From positions 1,922,001 to 1,986,000 of the forward strand of contig NZ_CP021023.1 of NCBI RefSeq assembly GCF_002117005.1: 64,000 nt of DNA, written 5' to 3'. Positions 1 to 64,000 of the stretch are shown here, in pieces. The stretch is from Sedimentisphaera salicampi. Its GTDB lineage: Bacteria; Planctomycetota; Phycisphaerae; Sedimentisphaerales; Sedimentisphaeraceae. The position numbers and the translations under genes were made by a program. Under the pieces are notes generated by a model. It made no database searches. It was given only the letters and a program-made list of their open reading frames with translations, and had not been told where the DNA came from. Within the stretch, counting starts at the first letter, position 1, and each line of letters begins with the position of its first letter.

Positions 1-338
1 AGCTCGGGATCTTCCTCTACCATAAGGCAGTATGCAGCGCCTTCCATAATCTTGAAAACGTCTGAATCGTTGAAGCCCTGCCTGCCCTGAAATTCCTCAT
101 CGATCACTCCAGCAGCCGCCTTGAAGTTATCTATCCGGCCGGTCTGTTCGCATTTCTCGAATGCGTAGGGGATGGTAACGTTTTTGTTCGTTTCGAGCCG
201 AGGCTTCCAGAATGAATCATTGAAATGAACTTTTGTAAAATCCACCGGCTGATATGGATAGCTCCCTGAGGCCATAACTGCCGAAATCGAAACTAAAAGC
301 ACAAACATAACTGATAAAGCTCTTCCTGAACGCTGCAT
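1..338 (-). CDS. GH127-type beta-L-arabinofuranosidase, N-terminal fragment
   Basis: This gene runs off the left edge, and only its first 112 codons are present. It begins with a signal-peptide-like segment (MQRSGRALSVMFVLLVSISA), so the product is probably exported. It continues with VDFTKVHFNDSFWKPRLE and then TIPYAFEKCEQTGRIDNF. The arrangement of an 'F.D.FW..R' motif followed by a Cys/Glu-containing helix is typical of the start of the DUF1680/GH127 beta-L-arabinofuranosidase family, which releases arabinose from plant or algal glycans. The catalytic region lies outside the window, so activity cannot be judged. The ATG at 336-338 is preceded by an A/G-rich stretch (GGAAAGG) in the proper place. 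Confidence 0.75.
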   Translation of the reverse strand, partial: MQRSGRALSVMFVLLVSISAVMASGSYPYQPVDFTKVHFNDSFWKPRLETNKNVTIPYAFEKCEQTGRIDNFKAAAGVIDEEFQGRQGFNDSDVFKIMEGAAYCLMVEEDPE

Positions 339-441
339 ATAAAAAACCTTTCCTGTAATTTCAAATTGCGAAAACTGTCTTAATATAATAAACCTGAAAC
401 TTAGGTTTTACAAAAAAAACTTTTTAGCCTTCAGGATTCGA

Positions 442-687
442 GTGTGCGACAATATTTTTTGGTAAAATGCAAATCATCATGCTGCAATGCTTTGTAGAAT
501 TTATTGTTATCTATATTACTGAGCCAGTCCCCCTGCGGCGGAAAACTCGCTAAGGATTTTTTGTCTGCGGGTTTCGTTGGCGAGTAGAGGCGAACCTGCG
601 CGAGCGCCCGCCTGTGCAGCGTGAAAATTCTGCGAAAAAAAATTATGCCTATTGCCTTCTCATTGCCCCAAAAAAATTGTCGCACAC
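442..687. mobile_element. MITE-like element, copy A (non-coding, 246 bp)
   Basis: The stretch is bounded by GTGTGCGACAAT at 442-453 and its reverse complement at 676-687, each followed inward by a T/A run and GG/CC. About 130 bp next to the left boundary matches, in reverse orientation, the right part of the element at 16475-16838. It has no transposase and no clear target duplication. An open frame crosses it, but all four base differences from the other copy inside the shared frame change amino acids, so I treat it as non-coding. It fills most of the 444-bp gap between the GH127 fragment and the PEP-CTERM gene. Confidence 0.6.
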
Positions 688-712
688 CAAAAATGCTTCG
701 CCCTAAAAACAC

Positions 713-740
713 TTGACCTGCTGTTTTTTCAGGTTATAGT
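713..740 (+). promoter_or_regulatory. Candidate sigma-70 promoter of the PEP-CTERM gene
   Basis: TTGACC at 713-718 is followed after 16 bases by TATAGT at 735-740, about 42 bases before the ATG of the PEP-CTERM gene. The spacer carries the inverted repeat ACCTG/CAGGT (716-720 and 730-734), which could be an operator. The MITE-like copy A ends only 25 bases upstream. Confidence 0.45.
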
Positions 741-782
741 GTTATCTTAATATGCTAAACTTAAATTTGAAGGTGTATTGAA

Positions 783-1385
783 ATGAAAAGAATTGCTTTG
801 GTTTCGGCTGTTTTGTTAGCGGCAGTTAATTATGCTTATTCAGCCGGTATAGAAATGAATATTTCACCTGACGGCAGCAATGTGAAAGCAACTTACAGCG
901 GCAGCCTCGATTTAAGCGGCTTTTTCAACTCTGGCTCAGTAGAAAGTATGTACTCTGGCGGCGAGGAGGCTTTACTATGGCCTCAGGAACCGGTTATTGG
1001 CGTCTCAACTACCTCTGCGGAAACGGAGATGGGGTCTATCTGGGGTATTGATTCTCCGCTGCCCTCTTTCGGCTCTGATGTACAATCTGTCCCAGACAGT
1101 TTTTACGGCGACAGTTTTGGAGTAACAATAGATTCTGGCACGTCAGATCAAGCTATCTTTTTTGACGTGAAGGATATCGACGAGAATAACATTGTCTCGG
1201 TAAGCGGGGGGATGACTTTTCAAAACAAAACAATTTCCGATCTGGGGCTCAATCTGGGCACTTACCAAATGAACGACTCAGATTTCGCCCAAGGCGAGAA
1301 TATCACTTTGACAATCACCCCTGAACCTGCGACGATGGCTCTGCTCGGCCTCGGCGGGCTCTTCATCCGCCGCCGAAGCTCATAA
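783..1385 (+). CDS. PEP-CTERM sorting domain protein
   Basis: This 200-residue exported protein has an N-terminal signal peptide (MKRIALVSAVLLAAVNYAYS). It ends in a PEP-CTERM tail: TPEPATMALLGLGGLFIRRR has the Pro-Glu-Pro motif, a short hydrophobic helix and terminal arginines. PEP-CTERM proteins are recognised by an exosortase and delivered to the cell surface or the extracellular polymer. The mature part is rich in Ser, Gly and Asp with short beta-like segments, and I do not recognise a domain in it. No exosortase gene is in the window. The ATG follows GAAGGTG by a suitable distance. Its role is unknown, probably structural or surface-associated. Confidence 0.8.
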   Translation: MKRIALVSAVLLAAVNYAYSAGIEMNISPDGSNVKATYSGSLDLSGFFNSGSVESMYSGGEEALLWPQEPVIGVSTTSAETEMGSIWGIDSPLPSFGSDVQSVPDSFYGDSFGVTIDSGTSDQAIFFDVKDIDENNIVSVSGGMTFQNKTISDLGLNLGTYQMNDSDFAQGENITLTITPEPATMALLGLGGLFIRRRSS

Positions 1386-1532
1386 GCTGGGGAATTTATG
1401 GATAACATACCAATATAATCTGCGAATCTGGTTCGTTAAACAGAGAAGCTCGAACGCTTATGTTTACTGCCCCTTAAACAAGTTTGTGCATATTATTGCC
1501 TAATCGAAATCTTGCAGCTTAACCCTTGATAA

Positions 1533-3332
1533 TCAGATTCTGCAAAGTTTCAGAAGTTCGCCGATATGCTCCCTGCCGACTTTCCTTGCAGTCTTATTGT
1601 ATTTTCTGGATAAAGCAGCAGCAAAACCCACGGCAGCCCCCATCTGTCCGCAAGTGTTCATAACGCGCGGCCCGCCGAGGCCAACGTGAGAACAGCTGAA
1701 ACACCTCCCGGCCATCATAAGATTTTTTACGTTATGGGAATAAAGGCTGCGGAAAGGGATATAGTAAAATTTGTTCTTTGCCTTTCTGAAAATTGCTTCG
1801 GATAAAAAGTCGTATGGGCTGCCTTTCAAAGACCGCTGGTAGTGAATATCGATCGAGCGTTTTTCAACAACAACAGCATCTTCAAATTCAACCGATTCTG
1901 CGGCGTCTTCTCCGGTGTACACATAATCTCCCGTCAAACGGATAGATTCTCGTTTGCCCGCATTGTAGCCAACCCATGTAAGCCTTCTTTTCTTGTGCTT
2001 ATCCTGCTTGATTGTATTTGAATATGTGCCGTATATCGCCCGGAAGAAATGGTCCCGAATCTGTTCGGCGTCATCGATTTGGTTGAGACTGTTATGTGAA
2101 TATTCCCAATACCACTCGCCGGCAGCAGAGGTATGATCCTTGGCAACAGGCTTTGCCCACGGAACTTCAGGAAAACGTGCATTTTCTTCCCCGATTTCAG
2201 TATTCCATAAAACGCTTGCACCCATCACTCGATTATCTGCTTTCTCAGGACACCATAAATCTCCGTGCTTCTCCCAGCCTTCGTTGTATTTAGATTCAGG
2301 CTCGCGGCCGTAAGTGAAATCCGCACCAGCAAGCCGGCCGAGCCATCCATCGCCGGTACAGTCTATAAAATTGGCTGCCTTGAAAACAGTTCTCCTGCCT
2401 GTCAAATGCTCATATGTTTGAATTGATTTTATTTGCCCCACTGCTGCATCTGCTGATATCACCGTATGCATAAGAAACTGGGAGATCCCATCAGCTTCAT
2501 TCATATTTTTCGTTCGTTTTTGTTCGTCGTAAAACGCCTTGTCTGAGCCATTGGGATAATGCTCGGTGTTGATTTTTTTGAGTATATCTTCAGCTCCTCC
2601 GAGAATGCCTAAGGTGTGAACTCTTATTTCCGCGCTTGCATTCCCTCCCAAGGCAGGCCTGTTGTGAATTAACGCAACCTTCAGGCCCTGAGATTCAGCT
2701 GCCAAGGCCGCAGCGCATCCGCTGATCCCGCCGCCGGTGATAACAACATCGAAATTCATCTTTTCTGGAACTTTAGAAGATTCAGGATTCTTTGCTAATC
2801 TCCAGCTAACCAGTTTCTGTTTATCATTAGGGGGCGCTTCTCTATCATCCTGAGTGAAATACACCGCCGAACACCGCCCTTCAAAGCCGGTAAGATCTTC
2901 CAGCTCTATCTGAACCTCGCTTTGATTTACTTCAACCTTCCCGCCGTAATGCCATTTCCATCCGGGTTTAATTCCGAAAGTCTCGTTTAGGTATTCCCCG
3001 CCAACCTTAAGCTTAAATCTGCCCGGGGCATCCCAATCTCCCGGGCACCAGTCTTTTGTATGCACCCAGACATTATACAAACCGGCTTTCTCAAAGCGGG
3101 CTTTTGTTTGAGCATTTTTCACAGGCCTGCCCAGCCCGTGCGCAAGCAAATAACTGAACCCAAGGGTATTATGGAATTGAGTGTCAATTTCCCATCCGTT
3201 GGTTTTCTCAAAATGGACTGCTTCAAGCAGAAGTGAGGAATTATCTGAATCGCCAAACGAAGCATAACTGCTGAAATTTAAGGAAATGCCCGCTGCTGCT
3301 GAGGCTTTGATGAAGTCCCGTCTTTTTATCAT
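1533..3332 (-). CDS. Tat-exported FAD-dependent oxidoreductase
   Basis: The product has 599 residues. The N-terminus has a twin-arginine signal (KRRDFIKASAAAG), so it is probably folded and cofactor-loaded before export. Residues about 30-190 look like a beta-rich accessory, sugar-binding-like domain. The FAD-binding fold begins near residue 195 with the dinucleotide motif GGGISG (200-205) and continues with GGNASAEIRVHTLG. This is the pfam12831-type layout common in planctomycete and Bacteroidetes polysaccharide loci. The C-terminal part (NLMMAGRCFSCSHVGLGGPR) is also typical of the family. Its substrate is unknown, and many such proteins are misnamed xanthan lyases. It stands alone between a PEP-CTERM gene and a pseudopilin gene. 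Confidence 0.75.
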   Translation of the reverse strand: MIKRRDFIKASAAAGISLNFSSYASFGDSDNSSLLLEAVHFEKTNGWEIDTQFHNTLGFSYLLAHGLGRPVKNAQTKARFEKAGLYNVWVHTKDWCPGDWDAPGRFKLKVGGEYLNETFGIKPGWKWHYGGKVEVNQSEVQIELEDLTGFEGRCSAVYFTQDDREAPPNDKQKLVSWRLAKNPESSKVPEKMNFDVVITGGGISGCAAALAAESQGLKVALIHNRPALGGNASAEIRVHTLGILGGAEDILKKINTEHYPNGSDKAFYDEQKRTKNMNEADGISQFLMHTVISADAAVGQIKSIQTYEHLTGRRTVFKAANFIDCTGDGWLGRLAGADFTYGREPESKYNEGWEKHGDLWCPEKADNRVMGASVLWNTEIGEENARFPEVPWAKPVAKDHTSAAGEWYWEYSHNSLNQIDDAEQIRDHFFRAIYGTYSNTIKQDKHKKRRLTWVGYNAGKRESIRLTGDYVYTGEDAAESVEFEDAVVVEKRSIDIHYQRSLKGSPYDFLSEAIFRKAKNKFYYIPFRSLYSHNVKNLMMAGRCFSCSHVGLGGPRVMNTCGQMGAAVGFAAALSRKYNKTARKVGREHIGELLKLCRI

Positions 3333-3427
3333 ATTCTCCCCCGCTGAGATTGGTTGAGCTTTATTATACTATTGTAACGCTTTGGCTTGTGAATGTCTAA
3401 TCTGTTTTACACCTCACCGGCCGAAAA

Positions 3428-3443
3428 GTGTGCGACAATATTT
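3428..3443 (+). repeat. Solo end of the GTGTGCGACAAT repeat family
   Basis: GTGTGCGACAATATTT matches the terminal sequence of the MITE-like elements at 442 and 60295. The sequence then diverges, and no partner end lies nearby. It is probably a decayed or one-ended copy between the FAD protein and the pseudopilin gene. Confidence 0.4.
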
Positions 3444-3513
3444 AAAGAAATACGACACGCGGCTGAATCAAATTTCGCTGAGCTGCTTGAATAATCAAAG
3501 ACTGGGCATAATC

Positions 3514-4383
3514 TTACCAGTGCCTCTTAGCAGGCATAAAATGTTCACACCACGAATCAGCGCCGGCGTATGCCCTCTGCCTCATGGTATCGCTGCCCTT
3601 GATAGACTTCACGCTCCCGTCGGTGTAGCCGCAGTTGAGTTTGAGGTCATCAAAGGGTGAATTATCTTTGAGCACTGTAAACCCTTCTGAATCGGTCGTA
3701 ACCCACTGCGCGGGGCTGTCATCTTTTAGGCCATAATAGGGCATACCATCTAAGCGGGTAAGCGAGCCGCCGTCGATTTTATGAGTGCTAACCCAGCTCT
3801 GGGTCGGCCTGAGCTGATTGTAGTATGCGAAGTAGTCGCTGATAAGCAGGTTGTACTGGGATTTCTTACCAGGGCCTTCAAAGCTGCCCGGGTTATTCTT
3901 GTAGGGCTTGTAGTTCCAGTAAAGCGCGTAGGAGCAGTTCAGAATTTTGTTGTTTGATTTATGGAACCAGTCATTTTTGTTCTGGTAAGCCTCCTGATAA
4001 GTAAGCGGCTCACCTTTTGGACTCATGGCAATATCTTTAGCATCAAATCCCGAAAGCGGGCAGTTAAAAACGCCCACCTCATCAATATAGCCCTTCAGAT
4101 ATTTGTATGTGTAAGTATCGCTGTTCTCAGGGTCTTGTGGGTTATAAGTTTTGTTTCTCGCGAGGGCATTCGGACGTACATGCGCACAGGGGTGTTTGGG
4201 ATAGTCGTAGTTGTCGGCATGATATGCGTTCAGCCCTATAACAGCACCGTGCATATTGCTCTTGCAGACAACATTCTTTGCCTGTTCCCTTGCCTTGCTC
4301 AAAGCCGGCATAAGCACTGCCATAAGAAGGGCAATGATGGATATCACAACCAAAAGTTCGATTAAGGTAAAAGCCTTTTTCAT
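3514..4383 (-). CDS. Type II secretion-like pseudopilin (N-methylation motif protein)
   Basis: Starting at the ATG at 4381-4383, which follows GAAAGG by seven bases, the 289-residue product opens with MKKAFTLIELLVVISIIALL. This is the class III signal and hydrophobic helix of type IV pilin-like proteins. The residue before the cleavage point is Ala rather than the usual Gly, which is common in Phycisphaerae. The helix is followed by MPALSKAREQAK and a globular domain with conserved Trp, Tyr and Cys, ending in a TDGSVKSI-type segment. These proteins are abundant in Planctomycetes, where they are thought to be exported pseudopilins with unknown cargo roles. A start nine codons upstream is less likely. 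Confidence 0.8.
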   Translation of the reverse strand: MKKAFTLIELLVVISIIALLMAVLMPALSKAREQAKNVVCKSNMHGAVIGLNAYHADNYDYPKHPCAHVRPNALARNKTYNPQDPENSDTYTYKYLKGYIDEVGVFNCPLSGFDAKDIAMSPKGEPLTYQEAYQNKNDWFHKSNNKILNCSYALYWNYKPYKNNPGSFEGPGKKSQYNLLISDYFAYYNQLRPTQSWVSTHKIDGGSLTRLDGMPYYGLKDDSPAQWVTTDSEGFTVLKDNSPFDDLKLNCGYTDGSVKSIKGSDTMRQRAYAGADSWCEHFMPAKRHW

Positions 4384-4544
4384 TTTAGAACCTTTCAATA
4401 AAAACTTCAAAAGCTCATTATAGCTTGTCGGGAAGGATATGAAACGCCAATTTTAACATTTTTTCCACTGATTTGTAAACTCTTTGGACGATAAAAACCT
4501 TCGGAGCGCAGGCTCACAGGGGGGAGATATTTTTTTCAGCCGCT

Positions 4545-4607
4545 AAGTTAATCATACAAGAACTTAAGCTTATTATAGCATCAAATAACATAAAGTTAAT
4601 CATACAA
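4545..4607. repeat. Two 15-bp direct repeats in the gene-poor region
   Basis: AAGTTAATCATACAA occurs at 4545-4559 and again at 4593-4607, 48 bases apart. The pair lies at the left edge of the candidate origin region. The surrounding 4384-4790 stretch holds no convincing gene. It does contain degenerate copies of the 'CGCTAATT...CTGATTTTCACTGATGATT' intergenic text also seen near 16.5 and 60.4 kb. Confidence 0.5.
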
Positions 4608-4789
4608 ATGCACTGAGGGGATATTTTGACGGTATTTTTTAGGTTTAAGGCAAAGGCAAAAGTTTTTTTACTCATATAGTTCCGCTGACCGAGTCCACCT
4701 TGTCCAATCGCTAATTCACGCTGATTTTCACTGATGATTCTCAGGAGACGAAGGAGAGGGTGGGTATAAATCAACATTGAACCCGCAAA

Positions 4790-5130
4790 ATTTTTGAATT
4801 TTGTGCTGATAAACTGTCAGCAAACTTCCGGAAAACCTGTTAAATGTATGTTTTGCAGAGAGTGGAAAAGCTGTTAAATACATGTGGAGGGATTTTCATC
4901 TGCCAACAGTCTTCAAGTTTTCCAAAACGGCTGCGGAAAAGCTGTGTTTAAAACTGAATTGAAAGCGCCAAGCTTATTAACAACTTATCCACAAAAATTG
5001 TAGAAAACTTTACCCTCGCAAGTAACTGTGTTAAATATTCTTACACAATCTTTAAATAATCTCTTAACAATCAAACAGCTCCTAATACTTCTATAACTAT
5101 TTTAAAATATATATAATAAGAGACAACACC
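4790..5130. other. Candidate replication-origin-like region
   Basis: This non-coding stretch has a perfect DnaA box (4985-4993) and four related repeats: CTGTTAAAT at 4837-4845 and 4871-4879, CTGTGTTTAAA at 4942-4952 and CTGTGTTAAAT at 5026-5036. A strongly AT-rich segment follows at about 5037-5125. Three parS sites and parB lie 2.5 kb to the right, which fits an origin-proximal location. Against it, only one consensus DnaA box is present and dnaA, dnaN and gidA are not in the window. I regard it as a candidate only. Confidence 0.35.
4985..4993 (+). promoter_or_regulatory. Perfect DnaA box
   Basis: TTATCCACA matches the bacterial DnaA-box consensus exactly. It lies in AT-rich non-coding DNA next to several CTGT(G)TTAAAT-type repeats. 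Confidence 0.55.
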
Positions 5131-5208
5131 CAACAGGCAGTTAATTTCGCCTGCTCATCACAGCCAACAATCCATCAGCACTAATTTTAGTAAACCAGAG
5201 CTTAATAA

Positions 5209-5724
5209 ACAATCCGGAAAAACTACGCTTGCAAGACAGATTGCAGGCGATAATAATTTCTTTGACCTTGAACGCCCCGCTGACCATAACAAGCTGCAAA
5301 ATCCTGAGTTTCTCTTTAAGATGCTTTCAGGTCTTGTAGTTATTGATGAAATACAGATTATGCCCGAGCTTTTTTCAAAGCTTAGATATATAGTTGACTC
5401 TCCAGATAATAAATGCAGCTGTATGGTGTTGGGCAGCGCTTCGCCTGATATTATTAAAGGGGGAAGCGAAACGCTTGCCGGAAGAATTGAATTTGTTGAT
5501 CTGACAGGATTTGATATTACCGAAACCGGCAAAGAAAACATTATTCCCCTGTGGAATCGGGGAGGATTTCCAAGGCCGTTTCTTGCTGAAAACGATGAAA
5601 ACAGCTTCATTTGGAGGCAGAATTTCATTCGTACATTTCTGCAGAGAAGATATTAATTATTACTCCGGGCGAAAAATTATATCCACTTCATGAAAAGATT
5701 TGGTATGTCCGCTTTTTGAATTAG
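5209..5724 (+). pseudogene. Decayed AAA/DUF4143-family ATPase
   Basis: The frame starts abruptly at a Walker A remnant (QSGKTTLARQIAG) without an N-terminus. It goes on with a Walker B-like LVVIDEIQIMPELFSKLR and the sensor-like VLGSASPDIIKGGSETLAGR of the DUF4143-type ATP-binding proteins. After RTFLQR the frame shifts by one base. It then resumes with ITPGEKLYPLHEKIWYVRFL, which matches the extreme C-terminus of that family and ends at 5722-5724. The roughly 170 residues normally between these parts are missing. The gene has therefore lost its 5' end and its middle. Intact members are poorly understood, often solitary ATPases. Confidence 0.7.
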
Positions 5725-5733
5725 AAGAGCAAT

Positions 5734-6495
5734 TTAAGTAGTAAGCTTTTTTATGGCGTAATCGGCTGCGAGCAGGCCGAAAATGCCAGTGATAGTGGGC
5801 AGCGAGCCCATAAGATTACGTTTTCTACCCTGAATATGGCCGCGTTTAACTGGATTCTCAGAATCTGCCGGCGCAAGAGCGCTTTGCTTTTTGAGCTGCT
5901 GGCTTGAATAAACCGCCGGGAAACTGAGGCTAACCCCCCTTTTGCGGAGACGTTTGCGGAGATTAGCCGCAAGCGGGCAGTATCGAACCTCACGCATTGC
6001 GGAAATGCGAATCTTGGATGGATCTGTCTTTCTTGCTGCTCCCATGCTCGAAATGAATGGTATCTCCCGTTTGCTCAGCTCTGTAATGAGTTCGAGTTTG
6101 GGGTTGAGAGGGTCTATCGAATCGATTACAAAATCTGGGCTGCCATCGAGGCATTTCTCGAGCGTGTCGGTATGGATGAATACATTGAGCGTTTCAACGG
6201 TGCAGTGCGGGTTAATATCGATAATACGCTGCTTGCCGGCTTCAGTTTTGTACCGCCCTTCTGTGCTTGTGAGAGCGAAAACCTGGCGGTTTATATTGCT
6301 CTTGGAGATTTTGTCTGAATCTATAAGGCGGATTTTGCCTGTGCCCGCCCTTGCGAGTGCCTCAGCGGCGAAACTCCCAACCGCCCCTGTCCCGCATACA
6401 ACAACGAAGCTGGAAGCCAGCTTTTCAATGTTTTCTTTGCCGAGAAGCAGCTCTGTTCTTTTGAGTCTTTCTCGGAAATCCTGTCCGCCGGTCAT
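5734..6495 (-). CDS. tcdA: tRNA threonylcarbamoyladenosine dehydratase
   Basis: This 253-residue E1/ThiF-fold protein has a nucleotide-binding loop GTGAVG at residues 35-40. DSDKISKSNINRQVFAL and SSMGAARKTDPSKI follow, which mark the TcdA/CsdL branch rather than ThiF or MoeB. TcdA uses ATP to cyclise t6A at position 37 of ANN-decoding tRNAs. The CxxC zinc pairs of ThiF/MoeB are absent, as expected. It lies 10 bases downstream of parB on the same strand and probably shares its transcript. Confidence 0.85.
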   Translation of the reverse strand: MTGGQDFRERLKRTELLLGKENIEKLASSFVVVCGTGAVGSFAAEALARAGTGKIRLIDSDKISKSNINRQVFALTSTEGRYKTEAGKQRIIDINPHCTVETLNVFIHTDTLEKCLDGSPDFVIDSIDPLNPKLELITELSKREIPFISSMGAARKTDPSKIRISAMREVRYCPLAANLRKRLRKRGVSLSFPAVYSSQQLKKQSALAPADSENPVKRGHIQGRKRNLMGSLPTITGIFGLLAADYAIKKLTT

Positions 6496-6505
6496 AAAAG
6501 GCTTT

Positions 6506-7474
6506 CTACTGATCTTTTAAGTTTACGCCAAAAATATTCGTCAATCTATCGAATTCCTCTAACGAATAGAAATCTATCGTGATGCTGCCCTTTTTACCGG
6601 TTTTATTGGTTTTAATTTTAACCTTTGTACCTAAAGATTCCCTTATTCTTGATTCAAGATCCGCTATATGAGCAGATTTGGCATCCTCTATATTTTCGCT
6701 TGATTGCTCAGGGTTTTCTAGTGAATCAATTTGCTTTTTAACTAATCTTTCTACTTCTCTAACCGTTAGCCGCCCTGTCATCGCTCTGTAAGCGAGTTTT
6801 TTCTGCAAGTTTTCATCCGGCAGTGCAAGGAGTGCTCTGGCCTGCCCCATAGATAAGGCATTATTCACGAGCATTTCTTTAACTTCCTGCGGCAGTTCAA
6901 GAAGCCTTATATGGTTAGCTACCACAGATCTGTTTTCACCGAGCCTTTCAGCAACCTGAGTTTGTGAAAGTCCAAAGTTATCGGTGTACTCTTTGTAGGC
7001 GTTTGCCCTTTCAATTGGGTTAAGGTCGGAGCGGTGAATATTTTCAATGAGAGCCATTTCGAGCATCTGCTCATCGCTGGCTTCTTTTATTATTGAAGGG
7101 ATAGTTTTGTTTCCTGCGAGTTTAGCTGCTCTCCAACGCCTCTCCCCTGCAATCAGCTGGTATCCTCTGCTCACCTTTTTTACAACAATAGGCTGTACAA
7201 TCCCGTTCGCCTTGATGGAGTCCACAAGTTTTGTAAGCTCCTGTTCATCCCATTCTGTTCTGGGCTGATAAGGGTTTGGAGATATTTCACCAAGTTTCAG
7301 TTCTCTGAACTCCCCGTTTTCGCTGGCTTCCTGTTTTGCGGCCTGCTGCTGGGCAGGCGTCATAAGAGACTGAAGCCCCCTTCCGAGATGTTTTGAAGAT
7401 TTCTTCTTTGCTGCTGTCTTTTTCTTTGCAGCAGACGTTTTTTTGGTTTTTGTTGATTTTGTCGTTTTAGCCAT
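6506..7474 (-). CDS. parB: Chromosome partitioning protein ParB
   Basis: The product has 322 residues. A lysine/alanine-rich tail (residues 1-28) precedes the conserved LGRGL segment. The ParB N-terminal CTPase/nuclease-like domain includes PNPYQPR and GERRWRA (110-116). A KorB-type helix-turn-helix lies around LSQTQVAERLGENRSVVANH, and a C-terminal dimerisation domain follows. ParB binds parS and spreads along DNA to form the origin segregation complex. Three parS sites lie 64-165 bases upstream of its start. The usual partner parA is not next to it or anywhere in the window. The lysine-rich tail could bind DNA nonspecifically (inference). Confidence 0.93.
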   Translation of the reverse strand: MAKTTKSTKTKKTSAAKKKTAAKKKSSKHLGRGLQSLMTPAQQQAAKQEASENGEFRELKLGEISPNPYQPRTEWDEQELTKLVDSIKANGIVQPIVVKKVSRGYQLIAGERRWRAAKLAGNKTIPSIIKEASDEQMLEMALIENIHRSDLNPIERANAYKEYTDNFGLSQTQVAERLGENRSVVANHIRLLELPQEVKEMLVNNALSMGQARALLALPDENLQKKLAYRAMTGRLTVREVERLVKKQIDSLENPEQSSENIEDAKSAHIADLESRIRESLGTKVKIKTNKTGKKGSITIDFYSLEEFDRLTNIFGVNLKDQ

Positions 7475-7537
7475 AAATTATGCTCCCTGTTTTTGTTTTT
7501 ATTGCATTGTAATATGTGTAATTATTTAATCAAGAAA

Positions 7538-7553
7538 CGTTTCACGTGAAACA
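7538..7553. promoter_or_regulatory. parS site 1
   Basis: CGTTTCACGTGAAACA differs from the palindromic parS core TGTTTCACGTGAAACA only in the first base. It is the closest of three sites to the parB start. Confidence 0.85.
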
Positions 7554-7584
7554 TAAAATTTTCAGGGTGAATGAAGAGGCAAAC

Positions 7585-7600
7585 TGTTCCACGTGAAACA
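7585..7600. promoter_or_regulatory. parS site 2
   Basis: TGTTCCACGTGAAACA is identical to the classical Bacillus parS sequence. With flanks it is the left arm (7579-7599) of a perfect 21-bp inverted repeat whose right arm holds parS site 3. Confidence 0.92.
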
Positions 7601-7623
7601 CTTACTTTAGAAGTTGTTAGTTT

Positions 7624-7639
7624 AGTTTCACGTGGAACA
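7624..7639. promoter_or_regulatory. parS site 3
   Basis: AGTTTCACGTGGAACA is the reverse complement of a parS site with one changed end base. It lies in the right arm (7625-7645) of the perfect 21-bp inverted repeat. It is 37 bases upstream of the RNA methyltransferase gene, so bound ParB could affect that promoter. Confidence 0.88.
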
Positions 7640-7675
7640 GTTTGCAAACTTGACGTTTTCTGATACAATTATGTA

Positions 7676-8872
7676 ATGAACTTAAAAAACAAACACAGAA
7701 TAATGATTACCTTTGCCAGAGAGCTTTCTCCTTGGGTTAAGCTGGAGCTGGAGCAGCTCGGCTATAAAGTCCTTGAAGAGAGGAAAAGCGGGGTTGAGAT
7801 AGAAGGCAATATTGAAGACGCTATGCTGCTGAACCTCAAGCTTCGCTGCGCATACTGCGTTATGATGCTCTTGAGTGAATTTGAATGCGATGATGAGAGC
7901 AAATTCTACAAGGAAGTACGGAAGATATGGTGGGAAAGGATTATACCTCCAGAGGAGTATCTTTCTGTAAACAGCAGGGCGGATGATAAGGTAGTAAACA
8001 ATACGATGTTCGTCAACCAGCTTGCAAAGGATGCAATAGTTGACCGAATTAAAACAAAAACCGGCAGAAGACCTGATTCAGGCCCCGAAAAGGGCGGTGT
8101 GGTGGTGAATATTTACTGGTACAACGGGAAATGCTATGTTTATCTCAACACCACAGGAAGAAAACTCTCCGACAGAGGCTACAGAAAAATACCATATAAG
8201 GCCCCTGTGCAGGAATCTCTTGCTGCCGCAGTGCTTTATGCTTCCGGATACGACGGTTCCCAAGAATTGATTCTACCAATGTGCGGCAGCGGCACATTCG
8301 CAATAGAAGCTGCCTTAATCGCTCAGGGCAGAGCCCCAGGGCTGCTTAGAAGCAACTACTCTTTTATGCATTTCAATAAATTTGACAGCGAGCTTTGGCA
8401 GCAAATGAGAAAAGAAGAACGAAAAAATGCAGAGAAGAAGAACAAGCCAAATATAAAGGCGAGCGATATAGACCCTGAAGCCGTTAAAGCCGCAGAAAAA
8501 AATGCCAAAACCGCAGGTGCAGATCAGCTAATAGATTTCAGTGTATGCGATTTTGCTAAAAAAACACCGGAATCTGATGGTGCAATTATTCTTATGAATC
8601 CAGAATATGGCATGAGAATGGGCGAAAAAAGCAAATTAGAATCTGTATATAAAAGAATTGGTGATTATCTTAAACAATCTTGTCCGGGCTGTACTGGCTG
8701 CATATTTACCGGCAATCTTGAACTTGCCAAAAAAATTGGCTTGAGAACTTCGCGCAGGATAGTATTTTATAATGCAGATGTTGAATGCAGACTGCTCAAA
8801 TACGAGCTCTTTTCCGGTTCTATGCATGAAAGAGAAAAAGCTAAGCTAAATGCAGGACAAGAAGAAAAATAA
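7676..8872 (+). CDS. THUMP-domain class I SAM-dependent RNA methyltransferase
   Basis: The 398-residue product has the RlmL/Trm14/YpsC-like layout. An N-terminal ferredoxin-like/THUMP RNA-binding part covers roughly residues 1-165. A Rossmann methyltransferase domain follows, with LPMCGSGTFAIEA (about 201-213) as the SAM loop and the acidic loop ASDIDPEAV. The expected product is N2-methylguanosine in 23S rRNA or tRNA. The catalytic tetrapeptide region reads NPEYG (308-312), where NPPYG is the usual form. The 3' end overlaps the next gene by 23 bases, so the two are probably translationally coupled. Confidence 0.8.
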   Translation: MNLKNKHRIMITFARELSPWVKLELEQLGYKVLEERKSGVEIEGNIEDAMLLNLKLRCAYCVMMLLSEFECDDESKFYKEVRKIWWERIIPPEEYLSVNSRADDKVVNNTMFVNQLAKDAIVDRIKTKTGRRPDSGPEKGGVVVNIYWYNGKCYVYLNTTGRKLSDRGYRKIPYKAPVQESLAAAVLYASGYDGSQELILPMCGSGTFAIEAALIAQGRAPGLLRSNYSFMHFNKFDSELWQQMRKEERKNAEKKNKPNIKASDIDPEAVKAAEKNAKTAGADQLIDFSVCDFAKKTPESDGAIILMNPEYGMRMGEKSKLESVYKRIGDYLKQSCPGCTGCIFTGNLELAKKIGLRTSRRIVFYNADVECRLLKYELFSGSMHEREKAKLNAGQEEK

Positions 8873-10160
8873 ACCAACAACACCACGGCATGAAATTGCC
8901 CTTTTTATAATTCTTTTGACAGCCCTTTTATCTGCCTGGGCGATGTCTCGGCATAAGGTTCAAACAACGCTCTCCGATACGTTTCAAATACCTGCAACCG
9001 GCTTCAAAGTTCGACTGCCTGAGGGCAAGCTCTGGAAGACTAAGACAGAGCAATGGGAATTCGACTACGAGTCCAACTATTTTTTCTCAGGTGCTGTTCA
9101 AACAGATGCCTCGGAAGTTCGTTCTGCCTCGGTGCAGTGGCGATACTACATAAGCCCTCTGAAATACCTTCCCACGGCAATGCAGAACAAATACGCCCAG
9201 CAGAGCGGGAGTTCAGTTTTGCGGAGGGGGATTATCATCTCCCGCGGGTTTGGAACGCACTGGGCCTTATGCGCTCCAAATGCGGATGATGGAAGCCATT
9301 ATTCCAAATACGGCCTAATAAAGCTTGGCTCAGAGCGTTTCGCTGAATTGGAGGTTCAGGCAGCAGACAAACAGAAGTGCAGCGAACTATTTGAACTTCT
9401 AATAAAGCAGGCAAGCTATTCGCCAAACCCGTTTATAAGCCATGGCATTGAGCTTTTAGACAGGGTAAGGCTCAAAGCCCAGTTTTCCTATACGCCCAAT
9501 AAAAACACAAATTCTTTTCTTATGGAATCGCCAAATGTGTATAAGGGCTTTATGATAAACAGGGTGAAAGTTACAGCACACAGAGGCGAAAAGAAGGAGC
9601 TTACTGTAACAGATTTTGGCTTCAGCAAGGTCTTTAATTATAATGACATCGTTTTTGATGAACGAACCAGACGCTTTTCATGGAAGAGGAAAAGGATTAC
9701 AGAGAAGGGCAAGGTTCGAGAAATAATAATGGAAAACAGAGGCCCGAACGTTGAAATAATAGACCTTAAAACGCTTGCAGTGAACAGAAGAAGCATTACT
9801 CAGATATTCTGGCCTGAAATTTTTCAAATGTACCTCGTGAAATTCTTTATCTTTGAAACTGATTTGGATAAATGCGTGGTAGATACCCTTATGCCGCAGG
9901 GGCAGATTGTGCCTGTGATTTTTGAGAGGGTGAGAACCGATGAAGGCCTTTTGTCTGCAAAGCTCAGATATACCCATAAGCCCGATTTTGTAATCAATGT
10001 TTTCTTTGATAAAAATCAGAATATAATCAACTTCAGCGACAGTGATAATAATAATACCAAAAAGGTAAATTTGCATAAGGTTATAAAAACGTTTCCCGAA
10101 CAGGAAACTGTAATAAATCAATTTTTGAAAGACAGGTGGAGAATCGATGCAGCAAACTAA
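8850..10160 (+). CDS. Membrane-anchored protein of unknown function
   Basis: The product has 436 residues. A charged N-terminus precedes a single hydrophobic helix (about residues 15-33, [18 protein letters not shown]), so the rest probably lies outside the membrane. I do not recognise a domain. The soluble part has alternating beta-like segments and aromatic residues, and a segment ([20 protein letters not shown]) that could be a beta-sandwich strand pair. The start lies inside the methyltransferase gene (23-bp overlap), and the stop overlaps trxB by 14 bp, giving a compact three-gene unit. Its function is not inferable. Confidence 0.65.
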
Positions 10161-11115
10161 GATCTACGATTGCATAATCATTGGAGCAGGCCCTGCTGGG
10201 CTTGCAGCAGCTATTTACGCCGCCAGAGACAGATATTCTACTCTTGTTATTGAGAAATTCTTCCCGGGCGGGCAGATTAACAATACAGATAAAATAGAAA
10301 ATTATCCGGGGTTTAAGGAAATTGGCGGTCAGGAGCTGGTAAGCCGGCTTTACGAGCAGGCAATGAGCTTTGAACCTGAAATGAAGATGGGCAGGGCGGT
10401 TAAGAATATAGTTAGAACCGAAGACGGCCTTCTTAATGTGGAGTGCAAGAAGGAATCATTCCTTGCAAGAACTGTAATCCTCACTCCCGGCAGCAATTAC
10501 AGGAAACTTGGCGTTCCAGGCGAAGAGGAATTCAGAAACGCTGGAGCGGGCGTAAGCTACTGCGGTACTTGCGATGCCCCTTTCTTCAAGGACAAGAAGG
10601 TGCTCGCTGTGGGGGGCGGTAATACCGCTGTGGAAGAGGCCCTGCACCTTGCTAAATTCTGCAGCGAGGTAACTATTATTCACCGAAGAGATCAGTTCAG
10701 GGCTCAAAAAATTCTTGCAGAGCAGATAGAAGATGCCGCTTCAAAGCCCGATTCAAATATCAGAATCAAATACAGCACTGTGCTGAAGTCTATCGAAGGC
10801 GGAGATAAGGTGGAAAATGCGGTGCTTGAGAATGTTAATACCGGCGAAAAAGAGGATTTTGCCTGCGACGGGGTCTTCATATTCGTTGGGATGGTTCCAA
10901 ACACGCAATTTCTGAAGAGAATTGTGGAGCTTGAGGACGACGGATTTATTAAGTGCGACCCGATGACTCTTAAAACCAGTATGCCCGGGGTGTTTGTTGC
11001 AGGAGACTGCCGCACAGGGGCTGCTATGCAGCTGGTTACCGCCATTGCCGACGGCGTGGTGGCCGCCTTGAATATAAAGCATCATATTATGGACCCGGAC
11101 TGGTGGCAGGGGTAG
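10147..11115 (+). CDS. trxB: Thioredoxin reductase
   Basis: This 322-residue flavoprotein has the FAD motif [15 protein letters not shown] near the N-terminus and the redox-active pair CGTC at Cys139/Cys142. The NADPH motif [15 protein letters not shown] and the C-terminal FAD contact [19 protein letters not shown] are also present. It transfers electrons from NADPH to thioredoxin in the cytoplasm. CGTCDAPFF replaces the common CATCDGFFF, a variant also seen in other anaerobes. Its ATG overlaps the end of the unknown membrane-anchored gene. Confidence 0.92.
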
Positions 11116-11216
11116 CCGTGCTGGAATAGGTTTAGCAAACTAAGACAGCCGGCTTCAGAAGTATAGACTTACAGAAAAGGGGAAAAAATATTTGGAAACT
11201 AAAGGAGAGAGCAGTA

Positions 11217-12971
11217 ATGGAGCCTAAAGAATTAGAGAAGTATTCCTCAGCGGTCAGCCTTTCAGATATGGAGATATTCGTATTTCCCGAGCTTATGTAC
11301 AGCCTTGTGCTTGCAAATATTATGAGCCCCGCCCTCTGGAAATGGCGAGAAAACGAGACATTCAAGAAACTTGAGGGCAAAAGTCCGTACCGCAAGCTGA
11401 TGCGTATGCGTCAGTTCATAATGGATGAATATGAGTTCAATCTCGATCTCAACACATGGGGGCTCACAAATAAGGATGTGGAGCTGGAGCGTTTCAGTCC
11501 TTTTATCTCGCCTGACAAGATAGCAGAATCCAACGCTCTGTTCGGTTATCACGGCGATGAATACTATTTCGATCTGGATATAAGGCGTCATTTCGGCCTC
11601 GATCAGTACGAGGGGGATATTATCCCATACTGGAAAACCGAAACGATTGAGGCGATGGATGCCTTCCGCTACAAGCAGAGCTATACCACTGGAGCGGGCG
11701 AGTGTGTATCGCTTGCGGCTCTGTATATAGCCGCCGGCTTTGTTGTATGCGGCATTCCGCTGGAGGAGATGTATATGATCCTCACACCCCTTCATTCGCA
11801 GAATTATATAGATGTAAATGAGGGAGTTATCACTAACAACCGCAGAATACTCACGAAATCAATGTGGTTTAATGGGACTGAAATAACAAACAAAGCCCAG
11901 AGGGCGCTTCGTAATGAGCAGGTAACCATAGTGTCTCACAGCAGCGGTTATGTGCATTTTATGTATGAAGACGCCTCTATAAGCCCTGAAAGCTATGCAG
12001 AATTTGTATCGAAGCTCAAATCCTTCCTCAAATCCGGCCTTGATTTAACGATCTTTGCTAATTTTTTGCGCAGCAAACATGAATATATGAAGTATTTTGC
12101 CTTCTGCAGGCATCATCACGGCAAGCACAAATACATAGATGCCCGCACATTTTTCCGTTATGAACACGGCAGCAAGTTCAAAATCGCCGCAGATACCATA
12201 GACAAGCTCTTTGATGAGGTTGCAGATGATGATTTCAGCTGCTGCAAAGGGGGAAAGGAGATAATCTGCGTAAATGACTTCATAAAACTCGTTCGAAAAC
12301 TTGATATAGATTTCTCCAGCTTTGAAGATGTCTCTCGGCTCAGTGAATATTTGGAAGATTATCTCGACAGTCCTAATGATTTTATTGAGGATTTGTGGAA
12401 CTTTCTTAATGTTGTTCCGGCTTTGCCGACAGAAGAGAAGAATTTCCAGCCTGAACCAGAAATAAACCTAAAAACAGATATGGCAAGGGAAGAGGTAATA
12501 GAACACCTCGAGGGTCTGAGAGAAGCAAACAAAACGGTTGATTTGGCATTTTATGCATATCGTGATATGAAAAAATGTACGTGGGAGCCGTTTTTGAAGG
12601 CGTCTTTAGAGAGATGTCCTGTATGTCTTGAAAAGGCAGCTGACCTGAGTTCGCCCTCTGCTGTTTACAGCTGGCTCAAAAATATGGATGACGGCTCTAT
12701 CTACGATTCCTCAAGGCTCGCTCATCCTGATGAGGTGGCAAATTATATGCGTGGGGATGGAATTGAAAAGGCTGTAACTATGGCCTGCATCCTCAATTCC
12801 CGTGGCCTTGAAGAGCAGATAGAAATCAATATCCAGAGCTGCTGTCTTACTTTATCTTATATGGGCGAAATATATGAATTCGAATCCTCCAAGGAAATCT
12901 CCAAGAAAATCTCTATTGAACCAGACGCTTATTCCAAGCCGCTATCTCCTCAGGCTGCAGCAGCAAATTGA
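11217..12971 (+). CDS. Protein of unknown function with transglutaminase-like motif
   Basis: This 584-residue, probably cytoplasmic protein starts at an ATG with a good AGGAGAG ribosome binding site. It has no signal peptide and no membrane helix. The segment TGAGECVSLAALYIAAGF (Cys163) followed by LTPLHSQNYIDVNEG (His193, Asp199) has the order and spacing of a transglutaminase-like Cys-His-Asp triad, with the Cys at a helix start. This is my inference and is weak without a profile search. The C-terminal third has the phrase LERCPVCLEKAADL and is otherwise unrecognised. It lies 101 bases after trxB. Confidence 0.6.
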   Translation: MEPKELEKYSSAVSLSDMEIFVFPELMYSLVLANIMSPALWKWRENETFKKLEGKSPYRKLMRMRQFIMDEYEFNLDLNTWGLTNKDVELERFSPFISPDKIAESNALFGYHGDEYYFDLDIRRHFGLDQYEGDIIPYWKTETIEAMDAFRYKQSYTTGAGECVSLAALYIAAGFVVCGIPLEEMYMILTPLHSQNYIDVNEGVITNNRRILTKSMWFNGTEITNKAQRALRNEQVTIVSHSSGYVHFMYEDASISPESYAEFVSKLKSFLKSGLDLTIFANFLRSKHEYMKYFAFCRHHHGKHKYIDARTFFRYEHGSKFKIAADTIDKLFDEVADDDFSCCKGGKEIICVNDFIKLVRKLDIDFSSFEDVSRLSEYLEDYLDSPNDFIEDLWNFLNVVPALPTEEKNFQPEPEINLKTDMAREEVIEHLEGLREANKTVDLAFYAYRDMKKCTWEPFLKASLERCPVCLEKAADLSSPSAVYSWLKNMDDGSIYDSSRLAHPDEVANYMRGDGIEKAVTMACILNSRGLEEQIEINIQSCCLTLSYMGEIYEFESSKEISKKISIEPDAYSKPLSPQAAAAN

Positions 12972-13021
12972 AAGAGGTTAAGGTGCAGGATTGTAATTTC
13001 AATTAAGAAAGAAGGAATTTA

Positions 13022-14911
13022 ATGCAAAGATTAGCCTTGACAGCCGTTTTGTTTTCCTCAGCTGTTCTTGGCGGGGTATTGAGAAACGGGCATTTTGAAG
13101 ATTCCCTTGTCTGGCAGGGGGGCAAGTGGTCTGTTGCCGGCGGGTCAATCTTTCAATCCTCACCAAACGGGTTTGCAAGGGCAGTTTGGCCTGTTAATCT
13201 TCCTGAAAATTACCAGATCACAGCAGAAGTAAAAAAACTTGATGGTCCAGAAGGCCCGATGATTGCATTCAGGGCAGATGGACTTGAAAAAATGTATTGC
13301 CTTAACCCTGCTTCAAGCAGGGAAAACGGTGCTTTTCAGTTTATAGACGGCAATAAAATACAGAACTTAACTCAAGGTTACACCAGAGTTTTTTCAAATC
13401 AGCAGTGGTACAGAGTGAAAGTTGTTTGCAGGGGCAATGAATATCAGTCTTATGTAAACGGGAATAAATTCAGCTCTGTTACGATTGAAAGGCCTCTGAT
13501 AGCTAATAATTCCGTGGGGATTGTGAGCTTTGAGTCCTCTGTAGAGGTGAGAAATTTCGCAGTTAAGGATATTGAAGGTAATGTCCTTTTCTATCCTTCT
13601 CTTGAGAAGGAAATGAGCAGCATAACAGGCTGGAACCTTGGAGGGAACGGAAATGCTGAGGTTTTGAGAGAGGGAGCAAAAGATTCGAAATGCCTTTTTC
13701 TCAACAGCGAGGCTCAGCTGCGCCTTTCTCAAACCAGCCTAAATCTAAACAAAGAAAAAAACTACCGCCTGAAATTAGACTACAAAGCAGTAGATATGGC
13801 TAAGCTGCCGAAGGAAATATTCCTTTTTGTTTATTACCTTTGGCAAGGGCATGAAGGCCCGAGATATGCTTACAGCCTTGACGGACTGCACTGGAAAAAT
13901 CTCAATCCGAAAGAACCTGTCTTCCAGCCGGATGTAGGCGAGGAAAAACGGTTTATGGATCCGAGCCTGATAAAAGGACCGGACGGCCGCTTCCATATGG
14001 TTTGGACAATTGGCTGGGATCAGGACAGCATCGCAATTGCCCATTCAGATAACCTCTATGAGTGGTCGCTGCAGAAGGCTCTGCCTGTTATGGCCCATAA
14101 GAAAAATGTGCAGAATTGCTGGAATCCCGAAATCTTCTACGACGAAAATTCCGGCCAGTACTACATATACTGGGCATCGAGCCTTAAAGGCAGTTTCCCG
14201 AAAACTGCAAACACCACGCCGGACGGGAGAAATCACAGGATTTACTACACTACGACTAAGGATTTCATAACATACTCACCTGCAAAACTGATGTTTGATA
14301 ACGATACAAACGTTATAACACCCAAAATCGTGCAGACCCGCAGCGGGAAATACGTAATGTTCGTAAAGAATGAATCCCGCTGGCCGGAAGAAAAAAATAT
14401 AAGAATGATGGTTTCTGATGACATTGAAAACTGGGATTCCCCTCTCAGTGAACCGATCCACGATAACGGCTTCTGGGCGGAGGGGCCTTCTGTCTTGAAA
14501 AAAAGGGGCTGCTGGTACGTATTTTATGAGAAGTATATGGCTTCAAAATTCGGGGCTGCTAAAAGCTGCGGCCTTGAGCAGTGGGAGGATGTCTCGGATG
14601 AAATCTTTATGCCCGAGGGAATTCGGCAGGGCTCATTCGTGCGGGTTTCAAAGCGTAAATTCAAAAATCTTGCAGGCAGATTTCATTTAGGGCTTTCTTC
14701 TCCTGACAAGGTTGTTGTAAACGTAAAAGACGGGCAGATTGAGCTTCTCAGGTTCTCTTTGGATAGCTTCAAGCCTGAATGGAACACCTTCGAGACCAGC
14801 TTTTACTCTGTTTACAGCACCGAAGATGCGGTTTTGAGCATTAATGTAGAGGGCGAATCACAGATTTGGCTTGATGATATAATTTTGGAAGAGGCAGGGC
14901 AGGAACAGTGA
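13022..14911 (+). CDS. Secreted multidomain protein with GH43-like beta-propeller
   Basis: The 629-residue product has a short signal peptide (MQRLALTAVLFSSAVLGG). Residues about 20-195 look like a LamG/DUF1080-type beta-sandwich with a fold for glycans. Residues about 200-265 form a second small sandwich. From about 260 the repeats YSLDGLHWKN, DPSLIKGPDGRFHMVW, HSDNLYEWS and NPEIFYDENSGQYYIYW mark a five-bladed propeller of the GH43/GH32/GH117 superfamily. The likely acids are the Asp of MDPS and the Glu of WNPE. The substrate is unknown, probably a plant or algal glycan. The ATG follows AAGGA. Its stop overlaps the aroK-like start (GTGA). Confidence 0.75.
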   Translation: MQRLALTAVLFSSAVLGGVLRNGHFEDSLVWQGGKWSVAGGSIFQSSPNGFARAVWPVNLPENYQITAEVKKLDGPEGPMIAFRADGLEKMYCLNPASSRENGAFQFIDGNKIQNLTQGYTRVFSNQQWYRVKVVCRGNEYQSYVNGNKFSSVTIERPLIANNSVGIVSFESSVEVRNFAVKDIEGNVLFYPSLEKEMSSITGWNLGGNGNAEVLREGAKDSKCLFLNSEAQLRLSQTSLNLNKEKNYRLKLDYKAVDMAKLPKEIFLFVYYLWQGHEGPRYAYSLDGLHWKNLNPKEPVFQPDVGEEKRFMDPSLIKGPDGRFHMVWTIGWDQDSIAIAHSDNLYEWSLQKALPVMAHKKNVQNCWNPEIFYDENSGQYYIYWASSLKGSFPKTANTTPDGRNHRIYYTTTKDFITYSPAKLMFDNDTNVITPKIVQTRSGKYVMFVKNESRWPEEKNIRMMVSDDIENWDSPLSEPIHDNGFWAEGPSVLKKRGCWYVFYEKYMASKFGAAKSCGLEQWEDVSDEIFMPEGIRQGSFVRVSKRKFKNLAGRFHLGLSSPDKVVVNVKDGQIELLRFSLDSFKPEWNTFETSFYSVYSTEDAVLSINVEGESQIWLDDIILEEAGQEQ

Positions 14912-15417
14912 AAGAAGGAAAAAATATAATACTTATCGGTATGCCCGGGGCTGGGAAAAGCACAATCGGTGTGCTGCTGGCAAAGTACCTCTCGATGTGG
15001 TTTATAGATACAGATGTTTTGATTCAGTCTCTGGAGAGAAAAACGCTTCGTGAGATAATAGCCTCTGAAGGGCTCGAGAGGTTTATCGAAATAGAAAAGC
15101 ATCATCTCCAGACCATTCAGGCATCTAATGCGGTAATCGCAACCGGCGGAAGCGCTGTTTATGATGATGAGGCGATGAACAGCCTGAAGGAAGGCGGGGT
15201 TGTATTGTTTCTTGATGTGCCGGCAGAGGAGATAGAGAGGAGAATCGAATGTACCGCTGAGAGGGGGGTTGTGATGTCTTCAGGACAGTCTATCCGCGAG
15301 CTTTATGAAGAGCGCGTGCCGCTGTACCGCAAATTTGCCGATGTTGAGGTGCAGTGCGGCAGTCGTTCGCAGGAAGAAAATGCCCAGTGTATTGCTGAGA
15401 TGTTCAAGCGGGATTAG
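14908..15417 (+). CDS. aroK: Shikimate kinase-family protein (divergent clade)
   Basis: This 169-residue P-loop kinase starts at GTG (14908), overlapping the previous stop by four bases. It has GMPGAGKST as the Walker A loop, the shikimate-contacting Asp in IDTDVLI, and ATGGSAV where canonical enzymes have GGG. The lid has ERGVVMSSGQSI, and ERVPLYRKFAD supplies the later Arg. The usual FRxxE motif reads FIEIE, so the shikimate-binding Arg is absent. This pattern matches a known side clade usually annotated as shikimate kinase. Phosphorylation of shikimate is likely but not certain. Confidence 0.75.
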   Translation: MKEGKNIILIGMPGAGKSTIGVLLAKYLSMWFIDTDVLIQSLERKTLREIIASEGLERFIEIEKHHLQTIQASNAVIATGGSAVYDDEAMNSLKEGGVVLFLDVPAEEIERRIECTAERGVVMSSGQSIRELYEERVPLYRKFADVEVQCGSRSQEENAQCIAEMFKRD

Positions 15418-16376
15418 TAGTAATCATCCTGCCAGCTCTGGAAAATTTCTGCAAAATCGAGCATATTCACAGCGTCGTCTGAGTTTACATCCGATTCGGC
15501 CGCATTTCCAGTTGGTGATGTTTTCAGCCAGTTTTTGGCAAGCTCTTTGATATCAGCTTCATTCACGCGGCAGTCTCCGTCTATATCGGCGGGATTCGAG
15601 CCGCAGTTGGATAAATCAGCGATTGTCTGATCTGCCCAGTTTTGGAAATCTCTCGCTCTGTGAGCATAAATTGTCTGAGGGTCGGGCAGTTTTGTATCGG
15701 GGTTTAGATAATAGGCCATGTTTCCGTATTTGGTATCTACAGAATAAAACACACCCATGAGCAGCCATTCCTGTCCGTTGTTGTAGAAAATCCCGCCTCC
15801 CGAATCGTATTCTGCTATACTGCATTCGTAATCTGTCTCGCCTGGGCTGTCAAAATCCAGCTTGAGCAGGTCTATATCGCCGTTTTCATTTTTATAGTCC
15901 AGCCATCCAAATTCATTTGAGCCCCAATGGATCTGGGAGTTGTCTCCTGTCCATTCATAGCCGTAATCAATCTGATTGTTTGGGTCGTCATCTCTGTATT
16001 TGCCGTATCCTCCCAAAACAACATCCGAGCCTCTTTCATTTACTGTGGAATTTATGCTTACCTGCTCTGCAAAATTTGCATATCTTAGCTTTGCTATGCG
16101 GATATCTGCCTCTGAATCAGGATATTCAACTATTCTTACGGCTTTGTAGCTTACCCCATCGATTTCTGCTGTGCTTCCGTATGCGCCTCCCTGATGGCGG
16201 GTCGTGATTATGCAGCCGGGCGAAATTACTACGCACGAGGCGTTGGTATTCCACCTGCCCAGAACCGCCGAGGGAGGTCTGCCGCTCCAGTTTGCAGGGG
16301 GTTCGCTGCCGGGATGCAGCACTATCCCAGAAGCTAAAGGGCAAAGCAGAAATAAAACTATTATACAGTTTCTCAT
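15414..16376 (-). CDS. Secreted trypsin-like protein with dockerin-type repeats
   Basis: From the ATG at 16374-16376, preceded by AGGA, the product has 320 residues with signal peptide MRNCIIVLFLLCPLASG. The order ITTRHQGG (His61), SEADIRIAKL (Asp91) and EYDSGGGIFY (Ser192) is that of the chymotrypsin-fold catalytic triad, although the flanking motifs are divergent (TRH for TAAH, DSGGG for GDSGG). The C-terminus has two EF-hand-like dockerin repeats, DIDGDCRVNEADIKELAKNW and DVNSDDAVNMLDFAEIFQSW. It is probably an extracellular peptidase anchored by a calcium-binding dockerin-like module. It converges on the aroK-like gene with a 4-bp overlap. Confidence 0.7.
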   Translation of the reverse strand: MRNCIIVLFLLCPLASGIVLHPGSEPPANWSGRPPSAVLGRWNTNASCVVISPGCIITTRHQGGAYGSTAEIDGVSYKAVRIVEYPDSEADIRIAKLRYANFAEQVSINSTVNERGSDVVLGGYGKYRDDDPNNQIDYGYEWTGDNSQIHWGSNEFGWLDYKNENGDIDLLKLDFDSPGETDYECSIAEYDSGGGIFYNNGQEWLLMGVFYSVDTKYGNMAYYLNPDTKLPDPQTIYAHRARDFQNWADQTIADLSNCGSNPADIDGDCRVNEADIKELAKNWLKTSPTGNAAESDVNSDDAVNMLDFAEIFQSWQDDYY

Positions 16377-16474
16377 GATATCAGATTCCTGCTGAGTGAA
16401 TATTAGTTTTCTCAAGACTCATTATACTACGCCGGAGCGTTTTTCTAAGAAAAAATTTACAAACGTTCTCAGTT

Positions 16475-16838
16475 GTGTGCGACAATTTTTTTGGGCAAAG
16501 CTTTTTTCTGCCACTAATCTTCTCTGATTTTTCACTGATGATTTTGCCACGAGCCACGAATCTATCCGCTTGTTCCGGCCCGCCTGTGGCGGGCCTCCAC
16601 GTGCGGCTCGGTTTAAATGTTCGCCTTGTAAAATCGCTGCGGAATACCAACGACAATCAGAGCCACGCATGTAGTCCGCCTTCGGCGGACGAAATAAGTG
16701 GACAAAAGGCTTCAGACAAAAAATCCTTAGCGAGTTTTCCGCCGCAGGCGGACTGGCTCAGTAATATAGATAGCAATAAATTCTGCAAAGCATTGCAGCA
16801 TGATGATTTGCATTTTGCCAAAAAATATTGTCGCACAC
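16475..16838. mobile_element. MITE-like element, copy B, with 8-bp target duplication
   Basis: This 364-bp element starts with GTGTGCGACAATTTTTTTGG and ends with the reverse complement of GTGTGCGACAATATTTTTTG. The inverted ends match over about 23 bases with small gaps. It is flanked exactly by TCTCAGTT (16467-16474) and TCTCAGTT (16839-16846), an 8-bp direct repeat that indicates transposition. No transposase is encoded. The right part is nearly identical to copy A near 442. The interior holds the 'GATTTTTCACTGATGATTTTGCCACGAGCC' type text in part and two GC-rich hairpins (near 16579 and 16678). It explains most of the 642-bp gap 16377-17018. Confidence 0.75.
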
Positions 16839-17018
16839 TCTCAGTTTGATGTTCCTTTTCGCATCAAAACGCAATTGCACCTTCACTAAGGCATTAAATT
16901 ACGGGGGTTTTTTAGAAAGTTAATTTAGCAGGATTGTGATAAAACTAAACTTAATCCTGAAAGACAATGCGTTTTGACACTATATAATTGAAGCATAATA
17001 AAATAAACGGAGAAAAAA

Positions 17019-18053
17019 ATGACCGTAATCACAATGGAAAAGCAAAAAACGATTCTTGATGAAACCTTAAAGGCCTATCAGGCGGGCAGGCGAGTGAAAG
17101 CACCGCTGGCCGGTTTCCCCGGCTGCGATCTTACCGGCTACAGCATCAAGGTAGCCCAGCAGAACCCTGCCGCACATTTCGAGTGCATAAGGGCGATTTA
17201 TGACAGGTTCAATCCTGATGTATCTTTTATGATGATGGATTTATCCGCTGAGGCAAATGCCCTCGGCATTCCCGTACGTTTTCCGAAAAACGAATCGGCC
17301 ACTGTTGAGGAGCATCCGATAGCGGGCGCTGAGGATATTGAGCCCCTGCGGAAGATAGACATTACTGCTGATTCCCGGATCAGCGGATATCTGAAGGCGG
17401 TTGAGCTGATTTCCAAAAAGCTTGATAATATGTGCTGCGCATATATGGCCGGCCCTATCACCCTTGCAGGGCTGCTTTCCGGTGCTGAGAAGGTGGCGAT
17501 GGATGCGGTTTTAGAGCCCGATAAATTCAGGGCGCTTGCGGAATTCTCTGCCGGCGTGCTTGAAAGCTACGCCTCTGCTCTCTGCGATGCGGGGGCTGAT
17601 GCGATATGCATCTTAGAGCCCACGGGCGTGATTTTCGGGCCGAATGAATTCGAGGCCTACAGCGCCAAATACGTTGAACGGATAAATAACCTCTGCCGCG
17701 ATAAGGGCGTGGAAACGATATACCACATCTGCGGAAATTCAATGCACCTCATTGAGAAAATGACCAATTCCGGCGTTTCCGCCTTGAGCCTCGATTCGCC
17801 TGATACCGGCGTGGATTTGCACCTTGCAGCGGAGAAGGCAGGGGAAGATGTAGTTATAATCGGCGATTTGAACCCCGTTTCGGTGATGAAGGAGTCTAAC
17901 GCGCAAGAGGTGTATCAGGCGGCAACTGAGCTCCTCGATAAGATGAAGGATGTGCCGAATTTTATCCTCAGCACAGGCTGCGATTTGCCTCCGGGAACTC
18001 CCCCCGAGAACATTGAAGCATTTATGAAAGCCGAAAGCGATTACTCGGGCTGA
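17019..18053 (+). CDS. Uroporphyrinogen decarboxylase-family (MtaA/CmuA-like) protein
   Basis: The 344-residue TIM-barrel protein has PLAGFPGCDLTG near the start, MMMDLSAEANALGIPVRFP, and AYMAGPITLAGLL and ICILEPTGVIFGP in the barrel. The putative zinc ligand motif is TIYHICGN (His-x-Cys). This pattern belongs to methylcobamide:CoM methyltransferase-like members (MtaA/MtbA/CmuA) rather than to heme-pathway HemE. Such enzymes move methyl groups between a corrinoid protein and another acceptor. No corrinoid protein lies next to it, so the partner is unknown. The gene is monocistronic, with a terminator at 18099-18131. An inverted repeat CAGGATT/AATCCTG (16929-16959) lies upstream. Confidence 0.75.
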   Translation: MTVITMEKQKTILDETLKAYQAGRRVKAPLAGFPGCDLTGYSIKVAQQNPAAHFECIRAIYDRFNPDVSFMMMDLSAEANALGIPVRFPKNESATVEEHPIAGAEDIEPLRKIDITADSRISGYLKAVELISKKLDNMCCAYMAGPITLAGLLSGAEKVAMDAVLEPDKFRALAEFSAGVLESYASALCDAGADAICILEPTGVIFGPNEFEAYSAKYVERINNLCRDKGVETIYHICGNSMHLIEKMTNSGVSALSLDSPDTGVDLHLAAEKAGEDVVIIGDLNPVSVMKESNAQEVYQAATELLDKMKDVPNFILSTGCDLPPGTPPENIEAFMKAESDYSG

Positions 18054-18098
18054 AATAAGTTTAACGAACGACTTTTGCTCTCCTTCGGGGGCAAAAAA

Positions 18099-18131
18099 GA
18101 AGAGCGGAGCGCGGTGTTCCGCTCTTTTTCC
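18099..18131 (+). terminator. Rho-independent terminator after the MtaA-like gene
   Basis: AGAGCGGA (18101-18108) pairs with TCCGCTCT (18118-18125), and a T run follows at 18124-18129. It lies about 45 bases after the stop codon. Confidence 0.8.
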
Positions 18132-18279
18132 GTTTAAAGAAAGCTCAGGCAGGGTGGCGAATTTTCTTGAACACCGGCAGAAAATTGTGTAGAGTTGTTC
18201 TAAACTCAGAAGAAAATCTTGTTTACGGTGTAAGCAGGAATATCAATTAAATATAATCAAACTCAGCGAAGGTGATATT

Positions 18280-19629
18280 ATGTTTGCCAGAAAACTCGCC
18301 ATCATAACGTTTGCAGCCCTCATTCCAGCTTTTCTGCTAGCCGAAAGCTCCGGCGAGCACCAAAAACCCTACAAGCTGAAAAAACTTGCAGATTCATTCG
18401 CATTTACCGAGGGGCCTGCGGCAGACTCAAACGGAAACATCTTCTTCACAGACATCCCAAACAACAAAATTCATATATACACCGACGAGGGGAAGCTGAA
18501 AACCTTCCTCAAAGGCAGCAAAGGTGCAAACGGGCTTGCATTCGATGAATCGGGAAATCTTATTGCGTGTATGGGCTCTGCTGGAAAAGTGGCAAGCATT
18601 GATCCAGAGAAAAACATCAAAACTCTGGCCGGCGAGTACAAATCAAAGCCCTTCAACAGCCCCAATGATCTCTGGCTTACCCCCGAGGGCGGGATTTACT
18701 TCACAGACCCCCGCTACGGCAGAAGAGACAATCTCCCCCAAGACGGCGAACACGTTTACTATCTTCCTCCGGATAAGAGCAAACCCATCCGCGTGATAGA
18801 TGATATGGTTCGCCCCAACGGTATAGTTGGAGACCCGGCCCGCAGCCTTCTCTACGTGGCAGATGCCGGCGCAGGAAAAACCTACTCCTATAAGCCAAAA
18901 CCAGACGGTACGCTCAGCGAGAAGAAGCTTTTCGTTGAATTCGGCTCAGACGGCATGACTCTCGACAGCCAAGGGAATCTCTATATCACAAACGAAAAAG
19001 TTATGGCTTTCAATCCCGAAGGCAAACAGATCCTTACGATTGATACCCCCGAGAGGCCATCAAATCTCTGTTTTGCTTCAAATAAAGAAAAAAAGCTTTT
19101 CATTACCGCCCGCACTTCGTTATACTGCGCAGTTATGGAAAACAGACTATACTCATTTACAGTGAACGATATAGACTCCAGCCCGGTTTCTCTCTCGGAA
19201 TATCAGGGCAGGGTGGTTCTGGTGGTTAATGTTGCGAGCAAATGCGGGTTTACGAAACAATATGCAGAGCTCCAAGAGCTCTACGAGAAATACAAGGACG
19301 AGGGCTTCACAGTTCTCGGCTTCCCCGCCAACAACTTTGCCAATCAGGAGCCGGGCAGCAATGCCGAGATCAAAAACTTCTGCACGAGCAAATTTAACGT
19401 TACCTTCCCGATGTTCTCAAAGATTTCGGTAAAAGGCAAGGATATTCATCCCCTCTACGACTACCTCACAGACAAAAGCCAAAGCGGGGAAAATGCCCAC
19501 AAGATCACATGGAATTTCAACAAGTTCCTCATAAATAGGGCAGGAAACACAATTGCCTACTTCGGCTCAAGAACCAGCCCGATGGATAAAAAAATCGTTC
19601 AAAAGATCGAAAAGGCCCTGCAGGAATAA
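18280..19629 (+). CDS. Fusion of SMP-30/gluconolactonase-like and glutathione peroxidase domains
   Basis: The 449-residue protein has a signal peptide (MFARKLAIITFAALIPAFLL). Residues about 30-285 form an SMP-30/gluconolactonase-like propeller, with FTEGPAADSNGNIFFTD, NSPNDLWLTPEGGIYFTDP, RPNGIVGD and FGSDGMTLDSQGNLYIT. Residues about 290-448 are a complete glutathione peroxidase-like domain: NVASKCGFT with Cys322 (no Sec), GFPANNFANQEP with Gln356 and ITWNFNKF with Trp411. The frame is continuous, with no stop between the parts. The GPx part lacks the dimer loop of animal enzymes, as in thioredoxin-dependent bacterial peroxidases. A secreted lactonase-peroxidase fusion is unusual, and its joint role is unknown. 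The ATG follows AAGGTGA. Confidence 0.85.
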   Translation: MFARKLAIITFAALIPAFLLAESSGEHQKPYKLKKLADSFAFTEGPAADSNGNIFFTDIPNNKIHIYTDEGKLKTFLKGSKGANGLAFDESGNLIACMGSAGKVASIDPEKNIKTLAGEYKSKPFNSPNDLWLTPEGGIYFTDPRYGRRDNLPQDGEHVYYLPPDKSKPIRVIDDMVRPNGIVGDPARSLLYVADAGAGKTYSYKPKPDGTLSEKKLFVEFGSDGMTLDSQGNLYITNEKVMAFNPEGKQILTIDTPERPSNLCFASNKEKKLFITARTSLYCAVMENRLYSFTVNDIDSSPVSLSEYQGRVVLVVNVASKCGFTKQYAELQELYEKYKDEGFTVLGFPANNFANQEPGSNAEIKNFCTSKFNVTFPMFSKISVKGKDIHPLYDYLTDKSQSGENAHKITWNFNKFLINRAGNTIAYFGSRTSPMDKKIVQKIEKALQE

Positions 19630-19751
19630 CTCCAAAAGAAGCTTGCACGCCTTTGTGCCTCCTTGTTCTGCACCATAGACCCACTCACAAAAACACAAGG
19701 CTGGAGTACAAGCTGGAGAGTTTCTGCGGGAGATTTCGGCTTTTCCTCAAG

Positions 19752-19785
19752 CGCAAAAAAAGAGCGGAGCCCGCTGCCCCGCTCT
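19752..19785 (-). terminator. Terminator of the alkaline phosphatase gene
   Basis: On the minus strand AGAGCGG...CCGCTCT (19785-19779 and 19767-19761) is followed by a run of seven T. The gene ends at 19811. The hairpin sits between convergent genes and may also slow plus-strand transcripts. Confidence 0.75.
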
Positions 19786-19810
19786 CGATTCGTTTTGGTT
19801 TACTCAGTGA

Positions 19811-21442
19811 TTACTGAGCCGCTTCTTCAAGACTAACCTGCATAATATCGGCGATTTTATCAGCGATAGCGGTGTTTTCGTAGTAGCCGTCGAATTTCCA
19901 CTGTCCTGAGCCAACAGCCATTACCGGTACTGGAACAGCAGTGTGGCTGTAAGATGTCCAAGCAAGGCCGGCATTGCGGTTCATAATGTGGGTAACGGTA
20001 ACTCTGAGCGGGTCGTAGTAGCCGTAGAGCTGCCAGTTTTCGTTGTTGTCTGGCACGGCGTTTCCGCCCATTGTCTCATCGTATGCATTTTCAAGCTGTG
20101 TTCTGTCGAAGTCTGATACTGCATCGTAATCAAGGCCGAAGGCATTTTCAATTTTGTCTTTGATGTCCTGATTCATATCGATAGCGTTGTTCCAAGGATC
20201 CTGTCCGTAAGCAGCCTTGTGGTCTGCAAGCGGGCCTGCTACAAAGGCATCGCAAGACATTGTCTGGTTTTCGAATACTTCATAGTATGTGTTGTAGCCT
20301 GTACCAGCGGCGCCGAGGGTCATACCGCCGCAGTCGTGGTCGCCTGTAACAACGATGAGCGTTTCTTCAGGGTGGTCGAGGTAGAAATCATAGGCCTGTG
20401 CAACAGCTTCATCGAAAGCGATGGTATCTTTTATAGCTGTAACAGCATCGTTGGCGTGGCACGCCCAGTCGATCTTCCCGGCTTCAACCATCATAAAGAA
20501 GCCGTTTTCGTTGTCCAGCAGTCTGATTCCTTCTGAGGTGTAATCAGCGATAGAGGCGTCTGCAGGGTCTCTGTCTATATCGTATGGAAGAGCCCAAGAA
20601 CCGTCGATGTAGTCTTTGCTGTAGGCGAAAACCTTCTGGCCCGGAGCAGCAGCTTCAAGCTCTGCCTTATTTTCGCATACTGTGTAGCCGTTGTCCATAG
20701 CGTGCTGGATTGGGCAGTTTGAAGCATCCGCAGCTGGCTGCCCCGGGGCGTATTTACGATTGCCTCCGCTTGTTCTTTCGCCTTTCATTCCGCCGCCGCC
20801 GAAGTAGTCAAAGCCGGATTCAGAGAGCTGATTGGCGATGTCCCAGTAGTTTCCGCGGTGTTCGTTGTGAGCGTAGTAGCAGGCAGGGGTAGCATGGTCG
20901 ATTGATACGCTCGAAACGATACCAACTTTCATGCCTTTGTCCTTGGCTGCTTCAGCGATCGTAACGTAGTCCATCGTGTGCTCCGGGTCCATGCTGATTG
21001 TGTTGATATTGGTCTTGTGCCCGCAGGAGAAGGCGGTAGCAGCGGCTGCAGAGCCGGTGATGAAGCGGTTGTCTGCGTAAGTTCTCTGCATACCCATCAC
21101 AGGAAGCTGGCTCATAGTAAGAAGCTCTGAACCAGCAGTTCCAAGGCTTCCGGCGCCGAGATCGCCGTCAGGATCGTCTGCCTGAACCTTCTGCTTGAGG
21201 TAAGCTTCAGTTGCGTGGATATGGGGGCTTGCCATACCATCGCCAATGAAGCAGAAGACATACTTCGGCCCTTCATCTTCGCCGAGCCAGCTTGAAGCCA
21301 TTTCCGAAAGGTCTTGGTTGTTTACAACGCCGTCCTTGTTGGTGTCGGCTTCAGCCTTGTAGGCAGAAGACGGAGTGCTTGCAGCGAAAACCGCTGCGCC
21401 TGCTGCAACGAGCAGCATAAGAGATTTTTTGATAAGATTCAT
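19811..21442 (-). CDS. Secreted alkaline phosphatase with N-terminal dockerin-like repeat
   Basis: The 543-residue protein has a signal peptide (MNLIKKSLMLLVAAGAAVFA). One calcium-loop dockerin-like repeat follows, DTNKDGVVNNQDLSEMASSW, and then a PhoA-type catalytic domain. Metal ligands are visible in FIGDGMA (Asp68), SIDHATPACYYAH, MVEAGKIDWACHANDA, VTGDHDCGG and SYSHTAVPVPVMAVG. The nucleophile is in ITGSAAAATAF (Ser131). The residue before the Ser is Gly, where most alkaline phosphatases have Asp (DSA). It releases phosphate from organic esters outside the cytoplasm. A dockerin placed before the enzyme suggests attachment to a surface structure. I saw no Pho box. Confidence 0.88.
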   Translation of the reverse strand: MNLIKKSLMLLVAAGAAVFAASTPSSAYKAEADTNKDGVVNNQDLSEMASSWLGEDEGPKYVFCFIGDGMASPHIHATEAYLKQKVQADDPDGDLGAGSLGTAGSELLTMSQLPVMGMQRTYADNRFITGSAAAATAFSCGHKTNINTISMDPEHTMDYVTIAEAAKDKGMKVGIVSSVSIDHATPACYYAHNEHRGNYWDIANQLSESGFDYFGGGGMKGERTSGGNRKYAPGQPAADASNCPIQHAMDNGYTVCENKAELEAAAPGQKVFAYSKDYIDGSWALPYDIDRDPADASIADYTSEGIRLLDNENGFFMMVEAGKIDWACHANDAVTAIKDTIAFDEAVAQAYDFYLDHPEETLIVVTGDHDCGGMTLGAAGTGYNTYYEVFENQTMSCDAFVAGPLADHKAAYGQDPWNNAIDMNQDIKDKIENAFGLDYDAVSDFDRTQLENAYDETMGGNAVPDNNENWQLYGYYDPLRVTVTHIMNRNAGLAWTSYSHTAVPVPVMAVGSGQWKFDGYYENTAIADKIADIMQVSLEEAAQ

Positions 21443-21765
21443 TTAAGAAACTCCATAAATAAAACTGTAAATTGTAGAAAAGTAAAAACTTTAAGGCCTG
21501 CCAACCCGACAGACCGAAGGCAATGATATTCAGGGATGTTTCCTAAATTCGAATGAATGATTTGGATTGGGATAAAGTTGGGTTAGCGTAATTTTCGCTT
21601 TTTTTCAGGAAAGGATTTGTTTTTGGTTAGCCGGATTGACAGCAGCTTCATAAAGGTTTTTAAGGAGATTACAAATTACTCAGCGGTTAGAGTTATGTGA
21701 AAACTTCCGCAAATTTAAGAAGTTTTAAGCTAACAGTCGGCAAATTTTCTCAGGAAAACAGGGCT
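21443..21765. other. Intergenic region between phosphatase and addA
   Basis: This 323-bp gap holds the phosphatase promoter side and the 3' side of addA. A weak hairpin, AAAACTTC/GAAGTTTT (21700-21726), could end addA transcripts, but no T run follows it on the minus strand. I found no small gene, tRNA or riboswitch motif. Confidence 0.4.
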
Positions 21766-24741
21766 TCAGATATCCAGCATTTTACCATTTTTAACGAAAT
21801 AGAGTCTTCTTGCTGAGGCGGGCTTATCGAGGATCTTTTCAGCGGCGATTGCGTAGGCTGTGAGCTGGCCTTTATACACCTCCGCTCTTTCCCTGAGCTG
21901 TTCCTCTGATACTTTGTCTGTTTTGAAGTCTATGATTTCGAAATCATTTTCGTTTTCTATCACAAGGTCTATCACTCCCTGCACGATCACTTTCTGATCT
22001 CCCTGTATTCCAAGCTTTTCAGCTTCGATGTATGCGGTAAACGGCCATTCGCTCATGCTTGTATTTTGCAGGGAATTTTTGCCGGCAGAGGTGTTGAAAA
22101 ATCCGCAGATTGAGCTTAGATCATTCTCGGTGAGCATTTCTTTCTCTATGAGGCCTTCGTCGGCGAGATTCTGATAGATATTCCGCACATAGTCAATTCC
22201 TTCAAAACGGCCTGATTTTATAACCCTCTCGAAAACCAGATGCACAGCCGAGCCCTTCTGTCTCGGGTCTGCCTCAGTTTGCTCTTCCGGTGCAGCCGAG
22301 CTGAAAACGGGGGAGGGCTTGAATTCTTTATGGCCAACCTGCGAGGCGGATATCTTCAAAGGCCCTGATTCGGGATTAACGATTTTGTCTGTAATGGAGC
22401 AGCGGTCTGTGATGCCTTTCAAGTCGAGCTGCTCGCTTGAGGCAGCCTTTTCTTTTTGTGCTCTGAGATTCTTTGCAATATCTTTAATCTCGCTTTCGCT
22501 GTAAAATTTCGGTTCACTGCAAGGATAAATCCAGTTCCAGAAGCTCTTAGAATTGGTTTTGTCGGCCTGTTTATCGGCGCCTATGAGAACGAGCTTTTCT
22601 TTGGCGCGTGTCATTGCAACGTATAAAATCCTTCTTTCCTCATCAATCCGGGCAAGGCTGTTTTCTTGGCTGATCTTATCGTAGAGGGGCGTTTTTTCTT
22701 TTGTAGTGTTGTCTGAGTTGATTGCGAGCCCCAGTTTCTCGCTCATAATCACCTGCGAGTTGTCGCTTTTCGGACCTTTATCGAGGTCCGGCAGGATCAC
22801 CACGGGGAATTCGAGACCCTTGCTTGCGTGCACAGTCATCAGCGATACGGCATCGCCTCCGGGCGGGGTCCCCGCCCCTATGTCCTTGTCTGTGAGCTTA
22901 TCGAGAAATTCAATAAAGCCCGGGAGGCTCGCAGCCCCTTGCCCAGAGCTTAAATCCTGATAATCGCAGGCGAGGCTGTGGAGCTTGAGCAGATTATCCC
23001 TTCTGAAGCTTGCTCCGCTGATGGAGGAGGCAAAGGCAAGGTAGTTTCTGTGGTTTATGATTTTCCAAACCAGCTCAGGGATTTCTAAAGAGTGAATCTG
23101 CTCTCTGAGCGATTTTGTGTCTTCAAGGAATGCTGCGAATTTTTCCGCCATTTCCCCTGAGCCTTCTGCAAACTGCTCCACTGCCTGAATGTTTAGTTTT
23201 CCGCCAGTGCTTGAAACAGCGGCCTGAAGCATCTGATCTTCCGAGAACTGATAGAACGGGCTTCGCATAACTGCAGCCATGGCAACCTGATCGGTGGGAT
23301 TGTTGAGGAATTTAAGCATCGATAAAATATCGATGTATTCGATGGATGCCTTGAGCTCAGCCCTTCCCAAAACTTTCAGTTCAATGCCTGCCTGCCGAAA
23401 CTGCTCTACATACGTGCTGTACTCTTTAAGGTCTTTCTTTAGGATTGCGATATCGCTCATTTTTATTTTTCTGCGGCTCTGAGGAGACTGATTTTCGTAA
23501 ATCTCTCCTTCGCTTAGAATCTCACGCACCTTTTGAGCGGTTAGTATGGCATTCAGCTCCCTTTTCCTTGGAGCGTTGCTTTCTGTAGCAATGAAAAACT
23601 GCTCGCAGGGCTTTCCGGGAAGGCTGAATGACTGAAATTCGGCCGCAGCCTCGAGCATATGCTCCCCTTTGTAGTCAACGAGCGATTCAGGCGGCTGCAT
23701 AATTTCGCTGAACACATCGTTTGCAAAGCTGATTATTTCCGGCCTGCACCTGAAATTATTTGAAAGCGATTTTGCTGCTTCAGGGTTTTTGCTGATCTTC
23801 TCAGCAAAGAGATCAGGCCTTGCGTTTCGGAAGCCGTAGATACTTTGCTTGATATCGCCCACGAGGAAGATGTTGTCGTTTGCGAGCAGGTCTATTATCC
23901 TGTTTTGAATTCCGCTTGTGTCTTGAAATTCATCCACATAAATCTGCCTGTACTGCGTTTTAATCTGCCTTGCAGATTCTTCATCTGAGAGGATTTTCAG
24001 GGCGAAATGCTCGAGGTCTGAATAATCAAGCACATTCATTGCCCGTTTCTTCTCTGCAAACTTTCGGCGGTATATTTTTAGCATTTCGCCGAATGCGAAG
24101 CGGGAAATATTTGTTTTTTTGGCAAGCTCGTTGGTTGGGTCTTCAGGGCTGCTGCAATTAGAAACCCATTCCTCCGGAGCAGGCAGGCTGCTGCAGTAAT
24201 CGCTTATCTTAATGACCTCAGCTAAGATTGAATGATCGCTTGAGATATTGGCGTCTCGGTTTTCAAGCAGCTCAGCGGCAGGGCGTGCGAGGTCAGGATT
24301 TTCCCAAACCTCGTTCATTGTTTCCTGCAGCGCTTCTTTCTGGAGAACTTTTATTTCCGAGCCGTGGGATATTCTGTAGGATGCGCACACGCCTGCCTTG
24401 AAGAAATAGTTGCTCACAATCTTTGAGCAGAATGAGTGTATAGTGCTGATCTGTGCGGCATCAATGAGCTGAAGCTGTGCGAGTATGTGTTTTCTAATAT
24501 CTTCGCTGGAATTTGCGCCCCTTTGCCTTAGTTTGCCTAAGAGCCTTTCCTTCATCTCGCCCGCAGCGGCGTTTGTGAACGTTATCAGCAGAAGCTCATC
24601 TAAGCAGCCGCCCGAACATATAAATTCCAGAACCCTCTCGATAACCACAGCCGTTTTCCCAGTGCCCGCAGAAGCGGTTACGTAAACAGTGCCCTGTGAG
24701 CTTATTATATCCTTCTGCTGATTTGTCCAGTTGGCGCTCAT
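21766..24741 (-). CDS. addA: ATP-dependent helicase/nuclease subunit A
   Basis: This 991-residue UvrD-type helicase starts with WTNQQKDIISSQGTVYVTAS and the Walker A loop AGTGKT (about residues 25-30). Walker B is IYVDEFQDTSGIQ, and further helicase motifs are LVGDIKQSIYGFR, VSLMTVHASKGLEFPVV and YVAMTRAKEKL. A RecB-like nuclease follows with EIIDFKTDK. AddA with AddB resects double-strand breaks to chi-like sites for RecA loading. At 991 residues it is shorter than Bacillus AddA (about 1230). Its ATG directly abuts the addB stop (TAAATG), so the two are translationally coupled. Confidence 0.92.
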   Translation of the reverse strand: MSANWTNQQKDIISSQGTVYVTASAGTGKTAVVIERVLEFICSGGCLDELLLITFTNAAAGEMKERLLGKLRQRGANSSEDIRKHILAQLQLIDAAQISTIHSFCSKIVSNYFFKAGVCASYRISHGSEIKVLQKEALQETMNEVWENPDLARPAAELLENRDANISSDHSILAEVIKISDYCSSLPAPEEWVSNCSSPEDPTNELAKKTNISRFAFGEMLKIYRRKFAEKKRAMNVLDYSDLEHFALKILSDEESARQIKTQYRQIYVDEFQDTSGIQNRIIDLLANDNIFLVGDIKQSIYGFRNARPDLFAEKISKNPEAAKSLSNNFRCRPEIISFANDVFSEIMQPPESLVDYKGEHMLEAAAEFQSFSLPGKPCEQFFIATESNAPRKRELNAILTAQKVREILSEGEIYENQSPQSRRKIKMSDIAILKKDLKEYSTYVEQFRQAGIELKVLGRAELKASIEYIDILSMLKFLNNPTDQVAMAAVMRSPFYQFSEDQMLQAAVSSTGGKLNIQAVEQFAEGSGEMAEKFAAFLEDTKSLREQIHSLEIPELVWKIINHRNYLAFASSISGASFRRDNLLKLHSLACDYQDLSSGQGAASLPGFIEFLDKLTDKDIGAGTPPGGDAVSLMTVHASKGLEFPVVILPDLDKGPKSDNSQVIMSEKLGLAINSDNTTKEKTPLYDKISQENSLARIDEERRILYVAMTRAKEKLVLIGADKQADKTNSKSFWNWIYPCSEPKFYSESEIKDIAKNLRAQKEKAASSEQLDLKGITDRCSITDKIVNPESGPLKISASQVGHKEFKPSPVFSSAAPEEQTEADPRQKGSAVHLVFERVIKSGRFEGIDYVRNIYQNLADEGLIEKEMLTENDLSSICGFFNTSAGKNSLQNTSMSEWPFTAYIEAEKLGIQGDQKVIVQGVIDLVIENENDFEIIDFKTDKVSEEQLRERAEVYKGQLTAYAIAAEKILDKPASARRLYFVKNGKMLDI

Positions 24742-27700
24742 TTAGCTTATCCTCTCATCAAGAACAGTTTTCAGCTGATCAACAGTGCTTTTCCCCTCCA
24801 GGGCTTTGGAGGAGTTAAACAGCTCTTCGTATCTGCATACAGGCCAGAAATCGCAGTATTCGCAGGGAAGTTTGTTGGTAGTGGTTGCGGGGATAACCTC
24901 TATTTGCCCATCAACTATTTTAGCGGCTGCATCCCTGGCTGTTTGAAGGCACATATTCAGCAGTTTCTTGAAATGCCCAGAGCTGAGAACGTCTGTGCTT
25001 TTGGCAAGAGTTCCGTCTTTTTTAACATGCAGGTTGAATACGCAGCTTTTTTCTTTCTCGGCGAGGCTTTCAAAGAACGTCCAGTAATCTTCGTTTATAA
25101 GGCCGGAGGTTTTGATTATCTTCACCTGCCTGTCTGCGATTTTTTCGATCTTTATATTGCTGTCTGAGTTGGGTTTTGCGCCGATATACAAGAAGCCTGC
25201 CGGCTTAAAGCCCATCTTCTCGAGCGCCTTGCAGTACAGCGGGAGCTGAATATCAAGCCCGTGTATTATTTGTTGTATGTTTCGTTTATGGTAAGAAAGC
25301 TTGTAGTCTAAGGCGAGGGCAAGTTTATAGCCGCAGGTGTGTTCGTATAGGTCATAGCGGTCTATAAAGCCCTCCATATAAATACAGAGCTCTGAATCCT
25401 CGTATAGCTTGAGGGAGTTTGTCTCGCTGGAGAAATTTACTTCAGAGTTTGCAAGTTTGAATCTGCTCAAATCAGCAATCTTATGACAGATCAGGATCAA
25501 ATTTTTCGCTTTTTCTATTAGAGTCTCGAGCACGAATTCAGCATGTTTGTCTGATGCTTGGAATTCTCTGCTCCCTTCCATGAGGTTTTTAATGCAGTCG
25601 TCTGCAAGGTTCATCAGATCCGAAACAGGCAGCTCGAAGCCCTGTCCCTGCTCAAGCAGCCTTTTGGAAACAGCATCCATCACCTTATGTATAAAATTGC
25701 CCTGAGTGAGCGGGTCGAAGGCGGCGAATCTTTTCGGCTCTAAGCTGAGGAGCCTGCCGCAGAAAAACATAAACGGACACTTTGCATAATCCTGCAAAGC
25801 GGTTACAGAGATATCGTTCCTGCCCTTATAGAAATCACGCACGGTTTTGCAAGTGAGCTCAACGCTGTTGTCGTATGAGGCTGCTCTTTGGAAAACCTCC
25901 TGCGATTCGAGCTGGCTTGCAGCATCTGCAAGTGTTAGCCTTTCCGAGGCGATAAGGGCTGAGAGCCTTTCCTGAAGCACACTGCTTGGCAAACGGAGCT
26001 CTGAAAGGGAGGTATAATTTTTTGCAGGCTTATGATTTTTTGGCGTTAGGTATCTGAGAATATCTGCTGGCCCTTCTGAATCGCTGCCTGACGGGAAGCT
26101 AACGAAAAGCCTTTCGCTTGCCCTTGTGAGGGCTATGTAGTTGAGGTATTTCTCGGAGTCTGCCATTTCCTGAAGCGGGCGGGAGATATCCAGCCCCTCA
26201 TCAGCGGCGCTTTGGCGGTCGAGTTCGCTGAGCACGCCTTCGTTAGGCCTGCCCGCTGGGAAATCGCCCCGCAGCGCACCCATTATGAACAGCGCCTTCA
26301 GCTCGGGCTTTCTCGCGCGGCTTACGTCTCCCGCTGTAACTTCTTCCCTGCCTGCGGGGATTTTGCCCGTATTATAGCCCAAAACCTCGCTTCGGAATAT
26401 ATTCAAAAGCTCTGCAAACTCTATATCGCAGCCCTTGAAGGCGAGGTTCATTTCCCGCAGTATTTTCTCGGCGGCCTCTGTGAATACAAAGCCCTCTTCG
26501 CTCTCGCTTGCTGAATGAGAAGAAATGAAGGCCTCCACTGCCTGCGTAAATTCTTCAATTGAAGTTTCTTTACAGCTGCTGAAGACTCGGGCAAATTCCA
26601 AGAGGGGTCTGAGTTTTTCGTAACTATCAAGATGGTTAAGTGCGGCTTTGCCTTCAATGCCTCTTGTCATAAGCTGATTTTCTATGGAAACAGCGGCCAT
26701 GAAATTAACGGGCGAGCAGGGATTTTTCAAATACGCCGACAGTTCAGGAGTCTTCCAGCCGGAGGTGATAAAGGTAAGGGCAGTTAGGATGCATTTTGCA
26801 AAGACATCCTCCTGAAGCGGCTGGTTTCTGTCTATAAAAAGCGGGATGCCGTAATCAGCAAACACCTCGCGAAGGTGTCTCTCGTATTTCGAGATGTTTG
26901 GTGTGATAATCCCGATATCCTCAAAGCCCAACTCGCCGGAAGCGGCCATAGAAACGATTTTTTCAGCCGCTATCACAACCTCATCTCTTTTTGATTCGGG
27001 GCTTGCTGTTTTAATCTCCTCGCTTTCTATCGGCTCTTCCCTGCCTGCAGCGAGGCCCTCTTCGAGCCTTTTAAGCATTTCTGAGCCGTTTTTCCATCTG
27101 CCCCCGCTGGTTAGTTTTATGTATTCGGGGTCAAACCCGCCTGCCTTTTTGAAATCTTTTTCGAGGCGGGCAAGGGTGTTGTTGGAGGGTGAAAATACAG
27201 GATTGTTCGGGTTTTGCGGGTCTGCGCAGAAGGTTATTGTTGTTTTCTCCGCCTTTCCTGCGAGCTGCCTCAGCACAGCCCTTTCCGCTGCGCTGAAACC
27301 GGAGAACCCATCTACCCAGAGAAGTGAGTTTTCTGCAAAGCTGCTTTTCGGAATCTCGCTTACGAGCTCTGTTAAGTATGCGTCTGGGTCTCTGTAGCGG
27401 TTTTGGATGAATTTGATGAATTCATCGTAGATAAAAGCTATATCAGAAAACTTCTGGTAGGTGTAGAGGTTTTGCTTTTCCTTGAGATCCTCGGCTGCTG
27501 TTTTCAAATCCAGGGGGGATAAATCGCTTGCGTAGAATTCATCTATAAGCTTTTCAAGCTCTTCTGCATTGAGCCTTGAAGCGGAAATGTCGGAGAATAT
27601 GCTGAGCCTGCCGGCATTCTGCTGCAAAATCCGAAGGAGTATCATACGTTTTGCGGATTTGCTGATTGTTTCCAGCGATCTGTTCTCGCGGAGGATCCAG

Positions 27701-27918
27701 TAAGAGAGCCTTGAGAATGAAACCACGCTGAGCCTGTTGTACGCCCCGGCGGTGCATCGCTTGAGCACGGCCTCCTCAATCTGATAGCTCGCCTGCTCGG
27801 GCACAAGGAAGATCAGCTTTCTTGAATCGTTTTTATCCTCAAGAAGCCTCACAATTTCTTCAATGCAAAGTCTCGTTTTGCCTGCCCCGCTTCTTCCTGT
27901 AACAAATCTTACATTCAT
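24742..27918 (-). CDS. addB: ATP-dependent helicase/nuclease subunit B
   Basis: The 1058-residue product opens with MNVRFVTGRSGAGKTRLCIEE, a Walker A loop at the very N-terminus as in AddB. The central part is a degenerate UvrD-like helicase (KALFIMGALRGDFPAGRPNE, NYIALTRASERLFVSFP). The C-terminal nuclease domain carries ALALDYKLSYHKR and a cysteine cluster: an early Cys in YAKCPFMFFCG, and LPCEYCDFWPVC near the end, the 4Fe-4S staple of AddB. It is co-transcribed with addA downstream and probably ribE 12 bases upstream. Confidence 0.9.
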   Translation of the reverse strand: MNVRFVTGRSGAGKTRLCIEEIVRLLEDKNDSRKLIFLVPEQASYQIEEAVLKRCTAGAYNRLSVVSFSRLSYWILRENRSLETISKSAKRMILLRILQQNAGRLSIFSDISASRLNAEELEKLIDEFYASDLSPLDLKTAAEDLKEKQNLYTYQKFSDIAFIYDEFIKFIQNRYRDPDAYLTELVSEIPKSSFAENSLLWVDGFSGFSAAERAVLRQLAGKAEKTTITFCADPQNPNNPVFSPSNNTLARLEKDFKKAGGFDPEYIKLTSGGRWKNGSEMLKRLEEGLAAGREEPIESEEIKTASPESKRDEVVIAAEKIVSMAASGELGFEDIGIITPNISKYERHLREVFADYGIPLFIDRNQPLQEDVFAKCILTALTFITSGWKTPELSAYLKNPCSPVNFMAAVSIENQLMTRGIEGKAALNHLDSYEKLRPLLEFARVFSSCKETSIEEFTQAVEAFISSHSASESEEGFVFTEAAEKILREMNLAFKGCDIEFAELLNIFRSEVLGYNTGKIPAGREEVTAGDVSRARKPELKALFIMGALRGDFPAGRPNEGVLSELDRQSAADEGLDISRPLQEMADSEKYLNYIALTRASERLFVSFPSGSDSEGPADILRYLTPKNHKPAKNYTSLSELRLPSSVLQERLSALIASERLTLADAASQLESQEVFQRAASYDNSVELTCKTVRDFYKGRNDISVTALQDYAKCPFMFFCGRLLSLEPKRFAAFDPLTQGNFIHKVMDAVSKRLLEQGQGFELPVSDLMNLADDCIKNLMEGSREFQASDKHAEFVLETLIEKAKNLILICHKIADLSRFKLANSEVNFSSETNSLKLYEDSELCIYMEGFIDRYDLYEHTCGYKLALALDYKLSYHKRNIQQIIHGLDIQLPLYCKALEKMGFKPAGFLYIGAKPNSDSNIKIEKIADRQVKIIKTSGLINEDYWTFFESLAEKEKSCVFNLHVKKDGTLAKSTDVLSSGHFKKLLNMCLQTARDAAAKIVDGQIEVIPATTTNKLPCEYCDFWPVCRYEELFNSSKALEGKSTVDQLKTVLDERIS

Positions 27919-27930
27919 ATCTCAACCAGT

Positions 27931-28575
27931 CTAAAAGCCCATCTCCCTCAGCTTTTCTATCGTAAGCCCGTTTTCTTTCGTCCCCGTAAGCACCTCAATC
28001 TGCTTTCTAACCGCTCGCACTATCATATCAGTCTCGATGTTTACAAGGCTGCCCTTGAGAAGTGTTTTGAGGTTTGTTCTCTGCCAAGTTTCCGGAATAA
28101 CAGCGCAGCTAAACCCTGCCTCGTTCAGCTCGGCTATCGTAAGACTTATCCCTTCCACGCTAACAGATCCTTTTTTTAGGAGCATTTCTGAGATTTCCGG
28201 GCCGATGTTCACTGATATTTCATAGAAATCGCCCTTTTTCTCGGCGCTTTCTAGTCTGCCGAGCCCGTCGATATGCCCCTGAACTATATGCCCGCCAAAC
28301 CTGCCCGAGGCGCTCATTGCAAGCTCGAGGTTCACCTCGCTTCCAATGCTTTTCTGCTGGATATTGGAAAGTCTGAGGGTTTCACTGCTAACATCAAAAC
28401 TCCAGCTGCTGCCGTTTTTTTCCGCTGCGGTAAGGCATACCCCGCTAACTGATACGCTGTCTCCCTCGTATATCTGATCTGACAGCTTGCCGGTATGAAT
28501 TTTCAGTAATGCTCCGCCGGAGGTTTGGGAAACCCCCTCAATCCGGCCCGTCTGCTGAACTAAACCTGTAAACAT
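27931..28575 (-). CDS. ribE: Riboflavin synthase alpha subunit
   Basis: The 214-residue protein has the tandem lumazine-binding barrels of riboflavin synthase. The first starts MFTGLVQQTGRIEGV with VSVSGVCLTA. The second starts near GHIVQGHIDGLG with VSVEGISLTIAE. It dismutates two 6,7-dimethyl-8-ribityllumazine molecules into riboflavin. No other rib genes are adjacent, and no FMN riboswitch motif precedes it. It lies 12 bases upstream of addB, so its transcript probably continues into addBA. Confidence 0.92.
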   Translation of the reverse strand: MFTGLVQQTGRIEGVSQTSGGALLKIHTGKLSDQIYEGDSVSVSGVCLTAAEKNGSSWSFDVSSETLRLSNIQQKSIGSEVNLELAMSASGRFGGHIVQGHIDGLGRLESAEKKGDFYEISVNIGPEISEMLLKKGSVSVEGISLTIAELNEAGFSCAVIPETWQRTNLKTLLKGSLVNIETDMIVRAVRKQIEVLTGTKENGLTIEKLREMGF

Positions 28576-28651
28576 ATTTCTTGATTTACTCCTAAATAAT
28601 CCTGCTTAACAGTATAAAATATGCCGTCCGAAGCTCAAGAAAATTGCGCAT

Positions 28652-28686
28652 AAAAAAAGCTGCCGAAGCAGCTGTTGTTTTTTTCG
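28652..28686 (-). terminator. Terminator after ndk (bidirectional shape)
   Basis: AGCTGC (28658-28663) and GCAGCT (28668-28673) enclose a CGAA loop. A T run lies on one side and an A run on the other, so the hairpin can work in both directions. It overlaps the ndk stop on the minus strand. Confidence 0.8.
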
Positions 28687-29136
28687 CTATTCATCCAGCC
28701 AGTCGTCTGTGCAGAGGTCGTAGCTGAGAACCTCCTCTTCCGAGAAGAAAAGCGGGATTTCGTATTTCGCCGTTTCCACCGAATCAGACCCATGAACGAG
28801 GTTGCAGGTTTTGCTCAGGGAGAAATCGCCCCTGATAGTTCCGGGCGAGGCTTCAAAGGGTGATGTTGCCCCGATAACCCTTCTGGCCAGCTCCACAGCA
28901 TCTTTACCCCGCCATACCATCACAAGCACGGGCGATGATGCGAGATATTTGCAGACCTTTTCGTAAAAAGGCTTGTCTTTATGTACTGCATAATGCTTTT
29001 CGGCAGTTTCCCTGCTAACGAGCATAAATTTAGAAGCGGCAAGCTTGAGGCCCTTGTTTTCAAAACGTTTGATTATATCGCCGCACAGCCCCCGCTGCAC
29101 AGCATCCGGCTTTATTATAATTAAAGATTTCTGCAT
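28687..29136 (-). CDS. ndk: Nucleoside diphosphate kinase
   Basis: At 149 residues this is the standard family length. It starts MQKSLIIIKPDAVQRGLCGD and carries the active-site NLVHGSDSVETAKYEIPLFF, with the phosphorylated His at position 115. It transfers the gamma phosphate between nucleotides. It is a single gene bounded by terminators at 28652-28686 and 29170-29210. Confidence 0.97.
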   Translation of the reverse strand: MQKSLIIIKPDAVQRGLCGDIIKRFENKGLKLAASKFMLVSRETAEKHYAVHKDKPFYEKVCKYLASSPVLVMVWRGKDAVELARRVIGATSPFEASPGTIRGDFSLSKTCNLVHGSDSVETAKYEIPLFFSEEEVLSYDLCTDDWLDE

Positions 29137-29169
29137 TTAAGCGGCTCCAAAATATATTGTGAATAAAAT

Positions 29170-29210
29170 AAAAAAAGCGAGACAGCCTCATGCCTTTGCA
29201 ATCGTCTCGC
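29170..29210 (-). terminator. Terminator of the 29.4-kb propeller gene
   Basis: On the minus strand GCGAGAC (29210-29204) pairs with GTCTCGC (29183-29177), and TTTTTTTATTTT follows. It ends transcripts of the gene at 29366-30385. Confidence 0.75.
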
Positions 29211-29365
29211 ATACACTTAAGTTCGTTCAATTATGCACGAAGCCGGTTTTTTTTCAAACAAAACCTTTCTCGCCAATGCCGGCAGTTGTTAAAAAGCCGG
29301 CTGCAGTTTGCTGATTAAGGCAAATATCCCTTGATATCAGATATTTTTTTCAGCAGGCGGTAGGC

Positions 29366-30385
29366 TTACTTGCCGAAATGTCTTACGAGCCTGTTGTATT
29401 CTCTTTTGCTTATTGTAATCATACATCCGTGCCGAACTTTTTCGGGCAGGGAGTATTTATCCCAGTTTTTGTGGTTGGTATAGCCGGAGATCTGATACCA
29501 AGGCCCATCCATCGAATCTGCCACAGAAAGCCCGTATGAAACTCCCGGATACTGTTCGTAGTATAGATACCATGCCGTTCCGTCCGGCGAGGGGATTAGC
29601 GTTGGGGCCTCTCTGAAATTTGGGCTTATCGGCTCGGAGGGCTTGGAGTATGGCCCGAGCAGTGAATCCGAGCTGCAAATACGGATTGTTTTGCCGGTAG
29701 GCCAGTCCAGAGTGGGGTATCGCTCATCTTTGATTATTGCGAAATACCGCCCCCCGATTTTACGGATGATAGTGTCGATTGTGGCCATATCCCAAGAGTT
29801 GAACAGCCTGCGCGGCGGGGATTTGAACTCTTTGAGGTCTTCGGAGAGCAGATAAAGCGTTCGCTGGCTCGCCCAGTACGGCTCAGGGAGGCTCGGGTCA
29901 ACGCCTCTGTGCGGCGTGTGCCAAGTGAGCAGATACTGGCTCGAGGCCTTGTCGTAGAAGAGCTTCGGCGCTCCGATTCGCTGCATTGCTTTGTCATAGT
30001 TGGGCGTTTCTTCGAGGTTTGGATCGAGCCTGCTGTAAAACTCCCAGTCGATCAAATCATCTGATACCCAGAAGTTTATATCCGGCGAGGGGTCGCTTTC
30101 ATTGCCCACGATATAATAACGCCCGTCGTGGCCTTTGCATATATCGGCGTGGCCGTGGTAGGGCTCGTAAACACGCTTCCCGTCGTTAAGCAGCTCCCAG
30201 TTCAGCCCGTCTGTGCTAACAGAGTAATAAAGCTCCCCATAATCGCCGTGCATCATATGGGCGAAAAGATACGCCTCGTTTTCCGCTTTCTTGCCCACTT
30301 CAACCTGCCCGGGAGGATCCGGCAAACCAAATGCAAATACCGGCAAGATCAATAAGGAAAATAAGGCCGCAGTTTTATAATTCAT
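29366..30385 (-). CDS. Secreted GH43-like beta-propeller protein
   Basis: From the ATG at 30383-30385, which follows AAAGGCGA, the product has 339 residues. The signal peptide is MNYKTAALFSLLILPVFAFG. Repeats such as ELYYSVSTDGLNWELLNDG, GRYYIVGNE, INFWVSDDLIDWEFYS, APKLFYDKASSQYLLTW and APTLIPSPDGTAWYLYYEQY indicate a five-bladed propeller of the GH43/GH117-type superfamily. Its likely substrates are arabino- or galacto-configured glycans. The catalytic acids cannot be fixed with certainty; HADICKG and GAPKLFYDK are the usual positions. The gene is monocistronic. It shares its fold class with the larger propeller at 13.0 kb. Confidence 0.7.
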   Translation of the reverse strand: MNYKTAALFSLLILPVFAFGLPDPPGQVEVGKKAENEAYLFAHMMHGDYGELYYSVSTDGLNWELLNDGKRVYEPYHGHADICKGHDGRYYIVGNESDPSPDINFWVSDDLIDWEFYSRLDPNLEETPNYDKAMQRIGAPKLFYDKASSQYLLTWHTPHRGVDPSLPEPYWASQRTLYLLSEDLKEFKSPPRRLFNSWDMATIDTIIRKIGGRYFAIIKDERYPTLDWPTGKTIRICSSDSLLGPYSKPSEPISPNFREAPTLIPSPDGTAWYLYYEQYPGVSYGLSVADSMDGPWYQISGYTNHKNWDKYSLPEKVRHGCMITISKREYNRLVRHFGK

Positions 30386-30500
30386 AGAATCGCCTTTCAT
30401 AAAAGCTCTAAAAAATCGCTGCTTCAGAATTCAAAAGCATAATCTTCTTTATCCAAAACAAGCTATTATAGAGAATTGAGCAGGTGCGGCAAATATCATA

Positions 30501-30992
30501 CTAAACGTCTTCTGCCTTTGAATCCGCCCAAGCCTTTTTGAAAACAGAGAAAATATAAGTTAATCCTGCAAAAACAGCAAATCCTGAAAAAATCCCAGAA
30601 GCTATAAGCCAAACTCCTTCCCCACCTTCATAATCCATACTCAAGAGAAGTATTCCTTCATGCAGCAGAGATGCGGCTGTTCCGAAAAGAAGAGCAAACA
30701 GGAAATAGAGGATTGCACTGTCGTAAACTATCAAAAATCTTGATTTACGGAACACAAGCTTAAAAGCCCCTGCCCCTGCGAGGCAAATCAAATAAAGAAA
30801 GATTATCCTTATTAGATATACTATGAGCATTGTGAAATCATCTAAACAGCCCTGAGTGGAACGCAGAAAGAAAAGGGTGGTAAAACCTGAGCCAACAAGC
30901 CCGAGAACAGTGCCTATGATGAACTTCAAGGTTCTTATTGAGGTTGCCGCTGCAAGGGAGGCCGCATTTGTATTGTTTTCAGAGTTTTTCAT
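30501..30992 (-). CDS. Small four-helix membrane protein downstream of a toxin-antitoxin-like pair
   Basis: The 163-residue protein has four hydrophobic helices: about residues 24-46 (FIIGTVLGLVGSGFTTLFFL), 52-76 (MLIVYLIRIIFLYLICLAGA), 85-107 (FLIVYDSAILYFLFALLFGT) and 126-149 (LIASGIFSGFAVFAGLTYIF). No domain is recognised. It starts 30 bases after the stop of the Panacea-domain regulator and is likely on the same transcript, although no strong ribosome binding site precedes its ATG. It could be a third component (inference) or an unrelated neighbour. Confidence 0.6.
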   Translation of the reverse strand: MKNSENNTNAASLAAATSIRTLKFIIGTVLGLVGSGFTTLFFLRSTQGCLDDFTMLIVYLIRIIFLYLICLAGAGAFKLVFRKSRFLIVYDSAILYFLFALLFGTAASLLHEGILLLSMDYEGGEGVWLIASGIFSGFAVFAGLTYIFSVFKKAWADSKAEDV

Positions 30993-31022
30993 TATTTTTG
31001 ATGCAAATCGCAGTTCATTGTT

Positions 31023-32039
31023 TTAGTCCGGCATAGTAATTTTCAAATTGGTTGCATAATCATAAGTAATCAAATCTCTGTCATTGGTATGAAGCCATGC
31101 ATCTTCCTTGTGTGAAAGATCAGATATATCTTTGGCTTTCATTCCCTTAAATTTATTGGCTATGAATTCCAGCACCTTAATTTCACTTTTGGAAAATACA
31201 GACTTTAAGTCTTCTGAACTTTCAGATGTGCTGAAGTAAAAGCCGCAAATGCCGTTATCGAATTCCACCTCTTCGCTTTTAATTAGTTTGTCATCTACCA
31301 TTCTGCTAAAGGCCCCATCATAATCGGAAGGAACAGGACCAAATATAAGTCTTCTGTATGCACTTCCTGTAAGTGAAACAGTGGATTTTGCAAAGCAAAT
31401 AAAATCTGCATAGAACAGAAGCTTATTTAATACTGTTGTGCAAACCTCTCCCATTTCACTGCATAAAAAAATTACCGCTTTGCTAAAGCGTTCATAGCTG
31501 AAATTTCTATATCCTGTTATTAAAGAAATTTCATTTGGAAAACATTGTTCATTAAAGTCTTCCGTAAAAATTTGTTTTCCGGCTCCGTTATTAATTGCTT
31601 TGTTCGCTTTTTCTTTTTGCCAGCTGCTGAGCTGGCTGCCGTTTCGGGTTAATAGATCCCGTACATAATCAGCAGATTTACACGCTCTTATAAGGTTGTC
31701 ATGAGTTTTATCCTGTAAAGCACCTCTCTCATAGCGGTTTATTGTTGCCTCGCTCATCCCGAGCAGATTAGCAAAAGACCTCTGGCTCAGGCCGTATCCG
31801 GAGCGAATGTTTCTAATCTCTTCAGGGCTCAGCAGATCTGCCCTTTTTCGGTAGATCGAATAGAGCCTCAGCTGAATCTCGGCGTCCTGCTTATCGCTTC
31901 CCAGCATCTCAGAACACTTTGAACAGAATTCCCTATCCACTTCTATTTCTATGTTTTCACCGCGAATTTTGTAACTCTCGCTCACAGTTTTTGTAAACGT
32001 ATCACGAAAATCGCCGCATTTGAAACAAAATTTACTCAT
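31023..32039 (-). CDS. Zinc-finger/HTH antitoxin-like regulator with C-terminal Panacea (DUF4065) domain
   Basis: The 338-residue protein has three parts. Residues 1-50 form an MqsA-like zinc site (Cys5, Cys8, Cys39, Cys42). An XRE helix-turn-helix follows (about 73-115; LSPEEIRNIRSGYGLSQRSF and MSEATINRYERG). Residues about 175-300 match the Panacea/SocA-like DUF4065 domain (VLNKLLFYADFICFAKSTVS, LTGSAYRRLIFGPVPSDYDG). Panacea domains are known as promiscuous antitoxin modules that neutralise unrelated toxins. It lies 5 bases after a 119-residue gene that is the likely toxin. It probably autoregulates through the palindrome at 32427-32440. Confidence 0.8.
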   Translation of the reverse strand: MSKFCFKCGDFRDTFTKTVSESYKIRGENIEIEVDREFCSKCSEMLGSDKQDAEIQLRLYSIYRKRADLLSPEEIRNIRSGYGLSQRSFANLLGMSEATINRYERGALQDKTHDNLIRACKSADYVRDLLTRNGSQLSSWQKEKANKAINNGAGKQIFTEDFNEQCFPNEISLITGYRNFSYERFSKAVIFLCSEMGEVCTTVLNKLLFYADFICFAKSTVSLTGSAYRRLIFGPVPSDYDGAFSRMVDDKLIKSEEVEFDNGICGFYFSTSESSEDLKSVFSKSEIKVLEFIANKFKGMKAKDISDLSHKEDAWLHTNDRDLITYDYATNLKITMPD

Positions 32040-32044
32040 CTCAA

Positions 32045-32401
32045 TTAGTCTCCCTGTTTTAAAGGATAACGGATCTTCCGCTCTGCTTTGTGAAAAGAAA
32101 TCACAACTGCAGAATGGCCCATTTTAACCTCTTTAAGCCCTATCTTTATATATATTTCCAAGTCCTGCCAGTGCTGTCCGAATATCCATACCTGAGTGTT
32201 ATGTTCTGTATGGTGTTTATCAGGACCTGAGATATAATTTTCAGGCTTTATTGAAAAAAGAACCTCTCTTCTTTCTTCGACAAGCATTCCGGAATCAATC
32301 AGGAATTGGGAATTATCTTGCCTGTCGGCAATTACATATCTGCCAAGCTCTAAACATCCCTTGAATATCCTGAGAAAATCTGCTGCTTCAGCGAATCCCA
32401 T
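32045..32401 (-). CDS. Putative toxin partner of the Panacea-domain antitoxin
   Basis: From the ATG at 32399-32401, which has AGAGG nine bases upstream, the product has 118 residues. It is soluble, rich in aromatic and charged residues, and ends with IYIKIGLKEVKMGHSAVVIS then FHKAERKIRYPLK. That final beta-strand plus basic tail resembles small RNase toxins of the MqsR/RelE type in outline only. I cannot assign a family. Position (first in the operon, 5 bases before the MqsA/Panacea-type antitoxin, own palindromic operator) is the main reason to call it a toxin. A TTG start three codons earlier is possible. Confidence 0.5.
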   Translation of the reverse strand: MGFAEAADFLRIFKGCLELGRYVIADRQDNSQFLIDSGMLVEERREVLFSIKPENYISGPDKHHTEHNTQVWIFGQHWQDLEIYIKIGLKEVKMGHSAVVISFHKAERKIRYPLKQGD

Positions 32402-32426
32402 AGCCAGCAACCTCTAACCAATGATA

Positions 32427-32440
32427 CTATCATATGATAG
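32427..32440. promoter_or_regulatory. Perfect 14-bp palindrome, candidate operator of the toxin-antitoxin operon
   Basis: CTATCATATGATAG is a perfect palindrome 26 bases upstream of the toxin ATG. It is the expected place for autoregulation by the helix-turn-helix antitoxin. It differs from the AACCT-AGGTT box of E. coli MqsA. Confidence 0.5.
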
Positions 32441-32486
32441 CGTTTTGTTCAATGTTTTTTAAATAATTTTGTTTCAAATTTGATTT

Positions 32487-33593
32487 TTACTCATTATTTG
32501 TAACCTTGATGAGCATTTCGAGTTCTTCTGGGTGGTGAGAATATGCCTTTGCGCTTGAAACGCCGATATGCTCTTCGTTGATGAGTCTTGCCAGAGACAT
32601 ATTGAAGCTGTGCATTCCGTCGCTTCCGTCTTTGATTACATCAGAAAGCTGTGATTCCTTTTCCTCATCCCTGAGATACTGCCTTACTGAAGGGGTATTC
32701 ACAAACACTTCCGTGGCCGGTACCACTCCAAACCCCTTCTTCTCAGAGGGCAGCAGCATCTGGTTCATAATAGCGAGCAGGTTGTAGCTGAGGTTCAGCC
32801 TTACCGCATCGTGTTCGGCTTCGGTGAAGAAGTTGAGGATTCTGCTGAATGTCCACGCTGCTGTTGCTGTATGCAGAGAAGTGAGCACGAGGTGTCCGGT
32901 TTCCGCTGCCATAATAGCTGCATGCACGGTTTCAGCGTCTCGCATTTCGCCAATCATAATCACGTTTGGGTCTTCTCTCAGCACAGCTCGAAGTGCCTGA
33001 GCGTAGTTTTTGAAATCCAGCCCCAGCTCTCTTTGGTGGATAAGCCCCTTGGTATTTCGAAACACGTATTCCACCGGATCTTCGATAGTTACTAAGTGTT
33101 TCTCGGGGTATCTGCCGAGATAACCTATCATTGCGGCAAGGGTGGAGGATTTACCGCTTCCTGTTTCCCCGCCCACAATCACAATACCTTTCTGTTCGGG
33201 GTTCTCCATCACTTTCCTGTAGATAGGGGGGAGGTTGAGGTCTTCGAAGGAGGGTATCTTATAGCTGATTCTGCGCATTGCAGCGGCAGGCTTGCCCATG
33301 GAGGTGTACACCTGCATACGGTATCGTATTGGTTTGCCGTTGTATTCGGTTTCGTATGAATAGTCAACAGAGCCGTTTTCTTCGAGCAGTTTCTGGCATC
33401 GCTGCTTTTGGCTCTCCTTCAGAGTCTGATCCATAATGCTTCGAACAGTCTCTTCGCTCAGGACAGATTCCTCACCTCCCATCGCATGCAGAGACCCGTT
33501 AATTCGGAGCCGCAGTTTCCTGCCTGCGCTCAAATGGATATCCGAAGAATTGTACTTCTCGGCCGCCGCGATTATGCTGTCCAACATAGACAT
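32487..33593 (-). CDS. pilT: Twitching motility ATPase PilT
   Basis: The 368-residue hexameric ATPase has the Walker A loop GETGSGKS at residues 142-149. The Asp box follows (TIEDPVEYVFRN). Walker B is IMIGEMRDAET, and the His box is AAETGHLVLTSLHTATA. These features and the length place it in PilT/PilU, which powers type IV pilus retraction. The usual AIRNLIRE motif near the C-terminus is not clear here, so it may be PilU-like. No other pilus genes are adjacent. A short GC hairpin CGGGCT/AGCCCG (33660-33674) lies in its upstream region. Confidence 0.88.
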   Translation of the reverse strand: MSMLDSIIAAAEKYNSSDIHLSAGRKLRLRINGSLHAMGGEESVLSEETVRSIMDQTLKESQKQRCQKLLEENGSVDYSYETEYNGKPIRYRMQVYTSMGKPAAAMRRISYKIPSFEDLNLPPIYRKVMENPEQKGIVIVGGETGSGKSSTLAAMIGYLGRYPEKHLVTIEDPVEYVFRNTKGLIHQRELGLDFKNYAQALRAVLREDPNVIMIGEMRDAETVHAAIMAAETGHLVLTSLHTATAAWTFSRILNFFTEAEHDAVRLNLSYNLLAIMNQMLLPSEKKGFGVVPATEVFVNTPSVRQYLRDEEKESQLSDVIKDGSDGMHSFNMSLARLINEEHIGVSSAKAYSHHPEELEMLIKVTNNE

Positions 33594-33801
33594 CTTAGTT
33601 CTCCTGTATTAAACCATACACAAATCCATTATTGCCGTTCCAGAGGCAATATAAAGCCTCGGGCTCTCAGCCCGCAGTTATTCTAACATAGAGCGCTCAA
33701 TATTTAAAATTTCGCCCTGTCTCGTTTCAAAAAGCTTGCAGGGCGGTTATAAGCGTTTTTCAGGGCTCAGAATGGATTTAACAGGAGAGTAGTGCGTTCC
33801 C

Positions 33802-34881
33802 TCAGCTATTCTTGGAAGGATTTCCCTTCCTCTTTTCTGCGGCAAGCTCTGCCGGTTCGAATTTGGCGAAAATCATCCTGCCTGCTGAGGTCTGCAGCGA
33901 GCTTGTAACGATTGCCGGCACTGTCTCGCCAATCATATCGCTCGTATCTTCCACTACCACCATCGTTCCGTCTTCAAGGTATCCGATGCCTTGTTTGCGT
34001 TCTTCGCCTTTCTTGATTATCCTAACTTTCAGCGGCTCGCCCGGAAGAACAACGGGCTTGATGGCCTTTGCGATATCGTTTATGTTCACCACATCCACCT
34101 GACGTACCATCGCCACCTTCCCGAGGTTGTAGTCGGTGGTAACGAGTCGGCCGTCGCAGTTTTTCGTGAAGGCAACGAGCTTCTGATCTACGGGAGCGTG
34201 AAATTCAATCCCCGGGGGAGGCGTATCATCAATGCTGATTTCCACTACCGGCTCAGACTGAAGCTGGGCTATCATATCAAGCCCCCTTCTTCCTCTTGTC
34301 CGCTTGAGTTTGTCGGGTGAATCGGAAAGGAGCTGGAGTTCGTTCAGTATGAAACGGGGCACTATAAACGGTGCATCGAAAACCTTTGTCTGGGCAAGCT
34401 CGAAGATCCTTCCGTCAACTATCACAGAGGAATCCAGCACCAGCGGCCTCACGCCTTTTGTCTGGCGAGAAAACTCCACATACGGGATAACAAATCGAAC
34501 ATCATCCTTTGTCCGCATAACTATGCTTATCGTGAGATAGCAGATGCAAATGCTTACAATCCAGCGGGTTGTCCCGAGTGCCTGCTCGTTCATGCCGATA
34601 TTGTAAAGGTCGTTCACCGTGGAAATTACAGGCGTGATTGCTGAGCTTATCAGCATACCCACAAGAAGCCCGAAAAAGATGCTCGTTAGCGATGATAGAT
34701 GTTTTTTGGGGGTAAGCCAGTCTATCACTATAACAACGATAGCGAGTATCATTGCGAGGAAATAGCCGGTGAGAAGCTTGGGCTGGTTTAAAACGCCTGT
34801 TTCCTGAGCATTATCAATTGCGAGGAAGAGGACAGCAAGAATTATCGTAAAGAAAAGACCGCGAATAAAATAAAGAAGCAT
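33802..34881 (-). CDS. PIN/TRAM domain membrane protein (YacL-like)
   Basis: The 359-residue product has four N-terminal membrane helices within residues 1-135. A cytoplasmic PIN nuclease-like domain follows (VLDSSVIVDGRIFELAQ with the metal-binding Asp; later FVVPRF-type and VTTDYNLGKVA segments). A C-terminal TRAM RNA-binding domain covers about residues 285-345 (EGTMVVVEDT, with VIPG-type beta turns). This layout is that of Bacillus YacL. Its cellular target is not established. The final residues are lysine-rich. Confidence 0.85.
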   Translation of the reverse strand: MLLYFIRGLFFTIILAVLFLAIDNAQETGVLNQPKLLTGYFLAMILAIVVIVIDWLTPKKHLSSLTSIFFGLLVGMLISSAITPVISTVNDLYNIGMNEQALGTTRWIVSICICYLTISIVMRTKDDVRFVIPYVEFSRQTKGVRPLVLDSSVIVDGRIFELAQTKVFDAPFIVPRFILNELQLLSDSPDKLKRTRGRRGLDMIAQLQSEPVVEISIDDTPPPGIEFHAPVDQKLVAFTKNCDGRLVTTDYNLGKVAMVRQVDVVNINDIAKAIKPVVLPGEPLKVRIIKKGEERKQGIGYLEDGTMVVVEDTSDMIGETVPAIVTSSLQTSAGRMIFAKFEPAELAAEKRKGNPSKNS

Positions 34882-34978
34882 TTGGGCACTCCCAACGAAG
34901 AAATAATATACAGTTATTAAATAGAATGCGGTTAAATTTTACCTCCTCGGCTTGAAAACGTCAAACAAATTCCCCATT

Positions 34979-35002
34979 CTGAAAACCGCATGGGGTTTTC
35001 AG
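34979..35002. terminator. Perfect inverted repeat after spoVG
   Basis: CTGAAAACC and GGTTTTCAG form a 9-bp stem with a 6-base loop, 37 bases after the spoVG stop. There is no clear T run, so it may be a weak terminator or an RNA-stability element. Confidence 0.35.
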
Positions 35003-35038
35003 TTGTCCAAAGCTCAAACAGAACCGCAGCCTATTAAA

Positions 35039-35449
35039 TCAGCTGTCTAAATCTACCGGTTCGTAATCAGGGTGCTTCGCTCTTTCCACCTCTTCGTGGT
35101 ATGCCTTTAATATCGCATCCTGTATTTTGTCTCTGCATTCAGAGTTTATAGGGTGTGCGATATCGGCATGGAGCTTCGACCTTCCGGCAGAATCTTTCTT
35201 TGTTCTGTCTTCCTGAAGCTTCTTTCCGCAGCCGCTGCAGTATCTTGCACGCAGGCTGTTCTTGGCGCCGCAATCAGGACAGTGATCGCTCATCTTTCTT
35301 GAAGGCATTGCAACAAACAAACCGCTGCTGCCTTCGATGATCTTTATGTCCCTCACGACAAACTCCCCGTCCATTGTAATCGAACAAAAGGCCTTCAGCC
35401 TCTCATCCTTATTTTCAACCAACTTCACGCGAACTTCGCTGATTTCCAT
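35039..35449 (-). CDS. spoVG: SpoVG-family regulator with inserted zinc ribbon
   Basis: This 136-residue protein matches SpoVG at both ends: residues 1-52 ([40 protein letters not shown]) and about 93-115 ([20 protein letters not shown]). Ordinary SpoVG is about 95 residues with a direct join at this point. Here residues about 54-92 carry CPDCGAKN...YCSGCGKK (Cys57, Cys60, Cys71, Cys74), a zinc ribbon. SpoVG is a DNA/RNA-binding regulator. The ribbon may change its nucleic-acid target. It lies 18 bases after ispE, which recalls the ispE-spoVG neighbourhood of Bacillus. Confidence 0.88.
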
Positions 35450-35467
35450 AGTTCCACCTCGTAGTTT

Positions 35468-36379
35468 TTACCAACTGTTGGAAGACACTAACCTGCTGCC
35501 GCCAAGGGCAGAGTAGTTATCGATTTTCGCATTTTTTTTGTGATTTTCAAGTTTATTTATGGAAAAAAAGCGGTAAAAAGCACAGCCGCTCCCGCTGAGA
35601 GCAAGTTTTTCGCCGTTATTTTGCTTTTTGGCAAATTCTTCTGCCTCAGGATAAGCCTCAAAGCAGGGCTTCTCAAGCATATTTACTCCAAGCTTGCAGA
35701 TTTTTTCAGCAGAACCCTGCTTCAGGGCATTATTAACTGCTTCCAGTTTTTCTTCGTAATCTTTTTGCGAATGTTTGCAGAAGGAGTAAACTTTCGCTGT
35801 TGAACAGGTAAAATCAGGCAGAAAAATCTCAAACATAACACCTGAAAGGGACAAATCAACCTTCTGCAGCTTCTCGCCTTTTCCCGTGCATCTTGATATT
35901 GGCCCTCCGAGGAAAAACGGAACATCGCTGCCGAGTTGTCCTGCTATATAATGCCTGAATTCGTGAGACATATTGAGGCTGAAATAGTTATCAATCCCGT
36001 CGATAGCCGCTGCGCAGTCGCTGCTTGCGCTGCCGAGGCCTGTGCCTGCGGGGATATTCTTTCTGAGCGTGATTCTCAGATTCGGCTCGCTCAGGCCCAG
36101 TTCACGGAAAATCAGCTTTCCTGCTTTTAGTACGAGGTTGGATTCATCTTCCGGCGCCCAATACTCTCCCTTGCAAGTCAGCTCAATGCCGGGCGATGAG
36201 CCTTCCTCAAGGCAGAGCGAATCGTACCAGCTTACCTTTGTCATGAGCGTGTCTATCTTATGGAAGCCGTCCGGGCGTTTCCCTGCAATAAGCAGAAACA
36301 GATTGAGCTTTGCAGGTGCATTGACCACAAGACTGCTGCCTTGATACTCATATTTTTCCTTTTGCGGGAGGGGCTGCAT
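35468..36379 (-). CDS. ispE: 4-diphosphocytidyl-2-C-methyl-D-erythritol kinase
   Basis: From the ATG at 36377-36379, which follows AAGGA by six bases, the product has 303 residues. It shows the GHMP-kinase features NAPAKLNLFLLIAGKRPDGFH, the ATP loop PAGTGLGSASSDCAAA, and the substrate segment QLGSDVPFFLGGPISRCTGK. The late motif LALSGSGCAFYRFF is also present. It phosphorylates CDP-ME in the MEP isoprenoid pathway. A start 13 codons upstream would overlap the MBL gene and lacks a binding site. It is co-oriented with spoVG. Confidence 0.93.
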   Translation of the reverse strand: MQPLPQKEKYEYQGSSLVVNAPAKLNLFLLIAGKRPDGFHKIDTLMTKVSWYDSLCLEEGSSPGIELTCKGEYWAPEDESNLVLKAGKLIFRELGLSEPNLRITLRKNIPAGTGLGSASSDCAAAIDGIDNYFSLNMSHEFRHYIAGQLGSDVPFFLGGPISRCTGKGEKLQKVDLSLSGVMFEIFLPDFTCSTAKVYSFCKHSQKDYEEKLEAVNNALKQGSAEKICKLGVNMLEKPCFEAYPEAEEFAKKQNNGEKLALSGSGCAFYRFFSINKLENHKKNAKIDNYSALGGSRLVSSNSW

Positions 36380-36410
36380 ATTATTCCTTTTTGCGGTAAA
36401 GGCTTTGCAG

Positions 36411-37235
36411 TTATTCAATTTCCAGCTTCATACCTGCATAAGCTTTCTGAACCTCGCAATTCAGATTATTTTTCAGGTATTCAGCGGCATAATCGCCTGT
36501 GCAGTGGCAGGGGAGTATGCGTTTGATATCCATCTGCCTCAAATCTTCAACTGTTCCCCTGAGCCTCTCTTCGTCTGCATGTATGAGGTGCATTCCGCCA
36601 ACAACGGTATCGATTTTATTTTTTTCGGATATGTCCTGGATTCTCCGGATGGTATTCACTATTCCCGAATGGCAGCACCCAAGCACAATTACAAGGCCGC
36701 GTGGAGTTTCTACCCAGAGGGAAATATCATCTTCCAGCTCGTCAAGGTATCTGCCTTCACGGTCTAAGTAGTAATTTCCGCCAGTGTCTTCGAAGGCGGT
36801 TATTCGGGGTACAGTTCCTGTAATGTTGAACCCGCCCGGGATTGTGAGAGGCTGTTCATACCAGATTTTTCTCTCTGAGGGCAGATTCTCTATCGCCTCC
36901 CTCGCTTCTTTCTGCGCGCCCACCGAACGGGCTCCGAAGGATTTGAGGCTGTATCTTTCCTTGAGCAGGCCTTCGTGGCAGTAGAGCTTGGCATTTTTCG
37001 CTTTGCTGAGCGCATAAGCGAGGCCGCCTGTATGGTCATAGTGCCCGTGGCTGAGGACAATATAATCAGGAGAGGATAAATCAACGCCGAGCTTTTCTGC
37101 ATTGTCTGCAAGGAGCTCTGTTTTTCCGGCATCAAAGAGCACCTTCGAGCCTCCAGCTTCCAAGAACATCGAAAGCCCGTGCTCTGAGCCTAATGGTTCT
37201 GCTGAATTATTGTCAACAAGTATCGTGATTTTCAT
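36411..37235 (-). CDS. MBL-fold metallo-hydrolase
   Basis: From the ATG at 37233-37235, preceded by AGAGGA, the product has 274 residues. It has the metallo-beta-lactamase signature LSHGHYDHTGGL (His63, His65, Asp67, His68) and later GCCHSGIVNTI and ILPCHCTGD. This combination marks the branch annotated as 7,8-dihydropterin-6-yl-methyl-4-(beta-D-ribofuranosyl)aminobenzene 5'-phosphate synthase-like proteins. The real substrate is unknown. It lies 31 bases before ispE and may be its operon leader. Confidence 0.82.
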   Translation of the reverse strand: MKITILVDNNSAEPLGSEHGLSMFLEAGGSKVLFDAGKTELLADNAEKLGVDLSSPDYIVLSHGHYDHTGGLAYALSKAKNAKLYCHEGLLKERYSLKSFGARSVGAQKEAREAIENLPSERKIWYEQPLTIPGGFNITGTVPRITAFEDTGGNYYLDREGRYLDELEDDISLWVETPRGLVIVLGCCHSGIVNTIRRIQDISEKNKIDTVVGGMHLIHADEERLRGTVEDLRQMDIKRILPCHCTGDYAAEYLKNNLNCEVQKAYAGMKLEIE

Positions 37236-37403
37236 AAAAGTTCCTCTTTCAGCATTTCTGTTTTGCACAGATTATAACAAAACCGCCAATCAAACCAAAC
37301 CAAACATTTAAAATGGATTCCAGCTCTGGAGAGTGCGCCTGAGCGATTAAGTTTCTGAACGAGGAAATTTTTCAAATTTTTTCTGCAGAAAACTGGTATC
37401 GGC

Positions 37404-39419
37404 TCAGAGTTCTCCATCTTCCTCTTCATTGTACATATTGTCTTTAGGCAGCTTTTTGAACCAAAACCAGTAGAATCCGGCAGATGCGAAGAGGAATATT
37501 ACAAGAGTTGTTCCCAGTGCATTGAAATTCTGTACTATAAACTGCATTGGTATTAAAAGCAGACATACGTGCCAGACAAGGAGGAAAGGTAATGCAATCC
37601 AGTCATTCTTATGTTCTCGACGCATTTTTTTGCGGACATTTTCAGGGAGCTTGTTTTGAAGTCCATTCCATAAACCGAATGGTTTGGTTTTCTTATAGAA
37701 TTCATCAAGGACTTTCTGGTCAGTCTTTTTCGTCAAGAATGTGCCGGCAACTGATCCAATTAGGCCGAATACCAGAAGTATGGAAAACATCCACCTTTCA
37801 TCTGTTAGTATCGCGTACAACTCAGCATGTTTTGGATCGCCTTGGAAAGCGACTGCACCAAAACGAAGGATTATCGCAGAGAACACGCCTGTAACTGTGC
37901 CTATAGCGAATCCGCCACCATTGAATCTCCACCAGTATAATCTCAAAAATGCAGGCACGAGTGCGCCGGCTCCGAGGCCCATTACCAGCCACCCCCATAT
38001 TTCGTTCACGCTTTTTAGGGAATAAGCCATCAGGAATCCAGTTGTAACAAGCAAAACTACGAATGCCCAAGTCATATAGATTATTTCACGGTTTCCCGCT
38101 TTTGGACGGATGTATTTTTGATAAATGTCACGGGTCATCATTCCTGCCGCCAGATGCACGTTCGAATCAAAAGTTGACATTGAAGCAGCTATCAGTGCTA
38201 TGAGGAGGAGTCCTCGCATCCCGGGCGGAATATTGAACAAAAGCACCGCAGGCATAATTCGCTCAGGATTAACAGTTCCCTGATAACTCAGAAGAAGAAT
38301 TTTTTTCTCCCACTTATCACCAAGAAGATGCTTCATCTTATCGGTAAGTTCAGGGTATTGCTCAGGTTGATTGGCGATATTGGACAGCAGAGTAGGCCAT
38401 TGAGCCTGAGCTACCTCCGGATGCTGCTGCTGGATAACTTCGGTTGCCTGTTCAACTGTAGATTGATCAGGAAAAAGGTTATTTACCAGAAATATGCCAA
38501 GTATCGCAAAACTGATCATTAACGGCCACCTGAACATCAGCATTACTGTCCACATCAGTGACAGCAGTCCGCATTCTCTGTCGTTCCTTGCACCAAAATA
38601 ACGCGGATCGCCGGGGAACCCCATTCCCCTGAAGATATTATTGAATAAATAGAACATTGCGAACATAAATAAATTTCTGTACACCTCGTATCCTTTTGGG
38701 AGGTCCGCATGCATGCTCAAAGCAGAACTTGTCCAGTTGCTTTGGCCTGTAACGTTGGCGGCTAAAGCAGAAAAGTCAGGGGCGGCCGAAACTTTTGAGA
38801 TCGCCATAGAGGATATAATAAACACTGCAATTATAACGATCGCCCCTTGAATCAGGTCGGTAAAAACCACGCCGTAAAAGCCGGAGACCATAGTATAAAC
38901 GGTTGCTATACCTATGAATACCAAAGTGCACTGGAGAGGGGTGAATGGCAAAAATGTCGAGAGGAATAGACCCAAAGCCTTGATGAGATAGGCGAGCATG
39001 CCTACAGTGGTAAAAATCCCCCCAAGAGCTGCAGACAACTGAGCAAACCGGCCTCCAAATCCATCGCCGAAACGGAATATCATCCATTCAGCGGGAGTTA
39101 AAGCGTTAGAACGTCTTAGCCATTTACCTACCCACAAAAGCATAAACGGCAAAAGCAAGCCCGCACCTCCACGAAACTCAATGTACAATCCACGCGGCCC
39201 AAGAATATACAAAAAAGAAACGATCAGCATAGTCCCCGCTATATCCAGCCATGTAGCGGTTCCTGATATCCCCAATGCCCACCACGGCAGAGAACGATTA
39301 CCAACCACATAATCCTCAATACTGGATGAAGCCTTCTTCTGAAGGTAAAAACCTACGCCAACAAGCAGTGTAAAATAAATCCCGATTACGCAATAATCAA
39401 CAGTGTTTAAATAATTCAT
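37404..39419 (-). CDS. Sodium:solute symporter (SSS family)
   Basis: The 671-residue membrane protein has the typical start DYCVIGIYFTLLVGVGFYLQ and SIEDYVVGNRSLPWWALGIS. About 13 hydrophobic helices and the sodium-site region (ATWLDIAGTMLIVSFLY) follow. A cytoplasmic insertion (about residues 310-385) and a long C-terminus make it larger than solute symporters such as PutP. Sequence and context suggest a sugar or carboxylate. It lies in the same direction as two UroD-family genes and a GxGYxYP gene 230 bases upstream, so it may import their substrate. Confidence 0.88.
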   Translation of the reverse strand: MNYLNTVDYCVIGIYFTLLVGVGFYLQKKASSSIEDYVVGNRSLPWWALGISGTATWLDIAGTMLIVSFLYILGPRGLYIEFRGGAGLLLPFMLLWVGKWLRRSNALTPAEWMIFRFGDGFGGRFAQLSAALGGIFTTVGMLAYLIKALGLFLSTFLPFTPLQCTLVFIGIATVYTMVSGFYGVVFTDLIQGAIVIIAVFIISSMAISKVSAAPDFSALAANVTGQSNWTSSALSMHADLPKGYEVYRNLFMFAMFYLFNNIFRGMGFPGDPRYFGARNDRECGLLSLMWTVMLMFRWPLMISFAILGIFLVNNLFPDQSTVEQATEVIQQQHPEVAQAQWPTLLSNIANQPEQYPELTDKMKHLLGDKWEKKILLLSYQGTVNPERIMPAVLLFNIPPGMRGLLLIALIAASMSTFDSNVHLAAGMMTRDIYQKYIRPKAGNREIIYMTWAFVVLLVTTGFLMAYSLKSVNEIWGWLVMGLGAGALVPAFLRLYWWRFNGGGFAIGTVTGVFSAIILRFGAVAFQGDPKHAELYAILTDERWMFSILLVFGLIGSVAGTFLTKKTDQKVLDEFYKKTKPFGLWNGLQNKLPENVRKKMRREHKNDWIALPFLLVWHVCLLLIPMQFIVQNFNALGTTLVIFLFASAGFYWFWFKKLPKDNMYNEEEDGEL

Positions 39420-39648
39420 ATTTATCTTTTTAACCTTTCTATAATATTATGGTAATCACATCTTCCACGATTTGAGGACTGATGATATTTTCACACCGGA
39501 GAAAGCCGCTGCAGCCTGCGATTGCATACTTAATCAGCAATATGTTTATGATTTGATTTAAAGCCGTTCATTTTCCTTCTGAGTTTCTAAGGTGATATCG
39601 TTTTGAGCTGGTACATATGGTTGTCAATCCTTGAGAAATTTCAGAATA

Positions 39649-40617
39649 TTATAATAGCATTTTTTTCCCGCATATGTTGTAATATTCATCTAACATTATT
39701 TTATAGCTTTCAAGCGGCATAGATTTGAATATACAGTTTGAAGTTGAGAAAATATAACGCTTACCGAATCCACCGTGCTGCATACAATATCGAACTGATT
39801 CACGTATTGATTCATCATTAACATCCTGCAGCATATTGCAGGCAACATTGCCCATAAGCAGCCAGTCGGGATACTGATTTCTTACTTCCTTTATGTCCAT
39901 ACTTCCCTGAGGGTCTATTGACTGGTATCCATCGACTTTAGTTGAGGCAATTTGATCGAGGATATCATTCAAATTCCCGTCAGAATGAAGAATAACCTTG
40001 AGGCCTATGTTATGCATATATTCGATTATTTCGGCCATGTAAGGTGTGCAAAATTCGGCGAAGTGTTTTGGAGATATAAACGGGCCGCTGTTAAATCCAA
40101 AATCTGTGTTCTGAACTATGAAATCTGCTCCTGATTCTTTTTGAATTTTTGCCAGCTGCTTTGCCTTATCGCATTTTTCGCGAGCCTCTTTATGCAGCTG
40201 TTCCGGGTGTTCAAAAAGCCTGACGACAAAATCCATCATTTCCGAACCTGTCGGCATCCAAAAGACTCCGTCGGGGCTGAAAGAGAAGACAAGCGCTCTT
40301 TCTCCCACAGCTTTTTTCATCTCTTCAAGGCCTTTTGCGTAATCTACTTCCCCTCCGCCGGGAGCTGGTACAGCAGCCCAGTGAAATCTTTCCATCACCT
40401 GAACGTAAAGCTCCCTGTGATAATCTATTATAGCCTGCTGCCGTTTTTGGGGGCTCTGGCCTTCTATCTGTTCTACGAGCTCATCCCAGCTTATACCAAA
40501 GCATATTTTATCGAGCTGGAACTGAAGTTCGAAGTGTGGAGGGAAAGCCGGCACATTCCCCGAGAGTAAGGTTTCAAGTTGTTTCTTACCTTCGAGAGAA
40601 GATTGAATATCTATCAT
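39649..40617 (-). CDS. Uroporphyrinogen decarboxylase-family protein
   Basis: From the ATG at 40615-40617, which follows GGGGAT, the 322-residue product has the UroD-like barrel with PAFPPHFELQFQ near the start. Further segments are SGADFIVQNTDFGFNSGPFI and KVILHSDGNLNDILDQIA. The methyltransferase zinc motif His-x-Cys is replaced by HSDGN, as in many uncharacterised UroD-family proteins of Planctomycetes and Lentisphaerae. It is therefore not the heme enzyme HemE and perhaps not a corrinoid methyltransferase. It ends the operon 43511-39649, with only 20 bases between it and the GxGYxYP gene. Confidence 0.78.
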   Translation of the reverse strand: MIDIQSSLEGKKQLETLLSGNVPAFPPHFELQFQLDKICFGISWDELVEQIEGQSPQKRQQAIIDYHRELYVQVMERFHWAAVPAPGGGEVDYAKGLEEMKKAVGERALVFSFSPDGVFWMPTGSEMMDFVVRLFEHPEQLHKEAREKCDKAKQLAKIQKESGADFIVQNTDFGFNSGPFISPKHFAEFCTPYMAEIIEYMHNIGLKVILHSDGNLNDILDQIASTKVDGYQSIDPQGSMDIKEVRNQYPDWLLMGNVACNMLQDVNDESIRESVRYCMQHGGFGKRYIFSTSNCIFKSMPLESYKIMLDEYYNICGKKMLL

Positions 40618-40637
40618 ATTATCCCCATTCAAATTGC

Positions 40638-42377
40638 TTATTTATCAATAGATTTCAAATACAGGTCTCTGAATATCCGTGGGGATATTGCCTGATATTC
40701 ATTTCCCAGCATCTCAGTTACCTTCAGCAGGTCGGTTGGGAAGTAAGACCAGCTTAACGGATGAACCATAATAAATGCAGGGCGTTTTTTGGGAGTATGC
40801 TTCCTGATTTCGTTAGCCAGCCACTGCTGATTTTCTTTATTCGGGTAGGTGTTTTTTGTGTCCCATCTTGTTACCACGTGAGATACGAGGGAGTCTTCTT
40901 GGCCAAGCAAATAATTATGACCCTGTTTAACAATGTTTTTGTCTCGGCCTAAGCCCAGAATAAAAGTATCTATATTTTCGAGCGAATTAACGAATTTCTT
41001 CGTTACAGGGTCATTTTCTTTACGGTCAAATTCCAGCCATGCATCTGTGTATAATCCGAGTTCTTCTATGCCGGTAAATTCGGCATACTCATCAATAATC
41101 GTGAAGTATCTGTCCCAAGCCTGCTCTGGATTTTTGGTTTTCGAGCAGAAATCTCTGTATGGATGGCAGTATCCTGCCCCTGATATGCAAAAATAGAAAT
41201 AATCATTGGCTTTTGCGTTGTCATAGAACCATTCAACCATTGGTGCACTCATTTCTAAAGAAGAAACGGTAATACCCCAGCCGATGGGCAATTTGCCCCT
41301 GTTTTCGTCTTTCCATACTTCAGCCTGAATAGCTTGCCAGTATGCCGGAGCGTCGCCGGAATCCTGTATTACGAATGAAAGGTAAACTTTATCATCTTCC
41401 AGTTTTGGAACAGAGTAGTCTTTCTTTGCCTGATACCTTTTTATCATCGAGGCAAAGTCAACGGAGATCCCGCTCAATGCGCTGTAATTCGCTCCCCAGT
41501 TTGTTCCGAGGGTTATCATTCCGTACTCTCCGGCTATACCAACGCCTCCGTATTCGGTAAGACCAATATCATCTTCGCCGCCGTCAAGCCAGCCCACCAG
41601 CGGTGCGCAGGGAGGCATTTTAGACATCAGTTTCCTCGCGAACTTCAGTTCAGCCTCGGAATCTGCCTCGGGATTATCCTGCACATTGGCCCCGGTTACC
41701 CAAAACTGAAAAATCTTATGCCTGATTAAATAATCCCGAAGATGATGTTCGGCATAAGTTGGGTGCTGGCATGAGAGCATTTTATGGTTCATTTTATCCC
41801 ACAGATTCTCGTATGCCCATTTGTAGGCATCAACGTTTTTCTTCCATCTTCCGCTAAGGTGAATAACTTCTTTTCCATCGCTGAACTTGTCTAAGTCGCT
41901 CTTTGAAATAACAATCGCATCATCCAGAGAGCACATCATTGTTGCGACATTTATACTGGCCTCCAAGTTCGGGTCGCAAACGATCACCTTGCTGTAAGCA
42001 TCTTTGTATTTCGCAAAGTATGTATCTAAGTCTATTTGCTTATAGTTTTTTATATGGTTTTTCTGTTTGAAATAGTCGAGCCAGAAATCCATTTTGGTGT
42101 GGGCTCTTTCATCCGCCTCTTTATCTTTGTATACAAGCATAAAAACTCTGCTTTTTTCGCCGGAGTTAACTTTGCCCTGAAGCGTAATCGCTGCCAGTTT
42201 TGTTTCAGGGCTGCAATTCCGGAGATCCACAAGGTCAACGTTTTCTGCAAGCGGTGAGCCCTTAGGCAGTATCTGCAATTCTGGTTTTTGCTTGAAGTCA
42301 TGGGTGATTTTGTTTGACATTCCAAAGCAGCAGCTGCAGGCAAAAAGGATTGCCAGTGATTTTAAGGTTATTTTCAT
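40638..42377 (-). CDS. Secreted GxGYxYP-domain protein
   Basis: From the ATG at 42375-42377, preceded by GGAAC, the product has 579 residues and a signal peptide (MKITLKSLAILFACSCCFGM). The mid part has the GxGYxxP signature as ISGAGYCHPYRDF, preceded by PIGWGITVSSLEMSAPMVEW. Together these match the GxGYxYP putative glycoside-hydrolase-like family. An N-terminal domain of about 220 residues (VDLVDLRNCSPETKLAAITL) precedes it, as in that family. The family has no proven activity. It sits between two UroD-family genes with 20-21 base gaps, so it is clearly part of their operon. Confidence 0.75.
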   Translation of the reverse strand: MKITLKSLAILFACSCCFGMSNKITHDFKQKPELQILPKGSPLAENVDLVDLRNCSPETKLAAITLQGKVNSGEKSRVFMLVYKDKEADERAHTKMDFWLDYFKQKNHIKNYKQIDLDTYFAKYKDAYSKVIVCDPNLEASINVATMMCSLDDAIVISKSDLDKFSDGKEVIHLSGRWKKNVDAYKWAYENLWDKMNHKMLSCQHPTYAEHHLRDYLIRHKIFQFWVTGANVQDNPEADSEAELKFARKLMSKMPPCAPLVGWLDGGEDDIGLTEYGGVGIAGEYGMITLGTNWGANYSALSGISVDFASMIKRYQAKKDYSVPKLEDDKVYLSFVIQDSGDAPAYWQAIQAEVWKDENRGKLPIGWGITVSSLEMSAPMVEWFYDNAKANDYFYFCISGAGYCHPYRDFCSKTKNPEQAWDRYFTIIDEYAEFTGIEELGLYTDAWLEFDRKENDPVTKKFVNSLENIDTFILGLGRDKNIVKQGHNYLLGQEDSLVSHVVTRWDTKNTYPNKENQQWLANEIRKHTPKKRPAFIMVHPLSWSYFPTDLLKVTEMLGNEYQAISPRIFRDLYLKSIDK

Positions 42378-42398
42378 TTTCAGTTCCAATTAAATAAG

Positions 42399-43511
42399 TT
42401 ATTTAAAGTTTTCTGCGGTTTCAACCATAGTCTGAACGTTTTCTAAAGGGATGTCATAGAAGAGGTAGTCTGAGGCTGCTATCATATGTTTTGTACCTTT
42501 TGTGGCCTCGCAAAGGTCTAATGTGGCCTGAGCGACCTGTTCTTTTGAGCCGTTGAGGAGCAAATCAAGGCCTATATTGCCTCTCGTGCAGATATTATCA
42601 TCCATTATCTCCCGAGCCTTTTCAATAGATTCTACGTTTCCTACAGGCGGGGGAGAGAAGGTTTCAAACAGGTCGAGACCCATTTGGTTATAGAAGCCCA
42701 TAGTCAAGAAAGGCTCAATAGGCGAACATATATGGCTGTAAATAAGTCTGCCGCAGCCGTGGACTACATCGGTGAGTTTCTGAGAGTCCGGGATGATGTA
42801 TTTTTCGTAAAATTCCGGAGAAAGCATTTCCGACCCGGGGGCGCCAAGAAAAACAAAATCGACATCCGTCTTAAAAACTTCTTCAAGCAGAGCGGCATTT
42901 ATATCCCTTATATGGTCGCATGTTTGGCGGAACTGCTCAGGGTAGAGTTTTGCAAGGAGCACAAGGTTATCTACGGATGTCAAACCGAACAATTCGAACG
43001 GCTGTATGTTCCACTGAAGCGAAACAGGACCGTGGTTTTTCAGTTTATCCACATCAGGCTGAATCTTATCAGCAACCCTGTCCTTATATTTATAATGCTG
43101 ATCCGCAAACCATTTTATCATATTGAAAGCATTTTCATTGTCATCTACTGTTACAGGGTATTTCATTATCATAGTGCCGATTTTTGGCAACTCATGAAAT
43201 TTCCAGTCAAGCTGTCCGAAAGGTGTTTCCAGATGGGTGTTTGTGAACTTTTCGCCCTCAGTTTCACTGTTTTCCGTTTCATATGGCAAATCAGGTGCTA
43301 ATTGTTCAAGCCCCGGAAGTCCTATATTGAAAAGCGGGAATCCTCCTACAATTTCATAAGCCCTGATTGTGTCATCTAATGTCCCTTGGCTGTTCCACTG
43401 TTTACCGGCTAATTTTACGTCAAAACCTGCTCCGGCGCCAATCTGAAGCGATACGAACGGTTTTGTTGAGCCCTTTTTCACACACTCGATGAATTCATTT
43501 CCGGCATTCAT
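42399..43511 (-). CDS. Uroporphyrinogen decarboxylase-family protein (first gene of operon)
   Basis: The 370-residue product has a UroD-like barrel. FVFLGAPGSEMLSPEFYEKY and LIYSHICSPIEPFLTM carry the putative zinc ligand pair His-x-Cys. CTRGNIGLDLLLNGSKEQVA and HMIAASDYLFYDIPLENVQT follow. It differs from the second UroD-like gene of the operon, which has HSDGN at that point. The ATG has AAAGGAGA nine bases upstream. It heads the operon and faces the GntR/LacI-type regulator across a 562-bp gap. Confidence 0.78.
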   Translation of the reverse strand: MNAGNEFIECVKKGSTKPFVSLQIGAGAGFDVKLAGKQWNSQGTLDDTIRAYEIVGGFPLFNIGLPGLEQLAPDLPYETENSETEGEKFTNTHLETPFGQLDWKFHELPKIGTMIMKYPVTVDDNENAFNMIKWFADQHYKYKDRVADKIQPDVDKLKNHGPVSLQWNIQPFELFGLTSVDNLVLLAKLYPEQFRQTCDHIRDINAALLEEVFKTDVDFVFLGAPGSEMLSPEFYEKYIIPDSQKLTDVVHGCGRLIYSHICSPIEPFLTMGFYNQMGLDLFETFSPPPVGNVESIEKAREIMDDNICTRGNIGLDLLLNGSKEQVAQATLDLCEATKGTKHMIAASDYLFYDIPLENVQTMVETAENFK

Positions 43512-43786
43512 TTTTTTCTCCTTTATCTATACTTTCGGCAAAGTTTTGTAATTAAATTATGTGGGGGGATTAAAACTAACGAAGAGGCTTATAAATGCCC
43601 TTGAAAAATATTTTTAAGAATGATTTAATATAGAAGGCTGCGATTGTTTTCCAGTAACACATATAATATCCTCAAAATTTTGTTGTATCTCTTCCTTTAA
43701 ATAAACGCTTCTATTAAAATGCCTTCCAGCTTTTGTCAAAACAGGTTAACTGTATTTATGCACACATAAAAATACACATTATTGTT

Positions 43787-43800
43787 TTAAGTATGTATAA
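43787..43800 (+). promoter_or_regulatory. Candidate operator, upstream copy
   Basis: TTAAGTATGTATAA matches 13 of 14 bases of the sequence overlapping the regulator's -10 region at 44037-44050. It lies just right of the 16-bp palindrome at 43755-43770. It is a plausible site for the GntR-type protein near the UroD operon promoter. Confidence 0.4.
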
Positions 43801-44022
43801 ATTTTGTGCAAGTGAATATATCAAAAAAATTGAAATGTAAAAGGAAAATCTTAAAAAAACGAAAAAAAACACGTAAATATTTAATGTTCATTGGCCTCAT
43901 AAAGGGTTTTTTAATGGGCGAGACTATTTTCTTTACGTTATATAAAACAGCGGTTTATGAATAAGCAGAAATTTTTTCAATCTGCGGTATTGCATAAAAA
44001 CAAAAAATATTTGTACTTTGTG

Positions 44023-44051
44023 TTGACAGGAATGTATTAAGTATGTACAAT
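44023..44051 (+). promoter_or_regulatory. Strong sigma-70 promoter of the GntR-type regulator with overlapping operator
   Basis: TTGACA (44023-44028), a 17-base spacer and TACAAT (44046-44051) form a near-consensus promoter. The motif TTAAGTATGTACAA (44037-44050) covers the spacer end and most of the -10, as expected for self-repression. The ATG follows 22 bases later. Confidence 0.7.
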
Positions 44052-44073
44052 GCCATCATAATTTGGAGATATC

Positions 44074-45228
44074 ATGGCAAACGGCAAAACAAAAGGATTC
44101 AGTTCGAATCAAGGAAAAGGCAGCAATAAGCCTTTATACGAACAGTTAAAGCAGCGTCTTAAAGACACTATCCAGTCAGAGCGGCTCAAAGCAGGCGATC
44201 GCCTTCCCCCTATTTATCTGCTTTCCCGAGAGTGGGATGTAAATTACCGCACCTTGCGGTCAGCCTTCGAATTACTGGAAAATGAAGGCTTGATTTCTTA
44301 TGAAACTAATAAAGGCGCAGTTGTCCTTGATAATTCTGAGAAGGCTTCAAGAGTATCAATCAGTTATATCAGGTGGCAGAGAGATTCATTCTGTGTCGCT
44401 TTGTATGAAGGGATAAACAGATTTTGCGAGGAGCATAATGTTGAGCTGACTATGATTGATGCTACCAATTCGCATGATTTGTTTATTAATGCTATTTTGA
44501 ATCCCCCTAATGATTCTCAGGGGCTTTTAATAGTACCAGAAATTCTTCCGGAATATAAAGATGCTGTTAAGCAGGTTATTTCTAAGGGCAAAAAGGTCGT
44601 TTTTCTCGACCGCCTAATACCCGGGATCGAAACGAGTTCTGTCTCTGCCGACCATTTTACCGGCGCATACAAGGCGTGCAGTCATTTGCTTGAAACTCAT
44701 CACTGCCCTGTGGGCTATATTGGTTATGTTCACGCACCTACTTCTTGCAAACTTTGGGTTGAAGGATGGCAGGAAGCAATGAGGAATCACAACTATTTTG
44801 ACCATGACCCATATTGCACCGACCTTATGGCTTTCGAAAAAGGGATAACGTATGGCTCTGATAACTTCGAATGCATTAAAGACGCCGCCAGAAGTCTTTT
44901 AGGCAGGATGTCAAAAGAGCAAAGCCCTGTCTGCATCTTTACCGGCAATAACTATGTGGCTAAAGGTGTTTATGAGACCGTTGGAGAATTTGATATGAAA
45001 GTCGGGGAAGATGTATTTCTTGCAAGTATTGGTGAAGGTCCTCTCGGGCAAAGTTTTCCTGTACCGCTCACCACGGTTTTTCTGGACAGTCAGCAGGTTG
45101 GCTATGACGGAGCAAGAGTGCTTTATGACAGGATAACCGGCAATTTAGAGAAATCAGTACACCTGCTCAATCCAGTGGAGCTGAAAATTGAAGAAAGCAG
45201 TGTGGGCAAAAAAATGGCCTCAAAATAG
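44074..45228 (+). CDS. GntR-HTH/LacI-type ligand-binding transcriptional regulator
   Basis: The 384-residue protein has a GntR winged helix in residues about 18-88 (PLYEQLKQRLKDTI, AGDRLPPIYLLSREWDVNYR, LENEGLISYETNKGAVVLD). A periplasmic-binding-protein-like domain of the LacI/GalR kind follows (about 98-375; VVFLDRLIPGIETSSVSADH, GYIGYVHAPTSC, CIFTGNNYVAKGVYETVGEF). Such AraR-like regulators respond to sugars. It faces the UroD/GxGYxYP operon, which it probably controls together with its own gene through the repeated 14-base motif. The start is ATG after GGAGATATC. Confidence 0.88.
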   Translation: MANGKTKGFSSNQGKGSNKPLYEQLKQRLKDTIQSERLKAGDRLPPIYLLSREWDVNYRTLRSAFELLENEGLISYETNKGAVVLDNSEKASRVSISYIRWQRDSFCVALYEGINRFCEEHNVELTMIDATNSHDLFINAILNPPNDSQGLLIVPEILPEYKDAVKQVISKGKKVVFLDRLIPGIETSSVSADHFTGAYKACSHLLETHHCPVGYIGYVHAPTSCKLWVEGWQEAMRNHNYFDHDPYCTDLMAFEKGITYGSDNFECIKDAARSLLGRMSKEQSPVCIFTGNNYVAKGVYETVGEFDMKVGEDVFLASIGEGPLGQSFPVPLTTVFLDSQQVGYDGARVLYDRITGNLEKSVHLLNPVELKIEESSVGKKMASK

Positions 45229-45372
45229 CATAAAATCCGTGATTTTGATGATTTTGAACTCCATTTCGATGGAAAAGAAAAGTCAATGCGCGATAACCTT
45301 CCGTTTAAGATTACTGATAAAACATTTATCCCGATTTATGGTCAATGGGGTGCGGACGGATATGATAAATAA
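45229..45372 (+). pseudogene. Coding remnant after the regulator stop codon
   Basis: Directly after the TAG of the regulator gene, in the same frame, an open stretch of 47 codons reads HKIRDFDDFELHFDGKEKSM, then RDNLPFKITDKTFIPIYGQW and a short end. The amino acid composition looks like the C-terminus of a secreted enzyme, with aromatic and Asp/Gly-rich segments, and has no start codon or ribosome binding site of its own. I cannot name the parent family. More broken frame follows to about 45450. The 310-bp gap before the phosphoesterase gene is therefore probably gene debris. Confidence 0.35.
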
Positions 45373-45538
45373 CAGTTTTTGAATAAAAATGTTGAAAGGG
45401 CGCCCAAGACTTCTCGGTATTTATTACTCAAACAGGGCAATGAAGAATACTGATTTCATTTCGGGCAGCCTTCAAGCTTATATTCGGAATTGAAAATAAT
45501 TTGGAACTAATCTTTAAGCTAAAATTATGGGAGTTAGA

Positions 45539-47377
45539 ATGAGCCTATTAATGGACAGAAGAGACTTTATGAAAACTGTTGGAATTGGGACAGCTGCCTC
45601 AATGATGCCGAAATTTGCAATCGCAAGGCCGCTTGGTATAGATAAGAAGTGGGACGGCATCAGCAATCCGCATCCGGAATTGAAAAAGATAGGCAATAAG
45701 TTCTCATTTGCAATTAATGCTGACCCTCAGGTTGGTTATTATGAACACGACACGGGCGTATATCTGCATTGCAATAACAATATTTCTAACACTGTTAAAC
45801 AGCTCAATGCAAGAAAACCGAACATCGATTTCCTGGTCTATCTTGGTGATGTGGTGAACGTGCCTGATGAGCGTTCCTTCGACAACTTCTACAAAAGGAA
45901 TTCAGACTTTAACGGGCTAACAGTGGTAAACCATGGTAATCACGACACAAGCCCGCCTTATACGAGATTTCGTGATTATGAGGAAAAAATCAATGGGATT
46001 CGCTCTGTTTACTACTCTTTCGATGTGGGAAAATGGCATTTTATTACCATACCTGCCAATATAGAGTTCGGAAACTACGATAACCTTGAAGTTAAAGAAC
46101 CGATGCTTAAGTGGTTTAAGGAAGATTTGAAGAAAAATAAGGATCGTCCGACAATAGTTTTTGTTCATATTCATATTATGCCCCAAGGATTGACACAACT
46201 GGAATGGTATACCCACACTCCCGGGCTCAAAAAAGAACTGATCAACGCTATGGCCGAACACGGGAATGTAAAATACTGTCTGAACGGCCATGTTCATAAC
46301 GGGATAAAGGTTGCCCTTAAAACTGCCTGGACATATAAGGGCATTAATTTTATTACTATGCCCTCAGGCACTCCTCCGCGTCCTTTCGGGGAGGAATTTC
46401 CAAAATTTGCCGAGGGACTGGAAAAGGGAGGCTATTATACAATAGTTGATATAGACAATGAGGAGATAAAATTTACCAGCCGAAATGTTTACTCAGAGGG
46501 TGAATTTGTTTATCCTGAAAAATTCAAGGAGTTTTCAAAAGATATCGAACCGCGTATGATGTCTAAATTGATTGATCTGCCGGCAAAACCCAAACTAGAA
46601 AATGGAAGCTTTGCAAACGGTCTTGCCGGATGGTCAATTCCATACAGATATAACTGCGATGGCCCTGAAACCGGATTTCAAAATGAATGGAGAATGAAAC
46701 ATAAAAAAGATGGTCGCTACTCAGGCTACGTTTACACAAAACCATTAGGCAAACACTGGCTGCAGGACGAATACAATGAATTCTATCAGATAGTTGAGGC
46801 CCCGGGAGATGCGCCGCTGTTCAAAGGAAGCTATTTTCTTGAAGAAGCTTTTGAAAAAGGCGGCGGATACTACCGCATTATTGCCGTTTCAGGGAATGAA
46901 GGAAAGGATAACGGCAATTATGAATTCATCATGGAATTTGATTTTGTGAAATCTGAACATGAATATGAATACGATTATTATCCGCGTGCTATGGGATATA
47001 CTATTTCGGGCGAAGTGTCAAGCTGGCTTTATTTTCAGCGGTCAGCCAAACGTAAAAAAGGGTTCTTTATCGATGTGCCTCTTGAATCGGGGAAATGGCA
47101 TAATATTCAGGCTAATATCGCTCAAATCTACGACAAAGCAACTGGAAAGCCGGGTGCCTATAAAAAACTTAATATTTCCCGTTTTATTATTGCAGCTGGT
47201 ACAGTATGCATAAAAGACGTGGAAAAAGGTGCTGGTGCATTCTTTGATAAAATAGAATTAAAGACTGCCGAGGCAGAAGAAAAATCAGCAATCGACGGTA
47301 GCAAACTAATAATTGATGATTCGATATTCGAAACAGTTGCCGGCCAGAAACTGCAGGATTCAATCGATAATCGATAA
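45539..47377 (+). CDS. Tat-exported calcineurin-like metallophosphoesterase
   Basis: From the ATG at 45539, which follows GGGAG by five bases, the product has 612 residues. It has a twin-arginine signal (DRRDFMKTVGIGTAASM). Phosphoesterase motifs follow in order: NADPQVGYY, YLGDVVNVP, VVNHGNHDTS, VFVHIHIMP and CLNGHVHNG. The first motif has Gln in place of His. From about residue 330 a beta-sandwich-like C-terminal domain follows, perhaps carbohydrate- or lipid-binding. The substrate is unknown. It lies downstream of the regulator and gene debris, and a strong hairpin follows at 47397-47443. Confidence 0.83.
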   Translation: MSLLMDRRDFMKTVGIGTAASMMPKFAIARPLGIDKKWDGISNPHPELKKIGNKFSFAINADPQVGYYEHDTGVYLHCNNNISNTVKQLNARKPNIDFLVYLGDVVNVPDERSFDNFYKRNSDFNGLTVVNHGNHDTSPPYTRFRDYEEKINGIRSVYYSFDVGKWHFITIPANIEFGNYDNLEVKEPMLKWFKEDLKKNKDRPTIVFVHIHIMPQGLTQLEWYTHTPGLKKELINAMAEHGNVKYCLNGHVHNGIKVALKTAWTYKGINFITMPSGTPPRPFGEEFPKFAEGLEKGGYYTIVDIDNEEIKFTSRNVYSEGEFVYPEKFKEFSKDIEPRMMSKLIDLPAKPKLENGSFANGLAGWSIPYRYNCDGPETGFQNEWRMKHKKDGRYSGYVYTKPLGKHWLQDEYNEFYQIVEAPGDAPLFKGSYFLEEAFEKGGGYYRIIAVSGNEGKDNGNYEFIMEFDFVKSEHEYEYDYYPRAMGYTISGEVSSWLYFQRSAKRKKGFFIDVPLESGKWHNIQANIAQIYDKATGKPGAYKKLNISRFIIAAGTVCIKDVEKGAGAFFDKIELKTAEAEEKSAIDGSKLIIDDSIFETVAGQKLQDSIDNR

Positions 47378-47396
47378 AAACAAGTAAAGAGCAGAA

Positions 47397-47443
47397 AGAT
47401 AGTCGTCCCTGAATAGTCTATTCTTTTTCAGGGGCGACTATCT
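47397..47443 (+). terminator. Long hairpin after the phosphoesterase gene
   Basis: Two 17-base arms (47397-47413 and 47427-47443) pair with a single mismatch and a 13-base loop that includes a T run. No T tract follows the stem, so it is a structured 3' end rather than a classic terminator. Confidence 0.5.
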
Positions 47444-47574
47444 GTTCATTTCAGAAAACAAAAATATTCACACACCCAAAAACAAAGCCGCCGGCAAGCT
47501 ATGCAAGCCGGCAGCTCCGCGCAATTAGGGGAAACATTTGGATGACAAACCGAATCAATTATTAAACGAGACGT

Positions 47575-47913
47575 TTAATGATCGCACAAATTCGAGCCCG
47601 TTGTAAGGGTGTTATTAAGATATTCCTTAACAACGTTCTCAGGCGTATCAGATTCGGCACCTACTATCACCTCAATATTGTTATCATTGAAAAGCTTCTG
47701 AGCTCTCTGCCCCATGCCTCCGGCTATGATCAGTTCTGCTCCAAGGTCGTGGAGCCATTTCGGCAAAACTCCCGGTTCGTGGGGCGGAGGCTGGGTATAT
47801 TCAGTTTCTTTTATTTCTCTTGAGTTTTTGTCTGCCTCCACAAGCGCAAAACTCTGGCAATGGCCGAAATGGAGGCTCAATTTTCCGTTTACAATGGGCA
47901 GTGCAATTTTCAT
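47575..47913 (-). CDS. Dinitrogenase iron-molybdenum cofactor-binding-type protein (ORP-like locus, last gene)
   Basis: From the ATG at 47911-47913, with GAGGA upstream, this 112-residue protein has the RNaseH-like PF02579 fold seen in NifX, NifY and the C-terminus of NifB. It starts MKIALPIVNGKLSLHFGHCQ; HFG is the characteristic motif. ELIIAGGMGQRAQKLFNDNN follows. It is one of three such proteins in this operon. ORP of Desulfovibrio is in this family and binds a Mo-Cu sulfide cluster. Which of the three is the ORP counterpart cannot be told here. A terminator was not obvious. Confidence 0.85.
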   Translation of the reverse strand: MKIALPIVNGKLSLHFGHCQSFALVEADKNSREIKETEYTQPPPHEPGVLPKWLHDLGAELIIAGGMGQRAQKLFNDNNIEVIVGAESDTPENVVKEYLNNTLTTGSNLCDH

Positions 47914-47934
47914 ATATTCAATCCTCAAATAGTT

Positions 47935-48303
47935 TCAGGTTATTTCTGTTACGGCTTTCTGGTAATTAAGTATTGTTTCTTTAATCGCTGCAATTGCTGT
48001 ATTTGTGCAGCTTTCGAACTCATTTATATCTGCGTATTCGGTGAGCTGGCTTTTGTTTAATGAGTATGCTGTGCTGAGTTTCATTCCCTCAGCCATCTCG
48101 GCCAGGGCTGAGCAGGAAAGCATACATTCTTCGCTGATGTTAGTGATGAAGCCTGCTTTTGCGATTTCTTCATCCCTCACAATGATCCAGAATTCGGCAA
48201 ATCCTCCATCGCCTGAGTACACCCGGGCATTGCCGGAGGCGTTTTTCAGCGGGCCGAAATTCAGCGGCACTCTCTTGCATTTTATTTTAGTATCTGGGAA
48301 CAC
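47935..48303 (-). CDS. Iron-sulfur-scaffold-like (NifU/IscU N-terminal-like) protein
   Basis: The 122-residue product is read from the GTG at 48301-48303, which lies four bases after GGGAGG; a TTG four codons earlier is the alternative. The segment GFITNISEECMLSCSALAEM and the following helix resemble the GCAIS.AS region of IscU/NifU scaffold proteins. The aligned cysteines are Cys in EECML and LSCS. Not all three scaffold cysteines can be matched, so an iron-sulfur scaffold role is inference. The start overlaps the upstream ATPase gene by 22 bp, so it is coupled to the operon. Confidence 0.6.
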   Translation of the reverse strand: MFPDTKIKCKRVPLNFGPLKNASGNARVYSGDGGFAEFWIIVRDEEIAKAGFITNISEECMLSCSALAEMAEGMKLSTAYSLNKSQLTEYADINEFESCTNTAIAAIKETILNYQKAVTEIT

Positions 48304-49157
48304 AATTCCTCCCAAATTTCTTTAATGTTTTTTTTCAGTTCTTCGCTTCCGCTTTCTATAACGCTTTTGCCCTGAACCTGAGCGGCTGTTATCTCTTTTG
48401 TATAAGGCACTTTGCCAACAAAATGACATCCGCTTTCTTCAGCTATTTTTTCAATCTGCTTTGTGTTTTCAGGGTTCAGATCCCATTTATTCACGCATAT
48501 AAACGTAGGTACATCAAAGTGTTTCGTTAGGCTTCTCACCCGCTCAAGGTCGTGTATGCCGGACATTGTAGGCTCTGTTACCACAAGCACAGCGTCTGTG
48601 CCGGTGATGGAGGCGATCACAGGGCAGCCTGTCCCGGGAGGCCCGTCAACAACGATAAGCTCAGAGCTCCTGTTTTGGGCGAGCTTTCTGGCCTCCTCCC
48701 GCACAACGCTGACAAGCTTGCCGGAATTCTCGGCGGCTATCCCCAGCTTCGCATGCACCATCGGGCCGAATCTTGTGTCTGAGATGAACCACTGTCCGCA
48801 GTTGCTGTCTGGGAAATCAACTGCATCTGCAGGGCAGATCTCCACACATACCCCGCAGCCTTCGCACATAGAGCTGTCCACGCGGTATTGCCCCACGTCC
48901 ACTCTGTCGATTGCATCAAAGCGGCATTTCTGCCAGCAGGCCCCGCATCCGAGGCACTTGTCTGCGTCTATTATTGCCTCGTTGCCCGATATGAAATCTG
49001 TTGTCTGCTTGATATTCGGCTCAAGTATCAGGTGCAGATCGGCAGCATCTACATCGCAGTCTGCCAGAACGGATTTCTCGGCAAGTGCTGCAAACGAGCT
49101 TGTAAGGCTTGTTTTGCCGGTTCCGCCTTTTCCGCTTATCACCACTAACTCTTTCAT
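48282..49157 (-). CDS. MinD/CooC-type ATPase with inserted ferredoxin domain (second of pair)
   Basis: This 291-residue P-loop ATPase starts MKELVVISGKGGTGKTSLTS with the deviant Walker A of MinD/ParA. An insert of two 4Fe-4S motifs follows at about residues 68-112 (CLGCGACWQKCRF and CEGCGVCVEICPAD). It continues with LIVVDGPPGTGCPVIASITG and VTEPTMSGIHDLERV. Pairs of such ATPases are the conserved core of the ORP locus, where they are Orp3/Orp4-type. ATP binding probably drives cluster assembly or complex formation. Its start overlaps the end of the partner ATPase by 4 bp. Confidence 0.88.
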   Translation of the reverse strand: MKELVVISGKGGTGKTSLTSSFAALAEKSVLADCDVDAADLHLILEPNIKQTTDFISGNEAIIDADKCLGCGACWQKCRFDAIDRVDVGQYRVDSSMCEGCGVCVEICPADAVDFPDSNCGQWFISDTRFGPMVHAKLGIAAENSGKLVSVVREEARKLAQNRSSELIVVDGPPGTGCPVIASITGTDAVLVVTEPTMSGIHDLERVRSLTKHFDVPTFICVNKWDLNPENTKQIEKIAEESGCHFVGKVPYTKEITAAQVQGKSVIESGSEELKKNIKEIWEELCSQILK

Positions 49158-50002
49158 TTGCTCACCTCCGCTGCTGTCTGTTCTATCTCGCTGATAAGCC
49201 CTTTGAGCTTGTCTTCGAGGCCCGGTACCGAATCCACCATATCCGCTCCCTTGGAATAGGCCTCTGCGAGCTCTCTCGATTCGGGGATCTCGAGCAGGAG
49301 ATTTATCCCTTCGTTTCTGCAGTATTTCACAACGCGGCCGTCTCCGCTGTCTGAGCGGTTTATCACTACGCCGAACGGGATTTCCAGCTCCCGCACAGTT
49401 TCCACTGCGAGGATAAGGTCGTTGAGCCCGAATGGGGTGGGCTCTGTTACGAGTATAACAAAATCCACGTCTTTCACTGCGGTAATCATCGGGCAGGAAT
49501 TCCCTGGCGGACAGTCTATAATATTCAGGGCATCTTCCCTGATGTATTTTTTAACTTCCCTTATCACCGGCGGAGCCATCGCATTTCCGATATCCAGAAG
49601 CCCCTCTGCAGTGCTGATTGTGCCTGTTTCTCCAACGGCAATCGAACCAGCCTTCCTTCCCACTTCCGTTATCGCCTTGGCCGGGCACACCATCTCGCAG
49701 CCCCCGCAGCCATGGCACAGCTCCGGAAAAACTATCGGTTTCCCGCCTGCTATTGCTATTGCGTTGAAGTTGCAGAATTCTGCACATTTCCCGCACCCGT
49801 CGCAGCGGTCTTTATCCACCTCAGGGACGGGAGTTTTAACGCTCACGTAATTTATAATATCCGGCTTTAGGAAAATATTCCCGTTGGGCTCCTCGACATC
49901 GCAGTCGAGATAAACCGATGGGCCTTCATAGGCCCTGGCCAAAGATACCGACAGGGTTGTCTTGCCGGTGCCGCCTTTTCCTGATGCTACAGCTAAACGC
50001 AT
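49154..50002 (-). CDS. MinD/CooC-type ATPase with inserted ferredoxin domain (first of pair)
   Basis: This 282-residue partner of the ATPase at 48282 starts MRLAVASGKGGTGKTTLSVS. It has two 4Fe-4S motifs at about residues 66-113 (CDGCGKCAEFCNFN and CHGCGGCEMVCPAK), then NIIDCPPGNSCPMITAVKDV and VTEPTPFGLNDL. The inserted ferredoxin sits between the Walker A half and the Walker B half, as is standard in this family. It overlaps the DUF89 gene upstream by 10 bp and the second ATPase by 4 bp. The two probably form a heterodimer. Confidence 0.9.
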   Translation of the reverse strand: MRLAVASGKGGTGKTTLSVSLARAYEGPSVYLDCDVEEPNGNIFLKPDIINYVSVKTPVPEVDKDRCDGCGKCAEFCNFNAIAIAGGKPIVFPELCHGCGGCEMVCPAKAITEVGRKAGSIAVGETGTISTAEGLLDIGNAMAPPVIREVKKYIREDALNIIDCPPGNSCPMITAVKDVDFVILVTEPTPFGLNDLILAVETVRELEIPFGVVINRSDSGDGRVVKYCRNEGINLLLEIPESRELAEAYSKGADMVDSVPGLEDKLKGLISEIEQTAAEVSK

Positions 50003-50883
50003 TGCTCTTGGCTGCCTTTCTTAATTAACTCTCTGGATGTAACTATCCAATTGCCATATTCGAGTCCATACTTATCAGCAATCACGCTGCATTTAACCTG
50101 AAAGAGAAAATACACGTTCCTTTCGCATTCGTTGAGGGTCTCGAAGTTGCCCTGTCCTTTAGAAATCACCACATCAGCCCTGTTGTAAATATCGAGAAAC
50201 TCCTCACTGCAAGCTGAGAGCACCGTGCCCGGGATGTCTGCTCCGTTTGGAACTATCCTTGCAGCCTTTTCGATGCCGGCCTCAATGGCCTCAAGCTCTG
50301 TGGCATCGTTGATTATCGGGGCTCCCTTCACGGCATAGCTCACCTCAGCACTGCCGGGGAACTGCTCTATCAGGAGCTTATCGAAAACCGTTTCGCCGGC
50401 ATTATCGCCCAGAATAAGCACCTCGCCTGCCTGCTTGATTTCATCATATAGGATATCGACCGCTTCGGAGTCCACAGGCTGATGCTGCACCTTGTCAAAA
50501 GAGGCATCAATTACGCTTTCATCCCAATCTGAACGAGCGCCGAAATCAAGGATATTGCCCGCAATTGCAAAGCGAATCGCCGCCTCGAAAGGCCTCTCGC
50601 TGTCTGCTATGAACCCTTCGGCCTTCCCTGCCGCCTCATTTGCGTGCAGGGTGGATTTTTCTTTGAGCTTCTTGTAGGGATCCGGATTGCCTGTTTCTTC
50701 CCGCACAATCCTGTGTACTGTCTGCGCCATTTCGGGGGGAGTGAGTTCAAGGCTGAAATTTGATGCCGCAAGCAGAACACGCTTTAGAATTTGTTCGATG
50801 GTTTTTTCATCGCTCCCGATCATCCTGCCTGCATCAAGGGCCTGACGCACGAAACAGGGTATGCAGTCCAGTGAAGTCTTCAT
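49993..50883 (-). CDS. DUF89/ARMT1-like protein
   Basis: The 296-residue product has the DUF89 start MKTSLDCIPCFVRQALDAGR with its Cys-x-x-Cys pair. The metal and phosphate site follows around ILGDNAGETVFDKLLI, VVISKGQGNFETL and AVKGAPIINDATELEA. Plant and human relatives are damage-control phosphatases that use a divalent metal. Short bacterial/archaeal members with N-terminal cysteines are uncharacterised. It sits within the ORP-like operon and overlaps genes on both sides (1 bp with the FeMo-cofactor-type gene, 10 bp with the ATPase). A role in cofactor or nucleotide repair for the complex is possible (inference). Confidence 0.85.
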   Translation of the reverse strand: MKTSLDCIPCFVRQALDAGRMIGSDEKTIEQILKRVLLAASNFSLELTPPEMAQTVHRIVREETGNPDPYKKLKEKSTLHANEAAGKAEGFIADSERPFEAAIRFAIAGNILDFGARSDWDESVIDASFDKVQHQPVDSEAVDILYDEIKQAGEVLILGDNAGETVFDKLLIEQFPGSAEVSYAVKGAPIINDATELEAIEAGIEKAARIVPNGADIPGTVLSACSEEFLDIYNRADVVISKGQGNFETLNECERNVYFLFQVKCSVIADKYGLEYGNWIVTSRELIKKGSQEQCV

Positions 50884-51245
50884 TAGATCCAGTGTCCTTC
50901 CACGTCTGCCTGAGAGGCTTTGGCGAGTTTTCCCGTTCTGAAAAGGTCTATTGCCTCTTCCACAGTCTGAGCCTGAGTGGTATATACCTCAACGCCTGCC
51001 TGCGAGAGCACATGAAATGCCTTCGGGCCGCAGTGGCCTGTTATAACCGCCTGCACGCCAGCATCAGCGACGTTCTGAGCCGCCTGCACGCCAGCACCTT
51101 GAGCTGCATTGAGGTTTTGAGAGTTATCTTTGTATTCGAGGCTGTGAGTTTCTGTATCGTATATTACAAATCCTGCGGCTCTGCCGAATCTGCGGTCAAC
51201 CGCGCTGCTGTATGTTTTCCCGTTTGCTGTGATTGCTGCTTTCAT
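50883..51245 (-). CDS. Dinitrogenase iron-molybdenum cofactor-binding-type protein (second copy)
   Basis: The 120-residue protein has the PF02579 fold, with start MKAAITANGKTYSSAVDRRF and the FGRAAGFVIYDTETH motif. LNAAQGAGVQAAQNVADAGV and AVITGHCGPKAFHVLSQAGV follow, the usual NifX-type core. It is about 11-12 kDa, close to the size of Desulfovibrio ORP, and this copy resembles ORP-type proteins most in general layout. This is judged by eye only. It ends TAATG, giving a 1-bp overlap with the DUF89 gene. Confidence 0.87.
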   Translation of the reverse strand: MKAAITANGKTYSSAVDRRFGRAAGFVIYDTETHSLEYKDNSQNLNAAQGAGVQAAQNVADAGVQAVITGHCGPKAFHVLSQAGVEVYTTQAQTVEEAIDLFRTGKLAKASQADVEGHWI

Positions 51246-51375
51246 TTCGATTTCCTGTCCAAATGTTTTTTAATTGCATTTTATAAGAGAATCAGGCCCT
51301 CCGGCAGGGGACACCGGAGAACCTAACCTCTGTTATATAGAAAGGGTAAACCGATTCATCTAAACCCTGCATCGG

Positions 51376-51708
51376 TTACTTTAGAGATTCAAGTCTCTTT
51401 TCAATCTGGCTCATCTGTTCTTTGAGCTGGCTTAGATTGTCTTCTAATACCTGCTTCTCAGTTTCCGTATCCATCTGAGGCTGGCCGTAGGCAGGGGCGT
51501 TATAAGCGCCGTATGCCGGGGCCTGATATGCTCCGCGTCCAAAGCCGAAGCCTCTGCCGAGGCCTCTGCCCATTCCGCGTCCGCCGCCTCTGAATCCAAA
51601 ACCGAAACCGTTCATAAATCCCGGTACAGGGTTGCCTGTGCAGTATCCAGCTGCTCTTCCTGTCATTGGCCCGAGTCCTGCCGGGCCTGTTCTGTCTCCT
51701 CTTGGCAT
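51376..51708 (-). CDS. DUF5320-type Gly/Arg-rich small protein
   Basis: From the ATG at 51706-51708, which has AAAGGAGAG upstream, the product has 110 residues. It starts MPRGDRTGPAGLGPMTGRAA, followed by GYCTGNPVPGF, a Gly/Phe/Arg-rich middle and a C-terminal coiled coil (about residues 78-110; EKQVLEDNLSQLKEQMSQIE). This is the DUF5320 pattern. Such proteins nearly always sit next to FeMo-cofactor-type proteins and MinD-type ATPases with ferredoxins in anaerobes. A longer reading frame continues upstream into the previous gene but has no support. The function is unknown, perhaps a complex scaffold. Confidence 0.85.
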   Translation of the reverse strand: MPRGDRTGPAGLGPMTGRAAGYCTGNPVPGFMNGFGFGFRGGGRGMGRGLGRGFGFGRGAYQAPAYGAYNAPAYGQPQMDTETEKQVLEDNLSQLKEQMSQIEKRLESLK

Positions 51709-51736
51709 AATAAACTCTCCTTTCGTAAAGTTTAAT

Positions 51737-52144
51737 TCAAAAATCTTGTCTTCTCTGATTAAACCCTCTTCCCGCTTTGCCTTTCCGCCTTCGCCGGCCG
51801 CCTCTTCCGCGGCAGCCGGGCATAGCAAAGCTTGCGGCAGTGAGGCTGTTGCTGAGCCAGCCTGAGAGCACCTGCTCCACATCGCCGGCAATAAATCCCA
51901 GCACCTCAATCCCGCTGCTGAGGGCAAATTCCTGAGCAGGCCAGGAAATAGCTCCGCAGATTAAGTGATCTACTCCTGCTTCCGCCAGGAACGAAACCTT
52001 CTCAAACGGGCTCGTTTCCGGCAGAACTACTTCACTTCTTGAAAGCTCACTGCCTTCCGGCGAAACGTCGATTATTACCGCTTTGCCGGCGGCATCAAAT
52101 ACCGGAGCAATCCGGCCTGCCCATATTGTAATTGCTAATTTCAT
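51737..52144 (-). CDS. Dinitrogenase iron-molybdenum cofactor-binding-type protein (first gene of operon)
   Basis: The 135-residue protein has the PF02579 start MKLAITIWAGRIAPVFDAAG, then FLAEAGVDHLICGAISWPAQ. Its tail is very basic (CRGRGGRRRRKGKAGRG, about residues 110-126). The tail is typical of the ORP-neighbour relatives and may bind nucleic acid or acidic partners. It is the first gene of the ORP-like operon. Its start lies only about 15 bases after a sigma-54-type promoter, with almost no leader and no clear ribosome binding site. Confidence 0.85.
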   Translation of the reverse strand: MKLAITIWAGRIAPVFDAAGKAVIIDVSPEGSELSRSEVVLPETSPFEKVSFLAEAGVDHLICGAISWPAQEFALSSGIEVLGFIAGDVEQVLSGWLSNSLTAASFAMPGCRGRGGRRRRKGKAGRGFNQRRQDF

Positions 52145-52158
52145 ACCGCTGTTGTTTA

Positions 52159-52174
52159 TACAATAGCTGTGCCA
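52159..52174 (-). promoter_or_regulatory. Sigma-54 (-24/-12) promoter of the ORP-like operon
   Basis: On the minus strand the sequence is TGGCACAGCTATTGTA, matching the consensus TGGCAC-N5-TTGCA with one change in the -12 box. The gene next to it encodes a sigma-54 activator. A direct repeat GCAACG (52279-52284 and 52295-52300) lies about 105-140 bases upstream, the usual distance for the activator site; this part is weak. Confidence 0.65.
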
Positions 52175-52325
52175 AATGGGCGAAGAAATATGAGAAAATG
52201 CGTAAGATGTTAATTATAATGCTTTTATAAAAGGAGATGGATGAAGAGCTTATTAAAAGTTTTGGCTGAGCAGGTGCAGCAACGCTACTTTAACGCAACG
52301 GGTCAGTAGCAAAAATGCAACTGTG

Positions 52326-53669
52326 TTATTCTATTCCGAGCTTGTTTAGCTTCCGATAGAGCGTAGTTTTATGTATGCCCAGCTCTTTTGCAGCGGCGGT
52401 TTTGTTGCCGTTGTTTCTTTTGATAGCCGAGAGGATGGCGTTTTTCTCGCTTTGGTCTGTTTGCATACGTATGGATTTGCCCTTTGGATTTTCATCGGTT
52501 TTCCCGACTATTCCAGCGGGCAGGTGGGTGAGGGAGATCCTTTTGCTGTTGCATAAGACGAACGCCCTTTCAATAGTGTTCTCCAGTTCGCGCACGTTTC
52601 CGGGCCAGCTGTAATTCAGGAACGCCGAATACACCTCCGGTGTGATTCCGGGAACAGCCCTTCCATAGAGGCAGTTGTATTTTTCTACAAAGTGGTCAGC
52701 AAGCAGGGGGATGTCTTCTTTTCTGTCTCTAAGGGGCGGGAGGTTCAGGGTTATCACGTTGATTCGGTAGTAGAGGTCTTGCCGAAAGCTTCCCTTTTCA
52801 ACAAGTTTCGAGAGGTCTTGATTTGTGGCCGCTATAACGCGTGCGCTGGTTTTTTCGGTCTTGTTGCTCCCGAGCGGTTCGTAGCAGCGTTCCTGCAGAA
52901 CCCGGAGCAGTCTCACCTGCATTGCAGGGCTTATCTCGCCAATCTCATCGAGGAAGATTGTTCCCTCTCCGGCGGCTGCGAAACGTCCGGGCTTGTCGGT
53001 ATCTGCGCCTGTAAAAGCGCCTTTCTTATAGCCGAAAAGCTCGGATTCAAGCAGCGTATCGGGCAGCGCTCCGCAGTTTACAGCTACAAACGGGGCTTTG
53101 CTGCGTGTGCCCATTTCGTGGATTGCCTTGGCGAGCACTTCCTTTCCCGAGCCTGTTTCTCCTGAGATAAGCACAGTGCTTGGGCTTCCGGCTACTGCCC
53201 TTGCAAGCTCCATCACAGAGCACATCGAGCTGCTGTGGCTGATGAATCCCCCAAGGCTGCACTTTCCCTTGAGCTCGCTTCTAAGTGTTTCTATTTCGCT
53301 GAGGTCGCGGAATGTTTCAGCTCCGCCGATTATTTTGCCGTTTTCGTCGCGTAATACAGCAGTGGAAACGCTCACGGGGATGCGATTCCCGTCTGCATCC
53401 ACAATATAACCCGTACGGTTTATCAGGGGTTTGCCTGTCTCCAGGGTTTCTCTAAGGGCGCACTGCGCCTCGCACATATTCGAACGGAAAACATCCCAGC
53501 AGAAACTCCCCACAGCGTCCTCTCTGGAAATGCCTGTTATCTGCTCTGCAGCACGGTTGAAAGAACATACAAGCCAGTTCAGGTCAACCGTAAAGACCCC
53601 GTCGGAGATGCTGTCTAACACGGCATCGCCGCAGGCGGTGAAGGCAGGTTTGCGTTTTGAGTTGGCCAT
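52326..53669 (-). CDS. Sigma-54-dependent activator with PAS sensor domain
   Basis: The 447-residue protein has a PAS domain in residues about 13-125, an AAA+ domain in about 138-370 and a Fis-type helix-turn-helix in about 405-447. The AAA+ domain carries Walker A GETGSGKE (170-177), GAFTGA (217-222) and VRLLRVLQERCYEPLGS. The HTH reads NGNKTAAAKELGIHKTTLYR. The PAS has the cysteine set Cys57, Cys66 and Cys70 (FCWDVFRSNMCEAQC), which may sense redox state or bind a cluster (inference). Its gene lies 180 bases upstream of the ORP-like operon. It probably turns the operon on through the promoter at 52159. Confidence 0.9.
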   Translation of the reverse strand: MANSKRKPAFTACGDAVLDSISDGVFTVDLNWLVCSFNRAAEQITGISREDAVGSFCWDVFRSNMCEAQCALRETLETGKPLINRTGYIVDADGNRIPVSVSTAVLRDENGKIIGGAETFRDLSEIETLRSELKGKCSLGGFISHSSSMCSVMELARAVAGSPSTVLISGETGSGKEVLAKAIHEMGTRSKAPFVAVNCGALPDTLLESELFGYKKGAFTGADTDKPGRFAAAGEGTIFLDEIGEISPAMQVRLLRVLQERCYEPLGSNKTEKTSARVIAATNQDLSKLVEKGSFRQDLYYRINVITLNLPPLRDRKEDIPLLADHFVEKYNCLYGRAVPGITPEVYSAFLNYSWPGNVRELENTIERAFVLCNSKRISLTHLPAGIVGKTDENPKGKSIRMQTDQSEKNAILSAIKRNNGNKTAAAKELGIHKTTLYRKLNKLGIE

Positions 53670-53704
53670 TTTACTGCTTCGGCTTTCTTAAAGCCTGCCC
53701 GGCG

Positions 53705-54436
53705 TCAGCATTCGGCGGAAATCAATCCGGGCAGCTCATCAAGTGAATTTATTACCTTAGCGTTTTCCGGAATCTTCTTGCCCTCATTTGTATGAGCTTT
53801 CTTGAGTACGGGAAGCATCCCGCATCCTATTGAGCCGGCTATATCAGTTTCGATTTTATCGCCCACAAACACAATCTCGCTGAAATCAGCACCGATTTTA
53901 TCTGCGGCCGATTTGAATATTCGCTTGTCCGGTTTACGGAATTTGTAGTTGCACGAATAAACCCGTACGGGGAAATGTTCTAAGATGTTTAATTCTCTGA
54001 GGTGATGGTCGAGGGCTTCTGCGCCTGCGTATGTGTTTGATACGATCCCGAGGCTGAGCCCCATCTCTTCGAGTTTGTCTATAGTTTCACGGAAATTTTT
54101 TTCAACCTGCCCTATTTCCATCAGCGGGCTGTACCATATACGAAGCAGCTCAAGCCATTGCTGGTGGGTGAGCTGATGCCCGAATTTTCTGCCGGTTTTC
54201 TTCAAAACATCCATCGCATCGAAGTCGTTGCCCGTAATATCAGACCACATCAGCTTGAGCTTTATGGTTATCAGGATTCGCCTGATGTAATTCTTCATCG
54301 ACGGAAGCCTCTGGCCGAGATTGGATAGATATCGGTAGCTGTCCTCGCAGGCCTTTTTTATGAGCTCTTTCTGGTCGAACGGGCCGAAGTTTACTATCGT
54401 ATCACCAAAATCAAATAAAACCGCTCTGTATTTCAC
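53705..54436 (-). CDS. HAD-superfamily hydrolase
   Basis: The 243-residue product has motif I as VLFDFGDTIVNF (Asp nucleophile), an alpha-helical cap, motif II as GIVSNT, and motif III/IV as FRKPDKRIF and EIVFVGDKIETDIAGSIGCG. This is the HAD-IA layout of phosphoglycolate-phosphatase-like enzymes. The substrate is unknown. It lies 35 bases upstream of the sigma-54 activator gene and may share its transcript. Confidence 0.85.
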   Translation of the reverse strand: MKYRAVLFDFGDTIVNFGPFDQKELIKKACEDSYRYLSNLGQRLPSMKNYIRRILITIKLKLMWSDITGNDFDAMDVLKKTGRKFGHQLTHQQWLELLRIWYSPLMEIGQVEKNFRETIDKLEEMGLSLGIVSNTYAGAEALDHHLRELNILEHFPVRVYSCNYKFRKPDKRIFKSAADKIGADFSEIVFVGDKIETDIAGSIGCGMLPVLKKAHTNEGKKIPENAKVINSLDELPGLISAEC

Positions 54437-54758
54437 CTATTCACCTGAATCTTAAATTTTCTTTCAGCTCTTGGAATCTTATAACTATAAGACTCTTCCG
54501 CCAGCGGAGCAGAAAGCCGGTAGTCCCGTTTATTCAGCCCGCTGCCTGAGACACTTCTGCAGAAAGCATTATATTTTTTTCTGCTTCTGCTTCAATAACA
54601 CTTATTCAGCAATGAAGCGGGCAATATTTTCGGAAAAACCTTTCCGGGCAGAAACATAAAAGCCGTCCAGAAATCAGTTTAATCTTTATGTTATATCGGG
54701 TTGTATTGGCAGGCTCCACGCTTCATCGCAAAAATCTCATTGAATCTTACGGCTGAGA
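54437..54758. other. Intergenic region
   Basis: This 322-bp gap contains no convincing gene or RNA. The right end has a hairpin that fits termination of the SDR gene. Confidence 0.4.
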
Positions 54759-54760
54759 TT
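54733..54760 (-). terminator. Candidate terminator at the end of the SDR gene
   Basis: On the minus strand AATCTCA...TGAGATT form a 7-bp stem with a 14-base loop, followed by TTTTTG. It overlaps the SDR stop codon region. Confidence 0.4.
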
Positions 54761-55508
54761 ATGAGAAAAGCATTGAGAAATAGCCTCTGATGCGTTTGAG
54801 GGAGTTTTTCAGCACAACAGCGGCGGTTCTAAGGAAGCTTCCCGAGGCGATTGCAGCAGCGTGGTCTGCGATATCTCGGGCTGAGAGCATTTGCCCTTTG
54901 GATGGGCGTTTTTCGTAGCCGTGGGAATCGAAGAACTCGGTATCCACTCTCGCAGGGTATATGCTTGCAGTTTTTATCCCGTATTTTTTCGCCTCCCAAT
55001 ACAGCGACCACATAAAACCCGTAACTCCGTGCTTTGAGGCCCCGTATGCCGCAAATCCGGGAGCGGGTAAAAGCCCAATCATCGAGGATACAGTAATAAT
55101 CTTTCCGTTTATGCTTCTCTGTTTCATTATTCTGAGCCCCTCCCGAGAGCAGAGAAACACGCCTGTAAGATTTACGGCCAGCGTTTTCTGCCAGTCTTCC
55201 AGCTTGATATCAGCTATGTCGGCCTTGAGCCCTCTTCCGGCATTGTTCACTAGAATATCCAGCGAGCCGAACCTCTGCACAGCCACATCAAAAAGAGCTC
55301 GAACATCGCTCTGATTTGTGATGTCTGCCTGCACAGACAGGCACTGGGCATTCGGCGGCATTTGGGCGGCAGTCTCGTCGAGTTTATCGGTGCGGCGGGC
55401 AGCTATCACTACCCTGCAGCCCTCTTCTGCGAGCTTAACAGCAATCTGCCTCCCGATTCCGCTGCTTGCACCTGTAACAACCGCAGTCTTACCCTTCAAG
55501 CAGTCCAT
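54759..55508 (-). CDS. Short-chain dehydrogenase/reductase
   Basis: The 249-residue NAD(P)-dependent oxidoreductase has TGASSGIG at residues 12-19, the segment LVNNAGRG, Ser at ITVSSMIG, and the catalytic YGASK (Tyr155, Lys159). The acceptor specificity is unknown. It starts inside the preceding epimerase-like gene (20-bp overlap), so the two are coupled and may act on the same metabolite. Confidence 0.88.
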   Translation of the reverse strand: MDCLKGKTAVVTGASSGIGRQIAVKLAEEGCRVVIAARRTDKLDETAAQMPPNAQCLSVQADITNQSDVRALFDVAVQRFGSLDILVNNAGRGLKADIADIKLEDWQKTLAVNLTGVFLCSREGLRIMKQRSINGKIITVSSMIGLLPAPGFAAYGASKHGVTGFMWSLYWEAKKYGIKTASIYPARVDTEFFDSHGYEKRPSKGQMLSARDIADHAAAIASGSFLRTAAVVLKNSLKRIRGYFSMLFS

Positions 55509-56505
55509 ATTCCTCCATCCATTCCACGATATCCTTAACGGTTGTTTCGAATTTGTATTCGGGTTTCCAGCCGAGCTTTTCTGCGGCTTTGCTGTTGTCG
55601 AAATAACGGAATTTGAAAGCAGAATGAATATTATCCGCTGTAACCGGCAGATTGCATGGGCAAAACTTCTCCAGCATAAGCGTTGTTAGATACATCAGGC
55701 CTTCGAATTTAGGGCTTATGGTTTTGGTTGGAGGAGGCGTTCTTAAGAATTTAGATATCGCCGTATTGATCTCCGGAAATGTGAGGTTATATCCGGATAG
55801 AATCAGATGCTTCTCCTGCGTCTGCGTTTTCACGGCTTCGGTTATACCCCTTGCAACATCCCGCACGTCAACCACATTCGTCCCGCCGGGCAGTGCAAAT
55901 TTGAGCTTCTTCCGTGCAATCGCATTAACAAGCTTTACCGAGTTTAGTCTGTCGCCCGGGCCAAGCATAAGACCCGGGTAAATTATAGTATAATGCTTGC
56001 CTTTAAGGATCTTTGAAACCTTCTGATCTGCAAAGTGTTTGGAGAGGCTGTAGTGTTTATTGTGCCGGCTTGCCTCGCCCCAGTCGAACTGGAAATCCTC
56101 ATCAACAGGTTTATTCCTGTCGTTGCCGTATCCAATCGCTGCCACAGAGCTGATTTGGATGTAATGAGAAACGCCGGCATCCCTTGCCAGCGAGGCAACG
56201 TTTTCAGTGCCTTTAGTGTTTATGTCGTAGAGCTGCTGCTTATCTTTGATTGAGAAAGAAACCTTACCCGCCAAATGAATAACAACATCCGCATCAGCAA
56301 AATCATTCTCGATCGAGCTTTTCCTGCAGATATCCCTGCCCGTTCTGAGCACTACTCTGTCAGATTTTGTGAGCTGGTCAACAAGCTCATCATCGCATCT
56401 TACATCGACGATCTTCAGTTTGGTTTCGGGCATCTGCTCCAGCAGTAAATCAACCAGATACCTGCCCAGAAAGCCGCAGCCGCCGGTGATTAAAATATTC
56501 TTCAA
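55489..56505 (-). CDS. NAD-dependent epimerase/dehydratase-like (extended SDR)
   Basis: The 338-residue product has the nucleotide motif TGGCGFLGRYLVDLL and the diphosphate-binding VVIHLAGKVSFS. The catalytic motif is HYSLSKHFADQKV (Tyr-x-x-x-Lys), and NVVDVRDVARGITEAV is substrate-side. This fits 3-beta-hydroxysteroid/dihydroflavonol-reductase-like members or sugar epimerases. The real substrate is unknown. It is the first gene of a two-gene unit with the SDR. Confidence 0.83.
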   Translation of the reverse strand: MKNILITGGCGFLGRYLVDLLLEQMPETKLKIVDVRCDDELVDQLTKSDRVVLRTGRDICRKSSIENDFADADVVIHLAGKVSFSIKDKQQLYDINTKGTENVASLARDAGVSHYIQISSVAAIGYGNDRNKPVDEDFQFDWGEASRHNKHYSLSKHFADQKVSKILKGKHYTIIYPGLMLGPGDRLNSVKLVNAIARKKLKFALPGGTNVVDVRDVARGITEAVKTQTQEKHLILSGYNLTFPEINTAISKFLRTPPPTKTISPKFEGLMYLTTLMLEKFCPCNLPVTADNIHSAFKFRYFDNSKAAEKLGWKPEYKFETTVKDIVEWMEEYGLLEG

Positions 56506-56792
56506 TTTTGCATCCTGTGGTATGGAGTTAGCAAATCCGAAATACGTCTTACAGGATTATATTTGCAAATATGATAATATTCAAGCTTTACTCTCCCAAT
56601 TCACTGATATGATGACTGCAATATTATCCCCAAGGCTTTTTATAAACAGCTCAGGGATTAGCGCCAGCGGACGGGATTGAGATTTTTTGACGCTTGAGTA
56701 ATGAAGCCTTCGCGAAGAATAATATTCTTTAAAACCCTTTGAGAACTTCTTGGGCTTAGGGCAAAAAACAAAAAATCTGTGCAGTCAATAAA

Positions 56793-58106
56793 TTATTCTA
56801 TCTCTTCAATGCTTTCCGGCTGCAGGGAGCGGAGCTTATCGAGATTTTTTGAGCCGATAACCACCTGCTGAACCATATTCATCTGTTCGATGTCTGTCTT
56901 TTCGATATCGGCATACCTCTTCAGAAAGCCCTGTATTTTGCCCTCCTGCACGCTGTAAACCACCTTTACCCTCCGTCTGCTCCCGTTGATTCTGCGGGTT
57001 ATCTCACGAACGGCCGAATCGATGTTGTAGCCTGTTTTCGCTGAAACGGCAATCGCATCGGGAAATGCAGCCTTCAGTGTGTCCAGAGTGGAAACGCTGA
57101 CGGGAATCTCCGATTTGTTCAGCAGAACTAAGATGTCTTTCCCGCCGCAGCCGATATCCTCCAGCACGCTGTTCACGCTTTCAATCTGTTCAAAAACGCT
57201 CTCGCTGCTTACATCCACGACATGCAGAAGAAGATCTGCGCTGAGGGCTTCGGAGAGGGTTGCCTTAAACGATTCCACGAGCTGGTGGGGCAGTTTACGA
57301 ACAAAACCCACCGTATCGCTGAGAAGTGCTTCTGCTCCGCTCTCGAGCTTCCATCTCCTTGTTCTGGTATCGAGAGTGGCGAAGAGCTTATTCTCCTGCA
57401 CTACTCCCGCATCTGTTACAGCGTTCATAAACGTGCTCTTGCCGGCATTTGTATAGCCTACAAGGCATATCTTGAATGCCTCGTGGCGAGATTCGATTTC
57501 GCGGTCTTTTCTTTTCTCAATCTTCCTGAGATCCGCCTTGAGCTCAGAGATTCGCTTGTTCACGAGCCTTCGGTCTATCTCAAGCTGTTTCTCTCCGGTA
57601 CCCCTCGTGCCAATACCGCCCACAGCTCCGATTCCGCCGGAGGCTGCTCCTGTAACCGTATCAAGGTGAGACCACATCCTCGTCAGACGCGGGTAGGTGT
57701 ATTCAAGCTGAGCCAGCTCCACCTGCAGCCTCGCCTGCTTTGTTCGTGCACGGGTGGCGAAGATATCGAGGATAAGTTCGCTTCTGTCTATCACCTGCGT
57801 TTCAAGGATGTTTTCGAGGTCTTTGATCTGCCCTGGTGATAGGTCGTTATCGAATATAACAAGGCTTGCGTTTGCTTCTTTCGCACGCTTGCCGATGTAT
57901 GCGGCTTTTCCTCTGCCGATATAGGTGGAAGGATTGATTTCGTTAATCTTCTGCTGGAGCCGATCTACGATAATCGCTCCTGCTGTTTCAGTTAGTGAGG
58001 TGAGCTCGTGGAGGTTGTCGTTTTCTTTTTCGTTTCCTCTGATTATCGCCCCAACGAGCACTGCCCGCTGTTTTTGAACTTTGAGCTGTTCTCTGATATT
58101 ATCCAA
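56793..58106 (-). CDS. hflX: GTPase HflX
   Basis: The 437-residue protein has the HflX N-terminal domain (AGAIIVDRLQQKINEINPST, YIGRGKAA). A glycine-rich linker, SGGIGAVGGIGTRGTGEKQLEIDRR, covers about residues 157-180. The GTPase domain follows with GYTNAGKS (217-224) and DTVGFVRKLPHQLVESFKAT. HflX rescues stalled ribosomes by splitting subunits. It is the third gene of the purA-uppS-hflX unit, with gaps of 11 and 14 bases. Confidence 0.93.
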   Translation of the reverse strand: MDNIREQLKVQKQRAVLVGAIIRGNEKENDNLHELTSLTETAGAIIVDRLQQKINEINPSTYIGRGKAAYIGKRAKEANASLVIFDNDLSPGQIKDLENILETQVIDRSELILDIFATRARTKQARLQVELAQLEYTYPRLTRMWSHLDTVTGAASGGIGAVGGIGTRGTGEKQLEIDRRLVNKRISELKADLRKIEKRKDREIESRHEAFKICLVGYTNAGKSTFMNAVTDAGVVQENKLFATLDTRTRRWKLESGAEALLSDTVGFVRKLPHQLVESFKATLSEALSADLLLHVVDVSSESVFEQIESVNSVLEDIGCGGKDILVLLNKSEIPVSVSTLDTLKAAFPDAIAVSAKTGYNIDSAVREITRRINGSRRRVKVVYSVQEGKIQGFLKRYADIEKTDIEQMNMVQQVVIGSKNLDKLRSLQPESIEEIE

Positions 58107-58120
58107 TATTCATTCCGGAT

Positions 58121-58885
58121 TTAAGCTTTAATATCTCCCATTCTTCTTTCCCTTTCGCCTAGGGTTTTAACGGCCTCAAACATCTCTTCTCTTGTGAAAT
58201 CAGGCCAGAGAGTTTTTGTTACATAATACTCCGAATAGCTGGACTGCCAAAGCAGAAAATTGCTTATCCTCATCTCGCTTGAAGTTCTTATTATAAGGTC
58301 AGGGTCAGGGTATTCAGAGGTGTAGATATTCTCAGAAATCATCTGTTCTGTGATTTCTTCCGGGGTTAGGCTCCCGCTGGCGATTTTTTCCCCAAGCTTC
58401 TTCACCGAATCAAGAATCTCCTCTCTTCCGCCGTAATTCAGGCAGAGACCGAGGGTGAGGCCGGTGCCGGATTTGGTGGCTTCGAGGGTGTTATCGAGCT
58501 CTTCAAGGAGGAAATCGGGCAGGCCGTCCCGCCTGCCGAAATGAGCGAGCTTCATATTCTTCTCCACCAGATCACCGCGCACTGCCACGAGGTATCTTGT
58601 GAAAAGCTGCATAAGATAATCGATCTCCATCTCAGGCCTGCGCCAGTTCTGCACACTGAAACAGTATAGAGTTACACATTCACAGCCGATTTCCTGAGCA
58701 GCATCGCAGATTGTTTCAATCTTTTTTGCCCCTTCTCTGTGGCCGTGGAATCTTGGCAGGTCTCTCTGCTTTGCCCATCTGCCGTTGCCGTCCATAATTA
58801 TGCCGATATGCCTCGGCATTTTCTCAGCAGGCAGGCCGATCTTTTCAGCAGCCTGTTTTCTTACAGCTTCAAAATTATTTCCCAT
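58121..58885 (-). CDS. uppS: Isoprenyl transferase (undecaprenyl diphosphate synthase)
   Basis: The 254-residue cis-prenyltransferase has GIIMDGNGRWAKQRDLPRFH (catalytic Asp32), GCECVTLYCFSVQNWRRP, and DLIIRTSSEMRISNFLLWQS with YSEYYVTKTLWPDF. It makes undecaprenyl diphosphate, the lipid carrier for cell-wall and surface polysaccharide. Most family members have SGE at RTSSEMR; here it reads SSEM. It lies between purA and hflX. Confidence 0.93.
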   Translation of the reverse strand: MGNNFEAVRKQAAEKIGLPAEKMPRHIGIIMDGNGRWAKQRDLPRFHGHREGAKKIETICDAAQEIGCECVTLYCFSVQNWRRPEMEIDYLMQLFTRYLVAVRGDLVEKNMKLAHFGRRDGLPDFLLEELDNTLEATKSGTGLTLGLCLNYGGREEILDSVKKLGEKIASGSLTPEEITEQMISENIYTSEYPDPDLIIRTSSEMRISNFLLWQSSYSEYYVTKTLWPDFTREEMFEAVKTLGERERRMGDIKA

Positions 58886-58896
58886 TCAGTCAGCCA

Positions 58897-60174
58897 TTAT
58901 TTTTTATAAATAATCTGGTCTCTTCTCGGGCCTGTGCCTATCATACTCACTCTAACACCTGTAACCCTTTCTATCGCTTCTATATATTTTTTGGCATTCT
59001 CCGGAAGCTTTTCATACTCTTTCACCTCCGAGAGGTCTTCATTCCAGCCCGGGAGGGTTTCGTAAACGCACTCAGCCCTCTCGAGGTCTCCCGCATCCAC
59101 AGGGAAGAAATTCGTCTTTTCGCCTTCAAGCATATAGCTCGGGCAAATCTTCAGCTCGTCCATGCCTGCAAGCGTATCAAGATGCATCACAGCAAGCTCG
59201 TTTATCCCGCCTATGGCAGCTGCGTACCTTGCGGCAACTCCGTCGAACCAGCCGCATCTTCTCGGCCGGCCGGTGGTTGTTCCATATTCGTTGCCCTTAT
59301 CTCTGATGAGCTGTCCTGTCTGATTGTCCTGCTCGGTTGGGAAAGGCCCTGAGCCTACGCGAGTTGTGTATGATTTTACAACTCCGAGAAAGCGATCTAC
59401 CTTACCTGCCGGTATGCCCGAGCCGGTGCTCATACCAAGGGCTGAGGCGTTGGAGCTGGTAACAAAGGGGAATGTGCCGTGGTCAAGGTCTAACAGTGCG
59501 CCCTGAGCGCCTTCAAACAGCACCTTCTTACCCGCGTCTATCGCCTCGTGGAGGTATTTAGTTGTGTTGCATATATATTTACCCAGCTTTTGGGAATATG
59601 TTTGGCAGCTCTGGTAAACTTCTTCAGGATCAATCGGCTCTGCGCCGTAAACCGCCTCGAATACCTTGTTTTTATAGTCTGTTATCTTTTTGAGCTTGCT
59701 TTTCAGCTGCTCAGGTCTTCTAAAATCTGCCATCCGAACTGCAAAGCTTCTGCCGATCTTATCTGCATAGCAGGGGCCTATGCCGCGGTTGGTTGTTCCG
59801 ATTTTGTTCCTGCCGAGTGCTGATTCCCGCAGGGTGTCTTCAAGCTTGTGGTATGAGAGCACAACATGCGCATTTTCGCTGATAAAGAGCCTGCTTGCAA
59901 AATTGAAGCCCTTCTGCTCAAGACCCTCAAGCTCTTTGAGAAAGATCTCCGGATCGAATACTACCCCGTTGCCTATTACGCAGGCAGTATCCTCTCTCAC
60001 CGCGCCGCTCGGCATAAGGTGGAGGGCGAATTTCTGATTATTTACTATTACAGTATGCCCAGCATTTGCCCCGCCGGCAAAGCGAACTACCACATCACAC
60101 TGCTCGGCTAATATATCTACGACTTTGCCTTTGCCTTCATCTCCCCACTGCAGTCCTGTAACGCAACAATTCAT
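58897..60174 (-). CDS. purA: Adenylosuccinate synthetase
   Basis: The 425-residue enzyme starts MNCCVTGLQWGDEGKGKVVD with the family GTP-binding loop and ANAGHTVIV. IGTTNRGIGPCYADKIGRSF, LFEGAQGALLDLDHGTFPFV and TTTGRPRRCGWFD follow. It joins IMP and aspartate using GTP in AMP synthesis. It is the first gene of the three-gene unit. Confidence 0.97.
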   Translation of the reverse strand: MNCCVTGLQWGDEGKGKVVDILAEQCDVVVRFAGGANAGHTVIVNNQKFALHLMPSGAVREDTACVIGNGVVFDPEIFLKELEGLEQKGFNFASRLFISENAHVVLSYHKLEDTLRESALGRNKIGTTNRGIGPCYADKIGRSFAVRMADFRRPEQLKSKLKKITDYKNKVFEAVYGAEPIDPEEVYQSCQTYSQKLGKYICNTTKYLHEAIDAGKKVLFEGAQGALLDLDHGTFPFVTSSNASALGMSTGSGIPAGKVDRFLGVVKSYTTRVGSGPFPTEQDNQTGQLIRDKGNEYGTTTGRPRRCGWFDGVAARYAAAIGGINELAVMHLDTLAGMDELKICPSYMLEGEKTNFFPVDAGDLERAECVYETLPGWNEDLSEVKEYEKLPENAKKYIEAIERVTGVRVSMIGTGPRRDQIIYKK

Positions 60175-60294
60175 ATATTGTTCCTTGCTATATATACAGT
60201 CAAAAGCCGCAGCAGGAACACTCTGCCACGGCTTTATCGAATTCTAACCGAAAAATTGATAATTTCAAATTATTTTGCCGTGGTAAAAGTTTTT

Positions 60295-60345
60295 GTGTGC
60301 GACAATATTTTTTGGCAAAGCTTTTTAAAGCCGAATCTGCCCGCT
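60295..60345 (+). mobile_element. MITE-like element end, copy C (one end only)
   Basis: GTGTGCGACAATATTTTTTG followed by GCAAAGCTTTTT matches the left end of copies at 442 and 16475. No matching reverse end lies within the next 800 bp. It appears truncated or rearranged, and the 91-bp repeat follows directly. Confidence 0.5.
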
Positions 60346-60350
60346 TGTTT

Positions 60351-60441
60351 TCCGCCTGCGGCGGAGAGGCAGCGGAGGAAACGGAGGGGAGATATTTTTA
60401 GCCGCTAATCAGCACTAATTTTCGCTGATGATTTTGCCACG
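60351..60441 (+). repeat. 91-bp direct repeat, unit 1
   Basis: This 91-base sequence is identical to 60706-60796. It begins with the palindrome-like TCCGCCTGCGGCGGA, contains GAGGAAACGGAGGGGAGATA, and ends GATTTTGCCACG. No start codon or protein coding is evident. Confidence 0.85.
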
Positions 60442-60705
60442 AGCTGCTTGCCACGAGCCACAGGCCACTATCTTTATCCCATCCTTTAAATCCTTGCCCC
60501 GTAGCCAAAGCGGTTGGGGGCTGTTAATCCTGTCTAATTTATCACATCCTCTCCGTTATCTCCGCTTCCTCCGATGTTTAACTCTCTTTTACATCAGAGA
60601 AAACATTTTCATAAATGAGGGGGAAAGCTCTCTGCCGGCAGGGCGCTTCAACGCAATACATCATCTTGCTCTGATGTGGACAGTGTTTTTTTTACACAGA
60701 GATAG

Positions 60706-60796
60706 TCCGCCTGCGGCGGAGAGGCAGCGGAGGAAACGGAGGGGAGATATTTTTAGCCGCTAATCAGCACTAATTTTCGCTGATGATTTTGCCACG
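60706..60796 (+). repeat. 91-bp direct repeat, unit 2
   Basis: This is the perfect copy of 60351-60441, offset by 355 bases. The text around both units (GCCACGAGC..) repeats in degenerate form at 60437-60470 and 60791-60840. Confidence 0.85.
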
Positions 60797-60928
60797 GGCC
60801 GCTGGCTGCTTGCCACAAGCCAACTTGCCACGAGCCACGCATCAATAAATGGGTAACTGTCCCTATATTTGGCAGCGGGGAAGAAAATCGCGGACCTGCA
60901 CGAACAAGCAAGGCATTGATAAAAAAAA

Positions 60929-60985
60929 GCATGGTGCGATACTTAATGGAAAAAATAAAAACCATTCAACAAGTTCGCACCATGC
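60929..60985. other. Long imperfect hairpin
   Basis: The left arm 60929-60949 (GCATGGTGCGATACTTAATGG) pairs with the right arm 60962-60985, whose reverse complement begins GCATGGTGCGAACTT, around a 12-base A-rich loop. It is about 57 bases in total, with small bulges. It lies 70-130 bases upstream of the arsR promoter. It could be a transcript end of the region or a small mobile palindrome. Confidence 0.5.
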
Positions 60986-61057
60986 CGGAACCCTATCCTA
61001 ATTATAAAACTGCTCTGTTCTGAATTCAACGATTAAGTTCATTTTTTTATTTTTCTA

Positions 61058-61085
61058 TTGAACAATATTAAAGCTGAGTTATTAT
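61058..61085 (+). promoter_or_regulatory. Candidate promoter of arsR
   Basis: TTGAAC (61058-61063), a 16-base spacer and TATTAT (61080-61085) lie 35 bases before the TTG start of the ArsR gene. Confidence 0.4.
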
Positions 61086-61120
61086 ATGAGTAAAACGTAA
61101 CACTGTAACGGAGATGAATT

Positions 61121-61447
61121 TTGAAAACAGAGACAATGCAGCTTTATGAGCTGAAAGCTGAGATAATTCAGGCGGCGGCTCACCCGCTTCGCCTCGCAGT
61201 GATTGATTTTCTTGCGGGCGGTGAGCAGTGCGTATGCGATATCGCCTCTCATCTGGGGGCTAAGCGGTCTAATGTTTCAAGGCATCTTTCAATGATGGTG
61301 AGGGCAGGCGTGCTTGAGAGCCGCAAAGACGGGCTCAAAATGATGTACTCGCTAAAAACGCCCTGTATCGTAAATTTCCTTGATTGCGTGGAGCAGGCTC
61401 TCAGAGAGCGAATCCAGAGCCAGAGCAGTTTGCTGGAGAGCGAGTAA
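61121..61447 (+). CDS. ArsR/SmtB-family metal(loid)-responsive repressor
   Basis: The 108-residue winged-helix protein begins at TTG (61121) seven bases after GGAG. An ATG at 61136 has no suitable site. Residues about 15-90 form the ArsR fold (AAHPLRLAVIDFLAGGEQCV, LGAKRSNVSRHLSMMVRAGV). The metal motif CVCDI sits in helix 3, like the ELCVCDL arsenic motif, and TPCIVNFLDC gives more cysteines. It probably represses the permease gene 69 bases downstream and is released by As(III) or a related metal. Confidence 0.87.
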   Translation: MKTETMQLYELKAEIIQAAAHPLRLAVIDFLAGGEQCVCDIASHLGAKRSNVSRHLSMMVRAGVLESRKDGLKMMYSLKTPCIVNFLDCVEQALRERIQSQSSLLESE

Positions 61448-61516
61448 AAAATTTTTCAATAGTTATGTGAGTATTTCGTCGTATAGTAATATATATTGTA
61501 AAGAGGACTACAGAAT

Positions 61517-62989
61517 ATGGACTGGAAAAAGGAATGGAAAAAGTTGGCAGTTATCGTCGCTGTTTTCCTTGGGTGTTTCTATCTGCCCGCAGGCTGGGGG
61601 CGTTTTGATAATGCAGTAATGGAATCGCTTCATCTTATTAAATGGTATGCTCAGGAACACGTGCTGTTATGCCTTATTCCTGCGTTTTTCATAGCTGGAG
61701 CTGTTTCGGTATTCGTCAGTAAGGCTTCTGTGATGAAGTATCTCGGGGCAAAGGCCAACAAAATTCTCGCTTACGGCGTTGCCTCGGTATCCGGCACAAT
61801 CCTCGCAGTTTGCTCATGTACAGTTTTGCCGTTATTCTTCGGTATATACCGAATGGGGGCCGGTCTCGGCCCTGCGGTTGCCTTTCTTTATTCCGGGCCT
61901 GCAATAAACATCCTCGCGGTAATCCTCACAGCGAGAATTCTCGGCCTTGAGCTGGGAATAGCCCGTGCAGTTGGTGCGGTTGTTTTCAGCGTCGTAATTG
62001 GCCTTACAATGCATTTTATCTACCGAAAAGAAGAGCTCGAAAAGGCTGACGGCCAGATGAATATGCCCGAGCCAGAGGTTTCCCGTCCTCTCTGGCAGAA
62101 CGGACTGTTTTTCGGCGTGATGATAGGGGTTTTGGTATTCGCAAACTGGGGAGCTCCTAATGATTTCCATTTCAAAACCGAAAACGGAGAAACCTTCCGA
62201 GCGGCAGTAATAGAAAGCCCTGAGCATTCAGGCAGAGAAGACGGGGCTTACGTTCTAAAAATTCTCGTCGGGGAAAATGCCGGCGAAGAGGCTGAAATCA
62301 AGGCTGAGAATATTGCAAGCAAGGAAGCTGCCGCCGGCGCTTGGACAAGCATCTGGAAGCACAAATGGGTGATTACTTCCGTTTTTGCCGTCGCTCTTGC
62401 GGTAATACTGATATTCTGGTTTTCAATTCCTGCTTGGAAAATTATAGTCGGTGCAGTGCCTGTTGGTATTCTTGCTTTTGCCCTCCCGATGGAAGGGATG
62501 ATGGTGATGATTCCATTTTCTGCAGGGGTGATAGCCCTTTCCTGGGCAGCGAGCACTACAGAAGGCGAAGCGGAGGAGTGGTTCAGCTCTACGTGGTCTT
62601 TTGCCAAACAGATTCTGCCTCTGCTGTTTTTCGGCGTAATCGTGGCAGGTCTTTTGCTTGGAAGGCCAGGGAATGAAGGCCTGATTCCCTCGGAATGGGT
62701 GGCCAGCGCGGTAGGCGGAAATTCGGTCTCCGCAAATCTTTTCGCCTCAGTGGCGGGGGCATTTATGTATTTCGCCACATTGACAGAGGTTCCGATTCTC
62801 CAAGGGCTCATTGGAGCGGGGATGGGCAAAGGCCCGGCGCTTGCCCTGCTTCTTGCAGGTCCGGCTTTGAGCCTCCCGAATATGCTGGTAATCCGTTCAG
62901 TGATGGGAACAAAGAAGACGCTCGTTTTCATAGCGCTGGTGATCGTGATGGCCACTATTTGCGGAATAATTTTTGGAAGTTTCTTTTAA
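61517..62989 (+). CDS. Predicted permease of the PF03773 (ArsP/SO_0444-like) family
   Basis: The 490-residue membrane protein has about eight to ten helices. It has the motif VCSCTVLPLFFGIYRMGAGL (Cys99, Cys101), SGPAINILAVILTARILG, and a matching second half with FATLTEVPILQGLIGAGMGK. A soluble insert (about residues 218-270, FRAAVIESPEHSGREDGAYV) splits it. These CSC permeases are linked to export of organoarsenicals or heavy metals. The ArsR gene just upstream supports such a role, but the substrate is not certain. The ATG follows AGAGGA. Confidence 0.8.
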   Translation: MDWKKEWKKLAVIVAVFLGCFYLPAGWGRFDNAVMESLHLIKWYAQEHVLLCLIPAFFIAGAVSVFVSKASVMKYLGAKANKILAYGVASVSGTILAVCSCTVLPLFFGIYRMGAGLGPAVAFLYSGPAINILAVILTARILGLELGIARAVGAVVFSVVIGLTMHFIYRKEELEKADGQMNMPEPEVSRPLWQNGLFFGVMIGVLVFANWGAPNDFHFKTENGETFRAAVIESPEHSGREDGAYVLKILVGENAGEEAEIKAENIASKEAAAGAWTSIWKHKWVITSVFAVALAVILIFWFSIPAWKIIVGAVPVGILAFALPMEGMMVMIPFSAGVIALSWAASTTEGEAEEWFSSTWSFAKQILPLLFFGVIVAGLLLGRPGNEGLIPSEWVASAVGGNSVSANLFASVAGAFMYFATLTEVPILQGLIGAGMGKGPALALLLAGPALSLPNMLVIRSVMGTKKTLVFIALVIVMATICGIIFGSFF

Positions 62990-63065
62990 AAACGCTCGCA
63001 TTCAATTATGATATTGCAGGCTAAGCCATTTTTGGAACTAAAAACTGTAAAGGCAGCAATACCTG

Positions 63066-63863
63066 ATGTTAAAAACTGCTGTAATAAAATTAGACCTCAA
63101 AGAACCCGCAGAAAAGCTGCTGGAGATGGCGGAGTTTATGCGACATTTCGGCACAAAAACCCTGCATATAATTTCTACAGCGGACAACCACAGAAACCGC
63201 AAGAGCATCAATGAAAAAACCGAAGAAGCGGCGGAAAAATTCCGCAGCCTTGGGTACAACGCTCAGGTTCATATCCGCAGAGGCAATTCAGCTACACAAA
63301 CGCTCAAACTCGCTGAGGAATTAAAAGCTGATTACATCGGCCTCTACTGGATTCCCGCCGGCGTGATACGAAGGGCTCTTCTGGGAAGTGTGGATGCGGA
63401 GATTCTCTGGCGGGCGAGGATACCTGTTTTTGTGTATAAACGACGGGGATATCTCGATAAGAAAAAGAAACTCGAGAGCCTTCTCTATGCCACCGACTTT
63501 CAGGAAACCGACAGCAAGGTGCTGCCGTATCTCTGCCATCAGCAGAATCCCGCTGTTAAGCTTTATCTGCTCCATGTTGGTGAGCGTGCGCCGGATCCGT
63601 ATGCAGAGCAGCAGAGGCGGGAGCTTGCGAAAAAGAATCTCGCCCGTCTTGCGGAGAAGTGCAGCAAGGCTTTCGGATCGGTTGAACAGATTGAAGTGGT
63701 GGGCTGGCCGAAAAGACGCATACTCTTTCAGGCTTGGAGCAAGGATGTAGATCTTGTGGTTCTGGGGCAGTCTGATAAATCAAGCACCTTCGAGAAAATC
63801 CTCGGCTCCACTGCTGAGGCTGTGGTTCATAAATCAAGGCGTAATGCGCTGCTTATTCCGTAG
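63066..63863 (+). CDS. Universal stress protein (two Usp-like domains)
   Basis: The 265-residue protein has an N-terminal Usp-like half (about residues 1-128) without the ATP motif. The C-terminal half (about 135-265) ends with the Usp ATP signature LGQSDKSSTFEKILGSTAEA, then VVHKSRRNALLIP. The start of the second half reads SLLYATDFQETDSKVLPYL. Usp proteins act in stress adaptation. It lies 76 bases after the permease and 14 bases before a transporter gene. Confidence 0.8.
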   Translation: MLKTAVIKLDLKEPAEKLLEMAEFMRHFGTKTLHIISTADNHRNRKSINEKTEEAAEKFRSLGYNAQVHIRRGNSATQTLKLAEELKADYIGLYWIPAGVIRRALLGSVDAEILWRARIPVFVYKRRGYLDKKKKLESLLYATDFQETDSKVLPYLCHQQNPAVKLYLLHVGERAPDPYAEQQRRELAKKNLARLAEKCSKAFGSVEQIEVVGWPKRRILFQAWSKDVDLVVLGQSDKSSTFEKILGSTAEAVVHKSRRNALLIP

Positions 63864-63877
63864 ATAGAGGTTTGAGG

Positions 63878-64000
63878 ATGCATTTTGCAAAAAAGAATCT
63901 GGTTTTTATTGTCTCGCTTATAAGCGCAGGTTCGCTGATTCTGATTGGCGCATTCAGCCCCAGCCTTCTTGATAAGGCATCCGGGACAGTTTATCAGTCT
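63878..64000 (+). CDS. Probable BCCT-type transporter, N-terminal fragment
   Basis: Only the first 41 codons are in the window (MHFAKKNLVFIVSLISAGSL, then ILIGAFSPSLLDKASGTVYQ). A short basic start followed by one hydrophobic helix and the SPSLLDKASG stretch resembles the opening of betaine/choline/carnitine (BCCT) transporters. The evidence is thin. It runs off the right edge. AGAGG lies 7 bases before the ATG. Confidence 0.45.
   Translation, partial: MHFAKKNLVFIVSLISAGSLILIGAFSPSLLDKASGTVYQS

Follow-up and report, generated by a model that had tools for sequence, protein, structure and literature searches.

Layout of the locus

On the reverse strand of the window, the whole 64,000-nucleotide stretch of Sedimentisphaera salicampi DNA analysed here, three genes follow one another closely: an MqsR-family toxin gene encoding 118 residues (32045..32401, with its ATG at 32401 and its stop codon ending at 32045), an MqsA–Panacea antitoxin gene encoding 338 residues (31023..32039), and an orphan gene (30501..30992) for a 163-residue membrane protein with about four transmembrane segments. 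The gaps are short, with 5 bases (32040–32044) between toxin and antitoxin and 30 bases between antitoxin and membrane gene. An earlier, sequence-only reading had described just such a row, a 118-residue gene, an MqsA-like regulator 5 bases on and a 163-residue membrane gene after a further 30, and the coordinates confirm it, as do, for the last gene, its span of 30992–30501 and its roughly four hydrophobic segments. AGAGG precedes the toxin ATG, and the ribosome-binding sequence of the antitoxin gene, GGGAG, falls inside the 3′ end of the toxin gene, so that the pair is probably coupled.

That relatives of both toxin and antitoxin adjoin, with their order unchanged, in other phyla argues that these two genes are real; for the 163-residue reading frame the argument is one of length and composition only. 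Neither an Rfam nor a tRNA scan gave a match in the window. Further along, at 39649–45228, lies a lower-GC block encoding two URO-D-like proteins, a GxGYxYP putative glycoside hydrolase and a GntR/periplasmic-binding regulator, probably a carbohydrate-use cluster.

The first gene encodes a divergent MqsR-group toxin

The single Pfam match of the 118-residue protein is to MqsR_toxin (PF15723), at 13.5 bits and thus below the cut-off of 26.2; nine of 15 relatives match the same model at E ≤ 1 (best 3e-4), and in profile comparison the family profile matches E. coli MqsR at E 1.7e-5 with a probability of 79%. The predicted structure (pLDDT 82) has E. coli MqsR as its best PDB match (3hi2_D; Z 10.0, rmsd 2.5, 91/91 residues; Foldseek probability 1.00, TMt 0.74), followed at Z 6.3 by RelE-type toxins. 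As modelled, then, the protein has the MqsR fold, at 13% sequence identity to the E. coli toxin. A PDB sequence search gave no meaningful match, a direct scan of genome contigs with the toxin none at all (one with the antitoxin did give matches), and a PF15723 search of 179 genomes none either, but as the control genomes likewise lacked a match this last search is uninformative.

Fold, profile comparison and gene neighbourhood together rule out a new toxin family: the protein is a divergent MqsR-group toxin. The earlier suggestion of a “candidate new toxin” therefore survives in one half, since the first gene is the toxin of a toxin–antitoxin (TA) operon, and falls in the other, since the toxin is of a known kind.

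E. coli MqsR requires Lys56 and Tyr81 (PMC9636575). Tyr81 corresponds to Tyr84 of the window toxin and is invariant in 15 relatives, and Lys86 (E. coli Lys83), Ser102 and Phe103 are likewise kept between the window toxin and MqsR. The Lys56 position is Ser58 in the window toxin and varies across the clade (n = 15: S, S, A, A, A, R, K, K, E, R, K, Q, K, Q, K), in a loop where the alignment is less certain than round Tyr84 and His104; of the E. coli pair, the window toxin thus keeps the tyrosine alone. At the position of Lys96 sits His104, a histidine found in 15/15 toxin relatives and in three more, whereas Lys56 and Lys96 are both invariant in nine classical MqsR proteins. The relatives are a small sample collected with the window query and need not represent all Panacea-linked MqsR. 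Since Lys56 is not kept, we file the toxin as MqsR-like (superfamily shared, clade divergent) and not as canonical MqsR.

From these alignments we infer that the toxin would use a Tyr/His site and that, with Ser58 in place of the essential lysine, its RNA cleavage has to follow another chemistry or be less efficient. A serious contender, if somewhat short of an even chance, is that the MqsR-like fold acts through another active site (Tyr84 with His104) or on another target, so that the protein belongs to a subfamily distinct in function from the plain MqsR mRNA interferases. The variability at Lys56 set against the invariance of both lysines in classical MqsR, the clade-wide histidine and the loss of all but the tyrosine of the E. 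coli pair point that way, but the tyrosine, lysine, serine and phenylalanine shared with MqsR do not, the toxin of a Bacillus fungorum MqsR–Panacea pair is non-toxic once its predicted catalytic tyrosine is changed (PMC10440598), and an RNase with histidine as acid or base would still cleave mRNA.

The antitoxin joins MqsA to Panacea

The 338-residue antitoxin matches the NCBIfam MqsA model TIGR03830 (7.7e-28, 96.8 bits), Pfam MqsA_antitoxin PF15731 (6.2e-11, 43 bits) and SocA_Panacea PF13274 (2.2e-20, 74.1 bits, above the cut-off of 25.7). Its zinc domain occupies residues about 1–65, its helix-turn-helix (HTH) about 66–125 and Panacea 204–315, and all four cysteines of the CxxC...CxxC zinc motif (Cys5, Cys8, Cys39 and Cys42) are retained. 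The sequence-only reading had seen a zinc/HTH regulator fused to Panacea, which the three model matches and the cysteines uphold; it had also credited Panacea with neutralising toxins, and here it needs amending. In B. fungorum PanA, for which the same order of zinc domain (ZBD), HTH and C-terminal Panacea is stated, it is the zinc domain that neutralises, Panacea being dispensable (PMC10440598).

Toxin and antitoxin remain linked in distant relatives

A toxin relative lies immediately upstream in 8/8 planctomycete antitoxin relatives, which together with the domain matches bears out the earlier proposal of a TA operon with an MqsA–Panacea antitoxin. A phylum sample added one further toxin/antitoxin pair (G343), the only locus of those retrieved with the MqsA part, and it has the toxin too. 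By tblastn, toxin relatives occur on plasmids of Fibrella, Tenacibaculum, Bacteroides, Clostridioides, Fusobacteria and Paenibacillus and in one Marinitoga phage; they adjoin SocA/Panacea/MqsA antitoxins, several carry the annotation MqsR family toxin, and the toxin-upstream-of-antitoxin order recurs on Bacteroidota, Bacillota and Fusobacteriota plasmids and in that phage. Altogether a toxin relative stands beside a Panacea domain, seen or annotated, in 16 loci, plasmids and phage included, and a further locus is truncated where its contig ends; the toxin family thus does occur next to other Panacea genes, as the sequence-only reading had proposed to check. In one planctomycete locus (L010) the contig stops before Panacea. 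The exceptions to the linkage are two loci without a Panacea match. On a Pediococcus plasmid (L090, 1642–2989) the toxin relative precedes genes for an HTH antitoxin and a SecB-like chaperone, an arrangement of the toxin–antitoxin–chaperone (TAC) type with no Panacea fusion. A scan of viral contigs with a related toxin gave no match.

In another planctomycete locus, L009, the toxin is frameshifted (2654–2991), the one observation in favour of reading the window operon as a decayed or silent remnant. Against it stand three intact reading frames in the window, a conserved promoter palindrome (below) and the retained zinc cysteines, and we regard decay as very improbable.

Other small genes follow the antitoxin in these loci. 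L009 encodes a 220-residue protein (4014–4676), without a Pfam match, that starts 3 bases past the antitoxin, and on a Fusobacteria plasmid (L016, 4335–5089) genes for 95 and 155 residues, unrelated to the window membrane protein, come after the Panacea antitoxin, the 155-residue product having one N-terminal hydrophobic segment.

A conserved palindrome lies within the putative promoter

Upstream of the toxin gene, a perfect palindrome, CTATCATATGATAG (32427..32440), is a candidate operator: it is the sole perfect copy in the genome and is kept in nine planctomycete loci. Putative reverse-strand promoter hexamers surround it—TTGAAC at −35 (32447..32452; TTGACA in several relatives) and TAGTAT at −10 (32424..32429), which overlaps the palindrome end—with a 17-base spacer containing most of the palindrome. 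Mean pairwise identity across the nine loci is 83% inside the palindrome but only 28% in the sequence upstream and 39% in that downstream; no real site falls below the best of 500 shuffles, and the core TATCATATGATA also occurs upstream of a fusobacterial toxin.

By analogy with MqsA, CTATCATATGATAG would be the operator through which the antitoxin binds and represses its own operon. The motif differs from that of E. coli, where MqsA binds AACCT(N)AGGTT (PMC4894380). A wider palindrome regulon was considered and rejected, near-matches in the own genome and in 392 genomes being near control level. Separately, a Bacteroides plasmid (L013, 2837–2882) has a perfect 46-base palindrome just 5′ of a related toxin gene, which may be an operator or an attenuator.

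The operon occupies an exchange slot

Alignment by blastn against the sister genome (G001) stops at 30453 and restarts at 32488, delimiting an exchanged segment of 30454..32487: the flanks are homologous on both sides, a pilT-like ATPase beside the slot being 97% identical in the sister species, and all DNA between them differs. The corresponding slot of the sister genome, between pilT and GH43 (L035, 7902–9915), holds an IS30-like transposase and a 233-residue AAA_15 ATPase that resembles AriA/GajA/Old, a defence-type gene remnant. The toxin, sought in 98 relatives, was found only in the window's own genome, and GC3 is 0.37–0.38 in the toxin, antitoxin and membrane genes against 0.46–0.62 in their neighbours. 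The different insert in the sister slot and the foreign GC3 of the three genes mark the cassette as horizontally exchanged cargo; this is a small exchange slot into which the three genes probably came together.

The trailing membrane gene

Hydropathy places hydrophobic segments of the 163-residue protein near residues 24–43, 48–82, 84–117 and 126–152; its structure model (pLDDT 63) is too poor for a structure search. With no SecB match and no Pfam match, it is not the SecB-like operon chaperone of TAC. No credible relative appeared in related TA loci, in about 490 planctomycete genomes or among plasmids, phages and viral contigs, the weak matches (E 0.0007–0.1) being unrelated longer reading frames or short hydrophobic stretches. 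An eight-codon reading frame (ATGAACTGCGATTTGCATCAAAAATAA) lies before the gene (30993–31022), its TAATG end overlapping the gene start, and is possibly a leader or a chance occurrence.

The protein may nonetheless be a component of the system, its adjacency and composition being the sole points in favour. A three-part module, in which it would either act at the membrane as a sensor for, or tether of, the DNA-binding antitoxin or be a further effector, and so be a third part comparable to the SecB-like chaperone of TAC systems, would account for the 30-base gap on a shared strand, the GC3 of 0.38 matching that of toxin and antitoxin, the position within the exchanged segment and, by parallel, the SecB-like third gene of the Pediococcus locus. 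Its absence from every set searched and the lack of an obvious Shine–Dalgarno-like sequence ahead of its start weigh against this, and we consider such a module improbable; a specific form, in which the protein would sense envelope damage or infection and act on Panacea, in the place of the SecB-like chaperone of MqsRAC, is if anything a shade less probable still. The earlier idea of a third component or second effector thus fares poorly, the protein being missing from all related loci seen. Caulobacter HigX, a membrane-associated transcription factor downstream of higBA that is independent of that TA pair (PMC13384398), is a precedent for caution in taking a downstream membrane gene as a TA component. 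Most likely the membrane protein is a co-acquired passenger.

Discussion

Taking together what was observed, namely the order of the genes, their domains, the toxin fold, the conservation of both the linkage and the promoter palindrome, and the replacement of the slot in the sister species, we consider it very probable that this is a horizontally acquired type II TA operon, in which an MqsR-fold endoribonuclease is paired with an autorepressing MqsA–Panacea antitoxin whose Panacea domain probably serves in sensing. By analogy with the B. fungorum and L. rossiae homologues and with E. coli MqsRA, the free toxin would cut mRNA and halt translation; the N-terminal zinc domain of the antitoxin would bind and block it; an HTH dimer would repress the operon by binding the palindrome that lies between its −35 and −10 elements; and the C-terminal Panacea domain would probably sense a trigger, most likely related to infection, that frees the toxin.

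The pairing of MqsR with a Panacea antitoxin is already known, predicted before 2022 and demonstrated in 2023 (PMC8832971, PMC10440598): Kurata et al. 2022 (PMC8832971) found MqsR-like toxins to be the most frequent of the recognised partners of Panacea, and the 2023 NetFlax paper validates MqsR:PanA pairs and contains the proposal that Panacea is a sensor (PMC10440598). Against our preferred explanation count the sub-threshold PF15723 score of the window toxin, its serine at the Lys56 position and one published result, as the MqsR of a cloned Herbaspirillum MqsR–PanA pair is toxic in E. coli and its PanA gave no rescue (PMC8832971). In architecture the window operon is most readily likened to MqsR-D2:PanA of Bacillus fungorum and Lactobacillus rossiae (PMC10440598, PMC8832971), with which it shares an MqsR-type toxin and a PanA antitoxin; it differs in coming from Planctomycetota and in its trailing orphan membrane gene. 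With E. coli MqsRA (3HI2) it has in common the toxin fold and Tyr81/Lys83 equivalents, a CxxC...CxxC and HTH antitoxin, the toxin-first order and a palindromic operator (in the window, a candidate), whereas the low toxin identity, the replacement of Lys56 and Lys96 by Ser58 and His104, the extra Panacea domain and the different candidate operator set it apart. The MqsRAC systems, of TAC type (PMC9519451, PMC5105189), likewise combine an MqsR-type toxin and an MqsA-type antitoxin with an add-on control module, there a separate SecB-like chaperone and here a fused Panacea domain with no SecB gene; MqsRAC is anti-phage, guarding E. coli against phage T2 (PMC9519451).

The operon extends a tested TA type to Planctomycetota. 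The cited MqsR and Panacea papers do not discuss three features described here: an invariant histidine accompanying loss of the E. coli catalytic lysine in a mostly Panacea-linked clade, a conserved candidate operator embedded in the promoter, and a single toxin family with two kinds of partner, an antitoxin fused to Panacea and, in one relative, an HTH antitoxin accompanied by SecB. This last exchange, in which HTH antitoxin and SecB stand in Panacea's stead, fits Panacea as a sensing module.
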